A DNA stretch of 64,000 nucleotides from Stella humosa. GTDB taxonomy: Bacteria > Pseudomonadota > Alphaproteobacteria > ATCC43930 > Allostellaceae. Shown here piece by piece: positions 1 through 64,000 of this stretch (the first letter of the stretch is position 1; every line of letters begins with the position of its first letter). The position numbers and the translations under genes were made by a program. The stretch is from the NCBI RefSeq assembly GCF_006738645.1, contig NZ_AP019700.1:2430001-2494000 (forward strand). Direction: 5' to 3'. The notes under the pieces are model-generated. The model saw only the letters and a list, made by a program, of their open reading frames with translations. It had not been told where the DNA came from and searched no databases.

Positions 1-1
1 C

Positions 2-397
<396 letters not shown>

Positions 398-408
398 CGC
401 CTCGCGGG

Positions 409-1257
409 TCAGCCGGGGCAGCGGCGGGCCAGTTCCGCCATTGCGCCGGCGACGCCGTCGAGCGGCACCTCCAGCAGCGTGTCGAGCTGGCGCACCACGG
501 TGAGGCTCCGCCCCGCCAGGATCAGGCGCATGGCGCCGGCCTCCGAGCCGTGAGAGACGGTGACGGTCCCCTCGGAGACGAGTGCCGGCAGGCGCTGCTG
601 GTCGACCAGGAACACCACCCGGTCGCCCGGCAGCACCAGTTCGGCGTCGCGCCCGGCCGGATGAAAGACCGGGATGTCAGCACCACTCCGGCGCCGCTCG
701 ATGGCAAACCGCCGGCCACCAGGGCTGGCCAGGGCCATGGCGCAGCCATTGCCGTCCGACGCGAACTGCCAGGTGCCGCCGGCCCGTGCCACCGACGCTT
801 CGCGAGGGGCGGGTGGTGTTGCGGGCTTGGGTGTCGGCGCGGGCGGTGACAGCTCGGCGGTGCGGGCGGCGATCGCCGCCTTGATGCAGGCGACCAGGGC
901 AGGCGAACCCTCGGCCTGGCCTTCGCATTCGGCGCGCCGGCGCAGCCAGGCGAGTTGCGCGTCGCGGATGGCCTGGCCGGCCTCGGCCGGCCGTTCGGCC
1001 AGACGCGCGCGATAGAGGGCGGCCATCTCGCGGTCGGCGGTGGCCAGACCGGCATCGGCGCAGATGGATTTCTCGACCCGGCTCTTGGCCCGCGCGCAGT
1101 CGAAGCTGGGCCCGGCAGGGGCCTGGCCGGCGGCCGCGGCCGGCAGCAGGATGGCCGCGGCTAGCGCACCAGCCGCAGCTTGGCGGCGAAGACGCGCAGC
1201 GCTTCGTCCAGGTTGCCGGCCTGGGCCAGCCGCTCCCGCCCGCTCATGACGATCCAT
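409..1257 (-). CDS. Exported LprI-type cysteine-containing protein
   Basis: About 282 residues. A basic stretch followed by an Ala/Leu-rich hydrophobic segment ending AAAAGQA looks like a signal peptide, so the protein is probably periplasmic. The mature part opens with DCARAKSRVEKSIC and continues to DAQLAWLRRRAEC, the pattern of the LprI N-terminal domain (lysozyme-inhibitor-like, DUF1311). A Pro/Ala linker and a second beta-rich region of unknown function with a cysteine near the end follow. The only ATG giving a signal peptide is at 1257, inside the DUF2794 gene, so the two would overlap by about 97 bp and be translationally linked. A rarer start nearer 1170 cannot be excluded. The longer open frame up to 1695 has no family similarity. 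Function is inferred only from the N-terminal domain. Confidence 0.62.
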   Translation of the reverse strand: MDRHERAGAAGPGRQPGRSAARLRRQAAAGALAAAILLPAAAAGQAPAGPSFDCARAKSRVEKSICADAGLATADREMAALYRARLAERPAEAGQAIRDAQLAWLRRRAECEGQAEGSPALVACIKAAIAARTAELSPPAPTPKPATPPAPREASVARAGGTWQFASDGNGCAMALASPGGRRFAIERRRSGADIPVFHPAGRDAELVLPGDRVVFLVDQQRLPALVSEGTVTVSHGSEAGAMRLILAGRSLTVVRQLDTLLEVPLDGVAGAMAELARRCPG

Positions 1258-1508
1258 GTGCTCTGTCCGTCCGTGCCGGGCGGTCCCTTGATGATGGCGT
1301 AGAGCGGCCGCTCGTGGGTGTGGCGATAGACCGAGAAGACAGCCCGGCCAGGCGCGTGGTCGATGGCGTAGTCGCGCCATTCGCCGCTGCTGACATGCCG
1401 GCTGTAGAGGCCGAGGAGGCGGTTCAGTTCGCCGCGGTTGAAATAGACCGGGCGCTGTCGACCGCGATAATCGGACAGGCGTAGGACGGTCGATGCCGGT
1501 CGCGCCAC
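1161..1508 (-). CDS. DUF2794 family protein
   Basis: 115 residues, cytoplasmic, without signal or membrane segment. The sequence VYFNRGELNRLLGLYSRHV followed by EWRDYAIDH, AVFSVYRHTHERPLYAI and a closing KLRLV is the conserved core of DUF2794, a small family found almost only in Alphaproteobacteria and without known function. Length matches the family. It starts with ATG at 1508 and lies about 130 bp from the divergent YfgM-like gene, so the promoter is probably in 1509-1643. The exported LprI-like gene overlaps its 3' end. Confidence 0.85.
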   Translation of the reverse strand: MARPASTVLRLSDYRGRQRPVYFNRGELNRLLGLYSRHVSSGEWRDYAIDHAPGRAVFSVYRHTHERPLYAIIKGPPGTDGQSTWIVMSGRERLAQAGNLDEALRVFAAKLRLVR

Positions 1509-1643
1509 GGGACAGCCTCTGTCGGACCCTGGGAACCCGGGCAGTGTTCCCGATTTTCATCAAATCGTAAAGCGGGACCGTGGTTTGCCTTTGCCCTGGC
1601 CTGTCGGTATGGTGCCGATCGTTTTCCGGCCGGAGTGATCGGC

Positions 1644-2294
1644 GTGGCCGATATTTTTCAAGAAGTTGACGAGGATCTGCGGCGCGATCGGGCAACCGCC
1701 CTGTGGCGTCGCTATGGCATCTATCTCATCGGAGTCGCAGTGGCGCTGGTGCTGGCCACGGCTGCCTGGTCGGCATGGCGCTACTACGAGCGCAGCCAGC
1801 GGGAGCAAGCGGGCGACCGTTTCACCCAGGCCATGCTGGCGGCCAACCAGGGGCAGACCGATGCGGCCGTCGCGGGGTTTGCCGAGGTGGCAACCGGCAA
1901 TGCGGCCGGATATGCCGTGCTGGCCCGGATGCAGGGGGCGGCCCTGAAGGTCCGCGCCGGCGACCGTGCCGCCGCCGCCTCGATCTATGACGGCATCGCC
2001 GGCGATGCCGCCGTGCCGGAAACCTATCGCCAGGCGGCGTTGCTGCTGTCGGTCATGCAGACGATGGATACGGGCGAGCCCAAGGCCCTGTCGGACCGGC
2101 TGGCACCGCTGGCGGCGGACGACAATCCGTGGCGGCACACCGCGCGCGAATTGCAGGCGGCGCTGGCCATCCGTGCCGGCGACACGGCCCGGGCGCGCAC
2201 GCTGCTGGATGGGCTTTCCAAGGATGCGGCCGCACCGCAGTCGCTGCGCACCCGCGCGGCCGAGACGGTGCAGGCGCTGGGTAGCGGGGCATGA
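1644..2294 (+). CDS. YfgM-like tetratricopeptide inner-membrane protein
   Basis: 216 residues. A short cytoplasmic N-terminus (DIFQEVDEDLRRDRATALW) precedes one transmembrane helix at about residues 23-43, then an Ala-rich helical periplasmic part with TPR character (TPR_21 type). E. coli YfgM is an ancillary SecYEG subunit that works with periplasmic chaperones. The same gene next to bamB and der is a widely conserved order, which supports the assignment. GTG at 1644 is preferred over GTG at 1635 because the GGAG at 1632-1635 is then correctly spaced. The stop overlaps the bamB start (ATGATGG). Confidence 0.85.
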   Translation: MADIFQEVDEDLRRDRATALWRRYGIYLIGVAVALVLATAAWSAWRYYERSQREQAGDRFTQAMLAANQGQTDAAVAGFAEVATGNAAGYAVLARMQGAALKVRAGDRAAAASIYDGIAGDAAVPETYRQAALLLSVMQTMDTGEPKALSDRLAPLAADDNPWRHTARELQAALAIRAGDTARARTLLDGLSKDAAAPQSLRTRAAETVQALGSGA

Positions 2295-3631
2295 TGGCAA
2301 TCTTCTCTTCCGCAAACGCCCGGCGCGGCCTGGCGGCGACGGTTCTGCTGGGCGGGCTGGTCGGCGGCTGCGACTGGTTCGGCGAATCGAAGCCGCCGCC
2401 GATTCCCGGTACCCGCCTGTCGATCCTGGCGCTCGATCGCAGCATCAAGCCGGACCCGTCTCTTTCGGGCGTGGCCGTTGCCCTGCCGCGACCGGTCGAG
2501 AATGCCGAATGGCCGCAGGCCGGCGGCTATCCCAACCATGTCATGCACCACCTGGCCCTGGGCGACGCGCCCAAGGTGGCGTGGCGCATCAGCCTGGGCG
2601 ATGCCGGCGGCGACGACCGCCGCATCCTGAGCACGCCGGTGGTGGCCGCCGGCATGGTCTTCGCCATGGATTCCGGCCGGCGCGTCGTCGCGGTCTCGGC
2701 CGCCGGCGGTGGCCAGGCCTGGTCGTTCGACCTGCGGCCCGAGGGTGAGAGCGATGGCGGCTTCGGCGGCGGTGTCGCCTATGCCAACGGCCGTCTCTAT
2801 GTCGCCACGGGCTGGGCCCAGGTCGTGGCGCTGGATGCGCAGTCGGGCAAGGAGATCTGGCGCACGGGCGTGGCCGGCCCGGTGCGGACCGCGCCCACCG
2901 TCTCGGGCGGACGGGTCTTCGCCATCACCATCGACAACCAGCTCGAGGCGCTGTCGGCCGACGACGGGCGCAAGCTGTGGAACCACGCCGCCATCTCCGA
3001 GACGGCGGGCCTGATGGGCGGCTCCAGCCCGGCGGTCGAGGCCGATGCGGTGATCGCGGCCTTCACGTCCGGCGAACTCTTCGGCATGCGGGTCGAGAAC
3101 GGCCGCGTCGCCTGGCAGGACAACCTGGCCGCCGTGCGCCGGATCGACGCCATCTCCGACCTGGCCGACATCCGTGGCCGGCCCGTGATCGATCGCGGCA
3201 CCGTGTTCGCCATCAGCCATTCCGGCCGCATGGTGGCGATCGACCTGCGCACCGGCAACCGCATCTGGGAGCAGGAGATCGGCAGCCTGGAAAGCCCCTG
3301 GGTCGTCGGCGACTTCATCTATGTGCTGACGCCGGAGGCCGAGGTCGTCTGCCTGTCGCGCGGCGATGGCCGCATCCGCTGGGTGCGCCCGTTGCCGCGC
3401 CACCGCCGCGAGGTCGAGCGCAAGGATCCGCTGTTCTGGACCGGCCCGGTCGTGGCCGGCGACCGCGTCATCGTCGTCGGCTCGAACAAGGAGGCGTTTG
3501 CCATCTCCCCCTATACCGGCGAACTGATGGGCACCATCCAGTTGCCCGACGCGGTCTATGCAGCACCGGTGGTGGCCGGCGGCACGCTCTATGTCGTGAC
3601 CGACGAAGCCAGCCTGATCGCATTGCGATGA
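2291..3631 (+). CDS. bamB: Outer membrane protein assembly factor BamB
   Basis: 446 residues. BamB is a lipoprotein of the BAM complex that helps BamA insert beta-barrel proteins into the outer membrane. The N-terminus carries a lipoprotein signal with a VGGC lipobox, giving lipidated Cys27. The rest is an eight-bladed PQQ-like beta-propeller, seen as repeated motifs such as [42 protein letters not shown] and [15 protein letters not shown]. Length is slightly above the usual 390-400 because of an extended linker after the lipidation site. It overlaps the TPR gene upstream by 4 bp and ends 7 bp before der, so the three are probably one transcript. Confidence 0.93.
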
Positions 3632-3638
3632 CCGGAGC

Positions 3639-5015
3639 ATGAGCGCGCGCGTCGCCATCGTCGGCCGACCCAACGTCGGCAAGTCCACCCTGTTCAACCG
3701 GCTGGCGGGCCGGCGGCTGGCCATCGTCGACGATCTGCCGGGCGTCACCCGCGACCGGCGCGAGACCGACGGCAAGCTGGGCCCGCTGCGCTTCACCGTG
3801 ATCGACACGGCCGGCCTGGAAGACCTGCGCGACGAAAGCCTGGAATCGCGCATGCGCGTGCAGACCGAGCAGGCGGTGGACGACGCCGATGCGGTGCTGA
3901 TGGTGATCGACGGGCGCGTCGGGGTGACGCCGATGGATCGGCATTTCGCCGACTGGCTGCGTCGCCAGACCCGGCCGGTGGTGCTGGTCGTCAACAAGTG
4001 CGAGGGCCGCGCGGGGGCGTCTGCGGCCGGCGAGGCCTACGCGCTGGGCCTGGGCGACCCCGTCGCGGTCTCGGCCGAGCATGGCGAGGGCATGCTGGAA
4101 CTGTACGAGGCGCTGGCGCCCTTACTGGGCGAGGGCGCCCTGGCACCCGACGAGGAAGAGCCCGCGCTGGAAGGCGACGACCGGCCCGACCAGCCGATCT
4201 CGATGGCCTTCATCGGCCGCCCGAACGTCGGCAAGTCGACGCTCGCCAATCGGTTGATCGGCAGCGACCGCATGCTGACCGGACCCGAGGCCGGCATCAC
4301 CCGCGACGCCATCAGCGTCGACTGGGAGTATCGCGGCCGTCGGCTGAAGCTGGTGGATACGGCCGGCCTGCGCCGCCGCGCTAACGTCTTCGAGAAGCTC
4401 GAGAAGCTGGCGACCGACGACACCGACCGGGCGATGCGCTTCGCCCAGGTGGTGGTGCTGGTGCTGGATGCCACCCAGCTATTCGAGAAGCAGGACCTGA
4501 CGATCGCGCGGCGCGTCATCGACGAGGGCCGGGCGCTGGTCATCGCCATCAGCAAGTGGGACCTGGTCGAGGACCGGCAGGCGGCCCTGCAGGGCTTCCG
4601 TGACCGGCTGGAGACCTCGCTGCAGCAGGTGAAGGGCATCCTGATGGTGCCGGTGTCGGGCGAGACCGGCGACGGCGTGCCCCGGCTGATGGATGCCGTT
4701 TTCCGCACCTTCGAGGCCTGGAACCGCCGGGTCCCGACGCATTCGCTCAATCGCTGGCTGAAGGCGATGTCGGAACGCCACCCGCCGCCGATGGTGCAGG
4801 GGCGCCGGCTGCGCCTGCGCTACCTGACGCAGACCAAGGTGCGGCCACCGACCTTCCAGCTCTTCCTCAGCCGGCCGGACTCGCTGCCGGACGACTACAG
4901 CCGCTACATCGTCAACGGCCTGCGCGAGGATTTCGCCATCCCGAGCGTGCCGATCCGGCTGATCCTGCGCAAGGCCGACAATCCCTTCGCCGACAAGGGC
5001 AAGAAGGACGACTAG
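3639..5015 (+). CDS. der: Ribosome-biogenesis GTPase Der
   Basis: 458 residues with two tandem GTPase domains and a C-terminal KH-like domain, as in Der/EngA, which acts in maturation of the 50S subunit. Each G domain has a [10 protein letters not shown]-loop (starting near residues 8 and 192), a DTAGL G3 motif, and an NKCE or SKWD G4 motif. The RNA-binding end includes [20 protein letters not shown]. Its ATG follows the bamB stop after 7 bp with GGAG directly upstream. The gene ends 3 bp inside the convergent lipoprotein gene, so the two transcripts would overlap tail to tail. Confidence 0.96.
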
Positions 5016-5179
5016 AAGAAACTGCCGATCACGGCGCCACCGGCGCCACCGATCGCAGCACCCGGCCAGCCGCCGACCGCGGCACCACCTGCCGCGCCAG
5101 CGCCGGCACCCACCACGGTGCCGCAGGCGGCCAGCATCGTCATCATGGCGCCCACGGCCAGGATACGGATCGTCTTCAT
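5012..5179 (-). CDS. Small glycine-rich lipoprotein (55 aa)
   Basis: A 55-residue reading frame. [16 protein letters not shown] is a lipoprotein signal ending in LAAC (lipid attachment at Cys19). The remaining 36 residues are almost only Gly, Ala and Val, with GxxxG-like spacing such as [14 protein letters not shown], so it resembles glycine-zipper lipoproteins. Its ATG overlaps the TGA of the upstream TPR/glycosyltransferase gene (ATGA, 5176-5179) and GGGAG lies 8 bp before it, so translation is probably coupled. Envelope location is inferred from the signal. The function is unknown. Confidence 0.72.
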
Positions 5180-7200
5180 GGCAGATCTCCCTTTTGGACC
5201 AGGGTGGAACGATCATGGGCGGGGGTGGGTTCCGCCGACGCATGGGCTGCCAGCGCGCGGGCGATCTGCGCCAGCATGCCGTCCCAGCCGCCCGGGCGGT
5301 CCTGGCGGAAGACCCGCAAAGCTGGATACCAGGGCGAGCGATCGCCCCGGCAGAGCTGCCAATGCCATAGCAGCCCGTTGCCGCTGGGCAGCATCAGCCA
5401 GCAGGGCCGGGCGAGCGCGCCTGCGAAATGCACGGTCGAATTGCTGACGCTGACGACCAGGTCCATGGCCGCGGTCTGGGCCGCGAACCCGTCCAGGTCG
5501 ACGAGCGGGTCGATCTCCCGGTCGTGCAGCAGGCCGGCGGCGGCGGCCTCGTCGGCGATGTCACCGTGCTGGAGGGCAACGAAGGTGATCCCCGGCAAGT
5601 CGAGGATCGGTTCCCAGTCCGCCAGCGGCACCGATTTGCGCTGGCCGAACAGCCGGTTGGTGCTGCGCCACGAGATGCCGACGACGAGCCGGCCGCCCCG
5701 GGACCGGTAGCGTGACCGCAAGGCCGCCGTGCGGGCCGCATCCGGCACCAGGTAGCCGGCATGGTGGCGGAAGGATTCCATCGTCGGGCGTAGCAGGCCG
5801 GGCAGGCTCGACAGCGGCCGGTGGGCGACGATGGGGCCGTCGGCCTTGTCTCCGCGCGCGATCACGGTCAGGGCGGGGAAGGCGCGTTGCAGGACCGGCA
5901 CGAGCCGGCGATCGGTGGCGACGGTCACGGCACCGGCGCGGGCGGCCGCTTCCGGCAGCAGCCCGCAGGCCAGCACCTCGTCGCCGACGCCATGTTCGCC
6001 CCACAGCAGCACGCGGCCCGGGGTCTCCTGTCCATCCCAGAAGGGCAGGGGCGGCGGCGCGGTCGGGCGCGACATCGCCCAATAGGCATCGAGGTCGGCC
6101 CAGCCCTCGGCCAGCCGGCCGCAGCCGAGCAGCGCATGGCCGCGATTGTAGCGCCGCCCGACCTCCTCCGGCTGGAGATGCAGCGACCGGTCGTAGGCGG
6201 CGACCGCCTCGGCATGCCGGTCGGCCATGAGCAGCGTGTTGCCGAGGTTGTAGAGGACGTCCGGGGTATCCGGCGCGATCGCCAGCGACCGGCGGAATGC
6301 CTGCTCGGCCTCGGGCCAGCGATCCAGTTCCTGCAAGGCCGAACCGAGGTTCGCCAGGGCCGCGGCATGGCCGGGCGCCAGGGCGATGACCCGGCCGAAG
6401 GCATCGGCCGCGTCGCCGTGGCGGCCGGCCGATGCCAGTGCGACGCCTAGCTCATGCCAGGCATCGGCCTGGTCGGGCCGCAGGGCCACGGACCGGCGCA
6501 GGGCGGCGATGGCGTGGTCGTGGTGTCCCAGCGCATGCAGGGCGCACCCGGCCCAGCGATGTCCCTCGCTGTCGTCCGGCCGCAGCGACTGTGCCGCGCG
6601 ATAGGATGCCAGCGCCTCGTCCATCCGGCCGGCCTGGCGCAGCAGGTGGCCCAGCGAGAGGCGTAGACGGGCCGATGCCGGGTCGGCCGTCACGGCCGCC
6701 ATGGAGGCCAGGACGGCATCGTCCATCCGGCCGAGGCGGCGCAGGGCGGCGGCCCGGCTGGCGTGCGCGGCCGGCACACCCGGCCGCAGCCGGAGCGCCC
6801 GGTCGCTGGCGGCCAGCGCGGCGCCCGGGTCGCCTGCCGCCAGGGCGGCGGCGGCCAGGTCGGTCCAGGCCCGGGCGTTGCCCGCGTCGAGGCGCGTTGC
6901 CAGCGCGAAGGCGGCCATGGCGTCGGGGTGCCGGCCGAGTTGGCCCAGCGCCAAGCCGGCTTCCCGGTGCAGGCGGGCGTCGGTCGGCGACAGCCGCATG
7001 GCATGCTTGAGCGGCACCAATGCCGCCTCCGGTCGTCCCCGGGCATGTAGCAACCGGGCGATCAGTCGCAACGCGCCGACATGCTCCGGGTCGACGGCCA
7101 GGGCCGCATGGCACAGCGCGGCTGCCCCCGTGATATCCCGCCGGTGGGCAAGCGCCAGTGCCCGCAGGTGCAGGTCGGTGGGTGAGGGATCGGTCGGCAT
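5176..7200 (-). CDS. TPR-repeat protein with C-terminal glycosyltransferase-like domain
   Basis: 674 residues. The first about 390 are consecutive tetratricopeptide repeats (roughly ten), for example AWHELGVALASAGRHGDAADAF, ALANLGSALQELDRWPEAEQAF and VLYNLGNTLLMADRHAEAVAAY written in part here. From about residue 400 a glycosyltransferase-9/B-type fold follows, with LLWGEHGVGDEVL, VGISWRST and VVSVSNSTVHFAGALARPCW as landmarks. Such fusions in Alphaproteobacteria are usually annotated as TPR glycosyltransferases and have been linked to protein or surface-polysaccharide glycosylation. No signal peptide is seen, so it is probably cytoplasmic. It lies 50 bp after the glycerophosphodiesterase gene and is ATGA-coupled to the small lipoprotein. 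Acceptor and sugar are unknown. Confidence 0.8.
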   Translation of the reverse strand: MPTDPSPTDLHLRALALAHRRDITGAAALCHAALAVDPEHVGALRLIARLLHARGRPEAALVPLKHAMRLSPTDARLHREAGLALGQLGRHPDAMAAFALATRLDAGNARAWTDLAAAALAAGDPGAALAASDRALRLRPGVPAAHASRAAALRRLGRMDDAVLASMAAVTADPASARLRLSLGHLLRQAGRMDEALASYRAAQSLRPDDSEGHRWAGCALHALGHHDHAIAALRRSVALRPDQADAWHELGVALASAGRHGDAADAFGRVIALAPGHAAALANLGSALQELDRWPEAEQAFRRSLAIAPDTPDVLYNLGNTLLMADRHAEAVAAYDRSLHLQPEEVGRRYNRGHALLGCGRLAEGWADLDAYWAMSRPTAPPPLPFWDGQETPGRVLLWGEHGVGDEVLACGLLPEAAARAGAVTVATDRRLVPVLQRAFPALTVIARGDKADGPIVAHRPLSSLPGLLRPTMESFRHHAGYLVPDAARTAALRSRYRSRGGRLVVGISWRSTNRLFGQRKSVPLADWEPILDLPGITFVALQHGDIADEAAAAGLLHDREIDPLVDLDGFAAQTAAMDLVVSVSNSTVHFAGALARPCWLMLPSGNGLLWHWQLCRGDRSPWYPALRVFRQDRPGGWDGMLAQIARALAAHASAEPTPAHDRSTLVQKGDLP

Positions 7201-7250
7201 GCCGGCTCAGATGTCCCACGGCGATCGGCCGCCGGGCAAGGCCGGGCCGA

Positions 7251-8234
7251 TCAGTGCGCGACGGGCGTGGCCGTAGGCTGCGCCATGCCGCGTTCCGCCA
7301 TCAGGGCGCGCAGGATATCCGGACGGTCGGTGATGATGCCGTCGATGCCGCGGTCGAGCAGGCCGGCCATTTCGGCACGGTCGTTCACCGTCCACACGAC
7401 GACCTGGAGACCGAGCCGGCGGGCAGTGGCGATGTCGTCGTCGGTCGGGTCGCGATAGAAGGGCGACCAGACGCGACCGCCCGCGGCCTTGACCATGCGC
7501 GGCACCGACCCACCATGATCGGCGGCCGCGATGCCGGCCGTCCAGGCGCTGGCACCTGGCGACGCCGCCTGGATATTGTCCAGGAATCGCTGCTGTGCGG
7601 ACAGATAGACCGTGGGGATGCCCGGCGCCGCCTGCTGCACGAGGCGCAGCGTGCGCCAGTCGAAGGACTGGATGGTCACCCGCTCTTCCATGCCGGCTGT
7701 GTGGATGACGGCAAGCAGCCGCTCGGCGAACAGCTCGGGCGAGGCCGTATCGTCGGGCCTGGCCGGCGACAGCTTGGTCTCGATGTTGAAGCGCACCTGG
7801 CCGTTGCCGCTGCGCGCCGCGAGCGCGAAGACCGCGTCCAGCGTCGGTACGCGCTCGCCGTCGACGGGCTGGAGGGCCGGATGGCGCGCGGGGTAGCGCG
7901 ATGTCGGGTCCGCGCGGCCGATATCGTAGGACTGGATCTGCTCCAGGGTCAGTTGACGCAGCAGCGGGCCGGGTGCGGAAATCCACCGCCCGTCGCGCCC
8001 GCGCGCAATCTCCGGGTTGAGGGCCGGGTCGTGGTGAACCACCACCGCGCCGTCGGCCGTGATGCCGGTGTCCAGTTCCAGCACCGAAACGCCGAGACCG
8101 AGCGACCCGGCGAATGCCGTCAGCGAGTTCTCCGGCCACAGGCCGCGGCCGCCACGGTGGCTTTGCAGTTCGAAGGCGAGGCAGGGGGCCGCCGCTGCGA
8201 CCGACAGAAGCAGCGCGGCGAGCCGGATCCTCAC
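7251..8234 (-). CDS. Periplasmic glycerophosphodiester phosphodiesterase
   Basis: 327 residues. It would hydrolyse glycerophosphodiesters to glycerol 3-phosphate and an alcohol. An N-terminal signal peptide (RIRLAALLLSVAAAAPCLA) makes it periplasmic, like GlpQ. The catalytic and metal motifs are HRGGRGLWPENS, LELDTGITADG and VVVHHDP, followed by the TIM-barrel segments NIETKL, VTIQSFDW and VWTVND and the closing IDGIITDRPD. The chosen GTG at 8234 overlaps the stop of the upstream SDR gene (GTGA) and directly precedes the signal peptide. The longer open frame to 8615 is antisense-like noise inside the SDR gene. Confidence 0.9.
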   Translation of the reverse strand: MRIRLAALLLSVAAAAPCLAFELQSHRGGRGLWPENSLTAFAGSLGLGVSVLELDTGITADGAVVVHHDPALNPEIARGRDGRWISAPGPLLRQLTLEQIQSYDIGRADPTSRYPARHPALQPVDGERVPTLDAVFALAARSGNGQVRFNIETKLSPARPDDTASPELFAERLLAVIHTAGMEERVTIQSFDWRTLRLVQQAAPGIPTVYLSAQQRFLDNIQAASPGASAWTAGIAAADHGGSVPRMVKAAGGRVWSPFYRDPTDDDIATARRLGLQVVVWTVNDRAEMAGLLDRGIDGIITDRPDILRALMAERGMAQPTATPVAH

Positions 8235-8953
8235 GCGAAAACGACGCGCTCGCCCTGGTGGGGATATGCGGCCATCAGCATCGGCAGCATGGCGTTCGCG
8301 GCATCGTCCGGGCTGGGCACCATGGTCGGGTCCTCGCCGGGGAAGGCGGCGGCCCGCAGGCCGGTGCGCATGGCGCCCGGATCGAAGATGTTGGCGCGCA
8401 CGCGCGTGTTGGCGAGTTCGGCCGCGTAGAGCCGGACCAGCGTTTCCAGCCCGCCCTTGCTGACGGCATAGCCGGCCCAGTAGGCGTCCCGGCCGGTTGC
8501 CTCCGGGCAGCTCACGAACACTGCGCGGCCAGCATCCGACAGGCGAAGCAGCGGGTCGAGGCTGCGGATCAGGCGCCAGTTGGCGGTCAGGTTGACGGCC
8601 ATCACATCGGCCCAATGCTCCGGGCGGATATGGCCGACAGGGGTCAGCGTGCCCAGCGCCCCGGCGGCTGCCACCAGCATGTCCAGCTTGCCGAAGCGGC
8701 TGTGCAGGGCGGCCCCCAACTGGTCGATGCGCTCGCCCTCCTTGAGGTCGAGCGGCACCAGGGTGGCACTGCCGCCGGCGCGACGCACCGCGTCGTCGGT
8801 TTCCTCCAGTCCGCCCACGGTGCGGGCGACCAGGATCAGATGGGCGCCTTCCGCGGCGATGGCGACGGCGGCGGCCGCGCCCAGGCCGCGGGAAGCACCG
8901 GTCACGACGGCAACCTTCCCCGCCAACCGGCGGGGGGCAGCAGCTTCAGTCAT
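8231..8953 (-). CDS. SDR family NAD(P)-dependent oxidoreductase
   Basis: 240 residues, classical short-chain dehydrogenase. The dinucleotide-binding TGASRGLG is at about 20, the Asp motif PLDLKEGE at about 68, AAAGAL replaces the usual NNAG, and the catalytic YAVSKGG is near residue 160. The substrate cannot be told. It follows purF by 5 bp and its stop overlaps the glycerophosphodiesterase start. An SDR directly downstream of purF is common in Alphaproteobacteria, which suggests a conserved but undefined housekeeping role. Confidence 0.88.
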   Translation of the reverse strand: MTEAAAPRRLAGKVAVVTGASRGLGAAAAVAIAAEGAHLILVARTVGGLEETDDAVRRAGGSATLVPLDLKEGERIDQLGAALHSRFGKLDMLVAAAGALGTLTPVGHIRPEHWADVMAVNLTANWRLIRSLDPLLRLSDAGRAVFVSCPEATGRDAYWAGYAVSKGGLETLVRLYAAELANTRVRANIFDPGAMRTGLRAAAFPGEDPTMVPSPDDAANAMLPMLMAAYPHQGERVVFA

Positions 8954-8958
8954 AGGGG

Positions 8959-10419
8959 TCAGGCGATCTCGGCGAGAAGGGAAAGCTGGGCAGGCGTGCC
9001 GGCGGCGTCATAGTCGGCCAGGGTCGTCGGATACTCGCCGGTGAAGCAGGCGTCGCAGAACTGCGGCTGGCTGGCGTTGCGGCCGTCATGGCCCATGGCG
9101 CGGTAGAGGCCGTCGATCGAGATGAAGGCCAACGAATCGGCGCCGATGAACTTGGCCATGCCGGCGACGTCGAAGCGCGACGCCAGCAGCCGCTCGCGCT
9201 CGGGCGTGTCGATGCCGTAGAAGCAGGAATTGGTGGTGGGCGGGCTGGAGATGCGCATGTGCACCTCGCGGGCACCCGCCTGACGGACCATTTCGACGAT
9301 CTTGGTCGAGGTGGTGCCGCGGACGATGCTGTCGTCCACCAGGATCACCCGCTTGCCCTCGATCATCGCCCGGTTGGCGTTGTGCTTCAGCTTCACGCCC
9401 AGGTGGCGGATATGGTCGCTGGGCTCGATGAAGGTGCGGCCGACATAGTGGTTGCGGATGATGCCCAGCTCGAACGGGATGCCGGCCGCCGCCGCATAGC
9501 CGATCGAGGCCGGCACGCCCGAATCCGGCACGGGGATCACCAGGTCGGCGTCGACATGGCTCTCGCGCGCCAGCTCGGCGCCGATGCGCTTGCGCGCCTC
9601 GTAGACGCTGGTGCCTTCGACGATGCTGTCGGGCCTGGCGAAGTAGATGTACTCGAAGACGCAGAAGCGCTTGGGCGGCCGCGCGAAGGGGAAGATGCTG
9701 CGGATGCCGGCCTCGTTGATGACGACCATCTCGCCCGGCTCGACGTCGCGCACGAACTCCGCGCCGATGATGTCGAAGGCGCAGGTCTCCGATGTCAGGA
9801 TCCAGGTCGTGCCGAGCCGGCCCAGCACCAGCGGCCGCACGCCCAGCGGGTCGCGCACGCCGACCAACTCCTTGCTCGACATGGCGACCAGGGAATAGGC
9901 GCCCTCGACCCGGTGCAGCGCGTCGATCATGCGATCGACGACGGTCGCCCGCAGGCTGGTGGCGATCAGGTGGACGATCACCTCGGTGTCGGTGGTCGAC
10001 TGGAACAGGCTGCCGCGGCGCACAAGTTCGCGCCGGATGCCGTAGGAGTTGGTGAGGTTGCCGTTGTGGCAGATCGCCAGCCCGCCGAACTCGAAATCGG
10101 CGAACAGCGGCTGCACGTTGCGCAGCGTGGTGTCGCCGGTGGTGGCATAGCGGACATGGCCGATCGCCATGGCGCCGACCAGCGACTGCATCGTCGCCTG
10201 CGAGCTGAAATTCTCGCCCACCTGGCCAAGGCCGCGATGGGCATGGAACTGGATGCCGTCATAGCTGACGATGCCCGCCGATTCCTGACCGCGATGCTGA
10301 AGCGCATGCAGGCCAAGCGCGGCGTGGGCGGCCGCTTCCGGGTGTCCGAAGATCCCGAAGACGCCGCACTCTTCCTTGAAGTGGTCGTCGTCGAAGGGAT
10401 GGGTGGTCAGCGTCTGCAT
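8959..10419 (-). CDS. purF: Amidophosphoribosyltransferase PurF
   Basis: 486 residues. PurF catalyses the first committed step of purine synthesis: PRPP plus glutamine to phosphoribosylamine. The nucleophile is Cys18 in EECGVFG, so a 17-residue propeptide must be removed, as in the Bacillus-type enzyme. The glutaminase part (LQHRGQESAGI, ATTGDTTLRNVQP, HNGNLTN) and the PRTase motif VILVDDSIVRGTTS are intact. Four cysteines in the contexts SETCAF, NSCFYG and CDACFTG match the Fe-S ligands of that type. ATG at 10419 has GGAGAA upstream. The open frame extends to 10512 but those residues do not belong to the family. Confidence 0.96.
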   Translation of the reverse strand: MQTLTTHPFDDDHFKEECGVFGIFGHPEAAAHAALGLHALQHRGQESAGIVSYDGIQFHAHRGLGQVGENFSSQATMQSLVGAMAIGHVRYATTGDTTLRNVQPLFADFEFGGLAICHNGNLTNSYGIRRELVRRGSLFQSTTDTEVIVHLIATSLRATVVDRMIDALHRVEGAYSLVAMSSKELVGVRDPLGVRPLVLGRLGTTWILTSETCAFDIIGAEFVRDVEPGEMVVINEAGIRSIFPFARPPKRFCVFEYIYFARPDSIVEGTSVYEARKRIGAELARESHVDADLVIPVPDSGVPASIGYAAAAGIPFELGIIRNHYVGRTFIEPSDHIRHLGVKLKHNANRAMIEGKRVILVDDSIVRGTTSTKIVEMVRQAGAREVHMRISSPPTTNSCFYGIDTPERERLLASRFDVAGMAKFIGADSLAFISIDGLYRAMGHDGRNASQPQFCDACFTGEYPTTLADYDAAGTPAQLSLLAEIA

Positions 10420-10550
10420 CGCCGTTCTCCGCCGCCCGTCCGACCCAGGTGGAGCAAGCGCCATGGGCTTCATCGACGGGGCGGTTATAGCTGTCTCGAA
10501 ACCGCCACGCACGCGGTTTCCACGATTCGTGAATGACTCTCTGCCGGGGC

Positions 10551-11203
10551 CTACTGCGTGCTCTGCCGCAGGGTCCGGTCCAGTTCCCGTCGTTCCCCCG
10601 GCGAATAGCCGGGCGGCGGCGGGGCAGGGGCGCCGATCGGCGGGCTCGTCAGGGTCTTCACGGCCCTGTTCGTATCGCGGGCCTGGTCCCGCAATCTCTG
10701 TCCTTCGTCGAGCGCACGATCACGGAACTCCTTGGGCACCAGCGTGGTCAGCCATGTGGCCCCTTGCTGCACCAATGGCAATGCCCGGGCGCCACGGATC
10801 CAGGGCGGATGCTCGCCGGCTGGAACGGCCCAGGCGAGCAGCAGGTAGGCCAGGCACACCAGCACCGCCCCGCGGGCGATGCCGAACAGCAGCCCCAGCG
10901 TCCGGTCGACGGCGCTGAGCGCGCTGCCGCGCACGCGGTTGGCGATGGCATGGGTGATCAGCGAGAAGACGATGAGGGCGAAGAGGAAGAGGACCGCACC
11001 CAGGGCGATGTCGGCAAACAGCGTCGGCCCCAGCAGGTCGCGGGCATGGCCGCGCAAGGGCGTGAAGCCGTAGAGCGCCACCAGGCCGGCGCCGATCCAG
11101 CCGGCGACCGACAAGACCTCGCGCACGAAGCCCCTCATCACGGCGAACAGCGCCGACAGCAGGATGACGCCGGCTATCCCGAGGTCGGCATAGTTCAGTT
11201 CGT

Positions 11204-11207
<4 letters not shown>
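10551..11207 (-). CDS. cvpA: CvpA family membrane protein
   Basis: 218 residues. CvpA is a multi-spanning inner-membrane protein linked to colicin V production and envelope stress, usually next to purF as here. Four hydrophobic helices occupy about residues 8-28, 33-50, 63-85 and 100-122. The family pattern is visible in VMRGFVREVLSVAGWIGA and SALSAVDRTLGLLFGIARG. A charged and Pro-rich cytoplasmic tail follows. The ATG overlaps the radA stop (ATGA, 11204-11207). purF begins about 130 bp downstream, so purF may have its own promoter in 10420-10550. Confidence 0.9.
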
Positions 11208-12610
<1,403 letters not shown>

Positions 12611-12636
12611 GGACGTGGGCCGGTTGGGTGCGACCG

Positions 12637-13413
12637 TCAGAGCGGCCGCACCTCCATCCGGATCGGGCCCTCGGCGTGGCCGTTCACGAACTGGTCGACA
12701 TAGGGATTGCCGGAGGAGTCGATCGAGGCCGCCGGCCCCTCCCAGATGATCTTGCCGGCATAGATCATGGCCACGCGGCTGGCGATCTTGCGCGCCGAAT
12801 GCATGTCGTGGGTGATGGTGATCGTGGTGGCGCCCAGTTCCTGGACGCAGGACACGATCAGGTCGTTGATCACGTCGGCCATGATCGGGTCGAGGCCGGT
12901 GGTCGGCTCGTCGAAGAGGATGATCTCGGGCTCGGTCGCGATCGCGCGGGCGAGTGCCACGCGCTTCTGCATGCCGCCCGACAGCTCGGACGGCGACAGG
13001 TTGCCGACCTGCTCGCCCAGGCCGACAGCCTGGAGTTTGCGCATGGCGACCTGGCGGGCCTCGGCCCGCGGCGTGCCGCGGCCCTGGATCAGGCCGAAGG
13101 CGACGTTCTCCCACACCGGCAGGCTGTCGAAGAGGGCGCCGCCCTGGAACAGCATGCCGAACTTGGCCATGACGCGCTCGCGCCCGCGGCGGTCGAGCCG
13201 GGTGATATCCTCGCCGTCGATGGTGATGCTGCCGGCATCGGGGCGGATCAGGCCCAGGATGCACTTGATCATCACCGATTTGCCGCTGCCCGAACCGCCG
13301 ATGACGACCAGGGATTCGCCCTGGGCGATGTCGAGGTCGACGCCGTCGAGCACGACCTTGGGGCCGAAGCGCTTGCTCAGCCCGCGCACCTGGATCTTGG
13401 GTGTCGTGCTCAT
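12637..13413 (-). CDS. mlaF: MlaF-type ABC transporter ATPase
   Basis: 258 residues. The ATPase of the Mla phospholipid-trafficking ABC transporter, cytoplasmic side of the inner membrane. Walker A GGSGSGKS is at about 41, the ABC signature LSGGMQKR at about 147, and Walker B EIILFDEPTTGLDP after it. The extended FGMLFQGGALFDSL is characteristic of the MlaF branch. It overlaps mlaE by 4 bp. The usual partners mlaD, mlaC and mlaB do not follow; radA does, 26 bp downstream. Confidence 0.9.
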   Translation of the reverse strand: MSTTPKIQVRGLSKRFGPKVVLDGVDLDIAQGESLVVIGGSGSGKSVMIKCILGLIRPDAGSITIDGEDITRLDRRGRERVMAKFGMLFQGGALFDSLPVWENVAFGLIQGRGTPRAEARQVAMRKLQAVGLGEQVGNLSPSELSGGMQKRVALARAIATEPEIILFDEPTTGLDPIMADVINDLIVSCVQELGATTITITHDMHSARKIASRVAMIYAGKIIWEGPAASIDSSGNPYVDQFVNGHAEGPIRMEVRPL

Positions 13414-14186
13414 CGGTGCGAGAAGAAAAGCTCGGTGACGAGATAGTTCGACAGCAGGATCAGGATGGACGCCGTCACCACCGCCTGGGTGGTGGCGGCA
13501 CCCACGCCCTGCGCCCCGCCCCGCGAGCGATAGCCGTGGTAGCAGCCCATCAGCGCGATCAGGAAGCCGAAGACGCCGGCCTTCACCAGGCCCGACACCA
13601 CGTCCATCACCTGAAGATACTCGAAGGTCCGCTTCAGGTAGTTGGCCGGGTTGAAACCCAGCTTGTGGACCGACACGACATAGCCGCCGAAGACGCCGAT
13701 GGCGTCCGCCACCAGCACCAGCAGCGGCAGCATGGTCATGCCGGCCAGCAGGCGCGGGGCGACCAGGTACTTCATCGGGTTGGTCGAAAGGGTGGTCAGC
13801 GCGTCGATCTGCTCGGTCACGCGCATGGTGCCGATCTCGGCCGCCATCGAGGCGCCGATGCGGCCTGCAACCATCAATCCGGCGATGACCGGGCCCAGCT
13901 CGCGGGTGATCGAGATCACGACGACGGTCGGGATGGCGCTGTCGGCGGCGAAGCGCGAGAAGCCGGTGTAGCTCTGGAGCGCCAGCACCATGCCGGTGAA
14001 GAGCGCCGTCAGGCCGACCACCGGCAGGGAGTAGAAGCCGATGTTCATCATCTGGCGCAGGATCAGGCGCCAGTGCCAGGGCGGCCGGACGGAGAGCGCG
14101 ATGGCCTGGCCCGCGAACAGGCTGACCGACCCGGTGGTGGCCAGGAGCTGCAGGAAGACGCGGCCGATCGAGGCGAGGAAACCCAC
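13410..14186 (-). CDS. mlaE: MlaE-type ABC transporter permease
   Basis: 258 residues with five to six hydrophobic helices. It is the permease partner of MlaF in lipid trafficking between membranes. Family landmarks are GFYSLPVVGLTALFTGMVLALQ, written here only in part, then the VVISITRELGPVIAGLMVAGR-type helix start and GASMAAEIGTMRVTEQIDAL. The start at 14186 lies 3 bp after the alr stop, so alr, mlaE and mlaF are almost certainly cotranscribed. Confidence 0.91.
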   Translation of the reverse strand: MGFLASIGRVFLQLLATTGSVSLFAGQAIALSVRPPWHWRLILRQMMNIGFYSLPVVGLTALFTGMVLALQSYTGFSRFAADSAIPTVVVISITRELGPVIAGLMVAGRIGASMAAEIGTMRVTEQIDALTTLSTNPMKYLVAPRLLAGMTMLPLLVLVADAIGVFGGYVVSVHKLGFNPANYLKRTFEYLQVMDVVSGLVKAGVFGFLIALMGCYHGYRSRGGAQGVGAATTQAVVTASILILLSNYLVTELFFSHR

Positions 14187-14189
14187 CGT

Positions 14190-15314
14190 CTAGGCCGCCC
14201 GGTCCAGGCCGCGATAGACGCGGGCATAGCGCGGACCGAGCCCGGTCAGGAACTCGTAGCCGATCGTCCCGGCATCGGCCGCGACGGCGTCGATCGGGCG
14301 CGCATCGCCGATCGCCACCACGGCGGCACCGGGATGGGCATGGGCTTCGGGGAAATCCGTAACGTCGAGCGTGATCAGGTCCATCGATACCCGGCCCAGA
14401 ATCGGCGCGCGTTCGCCGTTCAGGAGGAAATGGCCGCGAGAACTCGACGATCGCAGGAAGCCATCGGCGTAACCGATTGGAACCGTTGCGACTTTAGTCG
14501 GCCTGGAGGCACGGTGCGCCGCACCATAGCCAACGCTCTCGCCCGGGTCAATGTGACGGACCTGGAGGATGCGGGCCTCCAGCCGCAGGACGGGCCGCAT
14601 GGGGTTGGGTCGTTCCGGGGTCGGGTTGACGCCGTAGAGGGCGACGCCCGGCCGCCCCAGGTCGAAATGATAGTCGGCCCCGAGGAAGATGCCGGACGAG
14701 GCGGCCAGGCTGGCCGGCACGCCCGGGAAGGCCTGGCGCAAGGCCCAGAAACGGTCGAGCTGGGTTCGATTGAGCGGGTGTCCGGGCTCGTCGGCGCAGG
14801 CGAGGTGGCTCATGACGAGCTGCGTGTCGACGCCGGCGAGCCGGTCGGGCTCCGCCGCCAGGACCGCGGCCTCGGCTGGCGGCAGCCCGAGGCGGGCCAT
14901 GCCGGTGTCGAACTGCACCAGGGCGGGCAGGGGGCGGCCCAACTGCCGGGCATGGGCCTGCCACAGTGCCACCTGGCCCAGGTCGTTCAGTACCGGCAGC
15001 AGGTCATGGGCGACGAAGGCGGCCTCCAGCCCCGGCCAGATGCCGTTCAGCACGGCGACGCGCGCGTCGCCCGGCAGCACCGCGCGCACCGCGATCGCCT
15101 CGTCCAGATGGGCGGTGAAGAACCAGCGTGCGCCGGCCCGCGCCAGGGCGGGCGCCACCTGTGCCGCGCCCAGGCCGTAGGCGTCGGCCTTGACCACGGC
15201 CGCGCAAGGCACGCCGGCCAGTTCGCGGACGAGGATGCGATAGTTCCCGCCGATCGCGTCGAGGTCGACCGTCAGGGTGGCCCCGGCTGGCCGGACAGTA
15301 TCAGTGGTGCGCAT
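14190..15314 (-). CDS. alr: Alanine racemase
   Basis: 374 residues. PLP-dependent interconversion of L- and D-alanine for peptidoglycan. The PLP lysine is Lys42 in VVKADAYGLG. The C-terminal catalytic loop VGYGAAHRA and the IGYADGF and LGRVSMDLITLDV motifs are present. ATG at 15314 lies inside the last codons of dnaB (14-bp overlap). The frame open to 15398 adds residues unlike the family. dnaB followed by alr is a conserved alphaproteobacterial order. Confidence 0.94.
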   Translation of the reverse strand: MRTTDTVRPAGATLTVDLDAIGGNYRILVRELAGVPCAAVVKADAYGLGAAQVAPALARAGARWFFTAHLDEAIAVRAVLPGDARVAVLNGIWPGLEAAFVAHDLLPVLNDLGQVALWQAHARQLGRPLPALVQFDTGMARLGLPPAEAAVLAAEPDRLAGVDTQLVMSHLACADEPGHPLNRTQLDRFWALRQAFPGVPASLAASSGIFLGADYHFDLGRPGVALYGVNPTPERPNPMRPVLRLEARILQVRHIDPGESVGYGAAHRASRPTKVATVPIGYADGFLRSSSSRGHFLLNGERAPILGRVSMDLITLDVTDFPEAHAHPGAAVVAIGDARPIDAVAADAGTIGYEFLTGLGPRYARVYRGLDRAA

Positions 15315-16821
15315 CGGGCAGATGGTCGCCTTCGGCCAGATTCTCGAACTTGGTGATGCGCCCGTCGAAGCGCAGGCGGACCGTGCCGGTGGGACCATGC
15401 CGCTGCTTGGCGATGATCACCTCGGCGGTGTCGGCCACCTCCTGCAGGCGCTGCGACCAGCGCTGGTAGCGGTCGTTGAATTTGTCCTCGGTCTCGTCGG
15501 GGCGGCGCACCGGCTCGTTGCGCAGGTAGTATTCCTCGCGGAACACGAACATGACCACGTCCGCGTCCTGCTCGATCGAGCCGGATTCGCGCAGGTCGGC
15601 AAGCTGCGGGTGCTTGTCCTCGCGCTGCTCCACCGCGCGCGATAGCTGGGAAAGCGCCAGCACCGGCACGTTCAGTTCCTTGGCGATCGCCTTCAGGCCG
15701 CGCGTGATTTCCGAGATTTCCTGGACCCGGTTCTCCTGCTTGGACCCGGTGGAACCGCGCAGGAGCTGGAGGTAGTCGACGACGATCAGGCCCAGCCCGC
15801 GCTGTCGGGCAAGGCGGCGGGCGCGGGTGCGGATGGCCGAGATGCTGAGGGCCGGGGTGTCGTCGATGAACATGGGGATCGAGGCCAGGGTCTGGCTCGC
15901 CTCGACGAACTTCGGAAACTCCTCGGCCTTCACGTCGCCGCGGCGGATCTGGTCGGACGGCACGCCCGAGACCTCGGCCAGGATGCGGGTGGCAAGCTGC
16001 TCGGCCGACATTTCCAGCGAAAAGAAGGCGACGACCGCGCCATCCTCGGCCTTGATCGAGCCGTCCGGATTGCGGCCCTCGCGATAGTGCCGGGCGGCGT
16101 GGAAGGCGATGTTGGTGGCGAGCGCCGTCTTGCCCATGGCCGGCCGGCCGGCGAGGATCACGAGGTCGGACGGATGCAGGCCGCCCAGGCGCTTGTCCAT
16201 GTCGATGAAGCCGGTACCGACGCCGGCGACGTGGCCCGCCCGCTTGAACGCGGCCTCGGCCATGTGGATGGCCTCGACCAGCGCGCTCTCGAAGGTGCGG
16301 AAGCCGCCCTCGCCGCTGCCGGTGGTGGCCAGGTTGAACAGCCGTTGCTCGGCCGTTTCGAGCTGGCCGATGGCCGTCACGTCGGGCTCGGCGTCGTGGG
16401 CGGTGTTGACGATGTCCTCGCCCAGCTCGATCAGTTCGCGCCGCAGGTGCAGGTCGCGGATCGAGTGGGCGTAGTGCTCGGCATTGATGATGGTGGCCGA
16501 TGCCGCCGCCAGACGGGCCAGGTAGTTGGCGCCGCCGACATCGGCCAGCGCCTTGTCCTGCTCGAAATAGGTCCGGAGCGTCACCGGGTCGGCGATCTGG
16601 CCGCGCTCGATCAGCTTGGCGGCGGCGGAGAAGATGCGCGCATGGATGCCGTTGGCGAAATGCTCGGCGGCCACGATCTCGCTGACGCGCTGGAAGGCCT
16701 GGTTGTTGACGAGGATGGCGCCCAGCAGCGCCTGCTCGGCTTCTTCGTTGCGTGGGGGGGAGCGGTAGGCCGGGCCGTCATGCAGCGGGGTGACGCTGGC
16801 GATCGAGAGGATGTTCTCCAT
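15301..16821 (-). CDS. dnaB: Replicative DNA helicase DnaB
   Basis: 506 residues. The hexameric 5'-3' fork helicase. The N-terminal helical domain (EAEQALLGAILVNNQAF) binds primase. The RecA-like domain has Walker A AGRPAMGKTAL near residue 215, FSLEMSAEQLATR, VDYLQLL and ALSQLSRAVEQR. No intein is present in the P-loop or arginine-finger regions. ATG at 16821 (MENILSI) is chosen; the GTG at 16830 is an alternative, and neither has a strong ribosome-binding site. A DnaA box and a likely -10 lie 40-55 bp upstream. Confidence 0.96.
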   Translation of the reverse strand: MENILSIASVTPLHDGPAYRSPPRNEEAEQALLGAILVNNQAFQRVSEIVAAEHFANGIHARIFSAAAKLIERGQIADPVTLRTYFEQDKALADVGGANYLARLAAASATIINAEHYAHSIRDLHLRRELIELGEDIVNTAHDAEPDVTAIGQLETAEQRLFNLATTGSGEGGFRTFESALVEAIHMAEAAFKRAGHVAGVGTGFIDMDKRLGGLHPSDLVILAGRPAMGKTALATNIAFHAARHYREGRNPDGSIKAEDGAVVAFFSLEMSAEQLATRILAEVSGVPSDQIRRGDVKAEEFPKFVEASQTLASIPMFIDDTPALSISAIRTRARRLARQRGLGLIVVDYLQLLRGSTGSKQENRVQEISEITRGLKAIAKELNVPVLALSQLSRAVEQREDKHPQLADLRESGSIEQDADVVMFVFREEYYLRNEPVRRPDETEDKFNDRYQRWSQRLQEVADTAEVIIAKQRHGPTGTVRLRFDGRITKFENLAEGDHLPDAHH

Positions 16822-16862
16822 CGCCGGCACATTACCCGATATCGGGCCCGGACCTTGGTTGC

Positions 16863-16882
16863 ATTTTATCCACAGCCCTGTG
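16863..16882 (-). promoter_or_regulatory. DnaA box overlapping a likely dnaB -10 element
   Basis: TTATCCACA at 16866-16874 (plus strand) is the strongest consensus DnaA box. It continues into CCACAGCCCTGTGG, an inverted repeat at 16870-16883. On the minus strand the same bases read TGTGGATAAAAT, so TAAAAT (16868-16863) could be the -10 of dnaB, whose start is 42 bp downstream. No good -35 is visible at 17 bp. DnaA binding here would cover the promoter. Confidence 0.55.
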
Positions 16883-16916
16883 GAACACGGGTACGATCGT
16901 CAGATATCCAACCCGA

Positions 16917-18143
16917 TCAGGCCGCTATGTCCGCCCGCGCGTCCGCCCGGCTTTCCCATTCGTGGATATAGTCGCGGGTCAGCGGCACCGCCTTCAGGTC
17001 GCGGGTCATCTGCATCTGGAAGACCATGTGGCCCTGGTTGACGAAGGCCAGTTCGCAGCCAACCAGATAGAACTCCCACATGCGGCAGAAGCGCTCGTCG
17101 TAGATCTGACGGATCTCGTCGCGGCTGGCCTCGAACCGCTCGCGCCAATGGCGCAGCGTGTAGGCGTAGTGCAGGCGCAGGATCTCCACGTCGGTCACGA
17201 ACAGGCCGGTGCGCTCGACGATCGGCAGTACCTCGGACAGGGCCGGGGAATAGCCGCCGGGGAAGATGTACTTGCGCAGCCACGGGTTGGTGGCACCCGG
17301 CCCGTCCGAGCGGCCGATGGAGTGGAGCAGGGCGACCCCGTCCTCGGCCAGCAGCTTCTGCACCTGGCGGAAGAACGTATCGTACTGGTTGATGCCGACA
17401 TGCTCGAACATGCCGACCGACACGATACGGTCGTAGCGCCCGGTCTCCTCGCGATAGTCCCGTAGCAGGAACCGCACGCGATCGCTGAGCCCGGCGCGGC
17501 GGGCGCGCTCCTGGGCCACCTTGTGCTGCTCCTCCGACAGGGTGAGCCCGGTCACCTCGACCCCTGCCGTCTGGGCCAGATAGAGTGCCAGCCCGCCCCA
17601 GCCGCAGCCGATGTCCAGCACATGCTGGCCGGGCTGCAGCAACAGCTTGGCCGCGATGTGGCGCTTCTTGTTGTGCTGGGCCGTCTCCAGGCTGTCGCCC
17701 GGCTGCATGAAGTAGGCGCAGGAATATTGCCGGTCCTCGTCGAGGAACAGGTCGTAGAGCCGGCCCGACAGGTCGTAATGGTGGGCGACGTTGGCGCGCG
17801 AGCGCGCGACCGGGTTGTACTGCCGCAGGCCGCGCAGCCAGTGCTCCAGCTTGCGCCCCGCCGACATCACCGGCGGCTCCGGGATGTGTGCCAGGTTCTC
17901 GGTCGCCAGGAACAGGAAATCGTAGAGCGTGCCCTCGTCGAGGGTCAGCGTGCCGTCCATGAAGGCTTCGCCGACATGGAGTTCCGGTTTGAGGGCCAGC
18001 CGCGTGTGCAGCGCCTTGTCGTGCAGGCGGATCGCGACGGGCTTGCCGGTGCCGTCGCCGAATGTCCAGGTTCTGCCCGCCGCATCGGTGAGCTTCAGGG
18101 TCCCCTGGCGGATGATGTGACGAAGGAAGCGAGCGAACAGCAT
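16917..18143 (-). CDS. cfa: Cyclopropane-fatty-acyl-phospholipid synthase
   Basis: 408 residues. It transfers a methylene group from S-adenosylmethionine to unsaturated phospholipid acyl chains at the inner face of the membrane. The SAM site is HVLDIGCGWGGLALYLA near residue 190, preceded by the lipid-binding N-terminal domain and YDLSGRLYDLFLDEDRQYSCAYF. The C-terminal WRERFEASRDEI and MVFQMQMTRDLKAVPLTRDY are typical. The start at 18143 (MLFARFLRHIIR) is preferred over the frame's first ATG at 18215, which adds unrelated residues. It sits between rplI and dnaB, where most relatives have nothing, in its own 250-bp flanked unit. Confidence 0.92.
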   Translation of the reverse strand: MLFARFLRHIIRQGTLKLTDAAGRTWTFGDGTGKPVAIRLHDKALHTRLALKPELHVGEAFMDGTLTLDEGTLYDFLFLATENLAHIPEPPVMSAGRKLEHWLRGLRQYNPVARSRANVAHHYDLSGRLYDLFLDEDRQYSCAYFMQPGDSLETAQHNKKRHIAAKLLLQPGQHVLDIGCGWGGLALYLAQTAGVEVTGLTLSEEQHKVAQERARRAGLSDRVRFLLRDYREETGRYDRIVSVGMFEHVGINQYDTFFRQVQKLLAEDGVALLHSIGRSDGPGATNPWLRKYIFPGGYSPALSEVLPIVERTGLFVTDVEILRLHYAYTLRHWRERFEASRDEIRQIYDERFCRMWEFYLVGCELAFVNQGHMVFQMQMTRDLKAVPLTRDYIHEWESRADARADIAA

Positions 18144-18346
18144 GATGGCGTTCCACCCCCGGGCAATTCTTGCCGGTGCGGAGTGCCGATTCGGGCTGCC
18201 CCGCGCGGGTAACAATTACGCCACAACCTGAATTTGTCCTCAAGCATCGCTGCACGCATTGCAGCTCTGCTCCATCAACGGCTTAGTCGGATGGAAGTGG
18301 CCGATGACAGCGCCGGACGCGCGCCGTCACTCCAGTCTGTCCGGCG

Positions 18347-18375
18347 CCGGCCCGGGCAACCTTGCCGCGGGCCGG
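18347..18375 (-). terminator. Possible hairpin terminator after rplI
   Basis: CCGGCCCG at 18347-18354 pairs with CGGGCCGG at 18368-18375, and the interior GGCAA/TTGCC extends the stem. It starts 15 bp past the rplI stop on the minus strand. No T-tract follows, so it may only slow transcription or stabilise the 3' end before cfa. Confidence 0.35.
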
Positions 18376-18389
18376 TGCCGAAGTCGTCG

Positions 18390-18941
18390 TCAGGCCTCGG
18401 TCTCTTCCTCGGCCGCGTCCTCTTCCGCTGCGGCCGGCTCGGCAGCGGCGGCGGTCGGGGCGGGGGCGGCGGCGCGTGCCTGGGCCGCGGCTTCCTCGAC
18501 CGACTGGGCGACGTTGACCGTCACCTTGACCGAGACTTCCGGGTGCAGGGCTACGCGGACCGTGTGCAGGCCCAGCGTCTTGATCGGCTGGTCGATCAGG
18601 ACCTGCGTGCGCTCGACGGTGAAGCCGCCGGCGGTGACCGCATCGGCCACGTCCTTGGGCGACACCGAGCCGTAGAGCTGGCCCGACTCGCCGGCCTGGC
18701 GGATCGCCGTCACCGACAGGCCTTCCATCTTGACGGCCACGGACTGCGCTTCGTCGCGCCGCTTCAGGTTCGCCGCCTCGAGCTGCGCACGGCGCGTCTC
18801 GAAATGCGACAGGTTCTCCTTGGTGGCGCGGAGAGCCTTCTTCTTGGGCAGCAGGAAGTTGCGGGCGAAACCCGCGCGCACCTTAACCACTTCGCCCATC
18901 TGGCCGAGATTCTCGACCCGCTCGAGCAGGATCACATCCAT
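18390..18941 (-). CDS. rplI: 50S ribosomal protein L9
   Basis: 183 residues. L9 binds 23S rRNA and reaches out from the L1 stalk side. The N-domain signature [19 protein letters not shown]...[13 protein letters not shown] is intact, followed by the long connecting helix (residues about 45-75) and the C-domain with [16 protein letters not shown]. The last about 35 residues are an Ala/Glu-rich acidic tail not present in the 149-residue E. coli protein. Its start lies 4 bp from the stop of the DUF2232 gene. Confidence 0.97.
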
Positions 18942-18945
18942 CGTA

Positions 18946-19881
18946 CTACTCCTTCTCGGCCGCGGGCGGTTCGCCGAGGCGCCGCCGGATTCCGGCCCAC
19001 TGCTCCACGAAACCCAGGACGACCAGCGCCGCCGCAGGCCAACCGAATACCATTATCGCCGCATAGGCCCCAACCAGGATGACCCAGCGTAACGGACGCC
19101 GCCTCGCATAGGCATGGACGACGGCCAGACCGACGAAGAAGAACGGCAGGCACAGCACCAGGCTCAGGTTCGAGCCGAAATGTGCGGGCACCCCGCCGCC
19201 CAGTATCGCCAGGGCCAGCCCGGCTGCCACCGGCACGAGCGCCCATCTGGGCAGCTCGATGTCGGACACCCGGGGCGTCGGCCGGCGGTTGTGCCCGAAG
19301 CGGACCAGCGCACCCTGCGCCAGCGCCCCGTTCACGACCACCATGACCATCCAGGACACCAGCACGACCGCGGGGAAGAGGGGTGCAACCGCCCCCACCG
19401 CGCGCTCGATCTGCGCCTCCGGTCCGCCTACCATCATCGCCAGGCCTGCCCGCAGGAACCGCTCCACCGTGCCTGGCAACCCGCCTTCCGACCCGCCGAA
19501 AGCGAGGTAGGCGGTGACCAGGCCGGCGACGGCCATGCCGGTGAGCCATGTCACCAGCATGCCGGGCGGATACCAATCGGCGCTGCCGTCCGGCCGGGGC
19601 CGGTTCAGCAGCGACAGATGGGCCAGCCAGTATGCCGGGAGCGCGTTGACGGCCAGGAAGACGACGGCGAACAGGCCGTTCTCCACCAGCGTCAGCACCG
19701 CGGCCGCGACCGCGCCCGAGATCGCCAGCAGCCCCGCCGAATGACCCAGGCCGATCGCGAAGAGCGGCAGCTGAGTCAGATAAGCGAAGATGATGGCGCC
19801 CGGCGTTCCCAGCGTGGCGGCGAGTGCGAACAACGCACTCGCCAGCCCGGCGCCGAAGGCATAGAGGACCGGCCCCTGCAT
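18946..19881 (-). CDS. DUF2232 family integral membrane protein
   Basis: 311 residues with about eight hydrophobic helices, covering most of the chain. The residues [13 protein letters not shown] and the central [14 protein letters not shown] and [16 protein letters not shown] match the DUF2232 (YybS-like) pattern. A DUF2232 gene between rpsR and rplI is normal in Alphaproteobacteria. No molecular function is established. It ends 4 bp before rplI, so it is translated from the ribosomal-protein transcript. Confidence 0.85.
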
Positions 19882-19921
19882 GGCGGCGGCCCGTCCGCTG
19901 CCCGTCCTATCGCATCCGGCC

Positions 19922-20227
19922 CTACTTCACGAGGTAGGGCAGGAGGCCCAGGAAGCGGGCGCGCTTGATGGCCTGGGCCAGTTCACGCTGCTTCTTGGCG
20001 GAGACGGCGGTAATGCGGCTGGGAACGATCTTGCCGCGCTCGGACACGAAGCGCTGGAGCAGCTTCACGTCCTTGTAGTCAATCTTGGGCGCGGTCGGAC
20101 CCGAGAAGGGGCAGCTCTTGCGACGCCGGAAGAACGGTCGACGACCGCCTCCGCCGCCACCAGCCCGCTCGCCCGCACCACCGCTGCTCGCACCGCCGGC
20201 TCCACCGGCACCAGAGGGGGACCTCAT
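19922..20227 (-). CDS. rpsR: 30S ribosomal protein S18, with glycine-rich N-terminus
   Basis: 101 residues; the usual length is 75-90. The conserved core begins [14 protein letters not shown] and includes [26 protein letters not shown] and [11 protein letters not shown] (each written in part of the protein). The first about 28 residues are a Gly/Ala/Ser-rich extension. Its ATG overlaps the rpsF stop (ATGA, 20224-20227), the usual S6:S18 coupling, consistent with the two proteins forming a heterodimer on the 30S platform. Confidence 0.96.
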
Positions 20228-20700
20228 GCTTCGCCTCCTGCGACGACGGCCGCGTCGCGGCCGCCTTCCCGATCACCACCGCGATCGCCACGGTCGCCGC
20301 GATCACCCCGGTCGCCGCGGTCACCACGATCGCCCCGGTCGCCATACTCCCGGCGCGGGCGGTCGCGATCGTCGCGGCCCTTGGACTGCATCATCGCCGA
20401 CGGACCCTCTTCCAGGGCGTCGACGCGGACCGTCAGGCTGCGCAGCACATCTTCGTTGATGCGCATGTTACGCTCCATCTCGGCCACCGCCGCGGGCGGG
20501 GCGTCGATGTTGAGCAGGACGTAGTGCGCCTTGCGATTCTTGCGGATTCGGTAGGCGACGTTGCGAAGGCCCCAATACTCGCGCTTGGTGACCTGCCCGC
20601 CGTTCTCGGTGATGATCGTCGCGAACTGTTCGGTCAATGCCTCGACCTGGTTCGCGGCAATGTCCTGCCGAGCAATAAAAACGTTCTCATAGAACGCCAT
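20224..20700 (-). CDS. rpsF: 30S ribosomal protein S6, with GDR-repeat tail
   Basis: 158 residues. The S6 core [14 protein letters not shown] ... [19 protein letters not shown] ... [16 protein letters not shown] occupies residues 1-98. Beyond it a charged tail contains at least six consecutive Gly-Asp-Arg triplets (about residues 121-141) and ends in a Gly/Ala run. E. coli S6 has a post-translational glutamate tail; here a repeat-rich tail is encoded. It heads the long minus-strand operon from the promoter at 20809-20836. Confidence 0.96.
20275..20345. repeat. 9-bp tandem repeat coding the S6 GDR tail
   Basis: Tandem units of about 9 bp (plus-strand form CGGTCGCCG and variants such as CGATCACC) run through the end of rpsF. 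They keep the reading frame and encode Gly-Asp-Arg triplets. Third positions vary between units, so this is not a fresh expansion. Confidence 0.8.
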
Positions 20701-20808
20701 GGTGCCAGATACTCCTTTTGGCTATTCGCGGGCCCGGCGCCGGACGATCGGATTCGACACGGCGAACGGGGCCTAGCCGGCTGGGCCGGCAAGGAGCGAA
20801 GGCGCGGG

Positions 20809-20836
20809 AATATACACATCGTCGCCTCCCGCGCAA
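20809..20836 (-). promoter_or_regulatory. Likely sigma-70 promoter of rpsF operon
   Basis: Read on the minus strand, TTGCGC (20836-20831) and TATATT (20814-20809) are separated by 16 bp. The -10 matches the consensus in five of six positions. Transcription would start near 20802, giving a leader of about 100 nt before rpsF. Confidence 0.55.
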
Positions 20837-20886
20837 GCCGCGTGCCGGGACGCGGTACGGTCGCGGTGTCCGGGCGACGCCGTACC

Positions 20887-20914
20887 TTGACTCCGCACCA
20901 TCCCCGTTTATGAG
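20887..20914 (+). promoter_or_regulatory. Likely sigma-70 promoter of the fabD cluster
   Basis: TTGACT (20887-20892) and TATGAG (20909-20914) are 16 bp apart. The start of transcription would be near 20921, downstream of the ATG at 20910, which supports the fabD start at 20955. It lies back to back with the rpsF promoter. Confidence 0.5.
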
Positions 20915-20954
20915 TGACCGCGCGTTTCGCGAGCCGGCGTTCGCGCGGGGGGAA

Positions 20955-21896
20955 ATGACAAGAGCATTCGTTTTTCCTGGGCAGGGTTCCCAGGCGGTCG
21001 GCATGGGACGGGAACTGGCGGATGCCTTTCCGGCCGCGCGGCTGGTGTTCGAGGAGGTCGACGACGCGCTCGACCAGAAGCTGTCGCGCCTCATGTTCGA
21101 GGGCCCGGAAAGCGATCTGGTCCTGACCGAGAATGCGCAGCCCGCCCTGATGGCGGTCAGCGTCGCCGTCGTGCGCGCCATCGAGAGCGAGAGCGGGCGC
21201 AGCCTGGCCGATCTGGGCATCTGCGTCGCTGGCCACTCGCTGGGCGAGTATTCGGCCCTGGCGGCGGCCCGCGCCTTCACTCTTGCCGACGCCGCGCGCC
21301 TGCTGAAGCGGCGCGGCCAGGCGATGCAGAAGGCGGTGCCGGTCGGCGCCGGTGCGATGGCTGCATTGCTGGGGCTCGACCTGGAGCAGGCGCAGGCGGT
21401 GGCGGCCGAGGCGGCCGAGGGCCAGGTCTGCGATACCGCCAACGACAATGCGCCGGGCCAGGTCGTGGTCAGCGGCGATCGCGAGGCGGTCGAGCGTGCG
21501 GTCAAGCTGGCGGCCGGGCGGGGCGCCAAGCGCGCCATCCTGCTGCCGGTCAGCGCCCCCTTCCATTGCGCCCTGATGCGGCCCGCGGCCGACGTGATGG
21601 CGGAGGCCCTGGGGCAGGTCGCCCTGGCGCCGCCGACCCTGCCGCTGGTTGCCAACGTCAGCGCGGCAGCCACGAGCGACCCGGATACGATTCGCCGCCA
21701 GCTCGTGGAGCAGGTGACGGCCATGGTGCGCTGGCGCGAATGCGTGCTGGCGCTACGCGAACGGGGCGCCACCGCGGCGGTCGAGCTGGGTGCCGGGCGG
21801 GTGCTGTCGGGCCTGGTGAAGCGCATCGACCGCGAACTGGCGACCCAGGCGGTGGCCACGCCGGCCGAGGTCGATATTTTCCTGAAGACGCTCTGA
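20955..21896 (+). CDS. fabD: Malonyl-CoA:ACP transacylase FabD
   Basis: 313 residues. It loads malonate onto acyl carrier protein for fatty-acid elongation. The N-terminal FVFPGQGSQAVGMG, the nucleophile Ser95 in GHSLGEYSA and the later VSAPFHCALM histidine motif are all present. ATG at 20955 has a GGGGGGAA stretch directly upstream. The frame stays open to 20718 but the extra part crosses the promoter. It begins the fabD-fabG-acpP-fabF order seen in most proteobacteria. Confidence 0.95.
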   Translation: MTRAFVFPGQGSQAVGMGRELADAFPAARLVFEEVDDALDQKLSRLMFEGPESDLVLTENAQPALMAVSVAVVRAIESESGRSLADLGICVAGHSLGEYSALAAARAFTLADAARLLKRRGQAMQKAVPVGAGAMAALLGLDLEQAQAVAAEAAEGQVCDTANDNAPGQVVVSGDREAVERAVKLAAGRGAKRAILLPVSAPFHCALMRPAADVMAEALGQVALAPPTLPLVANVSAAATSDPDTIRRQLVEQVTAMVRWRECVLALRERGATAAVELGAGRVLSGLVKRIDRELATQAVATPAEVDIFLKTL

Positions 21897-21927
21897 AGCA
21901 CCGATCACGGCACGAAGGGACGAGGGC

Positions 21928-22665
21928 ATGTTTCGGCTGGATGGCAAGCGCGCGCTGGTGACCGGCGCCTCGGGCGGGATCGGCGGCGCCATCGCCCGCA
22001 TCCTCCACGCGCAGGGCGCGGCCGTGGCGCTGGCCGGCACCCGGGCGCCCGTGCTCGAGGCCCTGGCGGCCGAGTTGGGCGAGCGCGCCGCGGTCGTGGT
22101 CGCCGACCTCTCCGACCAGGCCGCCACCGACGCGCTGGTCAAGGAGGCCGAGGCGCGGCTGGGCGGCCTCGACATCCTGGTCAACAATGCCGGATTGACG
22201 CGCGACGGGCTGGTGCTGCGCATGAAGGACGAGGACTGGCAGCGTGTGCTGGACGTGAACCTGACGGCAGCCTTCCGCCTGTCCCGCGCCGCGCTGCGCG
22301 GAATGATGAAGCAGCGCTGGGGCCGCATCGTCTCCGTCACGTCGATCGTGGGCCACACGGGCAATCCCGGCCAGGCGAACTATGCCGCCTCCAAGGCCGG
22401 CATCGCCGGCATGACCAAGGCGATCGCGGCCGAGGTGGCATCGCGTGGCATCACCGTCAACTGCGTTGCGCCGGGCTTCATCGCGACCGCCATGACCGAT
22501 GCGCTGAACGACGAGCAGCGCCAGCGAATCCAGACGCAGATCCCGTCGGGCCGCATGGGAACCCCGGACGAGGTTGCTGCGGCGGTGGCCTATCTGGCCA
22601 GTGCCGAGGCCGGTTACGTCACCGGCCAGACCATCCATGTCAATGGCGGCATGGCGATGCTCTGA
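21928..22665 (+). CDS. fabG: 3-oxoacyl-ACP reductase FabG
   Basis: 245 residues. NADPH-dependent reduction of 3-oxoacyl-ACP. The SDR motifs are TGASGGIGGAIA at residue 12, NNAGLTRDGL at about 86, Ser139, and the catalytic Tyr152/Lys156 in YAASKAGIAGM. The ending ITVNCVAPGFIATAMTD ... GQTIHVNGGMAML (in parts) is diagnostic of FabG as against other SDRs. It lies 31 bp after fabD, with AAGGGACGAGGGC before the ATG. Confidence 0.96.
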   Translation: MFRLDGKRALVTGASGGIGGAIARILHAQGAAVALAGTRAPVLEALAAELGERAAVVVADLSDQAATDALVKEAEARLGGLDILVNNAGLTRDGLVLRMKDEDWQRVLDVNLTAAFRLSRAALRGMMKQRWGRIVSVTSIVGHTGNPGQANYAASKAGIAGMTKAIAAEVASRGITVNCVAPGFIATAMTDALNDEQRQRIQTQIPSGRMGTPDEVAAAVAYLASAEAGYVTGQTIHVNGGMAML

Positions 22666-22832
22666 ACCCCCGCGGGCGGATGGGGTGGCGGGCGTCGGCC
22701 GATGCTGGCAAACCCCAAACGTTCATGGTATGGGGGCGCGCTTACCCCAGATTTCCAGAAATGGTGGCCGGCGCTCCTTCGCGTCGGCACCTGCCTTAGA
22801 CTGAAGCCGGACATACCTAGAGGAAGGCCAAG

Positions 22833-23069
22833 ATGAGCGACGTCGCCGAACGGGTTAAGAAGATCGTGGTGGAGCATCTCGGTGTCGAGGAAGCCAAGGT
22901 CACCGAGAATGCCAGCTTCATCGACGATCTGGGCGCGGACAGCCTCGACACCGTCGAACTGGTGATGGCCTTCGAGGAAGAGTTCTCGATCGAAATCCCC
23001 GATGATGCTGCCGAGAAGATCGCGACCGTGAAGGACGCGATTGAATTCATCAGCAAGAAGCAGGACTGA
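22833..23069 (+). CDS. acpP: Acyl carrier protein
   Basis: 78 residues, acidic. It carries growing acyl chains on a 4'-phosphopantetheine attached to Ser37 in [18 protein letters not shown]. Helix I ([15 protein letters not shown]) and helix IV (TVKDAIEFI) are as in other AcpP proteins. AGAGGAAGGCC gives a strong ribosome-binding site, fitting its need for high expression. A 167-bp gap after fabG may hold a separate promoter. Confidence 0.98.
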
Positions 23070-23100
23070 GCCCGAGGGCCGGTCGGTCCGGGCTTTTCCG

Positions 23101-24363
<1,263 letters not shown>

Positions 24364-24388
24364 CGGGCGCCGGCGTCGAAGCCTGACC

Positions 24389-25372
24389 ATGCGCGCCGTC
24401 CTGCGCCTGCTGCTCCTTCTGGTGGTGGTGGGCGCGGGCGTGCTGGGCGGGGCCTGGTGGTGGGCCGACCAGCGCATCGCCCAGTCCGGGCCGCTGGCCG
24501 AAGAGCGCGTCCTCCTCATTCCCCGCGGCCTCGGCGGTGAGGCCATCGGCCAGCGACTGGCGGCCGAAGGCATCGTCGAGCATCCCTGGCTGTTCCATTT
24601 CGCGGTCTTCCGAGCCGGCGTGGAAGGCCGGCTGAAGGCCGGCGAGTATGCCTTTCCGGCCGGCGTCTCGACCCGCGATGCCGCCATCCTCGTGGCGTCC
24701 GGGCGCGTCCACCAACGCCGCCTGACCGTGGCCGAGGGCCTGGCCGCGCGCGAGGTCACCCAACTCCTGGAGAGTGCGCCGGGGCTTGAAGGCAAGGTGG
24801 CGGCCCCCCTGGTGGAAGGCGAGGCCTTCCCCGACACCTATTTCTACGCCTGGGGCGACCGCCGCGACGACATCGCCCAGCGCATGCGCCGGGCGATGAA
24901 GGACGAGATCCAGCGCGCCTGGGCCGAGCGCCAGGCGGACCTGCCGGTGGCGAGCCCCGAGGAACTGGTCGTCCTGGCCTCGATCGTCGAAAAGGAAACC
25001 GCGCGCGCCGACGAGCGGCCGCGCGTCGCCGCCGTATTCGTCAACCGGCTGCGCCGGGGCATGAAGCTGCAATCCGACCCGACGGTGATCCATGCCGTCA
25101 CCGGCGGCGGCCCGCTCGACCGCGCGCTGACGCGGCGCGACCTGGAGCAGCCCTCGCCCTTCAACACCTACTACTCGGCAGGCCTGCCGCCGGGGCCGAT
25201 CGGCAATCCCGGGCGGGCGTCCCTCCAGGCCGCGGCCAAGCCGGCCGAGAGCGACGATCTCTACTTCGTGGCCGATGGCAGCGGCGGCCATGCCTTTGCC
25301 CGGACGCTGGCCGACCACAATCGCAACGTTGCCCGCTGGCGGCGCATCCAGCGCGGGCTGCCGCCCGAATAA
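24389..25372 (+). CDS. mltG: Endolytic murein transglycosylase MltG
   Basis: 327 residues. It cleaves nascent glycan strands and helps set their length. One N-terminal transmembrane helix (residues 2-24) anchors it, with the catalytic YceG domain in the periplasm. Landmarks are [13 protein letters not shown], the catalytic Glu in [10 protein letters not shown] (about residue 205), [21 protein letters not shown] in part, and [17 protein letters not shown]. The order fabF-mltG-yicC-gmk is a conserved alphaproteobacterial block. Confidence 0.94.
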
Positions 25373-25385
25373 GGCGGGGCAGGGG

Positions 25386-26162
25386 TCAGCCGCCTTTCCG
25401 GGGCAGCCGGCGCAGCAGCGGGTCCGTCCAGGCGATTGGCAGGCCCGCCAGCAGGCGGACGGCGGCGTAGACCGGCCAGGGAAAGGCGATGCGGCCACGG
25501 TCGCGCGCCAACCCGCGGCAGATGATGGCGGCCGCCCGCTCGGCCGACATCAGCATGGGCATGGGGAAGCGGTTCACCGCCGTCATCGGGCTTTCGACGT
25601 AGCCGGGGCAGATCACGCTGACGCCGATGCCGTCCGCGCGCAGCTCGCCGCGCATTGCCTCGCCGAGAACGCGCACAGCGGCCTTGCTGGCACAGTAGGC
25701 CGGTGCGCCCGGGAAGCCGCGGAACGCCGCGAGCGAACTCATCAGGGCGATCTGGCCCCGGCGCCTCGGCCGCATGCAGGCGATGGCGGGATGCACGGTG
25801 TTGAGCACGCCATCGACATTGACGGCGAAGATGCGCCGGGCCTGCGCCTCGGACTCCCCGCCATCGCCGGTCCCGGCCGAAATGCCGGCATTGGCGATCA
25901 CGAGGGCCAAGGGGTGGCTCAGGTCGGCATCGGCGATCCAGTCGGCCATCGTCGTGCGGTCCGCCACGTCGATGGCAGCCGTGCGGACCGTGGCTCCACG
26001 GTTGCGGCACTGCACGGCCACGGCCTCCAGCCGGCTGGCGTCGCGGCCGCCGAGCTCCAGCACGGCACCGGGAACGGCATAGGCGAGGGCCAGGGCCGCG
26101 CCGATGCCGCTGGAGGCGCCGGTCACGAGGATGCTGCCGCTGCCGGCTACGTGCGAGGTCAT
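25386..26162 (-). CDS. SDR family oxidoreductase
   Basis: 258 residues. SDR motifs: VTGASSGIGAALA near residue 12, IANAGISAG near 85, Ser in LMSSLAAFRG, and the catalytic Tyr and Lys in YCASKAAV near residue 153. The C-terminal part (FPWPVYAAVRLLAGLP) is hydrophobic and could touch the membrane, as in some SDRs acting on lipids. ATG at 26162 is chosen; ATG at 26177 is possible. Neither has a clear ribosome-binding site. It is inverted relative to its neighbours, between mltG and yicC, with its stop 14 bp from the mltG stop. Confidence 0.84.
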   Translation of the reverse strand: MTSHVAGSGSILVTGASSGIGAALALAYAVPGAVLELGGRDASRLEAVAVQCRNRGATVRTAAIDVADRTTMADWIADADLSHPLALVIANAGISAGTGDGGESEAQARRIFAVNVDGVLNTVHPAIACMRPRRRGQIALMSSLAAFRGFPGAPAYCASKAAVRVLGEAMRGELRADGIGVSVICPGYVESPMTAVNRFPMPMLMSAERAAAIICRGLARDRGRIAFPWPVYAAVRLLAGLPIAWTDPLLRRLPRKGG

Positions 26163-26232
26163 TGGCCGACGATACATTGTCCGCCGCCCGGGCGCCCCGC
26201 TATAAGGCGCGGGGCGGGGCAGGGGCACCCCC

Positions 26233-27138
26233 ATGGAAGGACGGATGAATTTGTCGATCGCCAGCATGACGGGCTATGCGCGCCGCGACGGCCGCCATGG
26301 CGAGGATGCCTGGACCTGGGAGGTCAAGAGCGTCAACGGCCGCAGCCTGGAGGTGCGCTGCCGGCTGCCGCCCGGCTGCGACCACCTGGAGCTGCCGGTG
26401 CGCACGGCACTGGCCGAGCGGCTGAAGCGCGGCAACGTGTCGGTCACGCTGACCCTGGCGCGGCGTGCCACGACGCAGCGGCTGGCGGTCAACGAGGCCC
26501 TGCTGGACCAGGTGATTGCCCTGATGCGCGGGCTGGAGCAGCGGCTCGATGCCGCACCACCGCGCCTGGACGGGCTGCTCGGCATCCGCGGCGTGCTGGA
26601 GACGGTGGAGGACCAGCCCGAGACCGCCTCGCATGAGGAGCGCGACCGGGCGATGCTGGCTGACCTGGCCGCCGTCCTTGCCCTGCTGGTGGCCGGGCGC
26701 GACGACGAGGGGCAGCGCCTGCTGCGCGTCCTGGTGCAGCGCCTGGACGAGATCGAAGGCCATGTCTCGGCCGCCACGGCGACGGCGGCGACCCAGCCCG
26801 AGGCCATCCGCGACCGGCTGTTGGCGCAGATCACCAACCTGCTGGGCGGCGCCAACCCGATCGCGCCCGAGCGGCTGGCGCAGGAAGCGGCCCTGCTTGC
26901 CTCCAAGGCCGACATCCGCGAGGAGATCGATCGCCTCAACGCCCATATCGGGGCGGCCCGCGCCATGCTGGCCGAGGGCGGGGCCGTCGGCCGGCGCCTG
27001 GACTTCCTGTGCCAAGAGTTCAACCGCGAGGCCAACACGCTGTGCTCCAAGTCGGGCGACATCGGGCTGACCCGGATCGGGCTCGACCTGAAGTCGGCGA
27101 TCGAGCGACTGCGCGAGCAGATCCAGAATATCGAGTAG
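26233..27138 (+). CDS. yicC: YicC family endoribonuclease-like protein
   Basis: 301 residues (297 if ATG 26245 is used, which has AAGGA 3 bp upstream). YicC proteins are endoribonucleases of the stress-induced YicC/DUF1732 family. ASMTGYARRD at the N-terminus, EVKSVNGRSLEVRCRLPP, and the C-terminal GRRLDFLCQEFNREANTLCSK region (in parts) ending TRIGLDLKSAIERLREQIQNIE are diagnostic. It is 17 bp before gmk, its usual neighbour. Confidence 0.92.
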   Translation: MEGRMNLSIASMTGYARRDGRHGEDAWTWEVKSVNGRSLEVRCRLPPGCDHLELPVRTALAERLKRGNVSVTLTLARRATTQRLAVNEALLDQVIALMRGLEQRLDAAPPRLDGLLGIRGVLETVEDQPETASHEERDRAMLADLAAVLALLVAGRDDEGQRLLRVLVQRLDEIEGHVSAATATAATQPEAIRDRLLAQITNLLGGANPIAPERLAQEAALLASKADIREEIDRLNAHIGAARAMLAEGGAVGRRLDFLCQEFNREANTLCSKSGDIGLTRIGLDLKSAIERLREQIQNIE

Positions 27139-27155
27139 CGGGGAAAGCCTTGACC

Positions 27156-27791
27156 ATGGAGCCCAACATTCCGCGCCGCGGCATGATGCTGGTGTTGTCG
27201 TCGCCGTCCGGCGCGGGCAAGACCTCGATCTCGCGCCGCGTGCTGGCCGAGGAGCCGGAGTTGAAGATGTCCGTGTCGATGACGACGCGGACGCGGCGGG
27301 CCGGCGAGGCCGAGGGCATCGACTATTATTTCGTCGACCTCACGACCTTCAACCTGATGGTGAACCGGCGCGAGTTCCTGGAGTACGCCAAGGTCTTCGA
27401 CAATTACTACGGCACGCCGCGCAGCACGGTGGAGAAGGAACTGGCCGGCGGTCGCGACGTGCTGTTCGACATCGACTGGCAGGGCACGCAGACGCTAGCC
27501 CAGGCCGCGCGCGACGACCTGGTCAGCATCTTCATCCTGCCGCCGTCGACGGCCGAGCTGGAGCGGCGGCTGCGCACGCGCGCCCGCGATTCGCTGGACG
27601 AGGTGGCGCGGCGGATGGGCCGGGCGGCCGACGAGATGAGCCATTGGCCGGAATACGACTACGTCATCGTCAATCGCGACCTGGAGGAGAGTGTGGCCCG
27701 GGTGCGTGCGATCCTGGTGGCCGAGCGCCTGCGGCGGCAGCGCCAGCCGGGCCTGGCGGAGTTCGTGAAGCGCCTGCGGGAAGGGCAGTGA
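27156..27791 (+). CDS. gmk: Guanylate kinase
   Basis: 211 residues. ATP-dependent phosphorylation of GMP to GDP. The P-loop SSPSGAGKTS is at about residue 15, followed by the GMP-binding TTRTRRAGEAEGIDYYFV and EFLEYAKVFDNYYGTP, and the lid IFILPPSTAELERRL. ATG 27156 has GGGAAAG 8 bp upstream; the open frame to 27009 lies inside yicC. A short GC hairpin follows the stop. Confidence 0.96.
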   Translation: MEPNIPRRGMMLVLSSPSGAGKTSISRRVLAEEPELKMSVSMTTRTRRAGEAEGIDYYFVDLTTFNLMVNRREFLEYAKVFDNYYGTPRSTVEKELAGGRDVLFDIDWQGTQTLAQAARDDLVSIFILPPSTAELERRLRTRARDSLDEVARRMGRAADEMSHWPEYDYVIVNRDLEESVARVRAILVAERLRRQRQPGLAEFVKRLREGQ

Positions 27792-27808
27792 GGGGGCCGG
27801 CCGCCCCC
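27792..27808 (+). terminator. Possible GC hairpin after gmk
   Basis: GGGGGC (27792-27797) can pair with GCCCCC (27803-27808) around a 5-nt loop, directly after the gmk TGA. The following bases CGTCCTTG are only weakly T-rich. It would separate gmk from the XRE/RTX module. Confidence 0.4.
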
Positions 27809-27818
27809 GCCGTCCTTG

Positions 27819-27884
27819 TACAGTGACTTATTGATAAAACTGCTTGCTTGCTCCGGCCGGTTCCGATATACAGTGACTTATTGA
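27819..27884 (+). repeat. Two 16-bp direct repeats, probable operators of the XRE gene
   Basis: TACAGTGACTTATTGA occurs exactly at 27819-27834 and 27869-27884, 50 bp apart. Each holds the small palindrome AGT-G-ACT. A weaker third copy, with AGT-A-ACT, lies at about 28118-28134. The second copy overlaps the -10 of the promoter at 27844-27872 and the first lies just upstream of its -35. This arrangement suits repression or autoregulation by the downstream XRE protein; binding is inferred. Confidence 0.7.
27844..27872 (+). promoter_or_regulatory. Likely promoter of the XRE/RTX module
   Basis: TTGCTT (27844-27849) and TATACA (27867-27872) are separated by 17 bp. Transcription would start near 27879, giving a leader of about 300 nt before the XRE gene. 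The leader would contain the paired segments at 27936-28092. Confidence 0.45.
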
Positions 27885-27935
27885 CGTGGTTCGAACGTCA
27901 CGCCGCCTGATGAGACGCCCGGCAAGCGTCGAAAC

Positions 27936-28092
27936 GGGTCACCGTAGCGGCAGCCTCGATGTTCTCCGGCAGCGGGCATCACATTCGCCCCCCCGTATGC
28001 CCGCCGCCGGTCCCAGTCCGCCCGACCGTCGAGGCTGCCGCGCACTACCCTTGGACGCCACCTGCGTCGCCCCCCGGCGCAGGTGGCTCCAA
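27936..28092 (+). other. Highly self-complementary region, candidate structured leader RNA
   Basis: This 157-bp stretch of the 384-bp gene-free interval 27792-28175 folds on paper into three stems. P1: GCGGCAGCCTCGA at 27947-27959 with its exact complement at 28029-28041. P2, inside P1: 27966-27979 with 27997-28010, 13 pairs and one mismatch. P3: 28051-28066 with 28078-28092, 15 pairs and one bulged C, including GCCACCTGCG against CGCAGGTGGC. It is between the proposed promoter and the XRE start. No credible protein is encoded. It could be an RNA leader, a small RNA or a palindromic DNA element. Confidence 0.5.
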
Positions 28093-28127
28093 GTTTCCGG
28101 TGGACCGGCGGCGAGATATCCAGTAAC

Positions 28128-28140
28128 TCGATGACATCGA
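28128..28140. promoter_or_regulatory. Perfect palindrome before the XRE gene
   Basis: TCGATG-A-CATCGA at 28128-28140 is a perfect 6+1+6 palindrome adjoining the degenerate third repeat and 36 bp before the XRE ATG. It could be a further operator half-site pair. A 9-bp near-tandem repeat (AAACCGATC, AAACCGATG) follows at 28141-28158. Confidence 0.4.
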
Positions 28141-28175
28141 AAACCGATCAAACCGATGACGAAGGGAGGTTGGTG

Positions 28176-28487
28176 ATGTACGCGCAATATGTGCGTTCGG
28201 CCGACCATGCGCGCCAGCTTCGCCAGGATGCCGGTCGTTGGCTTCGTTCCTGCCGGGAGGCGCGGGCGATGACCCAGCGCGACTTGGCGGAGCGGGTGGG
28301 CTTGCGCTACTACACCTTCATCTCGCAGATCGAGGGCGGGCACGGGCGCATTCCGCCCGACCAGTACGAGGCATGGGCAATCGCGCTCGACATCGAGCCG
28401 CGGGACTTCGCCAAGTCCATGCTGCGCTACTATGATCCCTTCACCTTTCGACTCCTCTTCCCGGAGGAAATGGCGGTTTCCGCCTAG
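28176..28487 (+). CDS. XRE-type helix-turn-helix regulator
   Basis: 103 residues. The helix-turn-helix spans about residues 27-60 (MTQRDLAERVGLRYYTFISQIEGG, in part), with the recognition helix near YYTFISQIE. The flanks MYAQYVRSADHARQLRQDAG and PPDQYEAWAIAL are shared by a distinct group of alphaproteobacterial XRE proteins. ATG at 28176 is chosen because GGGAGG lies 6 bp upstream; the ATG at 28131 sits within the palindrome. The RTX gene starts 44 bp downstream, so the two form an operon. It probably binds the repeats at 27819-27884. Confidence 0.85.
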   Translation: MYAQYVRSADHARQLRQDAGRWLRSCREARAMTQRDLAERVGLRYYTFISQIEGGHGRIPPDQYEAWAIALDIEPRDFAKSMLRYYDPFTFRLLFPEEMAVSA

Positions 28488-28531
28488 GTGAAGCAGTTGC
28501 CGGCCGTCCAGGCCAGCCAGCGGAGGGCCGA

Positions 28532-29914
28532 GTGGGGGACGTGATCGAGCTGTTCGGATCGCCGGTGCGATCGGGCGGCTGGACCGAACAGGAAAAGGCC
28601 GAGCTCTATCGCGCCGCGAGCCTTCTGGGCGCGCGGGGCTTGCCGTTCGATTCCGAGTTCGGCACGACCGACGACGGCGACCCCTGGTTTCTCTTCATCG
28701 GCCGCGGCACCGGCGAGGTGCTGGCCCATTTCGCGCGCATCGACGGCACCTTCGTGGTGCACCACGCGGCCGCCGACGTCGTCTTCGAATCGCGCGACAT
28801 TCGCGACCTCGTCGATCGCGTCCTGGTCTTCCCCGACCGCTCGGTCGGCCGGGCGTCGGGCGATGCGTTCCATGCCCATATCGCGGTCACGGTGGCGGCC
28901 CTGGGCCTGTCGCTGGAGAGCCTGTCGCAGTTCTTCGAGGGCGGCGAAGCCGAACTGGCGCCGGAAGGCGAGGCGTCCGCCGCCCAGGCAGACGATGCGC
29001 CGGCCGCCCAGTGGCTGCTCGACGATGACGAAGCGCTGCCGGGCACCGACGACGAAACGATCGCCGGTGACGATGGCGGCGAGCCCGAGGGCGAGCCGGC
29101 CGATCCCGCGCCGCAGGTTCGCGCCGTCGACGTGGAGGAGCCGCAGGAAGAGCCGATCGCCGCCGCCGGCGATTCGCCGACGCATGTCGATCCGGTTCGC
29201 GACAGCTTCCACGTCGATCTGGACATGCCCGAAGGCCTGCCGCTCGTGCCGGTCGACCTGACCTTCGACGGCGTGGTCCTATCGGGTGGCCAGGCCGACG
29301 ACACCCTGGTTGGCAGCGACCAGGCCGACTTCCTGTCCGGCGGCGACGGCCGCGACCTGATCATCGCCAATGGCGGCGACGACATCGTGGCGGCCGAGGG
29401 CGGCAACGACACCGTCCTGGGCGGCGACGGCAACGACATCCTGGCTGGCGGCACCGGCGACGACCTGCTGCATGGCGGCAAGGGCGACGACCTGATGCTG
29501 GGCGGGGCGGGTGACGACCTGCTGTATGGCGGCAAGGGCAACGACACGCTGCAGGGCAATGCCGGGCAGGACACCCTTTCCGGCGACAGCGGCGACGACC
29601 TGCTGCTGGCATCGAGCGGCGAGGCGGTGCTGATCGGCGGCAACGGCCAGAACGTCTTCCATTTCGGCGAGGGCAGCGCCGTTGCCTATGCCGGCGAGGA
29701 CCGCGACATCTTCGTCTTCGAGGAGGGCGAGCGGGCCGACGTCGTCATCCACGACTTCGACCCCGAGATGGACGAGTTGTACTACCTGAACGGCAGCGGC
29801 ATCCGGGTGGAGGTCGACACGCGGTCGCCGGCCGGCGACGACCTGATCCTGCACCCCAGCCTGGGCGGCACCCTGACCATTCTCTTCGACGACCCGCACC
29901 CCGCCGGAACTTGA
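28532..29914 (+). CDS. RTX-repeat (hemolysin-type) calcium-binding protein
   Basis: 460 residues, very acidic. Residues 1-130 form a globular domain of unknown type (DPWFLFIGRGTGEVLAHFARIDG in part, then IRDLVDRVLVFPDRS). Residues 145-235 are a Pro/Glu/Asp-rich linker. Residues about 250-375 hold some ten GGxGxD nonapeptides, such as GGDGNDILA, GGTGDDLLH, GGKGDDLML and GGAGDDLLY, which form a Ca2+-binding beta-roll. The end (FDPEMDELYYL ... GGTLTILFDD) resembles the C-terminal part of type I secretion substrates. No Sec signal is present and no ABC/MFP exporter is in the window. GTG 28532 has GGAGGG at correct spacing. Confidence 0.83.
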   Translation: MGDVIELFGSPVRSGGWTEQEKAELYRAASLLGARGLPFDSEFGTTDDGDPWFLFIGRGTGEVLAHFARIDGTFVVHHAAADVVFESRDIRDLVDRVLVFPDRSVGRASGDAFHAHIAVTVAALGLSLESLSQFFEGGEAELAPEGEASAAQADDAPAAQWLLDDDEALPGTDDETIAGDDGGEPEGEPADPAPQVRAVDVEEPQEEPIAAAGDSPTHVDPVRDSFHVDLDMPEGLPLVPVDLTFDGVVLSGGQADDTLVGSDQADFLSGGDGRDLIIANGGDDIVAAEGGNDTVLGGDGNDILAGGTGDDLLHGGKGDDLMLGGAGDDLLYGGKGNDTLQGNAGQDTLSGDSGDDLLLASSGEAVLIGGNGQNVFHFGEGSAVAYAGEDRDIFVFEEGERADVVIHDFDPEMDELYYLNGSGIRVEVDTRSPAGDDLILHPSLGGTLTILFDDPHPAGT

Positions 29915-29935
29915 CGAGGGGGAACTTGACGGGGG
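29906..29935 (+). repeat. 15-bp tandem duplication over the RTX stop codon
   Basis: GGAACTTGACGAGGG (29906-29920) is followed directly by GGAACTTGACGGGGG (29921-29935), differing at one base. The TGA of the RTX gene lies in the first copy. Confidence 0.75.
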
Positions 29936-29942
29936 GCCGGCG

Positions 29943-30584
29943 TCAGGCCGCCGCCGCCCCGGCGCGGCCGCCGATCGCCAGCATGAATTCCTGCCGCGCC
30001 ACCGGATCGGTGCGGAACGCCCCCAACATGCGGCTGGTGACCATCGATACGCCCGGCTTATGCACGCCGCGGGTGGTCATGCACTGGTGCTGGGCCTCGA
30101 TGACCACGGCCACGCCGAGCGGCTGGAGTGCCGTGTCGATGGCCTGTGCGATCTGCGCGGTCAGCTTCTCCTGGATCTGCAGCCGCCTGGCATAGGCGTC
30201 GACGACGCGGGCCAGCTTGCTGATGCCGACGACGCGGCTGCGCGGCAGGTAGGCCACATGGGCGCGCCCGATGATCGGCACCATGTGGTGCTCGCAGTGG
30301 GATTCGAAGCGGATGTCCTTCAGCAGCACCATCTCGTCATAGCCTTCGGTCTCGTCGAAGGTGCGGTTCAGGATCTCCACCGGGTCGAGCCGGTAGCCGC
30401 CGAAGAACTCCTCATAGGCGCGCACGACGCGGGCCGGCGTATCCAGCAACCCTTCGCGCCCGACATCGTCACCGGCCCAGCCGATCAGCGTGCGGATCGC
30501 CGCTTCCGCCTCTTCGCGTGTCGGGCGGCCGGTCGTCGGCGCTGCGGACGTCCGGTCCGGCGGCGGCAGGGTAAGGGCGTCCAT
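29943..30584 (-). CDS. folE: GTP cyclohydrolase I
   Basis: 213 residues. It converts GTP to 7,8-dihydroneopterin triphosphate, the first step of folate synthesis. Zn ligands are in [12 protein letters not shown] and [22 protein letters not shown] appears as [19 protein letters not shown]. The last part [10 protein letters not shown] is standard. ATG at 30584 follows GGAAGGATCACCG and is preferred to the ATG at 30653. It is convergent with the RTX gene and divergent from the ABC-F gene. Confidence 0.96.
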
Positions 30585-30718
30585 CGGTGATCCTTCCATA
30601 AGCTGGCTTGATATTCGCCACGCGCGCCGGTTTGGATCAACCGCCGGGTTCAAAGCAGGCCACCGCCGACGGTCGGCGAGGTTGGAGCGGGCGGACGGCC
30701 CATGTTATGGACCGGCGC

Positions 30719-32590
30719 ATGATCGAAATTCGCGCCATGACCTACCGCATTGCCGGCCGGGTCCTCTTCGACGGCGCCGACGCGACTATTCCGGACGGGT
30801 ATCGGGTGGGCATCGTCGGACCGAACGGAACCGGCAAGTCCACCCTGTTCGACCTGCTGCTGAACCATATCCAGCCCGACGGCGGCTCGATCGGCATCCG
30901 CCCCGGCGCGCGCGTGGGCTTCGTCGCCCAGGAGGCGCCGGAAGGCGAGACGACGCCGCTGGAGGCCGTCCTGGCCGCCGACACCGAGCGCGAGCGCCTG
31001 CTTGCGGCGCTGGAAACCGCGGCCCCCGAGGACCTGGCCGACATCCACCTGCACCTGCAGGCGATCGGCGCGCAGTCGGCCCCGTCGCGGGCGGCTTCCA
31101 TTCTCGACGGGCTGGGCTTCGACGCAGAAGCGCAGGCTCGCCCGCTCGCCAGCTTCTCGGGCGGTTGGCGGATGCGCGTCGCCCTGGCCGCCGCCCTTTT
31201 CGCCGAGCCCGACCTGCTGCTGCTCGACGAACCGACCAACCATCTCGACCTGGAAGCCACGATGTGGCTCGAAGGCCATCTGGCGCGCTATCCGCACACC
31301 CTGCTGGTCATCAGCCACGACCGCGCGCTGCTGAACACCGCCGTCAACCAGATCCTCCACCTGGCCCAGCGGCGGCTGACGCTCTATGGCGGCAACTACG
31401 ACACGTTCGAGCGCCTGCGGGCGGAGCGGCGGGCGCACGAGGCGGCCTTCACGCGGACGATCGAGGCGCAGCGCAAGCACATGCAGGCGTTCGTCGACCG
31501 CTTCCGCTTCAAGGCCTCCAAGGCCCGCCAGGCGCAGAGCCGGCTGAAGGCGATCGCCAAGCTGCCGCCGCCGGCCGCCGTGGCCGAGGACCCGCACGTC
31601 GTCTTCAACTTCCCGACGCCGGTCGAGCTGGCGCCGCCGATCATCTCCTGCGACGAGGTCTCGGTCGGCTATGGCGGGCGCGCGGTCCTGAAGCGCCTGG
31701 ACCTGCGGGTCGACCCGGATGACCGCATCGGCCTGCTGGGGGCGAACGGCAACGGCAAGTCGACGCTGGCCAAGCTGTTCGCGGGTGCCTTGGAGCCGAT
31801 GTCGGGCCGCATCACCCGGTCGGCCAAGCTGTCGGTCGGCTTCTTCGCCCAGCACCAGCTTGATGCGCTCGACGCCGAATCGACCGCGGCCGAGCAGATG
31901 GCCCGCGCGATGCCGCACCTGCGCGAGCCCGCGATCCGCGCCTATCTCGGCCGCTTCGGCCTGACCCAGCAGAAGGCCGACGTGAAGGCCAAGGACCTGT
32001 CGGGTGGGGAGAAGGCGCGGCTCGCCCTGGCCCAGGTCTGCCGGGTGGCGCCGTCGCTGCTGATCCTGGACGAACCGACGAACCATCTCGACATCGACGC
32101 CCGCGCGGCGCTGGTGGCGGCGCTGAACGACTACCCGGGCGCGGTCGTCATGGTCAGCCATGACTGGTCGCTGCTGGAGGCGACCGTCGACCGGCTGCTG
32201 CTGGTGGCCGACGGCATGGTTAAGCCGTTCGACGGCGACCTCGACGACTATCGCCGTCTGCTGCTCAACCGCCAGAAGGCGGCCGCCCAGTCCGAGGGCC
32301 CGTCGGAGAGCGAGCGCAAGGTGCTGCGGCGCGAGGCCGCCGGCAAGCGGCAGGCGGCAGCCCCCTTGCGCAAGAAGGTGCAGGCGGCCGCCGTCGCCGT
32401 CGACCGGCTGGAGAAGGAGCGCGCGGCGGTCGAGAAGCGCCTTGCCGATCCAGCCACCTACGCCAAGGATGCGGCATCGGTGCCGGACCTGCTGAAGTCC
32501 AAGGCCGACCTCGACCGGCGCGTCGCCGCCGCCGAGGCGGACTGGATGGAGGCCGAGGAGGCACTGGCCGCCGCCATGGCGGACGCTTGA
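30719..32590 (+). CDS. ABC-F family ATPase (YheS/Uup-like)
   Basis: 623 residues with two ABC domains and no membrane segment, so it acts on ribosomes or related machinery rather than in transport. Domain 1: GPNGTGKST near residue 37, FSGGWRMRVALA, LLLLDEPTNHLDLE. Domain 2: GANGNGKST near 345, LSGGEKARLALAQ, LILDEPTNHLDID. The interdomain linker (RKHMQAFVDRFRFKASKARQAQS, in part) and a C-terminal coiled coil (about 525-620, Ala/Lys/Glu-rich) are typical. ATG 30707 is an alternative start; neither has a clear ribosome-binding site. Confidence 0.92.
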   Translation: MIEIRAMTYRIAGRVLFDGADATIPDGYRVGIVGPNGTGKSTLFDLLLNHIQPDGGSIGIRPGARVGFVAQEAPEGETTPLEAVLAADTERERLLAALETAAPEDLADIHLHLQAIGAQSAPSRAASILDGLGFDAEAQARPLASFSGGWRMRVALAAALFAEPDLLLLDEPTNHLDLEATMWLEGHLARYPHTLLVISHDRALLNTAVNQILHLAQRRLTLYGGNYDTFERLRAERRAHEAAFTRTIEAQRKHMQAFVDRFRFKASKARQAQSRLKAIAKLPPPAAVAEDPHVVFNFPTPVELAPPIISCDEVSVGYGGRAVLKRLDLRVDPDDRIGLLGANGNGKSTLAKLFAGALEPMSGRITRSAKLSVGFFAQHQLDALDAESTAAEQMARAMPHLREPAIRAYLGRFGLTQQKADVKAKDLSGGEKARLALAQVCRVAPSLLILDEPTNHLDIDARAALVAALNDYPGAVVMVSHDWSLLEATVDRLLLVADGMVKPFDGDLDDYRRLLLNRQKAAAQSEGPSESERKVLRREAAGKRQAAAPLRKKVQAAAVAVDRLEKERAAVEKRLADPATYAKDAASVPDLLKSKADLDRRVAAAEADWMEAEEALAAAMADA

Positions 32591-32607
32591 GCCGCAAGGA
32601 GAGGGAT

Positions 32608-33006
32608 ATGCCCCCGATGATCCAACACCACATCATCCCCGGCCTGGCGCGGCCGATCTCGCCGTCGAGCCATGCCGTCATCGTCGACGGCTGGGTCTTC
32701 ATGACGGGCCAGCTCGGCCGTGACCTCGACGACCCGGATGGGCCGCTGTTCGACGGCATCGCGTCGCAGACCGCCCAGGCGCTGCGCAATATGGACCGCG
32801 TGCTGACCGGCCTCGGCGGGTCGCTGGCGAGCCTCGTGTCGGTCCGCGTGTTCCTGACCGAGTTCGACCGCGACTATGCCGCGATGAACGCGGCCTATGC
32901 CGAGTTCTTCCCGGAGGGCCGGCGGCCGGCACGCACCTGCATCGGCGTGACCGGCCTGGTGAAGCGGGCGCTGGTCGAGATCGACGGGATCGCCCGGGTG
33001 GAGTAG
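32608..33006 (+). CDS. RidA family protein
   Basis: 132 residues. RidA/YjgF proteins hydrolyse reactive enamines and imines formed by PLP enzymes. The pattern PISPSSHAVIVDGWVFMTGQLG, in part, then QTAQALRNMDRVL, SVRVFLTEFDRDYAAMNAAYAEFF in part, and the arginine motif RPARTCIGVTGL followed by VEIDGIA is conserved. The Arg and the final Glu-type positions of active RidA appear to be kept. GGAGAGGGAT precedes the ATG, 17 bp after the ABC-F stop. Confidence 0.9.
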   Translation: MPPMIQHHIIPGLARPISPSSHAVIVDGWVFMTGQLGRDLDDPDGPLFDGIASQTAQALRNMDRVLTGLGGSLASLVSVRVFLTEFDRDYAAMNAAYAEFFPEGRRPARTCIGVTGLVKRALVEIDGIARVE

Positions 33007-33071
33007 AAGTCCGCTCATCGTCAGGGTTGAAGAGGCGTCCGAGTCCTCAACCCGGCGACGGAGCCGAAAAA

Positions 33072-33569
33072 ATGGAAATGCTGCTGACGATCGTCGCGCG
33101 CACGCCCCCCTGGGTGTGGGTGGTTCTAGTCATCGTGCTCGTCATCGGCTTCCGCGGGCTTCGCCCGCAACGCTCCAGCCCCCGACGCCTGCTGATAACG
33201 CCCGCCGTCTTCGTGGCGATCGCACTCGTTCAACTGGTGATATCGGCCAACCCCCTGGCGGCCCTGCCGGCCTGGCTGGCCGGCATGGTGCCGGGGGCGG
33301 TGATCGGCTGGGTATGGGCGCGCGGCCTGCCATTCCGCATCGACCGAGCGGCCGGGCGCATCGAGACCCCGGGCACGGCATTCTGGCTGGTCGTCGGCAT
33401 GTTGCTGTTCGCCTGCCGCTACGCGCTCGGCGTCTATGTCGGCATGCATCCCGAACTGCGGACCGACCCGTTCTGGGTTGCGGCGCCGTTCCTCGTCGCG
33501 GGCGTGGGCAGCGGCATGGCGCTGGCCTGGGCGGCGCTGCTCCTCCGGCGCTATTTCCGGGATTCCTAG
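33072..33569 (+). CDS. Small integral membrane protein (DUF6622-like)
   Basis: 165 residues with four to five hydrophobic helices (about residues 10-27, 41-58, 63-80, 100-118, 132-154). The N-terminus ARTPPWVWVVLVIVLVIGFRGLRPQ, in part, and RLLITPAVFVAIALVQL resemble the DUF6622 group of uncharacterised membrane proteins. ATG at 33072 is used; ATG 33078 and TTG 33027 are alternatives. Function unknown. It lies 65 bp after the ridA-like gene and 59 bp before the amine oxidase. Confidence 0.68.
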   Translation: MEMLLTIVARTPPWVWVVLVIVLVIGFRGLRPQRSSPRRLLITPAVFVAIALVQLVISANPLAALPAWLAGMVPGAVIGWVWARGLPFRIDRAAGRIETPGTAFWLVVGMLLFACRYALGVYVGMHPELRTDPFWVAAPFLVAGVGSGMALAWAALLLRRYFRDS

Positions 33570-33628
33570 CCGCGTCTGGCACGGTGGCTGCTACTCTCGC
33601 ATCCAGGACCGGATGGACGGAGGGGACC

Positions 33629-35626
33629 ATGGCACCCGCACAAGATGGAGCGCTCGCGCACCGCGCCGATACGCCACATCCGGCGGCACTTCATCCGCTG
33701 GATCCGTTGTCGGCCGACGAGATCCGCCGGGCTGCCGGTATCCTTCGCGCCCATTTCGACCTGGGCGAGGCGCTGCAGTTCGAGACGATTGATCTCGACG
33801 AGCCGGACAAGGCGGCGGTGCGGGCCCATGCGCCGGGCGCGCCGGTCCGGCGGTCGGCCCGCTTCGCGGTCTACCGTCGCGGCGCCACCGGCCTGTGGGC
33901 CGGCCGAATCGACTTCGATGCCGGCACAGTATCGGCGGTCGATTTCCTGCCCGACGCCCGGCCGATGTTCTCGCCCGAGGAGTTCATGCAGATCGAGGCT
34001 GCCGCCAAGGCCGATCCGCGCTTCCAGGCCGCCATCGCCCGGCGCGGCATCGACCGCATGGATCTGGTCTGCGTCGACCCCTGGACGGCCGGCAACTTCG
34101 ACGGGGCGGGCGAGGGCGGCCGGCGTGTCGCCTACACCTTCGTCTGGCGCCGGGCATTCGAGTACGACAACTACTATGCCCATCCGGTGGAGGGGCTGAA
34201 CGTCGCGGTCGACGTCGACACGTTCGAGGTGATCCGCGTCGACGACCATTCGGCCGCGGCCGGCACCTTCGTGCCGGTGCCGATGACGCCCATCAACTAC
34301 GACGCCGACTTCCTCACCGACCTGCGCCAGCCGCTGAAGCGGCTCGACGTCGTCCAGCCGGACGGGCCGAGCTTCACGGTCGATGGCAACCACATCCTAT
34401 GGGACAACTGGGACCTGCGCGTCGGCTTCAGCGGGCGCGAAGGGCTGATCCTGCACCAGATCGGCTATACCCAAGGCGGCCGTCGGCGACCGGTCGTCTA
34501 TCGCGCGTCCATCGCCGAGATGGTGGTGCCCTACGGCACGCCCGAGGGCGTGCACTATCGCAAGAACGTCTTCGACAGCGGCGAGTACGGCTTCGGCAAG
34601 CTGGTGCAGTCCCTGGCGCTGGGCTGCGACTGCCTCGGCCATATCCACTATATGGACGTGACCCTGCACGACATCCTGGGGCAGCCGCTGGTCATCCCCA
34701 GCGCCATCTGCATCCATGAGGAAGACGCGGGCCTGGCCTGGAAGCATTTCGATTTCCGCACCGGCCGCACCGAGACCCGGCGCCTGCGCCGGCTGGTGGT
34801 GTCGTCGATCACGACCGTCGGCAACTACGAATACTGCTGCTACTGGTACCTCTACCAGGACGGCACGATCGAGTTCGAGATGAAGGCGACCGGCATCATC
34901 AACACCGCCGCCTGCATCCCCGGCACGGCGCAGGAATACGGCACCGAGGTCGCTCCCGGCATCATCGGCCACATCCACCAGCACATCTTCTGCGCACGCC
35001 TCGACATGGAGGTGGATGGCCCAGCGAACACGGTCGTCGAATGCGACACGGTTGCCCCGCCGATGGGGCCGGGCAACCCGATGGGCAACGCCTTCAAGGT
35101 CGTCGAGCGACCGCTGACCCGCGAACTGGAAGCCCACCGCCGCGTCGATTTCGAGCGCATGCGCTACTGGAAGATCGTCAACCCCGCGGCCCGCAACCAT
35201 GTGGGCAAGCCGACCGGCTACAAGCTGGAGGCGACCTCGGCCGTGCAGCCCTATCTCGACCCCGCCGGCCCGTCCGGCAAGCGCGCCGGCTTCATCTACA
35301 GCCATCTGTGGGTGACGCCCTATCATGTCGACGAGCGCTACCCGGCGGGCGAGTTCATGAACCACTCGACCGGCGCCGACGGCCTGCCGGCCTGGACGGC
35401 GCAGGACCGGTCGGTCGAGAACACCGATATCGTCCTCTGGCATTCCTTCGGCCTGCACCACCTGCCGCGGCCCGAGGACCATCCCGTGCAGCCGCGCGTG
35501 CTGTGCGGATTCAAGCTGATGCCGGTCGGCTTCTTCGACGGCAACCCGATCATCGACCTGCCACGCGAGAAGAATGCGGCCAGTCGGGGGAATCTGGAGG
35601 GAGCCGGACCAAGCTGCTGCAGCTAA
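33629..35626 (+). CDS. Copper-containing primary-amine oxidase
   Basis: 665 residues. It oxidises primary amines to aldehydes with release of ammonia and H2O2. The cofactor precursor is Tyr400 in GNYEYCCYW (TPQ motif N-Y-E-Y). Copper ligands are His450 and His452 in HIHQHIF and His611 in FGLHHLPR. The catalytic base is Asp316 in FDSGEYGFG. The whole layout follows the Arthrobacter AGAO type, and no signal peptide is present. AGGGGACC precedes the ATG. The C-terminus ends in Cys-Cys-Ser. Natural substrate unknown; aromatic or short aliphatic amines are plausible. Confidence 0.93.
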   Translation: MAPAQDGALAHRADTPHPAALHPLDPLSADEIRRAAGILRAHFDLGEALQFETIDLDEPDKAAVRAHAPGAPVRRSARFAVYRRGATGLWAGRIDFDAGTVSAVDFLPDARPMFSPEEFMQIEAAAKADPRFQAAIARRGIDRMDLVCVDPWTAGNFDGAGEGGRRVAYTFVWRRAFEYDNYYAHPVEGLNVAVDVDTFEVIRVDDHSAAAGTFVPVPMTPINYDADFLTDLRQPLKRLDVVQPDGPSFTVDGNHILWDNWDLRVGFSGREGLILHQIGYTQGGRRRPVVYRASIAEMVVPYGTPEGVHYRKNVFDSGEYGFGKLVQSLALGCDCLGHIHYMDVTLHDILGQPLVIPSAICIHEEDAGLAWKHFDFRTGRTETRRLRRLVVSSITTVGNYEYCCYWYLYQDGTIEFEMKATGIINTAACIPGTAQEYGTEVAPGIIGHIHQHIFCARLDMEVDGPANTVVECDTVAPPMGPGNPMGNAFKVVERPLTRELEAHRRVDFERMRYWKIVNPAARNHVGKPTGYKLEATSAVQPYLDPAGPSGKRAGFIYSHLWVTPYHVDERYPAGEFMNHSTGADGLPAWTAQDRSVENTDIVLWHSFGLHHLPRPEDHPVQPRVLCGFKLMPVGFFDGNPIIDLPREKNAASRGNLEGAGPSCCS

Positions 35627-35644
35627 CCGGCGGGAGGCCCAGGC

Positions 35645-36166
35645 ATGGCGGCGATCCGTTCCGCGCTCCTGGCGGTCGTCCTGCCGTTGCTGGCTTCGGC
35701 CGCCCTGGCGCAGGATTGCGAGATTCGCTGCCGCACCGGCTGCTATGGCAACTCCACTGCCGACGCCTGGAAGTGCGACGAGGACCGCCGGTCCTGCATC
35801 GCGTCCTGCCGGTCGGAGCAGGGATCGGGGTCCAGTGGGTCCTCGGCGCCGGCGACGCGGTCGTTCGGCGCCATTGCCTATTCCCGGGCGGCCGGCACGC
35901 ATGGCTATTCCTATGGCCGCCCGTCCCGCGCGGCGGCCGAGGCGACCGCACTTGGCCACTGTCGCCGGGCCGGGGGCAGGACGGGTGATTGCGCCGTGCT
36001 TACGTGGTTCTGGAACTCCTGCGGCGCGCTCTCCGTCGCTGGCAATGGGAGCTACGGCGCCGACCACGGCCCAGACCGGGCCGCGGCGGAACGGGGGGCA
36101 GCCCGGGTCTGCGCGCGCTTCGGCGGCACCGACTGCCGCACCGTGGCGTGGACGTGTAGCCGGTAG
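35645..36166 (+). CDS. Secreted DUF4189 protein
   Basis: 173 residues. An N-terminal signal peptide ends LASAALAQ, so the mature protein should be periplasmic or secreted. It has an N-terminal Cys-rich knot (CEIRCRTGCYG ... CDEDRRSCIASC) and then the DUF4189 domain: SFGAIAYSRAAGTHGYSYG, AEATALGHC, CAVLTWFWNSCGAL and ARVCARFGGTDC. Paired cysteines suggest disulfides. The function of the family is not established. It starts 19 bp after the amine oxidase stop. Confidence 0.85.
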   Translation: MAAIRSALLAVVLPLLASAALAQDCEIRCRTGCYGNSTADAWKCDEDRRSCIASCRSEQGSGSSGSSAPATRSFGAIAYSRAAGTHGYSYGRPSRAAAEATALGHCRRAGGRTGDCAVLTWFWNSCGALSVAGNGSYGADHGPDRAAAERGAARVCARFGGTDCRTVAWTCSR

Positions 36167-36182
36167 GGGCCGCCCGGAAAGG

Positions 36183-36596
36183 CTAGGCAGCTTGAAATGG
36201 ATCGTGCGTACGAACGGGAAATGGGAGGAAGTCCTTCCCATTTCTCGTGACCACGGTCAGCCCATGCACGAGAGCCGTGGCGGCGATCATGGCATCCTCG
36301 GCCAGGTGGTCCGGCTGCCTGTGCATCAGGCGAGCCCAGCAGCGGAACGTCGATGAATCCATGGGCAGGATTGTGTAGCGATCGACCAATCTGATCAGCC
36401 AATCCTCGATCTCGCCGGCCTTCGAAGGATCGTTGCTTCGAGTGACCTCGATGCCGGCCTGGATTTCACCGACCGTGACCGCGGATATGGAAAGGTCCGC
36501 GCTCGGAACGCCGGCCAGCCAGGCCAGGACCGCGCCATGGGGTCGCTTTCGACGAAATTCGGAGACGACGTTCGTATCGAGCAAATACACCGCCAC
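36183..36596 (-). CDS. vapC: PIN-domain toxin (VapC type)
   Basis: 137 residues. PIN toxins are Mg2+-dependent endoribonucleases. The acidic catalytic set is complete: Asp7 (YLLDTNVVSE), Glu44 (AVTVGEIQAG), Glu100/Asp101 (LAEDAMIAATA) and Asp122 (TRNGKDF). Its GTG start directly follows the antitoxin stop (TGAGTG), which implies translational coupling. Base composition is a little lower in GC than the neighbours, as expected for a mobile module. Confidence 0.9.
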   Translation of the reverse strand: MAVYLLDTNVVSEFRRKRPHGAVLAWLAGVPSADLSISAVTVGEIQAGIEVTRSNDPSKAGEIEDWLIRLVDRYTILPMDSSTFRCWARLMHRQPDHLAEDAMIAATALVHGLTVVTRNGKDFLPFPVRTHDPFQAA

Positions 36597-36854
36597 TCAC
36601 TCGATTTCCATCGGCAGGCGCCGGCGCAGACGTCCCCGTGGGGGTGTCTCTGCCCCTGCCTCCGACGAACTGGCAAGGAGGAAATCCTTCAGTGTGGGGT
36701 AGGCAGAATTCTGGAGTCTGCGCCAGTCATCAACTGGCACCAGGACCGCTGCCTCCGTCCCGCGCCGGCTCACGATCTGTGGGCCCTCCTTGATGCAGGT
36801 CTCGAGCAGTTCGCTGAAGCGCGCCTTCGCGTCCTGTACCGGCCAGATCCTCAT
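36597..36854 (-). CDS. Phd/YefM-type antitoxin
   Basis: 85 residues. The N-terminal half (WPVQDAKARFSELLETCIKEGPQ in part, then RGTEAAVLVPVDDWRRL) matches the Phd/YefM DNA-binding fold; the C-terminal half is basic and flexible, as expected for the toxin-neutralising part. Pairing of a Phd-type antitoxin with a PIN toxin is common. A palindromic operator lies 17 bp upstream. Confidence 0.88.
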   Translation of the reverse strand: MRIWPVQDAKARFSELLETCIKEGPQIVSRRGTEAAVLVPVDDWRRLQNSAYPTLKDFLLASSSEAGAETPPRGRLRRRLPMEIE

Positions 36855-36871
36855 ACCGTGACCCCTTGATA

Positions 36872-36893
36872 TGACTAGTCACCTAACTGGTCA
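36872..36893 (-). promoter_or_regulatory. Operator palindrome of the toxin-antitoxin operon
   Basis: TGACTAGTCA (36872-36881) is a perfect 10-bp palindrome. It is also the left arm of a wider dyad, TGACTAGT ... ACTGGTCA (36872-36893), with 7 of 8 pairs. It sits just upstream of the antitoxin start, where autoregulation by the complex is usual. Confidence 0.65.
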
Positions 36894-36907
36894 TGATAGT
36901 AACGATC

Positions 36908-38428
36908 TCAAGTGGACAATCGTTCTTTTCGGAACAGCCCGACGATCCGCCGCTGCATGCCCGGTATCGACCACAGGATGGCCGCCAGGGTCAGCAGCGC
37001 CAGGGCCGCACTGATCGGCCGGGTGAAGAAGGGCGTCGGGTCGCCGCCGGTCAGCGACAGGCCGCGCAGCAGGTTCTTGTCGAGCAGTTCGCCCAGCACG
37101 AGGCCGAGGATCAGCGGCGCCATCGGGAAGTTCAGCAGGCGCATGCCGAAGCCGATCATGCCGAAGGCCAGCATGACGTAGATGTCGAACACCCGCGACG
37201 TGATGGCGAACGCGCCGACGGTGCAGAGCACGAAGACGATCGGCATCAGCTTTTCCCGCGGCACCAGCAGGATCCAGAGCAGCGGGCGCACCAGCGTCAG
37301 GCCGAAGAACAGCTTCATCATGTCGGCCATCACCAGCATGGCGACGATCTGGTAGACGAACTCCGGCTGGGTCACCATCAGCATGGGGCCGGGGTTCACG
37401 TTGTGGATCAGCATCGCCGCGAGCAGGACGGCGGCCGGCGCCGAGCCCGGCACGGCCAGGGTCAGCACGGGAATGATGGCGCCCGGCACGCAGGCGCTTT
37501 CCCCCGTTTCGGCCGCCATCAGCCCCTCGACGGAGCCCTTGCCGTACTTGTGCTTCTCCTTGCTGGCGCGGCGGGCGGCGGCATAGGAGGTCCAGGCGGC
37601 GGTATCCTCGCCCAGCCCCGGCAGCACGCCGATGAAGGTGCCGATGGCGCCCGATCGCAGGATCGTACGCCAGTACTGCAGCACGTCGGCGATGCGCGGG
37701 ATGACGGAATCGATCTTGTTGGAGACGGCCTTGAAGGCCGGGCCGCTCATGACGTGCAGCACCTCGGCGACGCCGAAGGCGCCGACCAGCGCCGGCAGCA
37801 GGCCAATGCCGCCCGCCAGGTCGACGGTGCCAAAGGCGAAGCGCGGATAGGCGTGCACCGTCTCCTGGCCGATGGTGGCCACGAACAGGCCGAAGAATCC
37901 GGCGATGTAGCCTTTCAGCGCGTCCCCGCCTGACAGCGAGCCGGCGATGACGATGCCGAAGACCGCCACCCAGAAGAACTCGTAGGAGCCGAAGGAGAGC
38001 GACATCTCGCCCAAGGTCGGCGTGAATATGGCCACGCACAGCGTGCCGAACAGCGTGCCCAGCCACGAGCCCGCGGTCGAGATGCCCATGGCGCGCCCGG
38101 CCATGCCCTGGCGCGCCAGCGGGAAGCCGTCCAGTGTCGAGCAGGCGCTGGCCGGCGTTCCCGGGATGTTGAGCAGGATGGCGCTGCGGCTGCCGCCATA
38201 GATCGCGCCGACATAGACGCAGATCAGGATCAGAATCGCCGAGTTGGGTGCCATCGTGTAGGTCAGCGTCGTCATCAGGGCGACGCCCATGGTGGCGGTC
38301 AGCCCCGGCAGCGCGCCGACGATGATGCCGAGCAGGGTGGCCCAGAAGACGTTGAAGAGGGTGCTGCCGTTGGCGAAGCCGGCGAAGGCGTTGCCCAGCA
38401 TGGCGAGATTGTCGAGCATCGCGGGCAA
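36908..38428 (-). CDS. tctA: Tripartite tricarboxylate transporter, large permease TctA
   Basis: 506 residues with about 11-12 transmembrane helices. It is the main translocation subunit of a TTT-family, Na+- or H+-coupled importer. Landmarks: GALPGLTATMGVALMTTLTY in part, GSRSAILLNIPGTPAS, and the later repeat GVLPGLGEDTAAWTSYA, which together give the inverted-repeat Asn/Pro/Gly motifs of the family. It ends a tctC-tctB-tctA operon on the minus strand, 19 bp after tctB. Confidence 0.93.
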   Translation of the reverse strand: MPAMLDNLAMLGNAFAGFANGSTLFNVFWATLLGIIVGALPGLTATMGVALMTTLTYTMAPNSAILILICVYVGAIYGGSRSAILLNIPGTPASACSTLDGFPLARQGMAGRAMGISTAGSWLGTLFGTLCVAIFTPTLGEMSLSFGSYEFFWVAVFGIVIAGSLSGGDALKGYIAGFFGLFVATIGQETVHAYPRFAFGTVDLAGGIGLLPALVGAFGVAEVLHVMSGPAFKAVSNKIDSVIPRIADVLQYWRTILRSGAIGTFIGVLPGLGEDTAAWTSYAAARRASKEKHKYGKGSVEGLMAAETGESACVPGAIIPVLTLAVPGSAPAAVLLAAMLIHNVNPGPMLMVTQPEFVYQIVAMLVMADMMKLFFGLTLVRPLLWILLVPREKLMPIVFVLCTVGAFAITSRVFDIYVMLAFGMIGFGMRLLNFPMAPLILGLVLGELLDKNLLRGLSLTGGDPTPFFTRPISAALALLTLAAILWSIPGMQRRIVGLFRKERLST

Positions 38429-38447
38429 GCCCCGGTCTGAGTACGGG

Positions 38448-39002
38448 TCAGGGAAGGCGGACGAGGAAGAGCTTCTCGAAGACCAGCGTGACGGCGATCC
38501 CGGTCGCCACCCCCAGCGCCACCGCGATGGCGACGCGGCGCACCCGGCGCGCGGTGGATTCGTCCTGCCATTCGAAGAGCAGGATGAAGCCGGTGACGAA
38601 TAGCGTCACCGCCAGCCAGAACGGCATGCGGCCGATCAGGCCGATGGAGAAGACCAGGCAGATGGCGACGGCCGCCGCCAGCCGCGAGACGCTGGAATGG
38701 GTGAAGCCGGTCGTCGACGGCACATAGCCGCCGCCCGGCCGCAGCGCCCCGCGCACGATCGAGCGCGCGGCCAGCGCAATGCCCAGGATCGCCAGCACGA
38801 TGCCGTAGAAGCCGGGCACGATGCCGGGCGCGGTGAAGGGGTCGCCGCCGCGATCGGTGAAGGTCGGCATGTCGAGCGCCAGCCGTATGACCGTCAGGGC
38901 CGCGGCTAGAACGACGATCGCGGTCATGAGGTCGGTGCGCGGCGCCGGCTCCGGCCGGATATGGTCGGTCGGCACGGGGGCGTCGTCGCTCGCGTCGGTC
39001 AT
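38448..39002 (-). CDS. tctB: Tripartite tricarboxylate transporter, small permease TctB
   Basis: 184 residues. After a hydrophilic start come four transmembrane helices (about residues 25-43, 63-80, 108-142 as two, 158-178). The first loop DRGGDPFTAPGIVPGFYGIVL is the usual TctB pattern around the first two helices. It is between the binding protein and TctA in the operon. Confidence 0.88.
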   Translation of the reverse strand: MTDASDDAPVPTDHIRPEPAPRTDLMTAIVVLAAALTVIRLALDMPTFTDRGGDPFTAPGIVPGFYGIVLAILGIALAARSIVRGALRPGGGYVPSTTGFTHSSVSRLAAAVAICLVFSIGLIGRMPFWLAVTLFVTGFILLFEWQDESTARRVRRVAIAVALGVATGIAVTLVFEKLFLVRLP

Positions 39003-39040
39003 CGCCTGCCAGCCTGTTTATCGAGGGGATGCAAAGAGAA

Positions 39041-39065
39041 GGGGCCGCCCTGCAAGAGCGGCCCC
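39041..39065 (-). terminator. Hairpin between tctC and tctB
   Basis: GGGGCCGC (39041-39048) pairs exactly with GCGGCCCC (39058-39065) around a 9-nt loop. On the transcribed minus strand TTCTCTTTG follows. It is 16 bp past the tctC stop and 39 bp before the tctB start, so it could partly end transcription or protect the tctC message. Confidence 0.55.
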
Positions 39066-39080
39066 GGACCGGTCTGGCGG

Positions 39081-40094
39081 CTATTTCAGCCGCTCGATGC
39101 CAAGCGTATCCGGCGAGACCTTGGCCTTGCCGCCGTCGAAATAGAGCCAGGCGGTCTGGCGCACCATCTTGAAGGCTTCGTCATGGGCCTTCTGGCTGTG
39201 GATCGGGGCGAAGATGGCGCTGCGCTGGGCGGCATAGCGCTTCAGCACGTCCGAGTTGGCGATCTTCTTGTCCCAGGCCATCTGCATCGACTTCAGCACC
39301 GGCTCGGGCAGGCCCTTGGGCGCCCAGATGCCGAAGTAGTTCACCGGGGCGGCCATGTTGGGCAGCCACTTGGTGATCGGCGGGATCTCGCCATAGCCCT
39401 CCAGCGTGACCGGCTGCTCGCTGAGGACGACCAGCGGCTTCAGCCGCTTGCCGCGGATCATCTCGGTCATCTCGACGAGGAGCTGCGAGACCGCCGGCAC
39501 CTCGCCCGACACGGCCGCGATCACTGCCGGGTTGCCGCCGTCATAGGTGACGTGGCGATAGTTGATGCCGGACGCGGCCTTGATCGATTCCATCATGTTG
39601 TGGCCGGCCGAGGAGAGCCCCGCCGTGGAGACCGCGACCGGCGTGCCGCCCGACTTCATCGCCGCCAGCAGGTCGCCGAAATCCTTGTAGGGCGCATTGG
39701 CGTTGGCCGAGATGGCCGAGACGTTGGCGACGGCGAAGAATAGGTTCCAGTCCTGCAGGCCAGTATCGAGCATGCCCAGGACGCGATAGGTGCCGACGTC
39801 GGACGCCGCACCGGCGGCCCAGGTGTAGCCATCCTTGGCCGCTTCCATCGCGTTCTTGGTGCCGATCGACCCGGACGCGCCTGGCTGGTTAACCACCACG
39901 AACTTCTGCTTCAGTTCGGCCTCCAGCTCGGAGGCGACGATGCGCGCCATCTGGTCGGTCGAACCGCCGGCCGCCCACGGCACGATGATCGTCACCGGGC
40001 GGTCCGGCTTCCAGGGATAGTCCTGCGCCTGGGCCGCGTGGATCGACAGGGCGGCGGCGATTGCCGCACCCGCCCATCGGAAAAAGCTGGACAT
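39081..40094 (-). CDS. tctC: Tripartite tricarboxylate transporter binding protein (TctC/Bug)
   Basis: 337 residues. A signal peptide ends SIHAAQAQ, so it is periplasmic. The Bug-family pattern is DYPWKPDRPVTIIVPWAAGGSTDQMAR, in part, VNQPGASGSIGTKNAMEAAKDGYTW in part, and GGNPAVIAAVSGEVPAV. Family members bind carboxylates or similar small acids. ATG at 40094 places the signal correctly. It is divergent from the oxidoreductase operon, with 81 bp between them. Confidence 0.92.
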   Translation of the reverse strand: MSSFFRWAGAAIAAALSIHAAQAQDYPWKPDRPVTIIVPWAAGGSTDQMARIVASELEAELKQKFVVVNQPGASGSIGTKNAMEAAKDGYTWAAGAASDVGTYRVLGMLDTGLQDWNLFFAVANVSAISANANAPYKDFGDLLAAMKSGGTPVAVSTAGLSSAGHNMMESIKAASGINYRHVTYDGGNPAVIAAVSGEVPAVSQLLVEMTEMIRGKRLKPLVVLSEQPVTLEGYGEIPPITKWLPNMAAPVNYFGIWAPKGLPEPVLKSMQMAWDKKIANSDVLKRYAAQRSAIFAPIHSQKAHDEAFKMVRQTAWLYFDGGKAKVSPDTLGIERLK

Positions 40095-40175
40095 GAGTGG
40101 CCTCCCCAAAGGCATCGTTGAGCCCGTGATCGTTCCGTTCCTTTGCCCCGGCCGTCAAGCCGCTTCGCCCCTACC

Positions 40176-41207
40176 ATGACGGGCGAAATCCGAATCCTCC
40201 AGGTCGGCTATGGCGCGTTCGGGGCGACGCACCTCGACGCCTGGTCCGGGCTGCTGCCGGCCGCGGCCATCACCGTGGCCGACCCCCGGCCGGACGCGCG
40301 CGCGGCCGCGGCGGCGCGCCTGCCGGGGATCACGACGGTGGCCGACTGGCGGCCGGCGCTGGCCGATGCCGATGCCGTCGACATCCTGACGCCGACCGAC
40401 AGCCATCACGCGATAGCGGGGGCCGCCATCGACCGCGGCCGCCATGTCTTCGTCGAGAAGCCGGTGACGACCGACGCGGAGGAGGCGCGCGACCTCCTGC
40501 GGCGGGCGGGTGCCGCGGCCGTCGTCGTGCAGGCCGGCCTCTACTTCCGCTTCCACCCCAAGGCGCGCGCGGCCCGGCGGCTGGTGGGCGAGGGCGCGGT
40601 CGGCCGGCTGCGCTTCCTCCAGGGCAAGTTCGCCGGCTTCAAGCGTGCCCGCGGCGATTCCGGCGCCTTGTTGAACGACGCCGTGCATTTCATCGATCTG
40701 TTCGGCTGGCTGGCGGGCGAGCGGCCGGCCACCGTCCATGCGGTGACGCGGGACCATTTCGGCCGCGGCTTCGAGGACTTGGCGCTGGTGACGCTGACCT
40801 ACCCGTCGGGCATTGTCGCCCATGTCGCGACCGGCTATGTGCAGCCGGGCCGCTGGCCGGACACGGTTGTGCCGGGCGCCATCACGTCCAAGGAGATCCA
40901 GGTGAGCGGCAGCGAAGGGGCGATCGAGGTCGACTTCGCGGCCGAGACCATGGTCCATCACCGCGTCCGCCACGAACTGTCCGACGGGCTGTGGCGGCCG
41001 GTCTACGGCCGGAGCGGTCCGATGGACGTCCCGGCAGCCGATCCGGTCGCCGTCGTCCGGGCGGAGCTTTCCCACTTCCTCCATTGCATCGCCACCGGTG
41101 CAGCGCCCGATGCGGGGCTGGCCGAATGCGGTGTCGACCTGGCCCTCGTGCTCGACGCCGCCCGGCGCTCGGCCGCCGAGGGCGCCGTCATAAGGATCGA
41201 TCCATGA
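40176..41207 (+). CDS. Gfo/Idh/MocA family oxidoreductase
   Basis: 343 residues. An N-terminal Rossmann domain (ILQVGYGAFGATHLDAW, then ADAVDILTPTDSHH and the dinucleotide-site HVFVEKPVTTDAEEA) is followed by the catalytic alpha/beta domain with NDAVHFIDLFGWLAGE. Members oxidise sugars, inositols or amino-sugar derivatives with NAD(P). It starts an operon and is ATGA-coupled to the TIM-barrel gene. Substrate unknown. Confidence 0.88.
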   Translation: MTGEIRILQVGYGAFGATHLDAWSGLLPAAAITVADPRPDARAAAAARLPGITTVADWRPALADADAVDILTPTDSHHAIAGAAIDRGRHVFVEKPVTTDAEEARDLLRRAGAAAVVVQAGLYFRFHPKARAARRLVGEGAVGRLRFLQGKFAGFKRARGDSGALLNDAVHFIDLFGWLAGERPATVHAVTRDHFGRGFEDLALVTLTYPSGIVAHVATGYVQPGRWPDTVVPGAITSKEIQVSGSEGAIEVDFAAETMVHHRVRHELSDGLWRPVYGRSGPMDVPAADPVAVVRAELSHFLHCIATGAAPDAGLAECGVDLALVLDAARRSAAEGAVIRIDP

Positions 41208-42061
41208 GCCGGATGCGCCTGTCGCTGTGCAACGAGGTCATCGGCGAGCTGCCGTTCGAGCGGCAATGCGCGCTGGCGGCCGAGCTCGGCTATGACGGGC
41301 TGGAGGTGGCGCCCTTCACCTTCGGCGACGAGCCGCATCTTATGTCGGCCGAGACGCGGGCCGGGATCCGGCGGGCGGCCGCCGCCGCGGGCGTGCGGGT
41401 GTCTGGCCTGCATTGGCTGCTGGTGAAGCCGGCCGGCCTGTCGCTGACCAGCCCGGACGCCGCCCTCCGGGCGCGCACGACCGACGTGCTGTGCCGGCTG
41501 GTGGCGCTGTGCGCCGAACTGGAGGGGGATGTGCTGGTGCACGGCTCGCCCGTGCAGCGCCGCCTGCCGGATGGGCCGGAAGCGGCCGCGGCGCGTGGCT
41601 GGGCGATCGACGCCCTGGCCCGGGTCGGCGAGGCAGCGGCGGCGGCCGGCGTCGTCTACTGCCTGGAGCCGCTGTCGCCGCGCGAGACCAATTTCGTGAA
41701 CACGGTGGCCGAGGCGGCCGGGATCGTCCAGGCGATCGGCAACCCGGCGCTGCGCACCATGATCGATTGCAGCGCCGCCGGCCTGGCCGAGGCCGAGCCG
41801 GTGGCGGACCTGATCGACCGCTGGCTGCCGACCGGACTGGTGGCGCACGTCCAGGTGAACGACCGCAACCGCCGCGGGCCGGGGCAGGGGGATGAAGCCT
41901 TCGCGCCGATCCTGGCGGCCCTGGCACGCCAGGACTATCGCGGCTGGGTGGCGGTCGAGCCGTTCGACTATGTGCCGGACGGGCCGGGGTCGGCGGCCAG
42001 GGCGGCCGGGTATCTGCGCGGGATCGAGGAAGCGCTGGCATGGCGGGGGGCGGAGCGATGA
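41204..42061 (+). CDS. Sugar-phosphate isomerase/epimerase-type TIM barrel protein
   Basis: 285 residues. Xylose-isomerase-like TIM barrel of the AP endonuclease family 2 group. Visible motifs: LAAELGYDGLEVAPF near 30, CLEPLSPRETNFVNT with the metal Glu near 156, MIDCSAAGLAE, HVQVNDRNRRGPGQGD and VAVEPFDYVPDG at the end with the last metal Glu. Its ATG overlaps the oxidoreductase stop and its own stop overlaps the next start, so the three genes are one translational unit. Confidence 0.86.
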   Translation: MSRMRLSLCNEVIGELPFERQCALAAELGYDGLEVAPFTFGDEPHLMSAETRAGIRRAAAAAGVRVSGLHWLLVKPAGLSLTSPDAALRARTTDVLCRLVALCAELEGDVLVHGSPVQRRLPDGPEAAAARGWAIDALARVGEAAAAAGVVYCLEPLSPRETNFVNTVAEAAGIVQAIGNPALRTMIDCSAAGLAEAEPVADLIDRWLPTGLVAHVQVNDRNRRGPGQGDEAFAPILAALARQDYRGWVAVEPFDYVPDGPGSAARAAGYLRGIEEALAWRGAER

Positions 42062-43521
42062 TCGGGGCGATGAACCGGGTCGGCATCAATGCCGAGGCGA
42101 TCACGGTCGAGGCGGTGGACCTTTTCGAGTGGCCCTATCGCCTGCGGCTGCCGTTCCGCTTCGGCGTCATCACGGTCACCCATGGCCGCCAGGCGGTCGT
42201 GCGCGTGCGCATACGCCTGGCCGACGGCCGCAGTGCCGAGGGCATGGCGGCCGAGGCGCTGGCCGCCAAGTGGTTCGACAAAAGCCCGGAGTTGAGCGAC
42301 GCGCAGAACCTGGAGCAACTGCGCGCCGCGCTCGAGATCGCGACCGGCCTTTACCGGTCGAGCGGCCCAAAGACGCCGTTCCGCATGTTCGCCGACCACT
42401 ATGTCGAGCAGCAGCAGGAAGGCGCCCGTCGCCGCCTGCCGCCCTTGGTCGCAAGCTATGGTCCGGCGCTGCTGGACCGCGCCATCGCCGATGCGCTCGC
42501 CCGTGCCCGTGGCGTCAATTTCTACGAGGCGGTGCGCAGCAACCTGCTGGGGATCGAGGGCCACGCCGTGGCGCCGGACCTGGCGGGCTTCGCGCTGGCG
42601 CCCTTCCTGCGCTCGCTGGTGCCGTCCGACCGCATCCATGTCCGCCACACGGTGGGCCTGGTCGACCCGATCACGGCCGCCGACCAGACTGCTGAAACCC
42701 GGGTCGAGGATGGCTTGCCGGAGACGCTGGAGGAGGTGGTCGCCACCTACGGCCACCGCTACTACAAGCTGAAGGTGGGCGGCAACGTCGCGGCCGACGT
42801 CGACCGGCTGGCGCGCATTGCCGGCGTGCTCGACCTTCAGCGGCACGACTATGCCGTCTCGCTGGACGGCAACGAGCAGTACGCCGACGAGGAAGCGGTG
42901 CTGGAACTGTGGCGGGCGATGGAAGCCGAGCCGCGCCTGCGCCGGCTGGTCGCCTCGATCCTCTATGTGGAACAGCCGATCAAGCGGCAGAACGCGCTGT
43001 CGGCCCCGGTGACGGCGCTGGGTGCCGCCCGGCCGGTGATCCTGGACGAGTCCGACGGCGACCTGGAATCCTTCCCCACGGGGCGGCGGCTCGGCTATCG
43101 CGGCGTCTCGTCGAAGAACTGCAAGGGCTTCTACAAGTCGATCCTGAACCTCGCCCGCTGCCAGATGTGGAACGCGGCCGAGGGCGACGGCACCTACTTC
43201 ATGTCGGCAGAGGACCTGACGACCCAGGCCGGCCTGTCGGTGCAGCAGGACCTGGCGCTGGTGAACCTGCTGGGCCTCGGCCATGTCGAGCGCAACGGCC
43301 ACCACTTCATCGACGGCTTCGCCGGCCGCCCCGACGGCGAGGCACAGACCTTCCTGGCCGCCCATCCCGACCTCTATGCCGACCAGTCCGGCCGCGTCCG
43401 CATGCGCATCAAGGACGGCGAGGCGATGATCGGCTCGCTCGCCTGCCCGGGCTTTGCCACCGCGGCGTTCCCCTCGGTGGAGGCGATGGAGGGGATGAAG
43501 AAGGCGGACTGGCCTGGGTGA
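42058..43521 (+). CDS. Enolase-superfamily enzyme (mandelate racemase/MLE-like), long form
   Basis: 487 residues, longer than the usual 360-440. The C-terminal barrel has the K-x-K pair Lys237/Lys239 (YYKLKVGG), metal ligands Asp270 (SLDGNEQY), Glu305 (VEQPI) and Glu331 or Asp330 (LDESD), and Lys353 (VSSKNCKG), the second base of the MLE type. The extra length lies in the N-terminal capping region and a C-terminal extension with HHFIDGFAGRPDGEAQ. The reaction is probably proton abstraction beside a carboxylate; the substrate is unknown. It closes the ATGA-linked three-gene operon. Confidence 0.82.
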   Translation: MIGAMNRVGINAEAITVEAVDLFEWPYRLRLPFRFGVITVTHGRQAVVRVRIRLADGRSAEGMAAEALAAKWFDKSPELSDAQNLEQLRAALEIATGLYRSSGPKTPFRMFADHYVEQQQEGARRRLPPLVASYGPALLDRAIADALARARGVNFYEAVRSNLLGIEGHAVAPDLAGFALAPFLRSLVPSDRIHVRHTVGLVDPITAADQTAETRVEDGLPETLEEVVATYGHRYYKLKVGGNVAADVDRLARIAGVLDLQRHDYAVSLDGNEQYADEEAVLELWRAMEAEPRLRRLVASILYVEQPIKRQNALSAPVTALGAARPVILDESDGDLESFPTGRRLGYRGVSSKNCKGFYKSILNLARCQMWNAAEGDGTYFMSAEDLTTQAGLSVQQDLALVNLLGLGHVERNGHHFIDGFAGRPDGEAQTFLAAHPDLYADQSGRVRMRIKDGEAMIGSLACPGFATAAFPSVEAMEGMKKADWPG

Positions 43522-43565
43522 GGGTGGTTGGCGGTGCTACCTGAAGCGGCGACGTTGCATCGGTC

Positions 43566-44498
43566 TCAATCCCAAGGCGCCTTGGCCCCATCCGCCAGGA
43601 ACGCGATCTGCGCCCCCAGCGCCGGGCCGCCATCGACCAGCATGGCGCCACCGGTGTCGGTGAAGGCGATGCGGCCGGCGGTCAGGTGCTGGCGGGTGGC
43701 TGCCGGGTCGGCGACCGCCAGCGCATAGGCGGCCATGCAGGGAATGGCGGGGATGGGGGCGGACAGCAGGCGCTGGCAGCGCTCCTGGTCGGCGATGACC
43801 AGGGCGCCGCGGTCGAACGCGAGCACCCAGGCGCCGTCGTCGCGCTGGCGGACGGGCTGGCCGGTGAAGCGGGCATAGCGCTCCGCCGCCTCTTCCGGGT
43901 CGTCCGAGGCGATCAGGATGGAGCGCAGGCCGATGGCGCCGTTGGCATGGTCGAGCCAGCGGCCCTGCCACATGTTCTCGGGCGTCAGGTGGTGGCAGAA
44001 CTGCACGCGACCTTCGGGCATGGCGTCGGCGCCAACGCGCAGGACGCGGAAGCGGACATGGCCGGGGGTGCCGGCCTCGGTCTCGATCTCGCGTTCCAGC
44101 CGCACGACGGGGAGGGGGGCAAAGCCCGCCCCTTGCAGGCGGGCAGCGGTGGCGTCCGGGTCGGCCAGGCCGAAGGCGATCAGGTGGACGCCGACATAGC
44201 GCGCCATGCCGGCCTGGAGCGTGCGGGCGTTGGGCGTGTCGCCCGTCACCGTCAGGATCTCGATATAGCCCTCGCGCAGCATGATGGTGCGGTTGGCCGT
44301 CCCGGCGGAAACCGGCGGGGCATCGGGCGCGGCCCGCGTCACCTGGTGGGAGAAGGGAGCCATGGTGAAGCCCAGCTCGGCCAGGCGCGCCGATGCCTTG
44401 CGCTCTTCAGGGACCCAGTGGGCGAGGTGGTCGATGACGAAGCGATCGCCGGTCGGAACCTGCTGCGCGGCGATGGTGGCGGCTTCTGCTGGGGTCAT
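43566..44498 (-). CDS. VOC family protein (Glyoxalase_3-like)
   Basis: 310 residues. FVIDHLAHWVPE near residue 20 and VGVHLIAFGLADPDATAARLQGAGF, in part, mark the first vicinal-oxygen-chelate module. NGAIGLRSILIASDDPEEAAERYARFTGQ, in part, marks the second. The MLREGYIEILTVTGD stretch supports the Glyoxalase_3 branch. The reaction is unknown. ATG 44498 is chosen because residues before it do not match the family. It is convergent with the enolase-like gene, 44 bp apart. Confidence 0.82.
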   Translation of the reverse strand: MTPAEAATIAAQQVPTGDRFVIDHLAHWVPEERKASARLAELGFTMAPFSHQVTRAAPDAPPVSAGTANRTIMLREGYIEILTVTGDTPNARTLQAGMARYVGVHLIAFGLADPDATAARLQGAGFAPLPVVRLEREIETEAGTPGHVRFRVLRVGADAMPEGRVQFCHHLTPENMWQGRWLDHANGAIGLRSILIASDDPEEAAERYARFTGQPVRQRDDGAWVLAFDRGALVIADQERCQRLLSAPIPAIPCMAAYALAVADPAATRQHLTAGRIAFTDTGGAMLVDGGPALGAQIAFLADGAKAPWD

Positions 44499-44520
44499 GG
44501 TCCGGCCTCCTGGGCTGGGG

Positions 44521-45345
44521 TCAGCGGGCCTCGTCGGCCAGGGTTGGTTGCAGGCGGCGGTTGCGGGCGCGCCTGCGCCCGGTGACCGCGATGATGGTCG
44601 ATGCGGTGGCGGCCACGCACAAGGCCACGCCCAGGGCCGGCAGCGCACCGAGCGGCATGATCAGCAGGTAGAGCGCGATCAGGTAGGCGACGAAGGACAG
44701 CATGCCGACCGTGCTGGCGAGCAGGGTGGCCGCTGCCGCGCCACCGCCATGGCGGCGATGCATGATGAAGGCAATCGCAGTGAAGGCGGTGGGGAAGCTC
44801 ATCAGGATGCCGGTCGCCCGCGGCCCGATGAGGGCGCTGACGGTGACGACGCCGGCGATGATGCCGCCGGTGATCAGCGCCCGGCCGACCAGCTCCAGGC
44901 CCGAGATGCCGACCGGCCGCGGCGGCGGCTTCAGCCCGGCCGGTCGCGGCACCAGGATGGCGGCGCCGAAGGCCGCCAGCGTGAGCCCCAGCGCCGACCA
45001 GAGCTGGAGGGGCAGGTACTGCACCAGGACTCCCACCCCGCACCACACAAGGAGCGCGCCGCCGACGCTGACGAATGCGCCGAAGTGCACCGCCAGGCGC
45101 GGATAGACGATCAGGAACACGGCGATCGCCGCACTCATGCCCAGCGTGTAGAGGACGCTATCGGCGATGAAACGGTCCTCGGCCTGAAGCGCCAGGAAGA
45201 ACATGCCGGGGCCCGACGAGATCGGCAGGCTGATGATGACGCCGCCCAGCAGCGGCCCGGACCGTTCCGCCACCACCGAGGCGCCGACCACCACCGCCGC
45301 GGTGAGGATCATCTTCACCAGCAGCATGCCGAGTTCGAGGAGCAT
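44521..45345 (-). CDS. Integral membrane protein with two GlpM-like halves
   Basis: 274 residues, about eight hydrophobic helices, ending in a basic tail. The half starting AERSGPLLGGVIISLPISSGP and the half with IGPRATGILMSFPTAF resemble each other, as if a GlpM-sized unit (about 110-130 residues) had been duplicated. GlpM-type proteins are small membrane proteins affecting alginate production in Pseudomonas; whether this one shares that is not known. It is 13 bp after the aspartate dehydrogenase gene. Confidence 0.65.
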   Translation of the reverse strand: MLLELGMLLVKMILTAAVVVGASVVAERSGPLLGGVIISLPISSGPGMFFLALQAEDRFIADSVLYTLGMSAAIAVFLIVYPRLAVHFGAFVSVGGALLVWCGVGVLVQYLPLQLWSALGLTLAAFGAAILVPRPAGLKPPPRPVGISGLELVGRALITGGIIAGVVTVSALIGPRATGILMSFPTAFTAIAFIMHRRHGGGAAAATLLASTVGMLSFVAYLIALYLLIMPLGALPALGVALCVAATASTIIAVTGRRRARNRRLQPTLADEAR

Positions 45346-45358
45346 CGCCGGGGCCGGG

Positions 45359-46177
45359 CTAGCTGCCTACGGTAATCGGGTCGACCAGTCCGCGCAGGGC
45401 CGCCAGGATGCTGGGGGCGACGATGCGGCTGGTGCGCGGGTTGGTGGGCGAGGGGCGGTTGCGGCTGATGAGCGTCAGGCTGGCGTCGTCGGCCTCCACA
45501 TCGACCTGGTGGATGGCACCGGCGATGTCCGGGTCGCAATAGACGGTGACGCGGGTGCGGTCGAAGCCGATGCCGCCGAGGCTGAGGGTGACGGCGACGT
45601 TGAAGTGGCGCGGGAACGAGGCCGCCGCCTCGCCGGCCGTCCCGTCGAACACCTGCACGGCCTTGGCCGGCGGGGTGGAGAAGTCGAAGCCCTTGTTGAT
45701 GATGTAGGGCTCGTGCGCCAGCGAGTTGGGACGCAGCCGCGTCGTGAGCTGGACGCTCTGGATGGTGCCTTCCTTGACGCTGCGGATGATGTCGAGGCCG
45801 GGCAGCGCACCGCTTGCGACCTTGACCTTGCCGCCATGGGTGCGCGCCAGCTCCAGCAGCTCGGGACAGTTCGGCAGGCCGCCGACGCTGACGGCGACCA
45901 GAAGCTTGCCGGCGCCGACGACGGCGCGCGCGATCTCGGGGAAGGCATCGGCCGTGGCGCATTCGACGACGACATCGCAATGGCCGGCCAGTTCCGCCAG
46001 CGGCACGACCCGAATGGCAGCGCTGATGGCAGCGGCATTGCCGGCCGCCTTCTGCAGGTCGGTGGCGCTGACCGCGACCAGGGTCGCTTCGGGAATGGCG
46101 CCGGCCGTCAGGCGGCGGGCGAGGTCCTGGCCGACATTGCCGAAGCCGGCGAGGCCGATGCGCATCGTTTCAGGCAT
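45359..46177 (-). CDS. L-aspartate dehydrogenase-like protein
   Basis: 272 residues. The family oxidises aspartate to iminoaspartate/oxaloacetate with NAD(P). GLAGFGNVGQDLARRL opens the Rossmann domain, VVVECATADAFPEIA and VASGALPGLDIIRS follow, and the domain around the catalytic His is FPRHFNVAVTLSLGGIGFDRT, in part. The C-terminal NPRTSRIVAPSILAALRGL is typical. ATG at 46177 is used; 46165 is possible. Neighbours (SDR, TRAP importer, Asp/Glu racemase-like gene) fit amino-acid catabolism. Confidence 0.86.
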   Translation of the reverse strand: MPETMRIGLAGFGNVGQDLARRLTAGAIPEATLVAVSATDLQKAAGNAAAISAAIRVVPLAELAGHCDVVVECATADAFPEIARAVVGAGKLLVAVSVGGLPNCPELLELARTHGGKVKVASGALPGLDIIRSVKEGTIQSVQLTTRLRPNSLAHEPYIINKGFDFSTPPAKAVQVFDGTAGEAAASFPRHFNVAVTLSLGGIGFDRTRVTVYCDPDIAGAIHQVDVEADDASLTLISRNRPSPTNPRTSRIVAPSILAALRGLVDPITVGS

Positions 46178-46240
46178 GGGATGGGGCTGCTTCCGTGGGG
46201 CGGGGCGGGGAATGCCGCCCCGCCGCCGGGCGGGCATACC

Positions 46241-47005
46241 CTAGAGGGTCAACCCGCCGTCGACATGGACGACCTGCCCGGTAACGTAGCTTGCATCGGG
46301 CGACAGAAGGAAGGCCACCATGGCGGCGATCTCGTCCGTCCGGCCGATCCGGCCGAGCGGGATGCGGCCCGAGACCTGGGTCCACTGCTCGGGTGTCAGG
46401 GAGCTGTGGGTGCCCGGCTCCTTCTCGACATAGCCGGGTGCCACGACGTTGACGGTGACGCCCTTCGGCGCCAGCTGGATCGCCAGCGACTTGGCCAGGC
46501 CCTCCAGCCCGGCCTTGGCCGAGGCCGAGGCCGGGAAGATGCCGCCGCCCAGCTTGAAGACATGGGCCAGGAAGGTGCTGATGGCCACGACCCGGCCCGC
46601 CTTCGACTGTTCCAGGTGCGGCAGGGCGGCACTCGCCAGGCGGAAGAACGCCTTCTGGATGGCGGCGATCGACTGCTCGAAGCCCTCGATATCGAGTTCG
46701 CCGAAGCGGCGGCGGTCGGCGAAGCCGGCGTTGGAGACGATTCCATCGAGCCCGCCGAAACGCTCCACCGCGGTCGCGACCAGGCGGGGGGCGGTCTCCG
46801 CCTGGGTCAGGTCGCCCAATATTTGCGCCACCGTCGCCCCCTTGGCCTCCGCCTCGGCCGCCACGCCGGCCAGGCCGGCAGCGTTGGCCTTGGTCGTCAG
46901 CACCAGGCCGACGCCGGGGGCGGCCAATCGGCGGGCGATCGCCTTGCCGATGCCGGTGGCAGCCCCGGTCAGGATGATGGAGCGGGTGGGGGTGGTTGCC
47001 GTCAT
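46241..47005 (-). CDS. SDR-fold protein lacking the catalytic tyrosine
   Basis: 254 residues. It has the SDR cofactor motif [23 protein letters not shown], Ser143 in AISTF and Lys164, and the closing [12 protein letters not shown]. However, the Y-x-x-x-K position reads S160-A-S-A-K164, with Ser in place of Tyr, and the loop between Ser143 and this site is about 4 residues longer than in FabG. It may be non-canonical or inactive as a dehydrogenase. It is ATGA-coupled to the TRAP permease gene. Confidence 0.85.
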
Positions 47006-48912
47006 TCCTTGGGTCCTGCCGCGAGCGCGTTGATCGGTGGCCGTGCCGGCGCGAAGACGCCCGGCAGGTAGTAGAGCAGTGCCATCACCACGGCGATGAT
47101 CACAACCCTGTACCAGTCGCTGTACTCCTCGGCGAGGACGATGATGATGCCGCCGGCTCCAAGGACGATGCGGGGCAGCACGGCCACATGCTGGCGGAAG
47201 AAGCCGAAGAACCCGGCCGCCGCGAGCGTCAGCCCGCCCAGGACCAGCAGCATCTGGCTGACGATGCCCTCGACCGGCCCCTGCATCAGCAGGGCCGGGG
47301 TGTAGAGGTAGCTGAAGCCGACGACGAAGCCCGCAATCGCCAGGCGGAACGCCACCAGCCCGGTCTTGATTGGGTCGCAGCGGGCGATCGAGGCGGCGGC
47401 ATAGCTGGCGACGGAGACGGGCGGCGTCGCATCGGCCAGGATCGAGAAGTAGAAAACGAAGAGGTGCGCCTGGAGCATCGGCACGCCGAGGTCGATCAGC
47501 AGCTTGGCGCCGATCGAGGCACCGATGATGTAGGCGGCCGTGGTCGGTACGCCCATGCCGAGGATGATGGTCGTCACCATCAGCAGGGCACCCGCGATCA
47601 GCAGGTTGCCGCCCGACAGCGACGTGATGACGGTCGAGATCGAGATGACGAGGCCGGTCACCGTCAGGCAGGCGACGAACATGCCGGCGCCGGCGCAGGC
47701 CAGCCCGACGATCGTCATGTTGCGCCCGCCTGTCACCAGCATGCGCCACAGCGTGGCCGGGTAGATGCGCGTGTGCCGGCGGATCCAGGAGGCGCCGACG
47801 ACGGCCAGGATCGACCAGAAGGCCGAGAAGTGCGGCGAATAGTCGACCATCAGCAGCCCGATCAGCAGGAAGACCGGGATCAGCAGGTGCAGGTCGTCGA
47901 CGATCACCTTCCACAGCGGGATGTCGGCCGGGTCGCAGCCGACCAGGCCCAGGCGCTTGGCCTCGAAATGGACGCTGACCAGGATCATGAAGAAGTAGCA
48001 GACCGAGCCCAGCAGGGCGGCCAGGATGATGTCGGAGTAGGGGATGCCGGTGATCTCGGCCATGACGAAGGCGCCGGCACCCATGACGGGCGGCATGATC
48101 TGGCCACCGACGCTGGAGGATGCCTCCACGCCGGCCGCGAAATGCGGCCTGTAGCCCAGCCGCATCATCGCCGGGATGGTGAAGGAGCCGGTCGCATAGA
48201 CGTTGGCGGTGGACGATCCGCTGATGGTGCCAAACAGGGCCGAGCTGATCACCTCCACCTTGGCCGGTCCGCCGGAATGGCCGCCCGCCACCTTGGTGCC
48301 GAGGTTGTGGAACAGGCGGCCTACGCCGGAATGCTCGATGAACGCGCCGAAGACGATGAAGATGGCGACCATGGTCGAGGAGATGCCGGTGATCGAGCCA
48401 TAGATGCCCATGCCGTTCAGCAGGTACATCGTCTCGATGATCTCCGACGTCGCCATGTCGCGGTAGTTGAGCATGCCGGGCGCGTATTCGGTGACGAAGA
48501 GATAGGCGATGCCGACGGCGACCAGCCCGGCCAGGATCGGCGTCACCGCGCGGCGCAGCGCCTCCAGGATCAGCAGGGTCGCGAGCAGGCCCATCGCCAG
48601 TTCGCCCGGCAGCAGCGGGTCGACATTCTCGAAGCGCAGGTTGATGCGGTTGGCCTGGACGTAGGAATAGACGTTGGGCAGCAGGCAGAGGAATGCCAGC
48701 CCCCAGTCGGCCAGCGACGGATGGTCCTCGGGCGACTTGCCGGGTCGGGCGGGGAACAGCAGGAAGGCCAGCGGCATCAGCAGCAGCAGGTGGATCGACC
48801 GCTGCTCGCGCGGCTCGAAGAAGCCGAACCCGGCCGTGTACATCTGAAACAGCGAGGCAATCACCGCCCAGCAGGCGATCGCCAGCCCGGTCTTGCCCTT
48901 CAGGTCGCGCAT
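47002..48912 (-). CDS. TRAP transporter fused permease (DctQM type)
   Basis: 636 residues with about 16 transmembrane helices: a small DctQ-like N-terminal part fused to a large DctM part. Signature segments include [26 protein letters not shown], in part, [22 protein letters not shown] in part, [24 protein letters not shown] in part and [15 protein letters not shown]. Such fusions partner TAXI-type binding proteins, here encoded just upstream. Substrate unknown; glutamate, 2-oxoglutarate and related acids are known for the group. Confidence 0.93.
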
Positions 48913-48940
48913 TGTGCTTCTCCCGGCCCCGATGAAGAAA

Positions 48941-48965
48941 CGGCCCCGTCCGAGGGACGGGGCCG
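48941..48965 (-). terminator. Hairpin between TAXI binding protein and TRAP permease
   Basis: CGGCCCCGTC (48941-48950) pairs perfectly with GACGGGGCCG (48956-48965) around a 5-nt loop. On the minus strand TTTCTTC follows, so it has the form of an intrinsic terminator. It lies 18 bp after the binding-protein stop and 28 bp before the permease start. Confidence 0.65.
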
Positions 48966-48983
48966 GTTGCTGTCGCTACAGGC

Positions 48984-49952
48984 TCAGGAGCCGAAACCCT
49001 TTTCCTTGTAGTACTTCATCGCGCCGGGATGGACCGGGACCGGCTGGATCTTCACCGCCGTCTCGCACTTGTAGACATCCATGCTGGCATGGATCTTGGG
49101 CAGTTCGGCCGTATTCTCGCACAAGGTCTTGGCCACCTTGTAGGCGATGTCGTCCGACAGGTCGCTCGACGCCATGAGCGTGGTCGCCATCAGGATGGCG
49201 CTGACATCGGCGTTCTGGAACGAGGGATAGGTCGCCTTGGGGAAGGTCGCCGGCGAATAGCCGTACTTCGAGACCAGCGTGTCCGACAGGGTCTTGGGCC
49301 AGGTCATCAGTTCGCCCTTGCGGCCCGTCCCCATGTCGATGACGGCCGCTCCCGGGATACCCAGCACCAGGAACACATAGTCGACCTGGCCGTCCTTGTA
49401 GGACGACGCCAGCTCGTTGTAGTCCCCCTGGACGATCTTCCAGCCGTTGGCGCGCAGCTTGTCATAGGACTGGCCGTATTCCTCCATGACGAAACGGTAG
49501 GTCATCTCGTCCGAGGAACCGGCCTTGGTGACGCCGATCTTCACGTTCTTCTGCTTGAACACGTCCTCGAAGGTGTAGGGCGCGTTCTGGGCCTTGATGA
49601 AGTGGACGTAGTTGTCGGAGAAGCTCTGGCCGATCATCACGACCTTGTCGTGCTTGCGGCCGGCATAGACCCCTGTGCCCTCGCGCGCCATCTTCGAGAA
49701 GATGTCGAGGCCCATGCCGAGCTGGCTCTGGCCCTGCTGGATCTTGGACGGGTTGGCGGTGCCGCCACCCGGCACGACCTTGATCGTCAGGCCCGGATTC
49801 TTGTCCTGCATCATCTTGGCCATGCCCGACGACATCGTGTACCAGCCGCCGCCCAACTGGCCGGCCACGAACTCGATCGTCTGGGCCGAAGCTGGCCCCG
49901 CAATGCCCATGGCGGCGCCGATACCCGCCAGCAGCAGCGATCTGCCTATCAT
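48984..49952 (-). CDS. TAXI family TRAP solute-binding protein
   Basis: 322 residues. A signal peptide ends GIAGPASAQ. The mature protein has the TAXI pattern [21 protein letters not shown], in part, [22 protein letters not shown] in part, and [19 protein letters not shown] in part. It is periplasmic and passes substrate to the fused permease. ATG at 49952 gives the expected signal; the frame stays open to 50024. Confidence 0.93.
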
Positions 49953-50048
49953 CGTCCGTCTCCCGTAGTTGCCCCCCGGCGCGCATATGCGCCGGCCGAA
50001 CCTGATGGATCGACCGACGAACATTGCAAGGCCCGGGCCGCGGGAATG

Positions 50049-50861
50049 TCAATTGCCGCTGCGGCCACGCTCGCGCCATTCGGCCGGTGCGCTGGCCGGG
50101 TGGCCGAAGTCCCGGGGCGACAATCCGGCATGAAACCAGGAGGCAAAGCTGTAGATGTCGAACACCGGCAGGCCGACATGGGCGCGCAGGGCCGCGGCAT
50201 AGGGCACCATGTTGGTGCATTCGAGCACGATGGCGCCGATCGCCGGGTCGCTCGCCGCCAGCTTGGCCCCGTATTCCAGGATGTCGGCCTCGGCGGCGGC
50301 CACATCCATCCGGTCCTCGTTCTCGATGATGGCGCGGCTGAATTCGCGGCCGCCCTCGGTGCCCATCACCGGCGTGCCCGGGGCGACGCCCGCCGCCTCC
50401 AGATGGGCTGCTGTCATCGAGGCGCCGCTGATCGTCAGGATGCCGACCTTCTGCCCCGGCGGCAGGGTGGCCTGCACCATCGGCACCTGCATCAGGCTGG
50501 AGGTGGCGACCGGCACGCCGACATGGGCGGCCAACTGCTTCTGGTAGAGCGACAGGAACCCGCAATTGGTGGTGATGCCGTCCGCGCCCAGCCGCACCAG
50601 CTCTTCGGCCGCGGCCAGGAAATCGGGCAGCAGCCCCTCGGCCTTGCGGCGCACGACCCGGTCGGGCGACGCACCCGAGACCACCTTGTAGAGGACCGGG
50701 AACGGCCAGGTGCGGGCATTGCCCATATCGCCCGGGATACGCGGAAAGCGCGCTTCGAGCATGAGTATGCCAAGCCGGGCGCCGAAAACGGACTTGCCGC
50801 CATGGGCAATACGCGAAGGACCAGGGCGCGAGTGATCAGGGCGCGAGCCGGGGGATATCAT
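50049..50861 (-). CDS. Aspartate/glutamate racemase family protein
   Basis: 270 residues. Two-cysteine racemase fold: the first cysteine in GADGITTNCGFLS and the second in IVLECTNMVPYA. The N-terminal RIAHGGKSVFGARLGILMLE and PRIPGDMGNARTWPFPV, typical of a subgroup annotated as Asp/Glu racemases or hydantoin-racemase-like, are intact. ATG 50861 is chosen over 50924. It lies 97 bp upstream of the TAXI gene in the same direction and may share its transcript. The substrate is unknown. Confidence 0.85.
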   Translation of the reverse strand: MISPGSRPDHSRPGPSRIAHGGKSVFGARLGILMLEARFPRIPGDMGNARTWPFPVLYKVVSGASPDRVVRRKAEGLLPDFLAAAEELVRLGADGITTNCGFLSLYQKQLAAHVGVPVATSSLMQVPMVQATLPPGQKVGILTISGASMTAAHLEAAGVAPGTPVMGTEGGREFSRAIIENEDRMDVAAAEADILEYGAKLAASDPAIGAIVLECTNMVPYAAALRAHVGLPVFDIYSFASWFHAGLSPRDFGHPASAPAEWRERGRSGN

Positions 50862-50951
50862 CAATCGTCCGATCGAGTGTTTGAAGCTGGCGCCCAATCT
50901 ATTTGGCTGCTCGTTGCCCGACAATGGAGCAACGGGTGGCCGGCGCGGCCC

Positions 50952-52532
50952 TTATGCCGCCGGAGCGAGGGCCAACTCGAGCGCCGCCGCGACGTGCGCC
51001 TCGGAGTAGCCCGCCCCGATCAGGTCCAGGCCGGCGCTGGCAGCCGCGCGATTGGCTGCCGGGTCGGAATGCATCCGGTGTAGCAGGCCGGCGATGCCGG
51101 CGGCATCCCGCCCGACCAGCGCGCCCAGGATGGGCGTCAGCGCGATGCCCTCGGCCGCCAGCGGGGTCATCACGCAAGGCACCCCGGCGGCGAGGCTGCT
51201 CAGCACCTTGCCCTTGATCCCGGCCCCGTAGCGCAAGGGTGCCACCGTCGCCCGCACCCGTTCGAAGACGGATGCCAGGTCGTCGACCGGACCCACCGCC
51301 TCGATGCCGTCCCCGGCCAGCCGGCGGACCGATTCCGGCATGTCGCTGCCGACCAGCAGGCAGGTGATGGAGGGGTCGGCGCGGCGCAGGATGGGCATGA
51401 TCTCCGCCGCAAGCCAGGTCGCCGCGTCACAGTTCGGCAGATGGTTGTAGCCACCGATGAAGGCGATGCCACGGCGCTGGCCGAACGGGCGTGAGACGGG
51501 TTGCAGCGGCGTCGCCCATGGCACGACATGGATCGCCACCCGGGGTGCTGCGCGCCGCAGGATGTCGGCCTCGGCCGTCGAATGGGTGACGACGGCATCG
51601 GCCAGGCGAACGGCCGACAGCTCGGTCCGCCGCATCGCGCGGCTTTTTGCCAGCAGGGTGTCGTCCTTCTCCAGCGTGGCTTGGCGCGCCATCCGCAGGT
51701 GGTGGAGGTCGCAGACGCTGAAGACGATGCGGGCGCCCGGGCAGTAGCGCCGGGCGAGGCCCAGATATCCGGCCGCACTGCTTGCCCGGTAGAGATAGAC
51801 GAGATCGAAGGCGCCGGCGCGGCGGCGCAGCAGCTCCTCCACCGACGGGTGGAACGGCTGGCCGCAATGTTCGATGCCGGTTGCTTCCAGTGCGGCGACG
51901 GCGACGGGATCGGGTGCGCCGTCATAGGCGGCGATGAAGCTGACCTGATAACCGAGCTGCTGCAGCGCCCGCATGTGCGACAGGATGGCGACGGCCCCAG
52001 CACCGAACGCAGGGTTCGGCGTCGTCTCGTCCACGACGAGCGCCCGCCGCCGGCCGGCCGGCGTGTCCGCCCAGGTAGCGCGGCGCTGGAGCAGGCGGTT
52101 GGTCTGCGCTGCGAGGAAGGCCAGAGCGGCCTGCGCGCCGGCCTCCGTCGTCACTTCGGCCACGGCCTGGACGATCGATGAATGCGCGGCGGCGTCGAAC
52201 GATCGGGCGGCACCGAGCGTGATCGGTGACCGGGGTATGTCGCCGCCGTCGATCTGGCGCCGTACATGGACGACATGCCGCTGGTCTCTCGGCAGATTGC
52301 CCGGCAATCGCACCGTGAAGCCATGCCGGCCGCCGCCGATGCCGGCTGCCTTCAGGTCGGCCCGGTAGCGGTCCGCCACCACGCGCGCGACCGGCACGCC
52401 GTTGCAGGAAATCTCCAGCACGACCGGCCGATCGGGATCGGCGCCGCCCTGGACCCAGCCGCTGACCGCCTCGTGCGTGGCCTCGTCGATATAGCCGCGC
52501 CAACGCGCAGGCGGAACGCCGGCCTCGTTCAT
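50952..52532 (-). CDS. GT4-type glycosyltransferase with N-terminal beta domain
   Basis: 526 residues. The first about 105 form an all-beta module (RWRGYIDEATHEAVSGWV ... VVLEISCNGVPVARV ... GRHGFTVRLP) that recurs in bacterial glycosyltransferases. After a helical linker, a GT-B fold follows: LVVDETTPNPAFGAGA, DLVYLYRASSAAGYLGL, ADAVVTHSTAEADIL and GIAFIGGYNHLPNCDAATWL in part, then VAPLRYGAGIKGKVLSSLAAG in part, the GT4-like donor region. It probably acts on surface glycans in the cytoplasm. It stands alone, with nothing related next to it. Confidence 0.84.
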   Translation of the reverse strand: MNEAGVPPARWRGYIDEATHEAVSGWVQGGADPDRPVVLEISCNGVPVARVVADRYRADLKAAGIGGGRHGFTVRLPGNLPRDQRHVVHVRRQIDGGDIPRSPITLGAARSFDAAAHSSIVQAVAEVTTEAGAQAALAFLAAQTNRLLQRRATWADTPAGRRRALVVDETTPNPAFGAGAVAILSHMRALQQLGYQVSFIAAYDGAPDPVAVAALEATGIEHCGQPFHPSVEELLRRRAGAFDLVYLYRASSAAGYLGLARRYCPGARIVFSVCDLHHLRMARQATLEKDDTLLAKSRAMRRTELSAVRLADAVVTHSTAEADILRRAAPRVAIHVVPWATPLQPVSRPFGQRRGIAFIGGYNHLPNCDAATWLAAEIMPILRRADPSITCLLVGSDMPESVRRLAGDGIEAVGPVDDLASVFERVRATVAPLRYGAGIKGKVLSSLAAGVPCVMTPLAAEGIALTPILGALVGRDAAGIAGLLHRMHSDPAANRAAASAGLDLIGAGYSEAHVAAALELALAPAA

Positions 52533-52674
52533 GCTTCCTGGGTCTTTCTGCCTGCGCCGGCCTTGGTCGTTCGCCGAACGGTAGCATCGCGGCCGATCCG
52601 CGACGAGGACGTGCCATGCGGCTGGCGAGGCCGGCGGATGACGCTATGCTCCGACCCACTGGGAGGTAGCGACG

Positions 52675-53952
52675 ATGCGATTGACCGCGGCCGAGGAACG
52701 AATGCTGGACGGCGGGGATGGCCCCGCCAAACAGAAGGCGATGTCGGGCTTGGTGCAACTCGGGCGGGCGTTCGACGCCCCGCGCATGGTCGAGATCGGC
52801 TATGCCCATATTCATGCCGGCATGGCGCTCTACCTGCACGATGTCGAGCTGATGGAGGACCTGGCGACGATGGGCGCCAGGATGGCGGTCCCGTCCTCGG
52901 TCAACATCGCCAATGCGGACACGGTCAACTGGCGGGCGACCGGCGCGCCCGAGAGCCTGGCCCGCCTGCAGCAGCGCGCGGCCGGCGCCCAGCACCAGAT
53001 GGGGGCGGCCTGCACCTTCACCTGCACGCCCTACTGGGCCGGCCACTGGCCGACCTGGAACACCCACATGACCTCGATCGAATCGACGGTCACGATCTTC
53101 TGCAACTCGGTGCTGGGCGCGCGGTCGAACCGCGACGGGTTCTTTGCCGTCTATGCCGGCATCACCGGGCGCTATCCGCTGTTCGGCTATCACCTGGACG
53201 AGAATCGGCGCGGCACGCACCTGGTGCGGGTCGATACGCCATTGCGCTCGGTCACGGACTATTCGGCCCTGGGCTTCCATGTCGGGCGCATCGTCGGCGA
53301 GGGCGTGCCGGTGTTCGAGGGCTTCACCGAACGGCCGAGCCTGGATGCGCTGGACGCGCTAGGGGCGGCCCTGGCCACCTCGGGCGGCGTGGCACTCTTC
53401 ATCGTGCCGGGGGTGACGCCGCCCTATGCCACGACGGCGCAGGCGTTCGCCGGCGGCCGCGTGCCCGAACAGGCTGTCGATGCGAAGCGCGCCGACCTGG
53501 ACGCGGTCTACGACTATTTCTGCACCCGCGACGACGGGGTGTTCGACATCGTCCACGTCGGCTGCCCGCATGCCTCGTTCGAGGAGATGAAGGACTATGC
53601 CCGCCTGATCGACGGCAAGCGGGTGGCTGACGGCATGGAGTTCTGGATCACCACCAGCCGGGCCGTGCGCCGCATGGCCGAGGAGGCCGGCATCATCCGT
53701 ACGCTGGAGGCATCGGGCGCCAAGGTGATCTCCGACACCTGCCCGATCTCGTGCCACTTCGCCCGCACCGTGTCGCCCGATCCCAAGCTGGGCGTGGTGC
53801 CGCCACCCCTGCGCTCGATCGTGGTCGACTCCGCCAAACAGGCGAAATACGTCCGCGACATGATCCGCTGCGACACCCTGCTGACCGGCACGGCCGAGGC
53901 GATCGAGACGGCGATGACGGGCCGCTTCGTACGCAACGGGAGGGCGGCATGA
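52675..53952 (+). CDS. Aconitase X, large (catalytic) subunit
   Basis: 425 residues. AcnX enzymes are dehydratases with an Fe-S cluster; bacterial members act on cis-3-hydroxy-L-proline and archaeal ones on mevalonate 5-phosphate. Family landmarks: LTAAEERMLDGGDGPAKQKAM in part, the AHIHAGM and SSVNIANADTVNW stretch, GAACTFTCTPYW, AVYAGITGRYP and ISDTCPISCHF, with several cysteines able to hold the cluster. The small swivel subunit follows as a separate gene, overlapping by ATGA. Nothing nearby clearly belongs to hydroxyproline catabolism. Confidence 0.92.
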   Translation: MRLTAAEERMLDGGDGPAKQKAMSGLVQLGRAFDAPRMVEIGYAHIHAGMALYLHDVELMEDLATMGARMAVPSSVNIANADTVNWRATGAPESLARLQQRAAGAQHQMGAACTFTCTPYWAGHWPTWNTHMTSIESTVTIFCNSVLGARSNRDGFFAVYAGITGRYPLFGYHLDENRRGTHLVRVDTPLRSVTDYSALGFHVGRIVGEGVPVFEGFTERPSLDALDALGAALATSGGVALFIVPGVTPPYATTAQAFAGGRVPEQAVDAKRADLDAVYDYFCTRDDGVFDIVHVGCPHASFEEMKDYARLIDGKRVADGMEFWITTSRAVRRMAEEAGIIRTLEASGAKVISDTCPISCHFARTVSPDPKLGVVPPPLRSIVVDSAKQAKYVRDMIRCDTLLTGTAEAIETAMTGRFVRNGRAA

Positions 53953-54401
53953 AGCCGCCGATCACGGGCAGGGCGATCGTCGAGGGCCAGGCGAGCGGTC
54001 CCGCGCTCTTCGCGTCCGAGGCCATCTCGTTCCTGGGCGACGTCGACATCAACACCGGCCAGGTGGTGGGCGACCTGCCCAGCGTGCACGGCATGTCGGT
54101 GAAGGGGACGGTGCTGGTCTTTCCCTACAGCCGCGGCTCCGCCGGCGCCTGGCGCTTCCTCTACCAGCTCTTCAAGCACGGCAACCATCCGGTCGCCATC
54201 GTCACCCGCGACCCGCCGGACCCGAGCGTCGTCCAGGGTGCCATCCTGGCCGGCATCCCGATCGTGTCGGACATTCCCGACGCCGCCTGGGGGAACATGC
54301 AGAACGGCCAGATGTTGTCCGTCGACGGCACGGCCGGGCAGGTGACGCCGCAGGACGACGCCCCCATATCATCGCCACCGCAACCGGAGGACCAGAGATG
54401 A
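53949..54401 (+). CDS. Aconitase X, small (swivel) subunit
   Basis: 150 residues. It matches the DUF126 swivelling domain of AcnX: ITGRAIVEGQASGPALFASEAISFLGDVD, in part, HGMSVKGTVLVFPYSRGSAGAW in part, and AILAGIPIVSD. It completes the active site together with the large subunit. The ATG overlaps the large-subunit stop, and its own stop overlaps the osmC start. A 35-residue Pro/Gln-rich end is not conserved. Confidence 0.92.
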   Translation: MKPPITGRAIVEGQASGPALFASEAISFLGDVDINTGQVVGDLPSVHGMSVKGTVLVFPYSRGSAGAWRFLYQLFKHGNHPVAIVTRDPPDPSVVQGAILAGIPIVSDIPDAAWGNMQNGQMLSVDGTAGQVTPQDDAPISSPPQPEDQR

Positions 54402-54826
54402 AGATCACCAAGCAGGCATCGGCCGCCTGGAAGGGCGGGCTCAAGGACGGCAAGGGCTCGATCTCGACCGAAAGCGGCGCGCTCGATGCCCATCCCTATG
54501 GCTTCGCCGCCCGCTTCGAGGGCGTGCGCGGCACCAACCCGGAAGAGCTGCTGGGGGCGGCCCATGCCGGCTGCTTCACCATGGCGCTTTCGCTGATCCT
54601 GGGCGAGGCCGGGCTGACGGCCGAGCAGATGGACACGACCGCCAAGGTCACGCTGGAGAAGGCGGAAGCCGGCTTCGCCATCACCGCCGTCCACCTGACT
54701 TTGAAGGCCAAGATCCCCGGCACCGACCAGAAGACCTTCGAGGAACTGGCCGGCAAGGCCAAGGCCGGCTGCCCGGTGTCGAAGGTTCTGAACGCGACGA
54801 TCACCCTCGACGCGACTCTCGTCTGA
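54398..54826 (+). CDS. osmC: OsmC family peroxiredoxin
   Basis: 142 residues. Thiol-dependent peroxidase that reduces organic hydroperoxides. Two conserved cysteines are in AAHAGCFTMAL and KAGCPVSKVL, and the Arg and Glu around GTNPEELLGAAHAG are present. It is ATGA-coupled to the AcnX small subunit, an unusual partner; it may protect the Fe-S dehydratase from oxidation, which is inference. A perfect hairpin follows. Confidence 0.92.
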   Translation: MKITKQASAAWKGGLKDGKGSISTESGALDAHPYGFAARFEGVRGTNPEELLGAAHAGCFTMALSLILGEAGLTAEQMDTTAKVTLEKAEAGFAITAVHLTLKAKIPGTDQKTFEELAGKAKAGCPVSKVLNATITLDATLV

Positions 54827-54830
54827 GCTA

Positions 54831-54864
54831 CGGGCCGAATGCCGGGAAACCGGCATTCGGCCCG
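54831..54864. terminator. Bidirectional hairpin terminator
   Basis: A perfect 15-bp stem (54831-54845 with 54850-54864) closes on a GAAA tetraloop. It fills the 41-bp gap between the convergent osmC and ABC ATPase genes and can serve both. No long T-tract follows on either strand, which is common for high-GC genomes. Confidence 0.75.
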
Positions 54865-54867
54865 TGC

Positions 54868-55995
54868 TCAGTGTTCGACGCGCGCCTCTGCGTCGATCCC
54901 GGTCCGGTCGGCGGCCTTGCCGACGAAGACGCGGCAGGCCGATGCCGGGACCTGTACCGTGACGTCGGCACCGGGGGCGAAGCGGGGGACGGTTCCCATC
55001 TCCACGGCCTCGAGGATCGAGCCCATCGCCTCCACCCGGTAGATGGTCTGGGTGCCGTGGAAGGTCTCGGTGACGATGCGGCCATGCAGGCCGGTACCCT
55101 CGCTGCCGGGCGGCGCCAGCATCAGGTTCTCGGGCCGGATGGCGATGACCGCCGGCACGCCGGGCGTGGCGCCTTCCGGCAGTTCGGCGGCCAGCCGCGC
55201 CCCGCCGGCCAGCTCGACCGAGCGGCCGTCGCTGCCGATGCGGCCGTCCAGCATGTTCGAGGCGCCGGTGAAGTTGGCGACGAACAGGTCGGCCGGCCGG
55301 TTGTAGAGGGTGACGGGATCGGTCATCTGCAGCAGGTGGCCGTCGCGCATCACGCCGATGCGGTCGCCCAGCACGACGGCTTCGGCCTGGTCGTGGGTGA
55401 CGTAGAGGGCGGTGACGCCCGCCTCCTTGATGATGCGGCGCAGGTCGTCGCGCAGGCGCAGGCGCAGCTTGGCGTCGAGGTTGGACAGGGGCTCGTCCAG
55501 CAGCAGCAGTTGCGGCCGATAGACCAGCGCCCGCGCCAGTGCCACCCGCTGCATCTGCCCGCCCGACAGGGCCGTGACCGAGCGGCTGGCGTAATCCTCC
55601 AACCCGACCAGTTGCAGGGCCTCGGCCACCTTGGTGCGGATGTCGGCCCGGCTGACCTTCCTGTGGCGCAGCGGGTAGGCGACGTTTTCCTGCACCGTCA
55701 TGTGCGGCCAGACGGCATAGGACTGGAAGACCATGCCGACCTCGCGGTGCTGGGCGGAGACGAGTTCCCCCGTCGCCGCCCTGGCCACCACGCGCCCGCC
55801 GATCGAGATCATCCCGCCGGTCGGCCGCTCCAGGCCGGCCACCATCCGCAAGGTCGTCGTCTTGCCGCAGCCCGAGGGCCCGAGCAGGACGACGATCTCG
55901 CCGGCGGGAACATGAAACGAAACCCGATCGACCGCCGGTCGGATGCCGGGTGCGAAGCTCTTCTCGAGCTCCTCGACGGTGAGGTCCGCCGACAT
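54868..55995 (-). CDS. ABC transporter ATP-binding protein (iron/putrescine type)
   Basis: 375 residues. Walker A GPSGCGKTTT is near residue 38, the Q-loop in GMVFQSYAVWPHMTV, signature LSGGQMQRVALARAL, Walker B LLLLDEPLSNLDAK. A C-terminal TOBE regulatory domain (from about 245) is present. This is the FbpC/PotA type. It is 23 bp after the binding-protein gene. The fused permease that should complete it is encoded 3.5 kb away on the other strand. Confidence 0.92.
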   Translation of the reverse strand: MSADLTVEELEKSFAPGIRPAVDRVSFHVPAGEIVVLLGPSGCGKTTTLRMVAGLERPTGGMISIGGRVVARAATGELVSAQHREVGMVFQSYAVWPHMTVQENVAYPLRHRKVSRADIRTKVAEALQLVGLEDYASRSVTALSGGQMQRVALARALVYRPQLLLLDEPLSNLDAKLRLRLRDDLRRIIKEAGVTALYVTHDQAEAVVLGDRIGVMRDGHLLQMTDPVTLYNRPADLFVANFTGASNMLDGRIGSDGRSVELAGGARLAAELPEGATPGVPAVIAIRPENLMLAPPGSEGTGLHGRIVTETFHGTQTIYRVEAMGSILEAVEMGTVPRFAPGADVTVQVPASACRVFVGKAADRTGIDAEARVEH

Positions 55996-56018
55996 GGCGC
56001 GCGCTTTCCCTCAGCCGG

Positions 56019-57044
56019 TCACTGCCGGTACTTGTAGACGACGTTCCATTCGTCGATCCACTTGTCGCGGATCTTCTCGTACTCGTCCTTGTCCGGAATC
56101 CAGAGCTTGATGTCCTTGGGTGCGCCGGGCGGCACGTCGGCCCCCTTCAGCAACGACACGAAGCCCAGCTTGCCGACCATCGCGTTCTGGCCCTCGAGCG
56201 ACAGGAACCAGTTGAGGAAGAGCTTGGCGGCGTTCGGGTTGACGGCGGTCTTGGTGATGCCGGCGGCGCCGGGCGTCGTCGGCATGCCCTCGGTCGGATA
56301 GACAACCTCGATCGGCGCGCCGTCCAGCTTCAAGGGCAGGCTGCCATTGACCAGCAGCATCGCCACCTGCACCTCGCCGCTGACGACGGCGGTGGCCAAT
56401 GGCCCGTTGCTTTCGTAGAGGCGCGGCTCCACATCGGCCACGGCCTTCCAGTAGCCTTCGCCCAGCACCTTGCGCTGGTACATGGCGGTGGTCCAGGTCG
56501 TGCCGCCGGAGCCGGCGATGACAAGACCCATCCGGCCCTTGTAGGCGGGCTTGGTCATGTCCTGCCACGACTTGGGCGGGTCCTTCACGAGGGCGGTGTT
56601 GTAGGCCAGGCCATAGACGTGCGTCGTACGCGACCACAGCTTGGGAGAGATCATCGTCTCCTTGTTCCACTGGTCGGCATTGGGCGGCGCATAGTCGGCG
56701 AAGACGCCCTCCATCCGCTTGGCCAGCCCGCGGTCGGTCATGTCGATGACGTCGGCGCCGAGCTTGCCGGCGGCAGCCTCGGTCTCGATGCGGGTGAACA
56801 GCCGGGCACCGGGCGCGCGGACGATGTCCACCTTCACCCGGGGGAACTTCTTGTTGAACTCCTTCATCACGATCTGCTCGCTGTCGAGCAAGAGCGCCGT
56901 GTAGAGGACGAGCTTGCCCTCCTTGTTCGCGGCGTCGACCAGTTCCTTCGGACAGCATTCCTGCGCCAGGGCCGCGGTACTGCCCAGAAGCAGTGCCGCC
57001 AGCGCGGGCAGGGTGGCGTGTCCGATACCGCTCAGCTTGGCCAT
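56019..57044 (-). CDS. ABC transporter periplasmic binding protein (iron/putrescine type)
   Basis: 341 residues. The signal peptide ends STAALAQ. The mature protein starts ECCPKELVDAANKEGKLVLYTALLLDSEQIV, in part, the usual type II start of Fe3+/2-aminoethylphosphonate/spermidine-group binding proteins. Later landmarks are GLAYNTALVKDPPKSWQDM in part, and NPNAAKLFLNWFLSLEGQNAM in part. The Tyr pairs expected for Fe3+ ligands are not evident, so an organic ligand is more likely. Confidence 0.9.
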   Translation of the reverse strand: MAKLSGIGHATLPALAALLLGSTAALAQECCPKELVDAANKEGKLVLYTALLLDSEQIVMKEFNKKFPRVKVDIVRAPGARLFTRIETEAAAGKLGADVIDMTDRGLAKRMEGVFADYAPPNADQWNKETMISPKLWSRTTHVYGLAYNTALVKDPPKSWQDMTKPAYKGRMGLVIAGSGGTTWTTAMYQRKVLGEGYWKAVADVEPRLYESNGPLATAVVSGEVQVAMLLVNGSLPLKLDGAPIEVVYPTEGMPTTPGAAGITKTAVNPNAAKLFLNWFLSLEGQNAMVGKLGFVSLLKGADVPPGAPKDIKLWIPDKDEYEKIRDKWIDEWNVVYKYRQ

Positions 57045-57198
57045 GTCCGTGCGTCTCCTCCGGTTCGTTCGTTCTTCCGCACTCTTCTGGTGCGTCTGGT
57101 GGGTGCGCAGGAGCCGTATGGCTCGCCTCCCACGCGCCTCGGACGGACGACGTTAGGGACGGCACCCCGTGGCGTCAACATATTGCCTGACGACTACG

Positions 57199-57235
57199 TA
57201 TACATTGACCCCCGTCTTGGCGGGTCCGTATAGAT
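57199..57235 (+). promoter_or_regulatory. Promoter and dyad operator of the CoA-transferase operon
   Basis: TTGACC (57205-57210) and TATAGA (57229-57234), 18 bp apart, form a likely promoter for the plus-strand genes, with transcription from about 57241. An inverted repeat covers it: TATAC-3-GACCC ... GGGTC-1-GTATA (57199-57232). The same bases also give near-direct copies CGTATACAT (57197-57205) and CGTATAGAT (57227-57235). Overlap with -35 and -10 suggests a repressor site, possibly for the GntR protein at 61308. Confidence 0.5.
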
Positions 57236-57271
57236 GGAGGAACGATCAGAAGAGTCCCTCGGGAGGGAAAC

Positions 57272-58492
57272 ATGCAAGGCACGCCATCCGCGGACGCAGC
57301 ACCCCGCCTGCCGCTCGCCGGCATCCGGGTCGTCGACCTGTCCTGCTTCCTGGCCGCCCCCATCGCGTCGATGTTCATGGCCGATTTCGGCGCCGACGTG
57401 ATCAAGGTGGAGCGGCCGGACACCGGCGACGAGATGCGCTACTGGGGCAACGACAAGGACGGGGTCGGCCTCTATTACAAGGTGATCAACCGCAACAAGC
57501 GGTCGGTCACCATCGACATGCGCACGCCCTTCGGCGTCCAGGCGGTGAAGCGCCTCATCAAGGACGCCGACATCGTCTGCGAGAATTTCCGGCCGGGCAC
57601 GCTGGAGCGCTGGGGCATCGGCTGGGACGTGCTGTCGGCGATCAACCCCAAGCTCGTCATGCTGCGCATCACCGGCTTCGGCCAGACGGGCCCGAACAGC
57701 TCGCGCCCCGGCTTCGGCACCCTGGCCGAGGCCTATAGCGGCTTTGCCTTCACCAACGGCTATCCGGACCGGCCGCCGATCCTGCCGTCCTTCGGCCTGG
57801 CGGATTCGACCGCCGGCCTGATGGGCGCCTACCTGTCGATGGTGGCGCTCCAGGGGCGGGCCAACAATGGTGGGCGCGGCCAGTACATCGACCTTGCCCT
57901 CTACGAGCCGCTGTTCACGCTGATGGGGCCGCACGCCGTCAATTTCGACCAGCTCGGCATCGTCCAGGAGCGCACGGGCAGCCTGCACAACTTCACCTCG
58001 CCCCGGAACTGCTACCGCACGCGCGACGGCCGCTACGTCGCCATCGCCGGGGCGGCGCAGTCGACCTTCGAGCGCATGTGCGACGCCCTGGAAATCCCGC
58101 ACGTTCCCAAGGACCCGCGTTTCCTCAACAACCGGCTGCGCCTCATCAACGTCCACGCGCTGGATGCGGTGATGGCGGAGGCGATCGCGGGCCTGGACTA
58201 TGACGACATGCTGGCGCGCTTCCTGAAAGTCGATGCCACCGTCGCGCCGGTCAACGACATCAGCCAGATCTTCAACGACCCGCACTACCAGGCGCGCGAG
58301 AACATCGTCACCGTCGAGGATCCCGAGCTGGGCGGGCCGGTGCGCTTCCAGAACGTCGTCGGCAAGCTGTCGGACACGCCGGGCCGCGTCGCCCATGCCG
58401 GGCCGAAGCTGGGCGACCACAATCGCGAGGTGCTGATCGGCCAGCTCGGCTTCAGCGAGGACGAGGTCCGCGCCGCCGGCCTGAAGATCTGA
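57272..58492 (+). CDS. CaiB/BaiF family CoA transferase
   Basis: 406 residues. Family III CoA transferase, moving CoA between carboxylic acids. Landmarks: LAGIRVVDLSCFLAAPIASMFMADFGADVIKVERP in parts, NRNKRSVTIDM, ITGFGQTGP and GRGQYIDLALYEPLF, whose Asp would be the acyl-carrying residue. It lies 15 bp before the HMG-CoA-lyase-like gene; together they suggest activation of an organic acid to a CoA thioester followed by C-C cleavage. Confidence 0.92.
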   Translation: MQGTPSADAAPRLPLAGIRVVDLSCFLAAPIASMFMADFGADVIKVERPDTGDEMRYWGNDKDGVGLYYKVINRNKRSVTIDMRTPFGVQAVKRLIKDADIVCENFRPGTLERWGIGWDVLSAINPKLVMLRITGFGQTGPNSSRPGFGTLAEAYSGFAFTNGYPDRPPILPSFGLADSTAGLMGAYLSMVALQGRANNGGRGQYIDLALYEPLFTLMGPHAVNFDQLGIVQERTGSLHNFTSPRNCYRTRDGRYVAIAGAAQSTFERMCDALEIPHVPKDPRFLNNRLRLINVHALDAVMAEAIAGLDYDDMLARFLKVDATVAPVNDISQIFNDPHYQARENIVTVEDPELGGPVRFQNVVGKLSDTPGRVAHAGPKLGDHNREVLIGQLGFSEDEVRAAGLKI

Positions 58493-58506
58493 AGGGGCCA
58501 TCCGCC

Positions 58507-59463
58507 ATGCTGCACATCCCCGAGAAGATGACCGTCGTCGACGTCGCCGCCCGCGATGGCCTCCAGAGCTTCCATCGCTGGGTCGATACCGACGTGAAGG
58601 TGACGATGGTCGACCGCCTGTCGGACGCCGGCTTCCCGGTGGTCGAGGTCACCAACTTCGCCCACCCGCGTGTCATCCCGCACCTGAAGGATGCCGAGGC
58701 GGTGATGGAGCGCATCCGCCGCCGGCCGGGCACCGTCTATCGCGGCCAGGCGCCCAACCCGCGCGGCGCCCAGCGCGCGGTGGCCGCCCGGGTGGACGAG
58801 GTGCTGGGGCTGATCACCGCCAGCGAGGCCTACAACCGCAAGAACCAGAACATGACGATCGCGCAAGGCGTCGATGCCGCGATCGAGACCTTTCGCATCA
58901 CCGATGCCGCCGGCATCCCGTTCCTGCTGGCGATCGGCATGTCCTTCTGGTGCGCCTATGATGGGCCGATCCCGGAGGAGCGCGTGCTGGACCTGATCGA
59001 CCGGTTCCGGGACGCCGGCATCCGCCGCTACTACCTGGCGGGCTCGCTCGGGATGGAGGATGCCCGCCATGTCGGCAGCCTTTTCCGCCGCATCCTCGAC
59101 CGCCATGCGGATGTCGAACTGGGCTTCCATGTCCACAACCTGGCCGGCACCGGCACGGCCAACATCCTGGCCGCGATGGATGCCGGCGCCAGCTTCGTCG
59201 AGGGCAGCATCTGCGGCATCGGCGGCGGCATCATGACGCCGACCTCGATGGCGTCCGTCGGCAACCTGCCGACCGAGGACATCGTGCACATGCTGAACGA
59301 CATGGGCATCGACACCGGCGTCACGACGGAGGAGGCGGTGGCCTGCGCCGGCGACATCGCCGAGATGCTGGGGATCGAGCCGCGCAGCCACGTCGTCCAT
59401 GCCGGCACGCGGGCCGGCATCATGCGCTCGGCCGCCGCGCATGGCCGCGATCACCCGATGTAG
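58507..59463 (+). CDS. HMG-CoA lyase-like DRE-TIM metallolyase
   Basis: 318 residues. A TIM barrel cleaving beta-hydroxyacyl-CoA-type substrates. Arg16/Asp17 (AARDGLQSF), Glu47 and the metal pair His208/His210 (FHVHN) fit the DRE-TIM family. The catalytic-cysteine loop of HMG-CoA lyase (GLGGC) reads G237-I-G-G-G241 here, so that Cys is Gly; a nearby Cys236 is four residues earlier. The substrate is therefore likely different from HMG-CoA. It is 15 bp after the CoA transferase. Confidence 0.85.
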   Translation: MLHIPEKMTVVDVAARDGLQSFHRWVDTDVKVTMVDRLSDAGFPVVEVTNFAHPRVIPHLKDAEAVMERIRRRPGTVYRGQAPNPRGAQRAVAARVDEVLGLITASEAYNRKNQNMTIAQGVDAAIETFRITDAAGIPFLLAIGMSFWCAYDGPIPEERVLDLIDRFRDAGIRRYYLAGSLGMEDARHVGSLFRRILDRHADVELGFHVHNLAGTGTANILAAMDAGASFVEGSICGIGGGIMTPTSMASVGNLPTEDIVHMLNDMGIDTGVTTEEAVACAGDIAEMLGIEPRSHVVHAGTRAGIMRSAAAHGRDHPM

Positions 59464-59536
59464 GGGCTGGGCAGGCACCGGTTCCTGGTATCTGCTGGCG
59501 AACGCATAGGCAAAAAACAAGTTCGGGGAGGGGTCC

Positions 59537-61294
59537 ATGACGATGACGGCGGATACGGTCGGCCGCGGGGGCGGTGGAACCCGCCTCTCCGGCCGCTGGG
59601 CGGGGCGGGTGTGGACCGGCTGCCTGCTGATCCTGCTGCTGTTCCTGGTCGCCTATCCGGTCGCCATGCTGTTGCTGGGTGCGTTGACCAAGACCAACCC
59701 GATCGTCGACGGCTTCGGCAAGTTCGACCTGTCGATCGCCAACTTCACGTCGGTGATGGCCAGCTCGAGCGTGCAGTCGGCGATGGTGAACACGCTGGTC
59801 ATCTGCGCCGCGGGCACCGTGGTGGCGCTGATCATCGGCGTCGGCTTCGCCTGGATCGTCGCCCGCACCAACACACCCTGCAAGCGGCTGATCGAGAGCG
59901 CCGGCATCATGCCGCTGTTCGTGCCGCCGCTGGTGGGTGCGGTCGCCTGGTCGATCCTGGGGTCGCCGACGACCGGGCTTTTCAACACCCTCTTCAAGCA
60001 GATGGGGCTCGATTTCCGGATCAACCTCTACAGCATGACCGGGGTGATCCTGGTCTTCGGCATGTACTACGCCCCCTATGTCTACCTCTTCGTCGTCTCG
60101 ACCCTGAAGAACATGGACCCCTCGCTGGAGGAGGCGGCCGAGGTGTCGGGCGCCGGCCCGCTGCGGACCATGTTCACGATCACCTTCCCGCTGATCGCGC
60201 CCGCCATCATTTCCAGCATGCTGCTGACCTTCATCGTCATGCTGGGCATCTACGGCATCCCGGCCGTGCTGGGCACGCCGGCCAAGATCAGCGTGCTGAC
60301 GACCTACATCTTCGCGCTGACCTCCTGGTCGCCGCCGCTCTTCAACACGGCGGCTGCCGTCGCGATCCTGCTGATTGTCGTCACCGGCTTCTGCGTCTGG
60401 CTGCAGCAGCGGGTGCTGTCGCGCCGCAGCTTCGTCACGGTGACGGGCAAGTCGTTCAAGCCGCGCGAGCTCAATCTCGGCCGCTGGCGCTGGTTCACGC
60501 TGGCATTGGCGATCGTCTACCTTCTGGTCGTGGTGATCCTGCCCTGTGCGGCCCTGCTGATCGCGGCCTTCCGGCGCTTCATGTTCATTCCCACCCTGGG
60601 CAGCCTGTTCGAGGCCAAGCACTATTCCCTGCTGCATTTCGAGCGCCTGCTCGGCACCGAGGTGGTGTGGCGGTCGATCTGGAACACGCTGGAGGTCGGC
60701 TTCATCACCGCCTTCTTCGGCGGTGCGCTGGCCTTTGCCATCGGCTACACGGTGACGCGGACGCAGCTTCCCGGCCGCCGCCTGCTCGATCTGCTGGCGA
60801 CCGCGCCGGTGGCGATCCCGGGCCTGGTGATCGGCGTTGCCTATCTCTGGGCATGGATCGGCCTGCCGGGCGGCCTGTGGGGTACCACCTGGATCCTGGC
60901 GCTGGCGCTGGTCGCCCGCTTCCTGCCCGACACGCTGAAGGTGCTGTCGAGCTCGCTGATGCAGATCCACAAGGAGCTGGAGGAGGCATCGCGCATCTGC
61001 GGCCGCGGCACGTTGCAGACCATCCTGCGCATCGTCCTGCCGATCGCGCGGCCGGGCGTGGTGGCGGCGATGACGCTGCTCTTCATCCTGGCGATCCGCG
61101 AGCTGGGCTCGTCCCTGTTCCTCTTCACCAACGACACCATCGTCATGGCGGTGCTGCTGCTCGATCTCTACGAGGGCGGCAATGCCGGGGCGACGGCGGC
61201 CTTCAGCGTCCTGCAGTCGGTCATCCTGCTGATCGTGCTGGGCCTGTCGAGCCTGCTGTCGCGCACGGTGTCGGGGGTGGTCGCGCGGACCTGA
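59537..61294 (+). CDS. ABC transporter permease, fused two-domain (FbpB type)
   Basis: 585 residues with about 12 transmembrane helices in two homologous halves. Each half carries the ATPase-docking EAA motif: EEAAEVSGAGPLRTMFTITFPL, in part, near residue 200, and EEASRICGRGTLQTILRIVLPIARPG in part, near 480. It is the expected partner of the minus-strand ATPase and binding protein at 54868-57044. GGGGAGG precedes the ATG. Confidence 0.93.
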   Translation: MTMTADTVGRGGGGTRLSGRWAGRVWTGCLLILLLFLVAYPVAMLLLGALTKTNPIVDGFGKFDLSIANFTSVMASSSVQSAMVNTLVICAAGTVVALIIGVGFAWIVARTNTPCKRLIESAGIMPLFVPPLVGAVAWSILGSPTTGLFNTLFKQMGLDFRINLYSMTGVILVFGMYYAPYVYLFVVSTLKNMDPSLEEAAEVSGAGPLRTMFTITFPLIAPAIISSMLLTFIVMLGIYGIPAVLGTPAKISVLTTYIFALTSWSPPLFNTAAAVAILLIVVTGFCVWLQQRVLSRRSFVTVTGKSFKPRELNLGRWRWFTLALAIVYLLVVVILPCAALLIAAFRRFMFIPTLGSLFEAKHYSLLHFERLLGTEVVWRSIWNTLEVGFITAFFGGALAFAIGYTVTRTQLPGRRLLDLLATAPVAIPGLVIGVAYLWAWIGLPGGLWGTTWILALALVARFLPDTLKVLSSSLMQIHKELEEASRICGRGTLQTILRIVLPIARPGVVAAMTLLFILAIRELGSSLFLFTNDTIVMAVLLLDLYEGGNAGATAAFSVLQSVILLIVLGLSSLLSRTVSGVVART

Positions 61295-61307
61295 GGGGCG
61301 GACGCGC

Positions 61308-61982
61308 GTGCAGCCGGCGCCGGTCCGCTCGTCGTCGCGCGACGGTGCCTATGCGGCGCTGAAGCAGCGCATCCTCGACAATGCCCTGCCGCCGGGCGGC
61401 CAGTTCCTGGAGCAGGAACTGGTCGACCTATGCGGGGTCAGCCGCACGCCCGTGCGCGAGGCCCTGATCCGCCTCCAGGAGGAGGGGCTGGTCGCCATCG
61501 TGCCGCGCCATGGCGTGCGCATCCTGCCGCTGGCACTGGCCGACATGCAGGAGATCTATGACGTGCTGGCCAGCCTGGAGCCGACCGCCGTCGCCCTGGT
61601 GGCCGCCCGGCGCCCGGGCGAGGCGGAGCTGGCGCCCTTCGATGCCGCCTGCCGCGAGATGGCGGCGGCGCTGGCACGCGACGACCTGGAGGCATGGGCC
61701 CGGGCCGACGAGGATTACCACCTGCATCTGCTGCGGCTGTGCGGCAACCGGCGGCTGGCCGGGATGGTGATGCAGTGCTGGGACCAGGCCCACCGCGCGC
61801 GCATGTTCACGCTGCGCCTGCGGCCGAAGCCGTCGCAATCGGTCGAGGAGCATGCCGCCGTGGTCGACGCCATCCGCCGGGGGGACGCGGAAGGTGCGCG
61901 GGAGATCTATCGCCGCCACCGCGAGCGCGGCGGGCGCGAGCAGATGGAGATCCTGCGCCGCCACGGCATGCAGCGAATCTGA
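61308..61982 (+). CDS. GntR family regulator (FCD domain)
   Basis: 224 residues. Winged helix at about residues 12-72, with the recognition region CGVSRTPVREALIRLQEEGLV in part. The C-terminal FCD ligand domain carries the metal/ligand Asp and His positions in DEDYHLHLLRLCGN and EEHAAVVDAIRRGD. It starts with GTG, 13 bp after the permease stop. It probably controls this catabolic and transport operon, and perhaps the binding-protein unit, through the dyad at 57199. Confidence 0.9.
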   Translation: MQPAPVRSSSRDGAYAALKQRILDNALPPGGQFLEQELVDLCGVSRTPVREALIRLQEEGLVAIVPRHGVRILPLALADMQEIYDVLASLEPTAVALVAARRPGEAELAPFDAACREMAAALARDDLEAWARADEDYHLHLLRLCGNRRLAGMVMQCWDQAHRARMFTLRLRPKPSQSVEEHAAVVDAIRRGDAEGAREIYRRHRERGGREQMEILRRHGMQRI

Positions 61983-62144
61983 TCGCGGACCGCCCGAAGC
62001 GCATCGGTCCGGCAGCCGTCGAAAGCCGGCCGAGATGGCTTCGCCGAACCGGGCCTTGGCGAAGCGGGGCGGAAGTTCCTGGTCGCATCCAGACGGCCGA
62101 CTCCGTACTATCCGCCCCAATAAAAGTATTCAGGGGAGGATATC

Positions 62145-63122
62145 ATGCTCAACCGCAGGACGATTCTGTCGGCGTTCGCCGGCGTCCTGGCCATTTCTGG
62201 CGTACCGGCTGCCGGTCCGGCACTGGCCGACACCTATCCGTCCAAGCCCGTCACCTTCATCGTGCCATGGCCGGCCGGCGGGTCGAGCGACCTGACCATG
62301 CGGGCATTGGCCGAGGCGGCCTCCAAGCATCTGGGCCAGCCGATCGTCATCGAGAACAAGGCCGGGGCCAGCGGCACGGCCGGACCGGCCGTAATGGCGG
62401 CGGGCGCCAAGCCCGACGGCTATACCATCGCGCAGATGCCGATCACGGTCTTCCGCCTGCCCAACATGGTGAAGACCTCGTTCGATCCGGCAAAGGACTT
62501 CACCTACATCCTGAACGTCACTGGCTATACCTTCGGCGTCGTCGTGAAGGCGGACGCCAAGTGGAAGACGTTCGGGGAACTGGTGGCCGACGCAAAGGCG
62601 AACCCCGGCAAGGTCAGCTACGGCACGCCCGGTGCCGGCACCTCCCTGCACATCACCATGGAGCAGATCGCCGCCATGGCCGGCGTCAAGTTCACCCACG
62701 TCCCCTTCAAGGGCGGGGCGGAGACGAACGCGGCGGTGCTGGGCGGCCACGTCTCGGCAGTGGCGGATTCCACCGGCTGGGGCAGCCTGGTCGACGCCAA
62801 GGAACTGCGCCTGCTGGTGATCTGGGGCCAGCAGCGTTCCAAGCGGTGGCCCGACGTGCCGACCTTGAAGGAGGCCGGGTTCGACCTCGTTTCGAACTCG
62901 CCGTTCGGCATCGCCGGGCCGAAGGGCATGGACCCCAAGATCGTCGCCAAGCTCCACGATGCCTTCAAGAAAGGCATGGAGGAGCCCTCCTATGCCGAGG
63001 CCATGCGCAAGTTCGACATGGAGCCCTTCTATATGTCGACGGCCGATTACGACAAGTTCGCGCGCGCCTCGATCGCCCAGGAGGCCAAGCTGGTCGAGAT
63101 GCTGGGCCTGAAGGCCAAGTGA
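62145..63122 (+). CDS. tctC: Second TTT-family binding protein (TctC/Bug)
   Basis: 325 residues. A signal peptide (LSAFAGVLAISGVPAAGPALA) is followed by the Bug pattern YPSKPVTFIVPWPAGGSSDLTMR in part, IENKAGASGTAGPAVMAAGAKPDGYT in part, and VPFKGGAETNAAVLGGHVSAVADS in part. AGGGGAGG precedes the ATG. It leads a second tctC-tctB-tctA operon that runs out of the window. It differs clearly from the first TctC at 39081. Confidence 0.93.
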   Translation: MLNRRTILSAFAGVLAISGVPAAGPALADTYPSKPVTFIVPWPAGGSSDLTMRALAEAASKHLGQPIVIENKAGASGTAGPAVMAAGAKPDGYTIAQMPITVFRLPNMVKTSFDPAKDFTYILNVTGYTFGVVVKADAKWKTFGELVADAKANPGKVSYGTPGAGTSLHITMEQIAAMAGVKFTHVPFKGGAETNAAVLGGHVSAVADSTGWGSLVDAKELRLLVIWGQQRSKRWPDVPTLKEAGFDLVSNSPFGIAGPKGMDPKIVAKLHDAFKKGMEEPSYAEAMRKFDMEPFYMSTADYDKFARASIAQEAKLVEMLGLKAK

Positions 63123-63153
63123 GCGGGGCAGGGCGGTAGCGGGGGCCGGGCTG

Positions 63154-63606
63154 GTGCGGCCCGACCTGCCGAGCGGTCTGCTGTGGCTGGCCGCCGGTGC
63201 CTTCGTCGCCTGGGAGGGGTACGAGCTGGGCCTGGGGTCGGCCAACGACCCTGGCTCGGGCTTCGTGCTGTTCTGGGTCGGCCTGCTGCTGGTGGTCCTG
63301 GCGCTGGTGCAGCTGGGCCAGGCCCTGGCGCGGCCGGCGGAGGCGGGCATCCGGGCCTTGTGGCGTGACCTCCACTGGTGGAAGCCGGTGGGCGCGGTCG
63401 TCGTGCTGGCGATCTATGCCGTGGCCCTGCTGCCGGTCGGCTACCTGCTCTCCACCTTCGCCTTCCTGCTGGTCCTGATGCTGGCGGTCGACCGCAACCC
63501 GCCGGTCACGGCTGCGACCGTGGCGCTGTCGGCGACTGCGATCACCTTCCTGGTGTTCGACAAGTGGCTGGGCGTCGGCCTGCCCCGCGGCATCTTCTAC
63601 CTGTAG
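63154..63606 (+). CDS. tctB: Second TTT small permease TctB
   Basis: 150 residues, four transmembrane helices (about residues 5-20, 37-57, 77-112 as two, 122-138). [26 protein letters not shown], in part, is the usual first-loop/second-helix pattern. It starts with GTG, 31 bp after the binding protein. Confidence 0.86.
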
Positions 63607-63619
63607 CGCCGGGGCCGCG

Positions 63620-64000
63620 ATGGATCTCCTCAACAGCCTGGCGCTCGGCTTCTCCGTCGCGCTCAGCCCGATCAACCTCGCCTATTGCTTCGGCGGCGTC
63701 TTCGTCGGCACGCTGATCGGCGTGCTGCCCGGCATCGGCCCGGTGGCCGCGATGTCGCTGCTGCTGCCCGCCACCTTCGCCGTGCCGCCGGAATCGGCCA
63801 TCATCCTGATGGCCGGGGTCTATTACGGCTCGATGTATGGCGGCTCTACCACCGCCATCCTGGTCAACATCCCGGGCGAGGCGGCGTCGGTCGTCACCTG
63901 CCTCGACGGCTACCAGATGGCGCGCCAGGGGCGGGCAGGGGCCGCACTCGGGATGGCCGCCATCGGCTCGTTCCTCGCCGGCACGCTGGCGGTCGTCGGC
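63620..64000 (+). CDS. tctA: Second TTT large permease TctA, N-terminal part (cut by window end)
   Basis: The first 127 residues are visible. [20 protein letters not shown] and [21 protein letters not shown], in part, are the TctA signature helices. It starts 13 bp after tctB. About 370 residues should follow outside the window. Confidence 0.92.

Follow-up and report, generated by a model that had tools for sequence, protein, structure and literature searches.

A type I hammerhead ribozyme and a helix starting at its predicted cleavage site in the leader of an XRE-RTX operon of Stella: a probable cleave-and-cap arrangement

The interval between gmk and the XRE-RTX genes

We analyzed a window of 64,000 nucleotides (G000:C1:2430001-2494000) of the 5.83 Mb genome of Stella humosa, in which a leader interval is flanked by gmk and, on the same strand, by a two-gene unit encoding an XRE-family regulator and a protein with RTX repeats (Table 1). 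The order gmk, leader interval, XRE gene and RTX gene is common to this genome and those of the three congeners used for comparison, namely Stella vacuolata ATCC 43931, Stella sp. ATCC 35155 and the metagenome-assembled genome SJ646. The regulator is 89–93% identical in the congeners, and the spacing of 30–46 nt between the XRE and RTX genes is kept in all four species. When 99 relatives were searched, long alignments to the leader interval were obtained in these three congeners only (77–80% identity), and a genome-wide search of the 5.83 Mb returned a single copy.

An initial annotation had described three inverted repeats within 157 nt of this interval, and all three are found in the sequence. 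The first is perfect over 13 bp (27947-27959/28029-28041) and extends, beyond what had been recognized, to a 15-bp helix that includes one G-U pair (27947-27961/28027-28041) and which we term P1. The second (P2) pairs 13 of 14 positions (27966-27979/27997-28010) with an A-C mismatch at 27971/28005, and the third (H3; 28051-28066/28078-28092) contains a bulged C28056. The claim that this pairing exceeds chance also holds, as the 157-nt segment folds with -96 kcal/mol compared to -61 ± 3.8 kcal/mol for dinucleotide shuffles (z = -9.1), none of 200 of which folded equally well. Compensatory changes among the relatives are found in P1, P2 and H3, and none of the three congeners, all of which have both genes, lacks the segment. 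The proposal of a palindromic repetitive element is contradicted by the single copy in the genome and the synteny in all congeners, and a REP/BIME-type repeat was rejected since dispersed copies are lacking. A separate small RNA product may exist but is not needed to account for the stems. The idea of a regulatory leader for the XRE/RTX message gains from a promoter-like pair, the operon arrangement and the compensatory changes, but a hammerhead ribozyme at the start of the leader had escaped notice: the 157-nt interval leaves out the 45 nt immediately upstream, which are the most informative.

Table 1. Features of the gmk/XRE-RTX leader region and the genes downstream (window coordinates)
Feature	Position	Strand	Remarks
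Operator-like repeat 1, TACAGTGACTTATTGA	27819..27834	+	motif YMCAGTRACTYNNTGA; probable XRE binding site
Putative promoter	27844..27872	+	TTGCTT 27844-27849, 17 nt, TATACA 27867-27872; inferred
Operator-like repeat 2	27869..27884	+	motif YMCAGTRACTYNNTGA; overlaps -10
H0 small hairpin before ribozyme, GACGT/ACGTC	27883..27898	+	compensatory changes in 3/4 species
Type I hammerhead ribozyme	27902..27951	+	descriptor scan, viral-only covariance model, core intact in four species
Hammerhead stem I	27902-27906/27947-27951	+	5 bp, open-ended
Hammerhead core CUGAUGA	27907-27913	+	
Hammerhead stem II	27914-27918/27926-27930	+	5 bp
Loop II GGC	27921..27923	+	proposed pseudoknot with tail GCC 27953-27955; invariant in four species
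Hammerhead GAAA	27931-27934	+	A27934 pairs with U27945
Hammerhead stem III	27935-27937/27942-27944	+	3 bp plus A-U
Predicted cleavage site A27946^G27947	27946..27947	+	hammerhead NUH rule; GUA, GUC in G001
P1 capping helix, 27947-27961 with 28027-28041	27947..28041	+	15/15 pairs in four species
P2 hairpin, loop UUCGCCCCCCCG at 27984-27995	27966..28010	+	compensatory changes; loop 12/12 invariant
Joining strand CCAGUCCGCCCGA	28013..28025	+	13/13 invariant in four species
H3 hairpin	28051..28092	+	compensatory changes in 3/4 species; weak or absent in G002
Operator-like repeat 3, TCCAGTAACTCGATGA	28119..28134	+	motif YMCAGTRACTYNNTGA
XRE-family helix-turn-helix regulator, 103 aa	28176..28487	+	HTH_3 PF01381, 25.8 bits vs cut-off 23
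460-aa protein with RTX calcium-binding repeats, second operon gene	28532..29914	+	PF00353, 5 stretches

The most conserved non-coding block of the four-species alignment begins upstream of the 157-nt interval and contains the hammerhead, in which the fraction of invariant columns (0.82) compares with 0.75 for the gmk and XRE coding sequences, so that the ribozyme is constrained about as strongly as the coding sequence. Operator-like repeats 2 and 3 reach 0.81–0.83, the sequence between repeat 3 and the ATG 0.49 and most remaining intergenic stretches 0.15–0.31. The most conserved segments are the P2 loop and the joining strand (1.00), both fully invariant in the four species and without a known partner or motif. 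The small hairpin H0 is missing in one congener (G002). Upstream of the ribozyme, TTGC and TATACA elements spaced by 17–18 nt occur in all four species; a strict sigma-70 scan did not report this putative promoter, from whose position transcription is expected to start near 27879.

A type I hammerhead ribozyme with viral relatives

Directly 5' of the stems and overlapping the first of them lies a complete type I hammerhead ribozyme with the block GCCGC-CTGATGA-GACGC-CCGGCAA-GCGTC-GAAA-CGG-GTCA-CCG-TA-GCGGC. The core elements CUGANGA, GAAA and NUH together with the three stems are complete in all four Stella species, and all 14 hammerhead pairs are kept. Changes in the core are limited to the free position 7 (CUGAAGA in S. 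vacuolata, G003) and, in G001, to GUC in place of GUA and an extra A before stem II; the loops also differ among the species. Since the hammerhead stems are invariant, covariation within the genus cannot test them. An extension of stem I past 5 bp was inconsistent between species and was dismissed. A descriptor requiring the core and stems matched once in the window and not at all in simulated sequences of matching dinucleotide composition (5 Mb and 50 Mb). We regard the assignment as a type I hammerhead as close to certain, and consider it very likely that the ribozyme would cleave itself in vivo.

Loop II could form a contact of 3 bp (GGC/GCC) with the tail following stem I in all four species. 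Pseudoknots of this kind are a known feature of hammerheads, some of which are strongly slowed by shortened loop contacts (PMC3088659). A search of viral contigs with one core pattern gave 96 stretches, 80 of which were obtained as loci (L141-L220) containing about 100 type I hammerheads; together with one prophage-like locus, the descriptor identified 104 distinct hammerheads in these sequences. Many viral members directly follow stop codons, often with several per contig. Their loop II is complementary to the post-stem I tail over at least 4 bp in 46 of 85 cases, compared to 14 on average and at most 23 in 500 re-pairings, and this pseudoknot covaries.

Rfam did not identify the ribozyme: at the gathering threshold no family matched the locus, RF00163 was unlisted there at an E-value of 10, and RF00008 scored 14.7 bits against a cut-off of 48.5. 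As the Rfam library likewise gave no gathering match on a prophage-like locus with tandem hammerheads (L095), we attribute this failure to the sensitivity of the models; judged by these two loci, the present Rfam models overlook bacterial type I hammerheads of the Stella/phage type. The permissive matches (6C and microRNA families) were dismissed as chance matches of GC-rich sequence. 6C RNA (RF01066) was rejected at 20.2 bits against a cut-off of 47; it shares with the leader hairpins with C-rich loops, and H3 is the only hairpin that resembles it.

We thus employed a covariance model (R2) built from 139 aligned matches from viral loci only, with Stella excluded, although its rows had been aligned through a model built from Stella (R1) and the pattern used to fetch the loci resembled Stella stem I. 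The top match of R2 in the S. humosa genome is this locus (57.6 bits, E 2.2e-10; runner-up 22.8), and the four Stella genomes score 57.6, 57.3, 57.7 and 55.1 bits against a background of about 22. Among 385 genomes of the class, for each of which few candidates were scored, R2 at 1e-5 matched only the two sampled Stella genomes. Other genera gave weak R1 matches (20–30 bits), whose cores were broken in the cases examined and which were set aside with the exception of the clusters in genome G019, and nearly all of the 53 matches of the plain core pattern in the 385 genomes lacked stem II complementarity by eye. R2 found seven further matches on two contigs of G019. These contigs (C86 and C125; L241, L242) represent a phage-like region in which type I hammerheads, seven or more in tandem, flank genes such as that of a polymerase processivity factor, and their proteins match phage families such as the terminase small subunit and the DNA polymerase processivity factor.

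The closest relatives of the Stella ribozyme are viral. Compared to the described bacterial and phage type I hammerheads (PMC3088659), it has the same core, the same topology and the same CCGC/GCGG in stem I, the loop II–tail contact lies in equal register, and the predicted cut precedes GCGG in both. The differences concern its setting and its periphery: it is present as one copy beside gmk in a conserved host operon, whereas the phage and prophage-like hammerheads form tandem clusters, as on C86 and C125, and the known bacterial/phage type lies in phage regions. Unlike the viral members, it also has a short stem III of 3 bp and a helix of 15–18 bp starting at the cut. The Stella leader was absent from 50,697 phage records, and the invariant motif of P2 and the joining strand was absent from the viral contigs. 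No hammerhead was found in the stretches fetched around XRE orthologues outside Stella, which argues that the ribozyme is not general to this XRE family.

The P1 helix and the possible roles of the ribozyme

The first base of P1, G27947, is in all four species the first base after the predicted cut, 229 nt upstream of the XRE start codon in S. humosa. All 15 pairs are formed in the four species; six of them vary and two are changed on both sides (27956/28032 from U-A to C-G; 27960/28028 as U-G, U-A and C-G). A shuffle control of this covariation is weak with four sequences (61 of 500), but sliding of the partner strand abolishes the pairing. In 2000 mononucleotide shuffles no helix of at least 15 bp started within 3 nt of G27947, the maximum being 12. 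Among 103 viral hammerheads the helix starting at the cut does not exceed 10 bp, compared to the 15–18 bp in Stella, and we thus regard the capping stem as specific to the Stella locus.

The lower five pairs of P1 use GCGGC (27947-27951), which is also the 3' strand of hammerhead stem I, so the two pairings are mutually exclusive; stem I is compatible with the upper ten P1 pairs. Stem I is perfect in all species, while the 3' strands of P1 contain G-U pairs in three. Folding calculations favor stem I for short early transcripts in three of the four species, S. vacuolata (G003) being the one in which stem I lies outside the minimum-energy fold at every length tested. For the full-length leader P1 is favored in all four, by 2.6–12.6 kcal/mol, and could hence silence a ribozyme that has remained uncut.

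We consider it probable that the 5' leader of the XRE-RTX operon, a type I hammerhead followed by a capping stem, works by cleavage and capping. The sequence, structure and conservation of the ribozyme and the coincidence of P1 with the predicted cut are established, whereas we infer the start of transcription, the cleavage, the strand exchange and the effect on stability. Transcription would begin some 22 nt before the ribozyme, and the nascent RNA would form stem I and the loop II–tail contact and be cleaved between A27946 and G27947. P1 would displace the freed 5' fragment by exchange of the five-nucleotide strand, which would render the cut irreversible and leave the regulator mRNA with a 5'-hydroxyl end buried in the P1 helix. 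A 5'-hydroxyl end within a helix should resist 5'-end-dependent decay by RNase E. The resulting XRE-RTX message would be uniform whatever its start point and probably long-lived. For capping or insulation as the main role of the ribozyme we see an even chance.

This arrangement resembles RiboJ, an engineered sTRSV hammerhead, originating from a plant virus satellite RNA, combined with a 23-nt hairpin (PMC6206723): in both cases a hammerhead lies in the leader, the cut drops the upstream RNA, and a hairpin stands at the new 5' end, predicted in the case of Stella, before the ribosome-binding site and start codon. A hairpin at the 5' end has been suggested as one reason for the raised expression with RiboJ (PMC6206723). 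In Stella, unlike in RiboJ, the 5' strand of the hairpin doubles as a strand of stem I, so that cut and capping would be coupled. The glmS ribozyme also cleaves itself in a bacterial mRNA leader, in a metabolite-dependent manner and with decay as the consequence; it has a different fold, and no cofactor is known for the Stella ribozyme.

What is least certain is whether P1, more stable than stem I in the uncut RNA, only takes over after the cut or holds back cleavage as well; in the latter case the leader would be a switch. P1 would then be an anti-ribozyme arm, and a signal at the P2 loop and joining strand (a protein, small RNA or ligand) would toggle GCGGC between stem I and P1, the XRE-RTX output being set by the cleaved fraction. 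The mutual exclusion in four species with the above energy gaps and the two stretches of 12 and 13 nt in the interior of P1, completely invariant and without a pairing partner, speak for such a switch, which we nevertheless consider unlikely: there is no ligand, known aptamer or Rfam match, full-length folding favors P1 in all species, and strand exchange after cleavage accounts for the overlap without any signal. We know of no naturally allosteric hammerhead. If the switch existed, it would be a natural regulated hammerhead in which the invariant interior of P1 senses a signal controlling cleavage of a host regulator mRNA. Equally doubtful is that the hammerhead serves to cut readthrough RNA from gmk into separate gmk and XRE-RTX messages. 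The co-orientation of gmk, the lack of an intrinsic terminator in 27780-28180 and the frequent clustering of viral family members after stop codons are in line with this role, and processing by prophage hammerheads flanking genes has been proposed (PMC3088659). However, gmk is separated from the ribozyme by the conserved promoter-like pair and by operator repeats, so that most XRE transcripts probably start in this stretch, and transcript separation leaves the coincidence of P1 with the cut unexplained.

Cleavage and capping also has to be weighed against readings in which the stems alone matter. A transcription attenuator or terminator would draw on their strength and on the covariation of H3 in three of the four species, but no T-run follows H3 or any other stem, no terminator-like site is present, and H3 is weak in G002; an intrinsic terminator was rejected for these GC-rich stems without a T-run, and attenuation or termination is highly improbable. 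We give just as little credence to a domesticated or decaying phage ribozyme without a present role, beside hairpins that would function, for example, as a protein-binding or translation-control leader. The viral relatives and the exceptional conservation of the P2 loop and joining strand would fit this explanation; yet all required core bases and all 14 pairs are kept between flanks that are 15–31% invariant, and a ribozyme in decay would not keep just its catalytic positions intact.

The role of hammerheads in prokaryotes has been described as an open question (PMC6155905), and the bacterial examples known so far are associated with phages and prophages (PMC6155905, PMC3088659). While the ribozyme class is known, a solitary hammerhead kept vertically in a host operon and a capping helix coinciding with the cut are new with respect to the open-access literature. 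For a bacterial hammerhead, standing alone in a leader whose conserved chromosomal operon has a putative promoter and operator-like repeats, and being kept there in four species, would be a rare setting outside prophages. If our interpretation is correct, the locus would offer a concrete and easily testable example of a ribozyme taken into service for the expression of host genes, as well as a natural analogue of RiboJ, which serves as an insulator in synthetic biology.

Operator-like repeats around the leader

The motif YMCAGTRACTYNNTGA occurs three times in the 5.8 Mb genome, each time at the leader locus, and is also locus-specific in the congeners save for one extra site in S. vacuolata. 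The three TACAGTGACTT sites are candidate operators, for which autoregulation by the XRE protein would be the natural reading. Sites resembling TACAGTRACTT are also present upstream of XRE orthologues in other alphaproteobacterial families, where 13 were found compared to a mean of 3.4 and a maximum of 11 in mononucleotide shuffles; the exact TACAGTRACTT lies upstream of two orthologues, at -62 (L066) and -65 (L067). These sites in distant families suggest that an autoregulatory operator may be conserved for the XRE family. The extra site in S. vacuolata, a further copy of TACAGTGACTTATTGA (L065, G003:C1:4338531), may be a second site at which the regulator acts.
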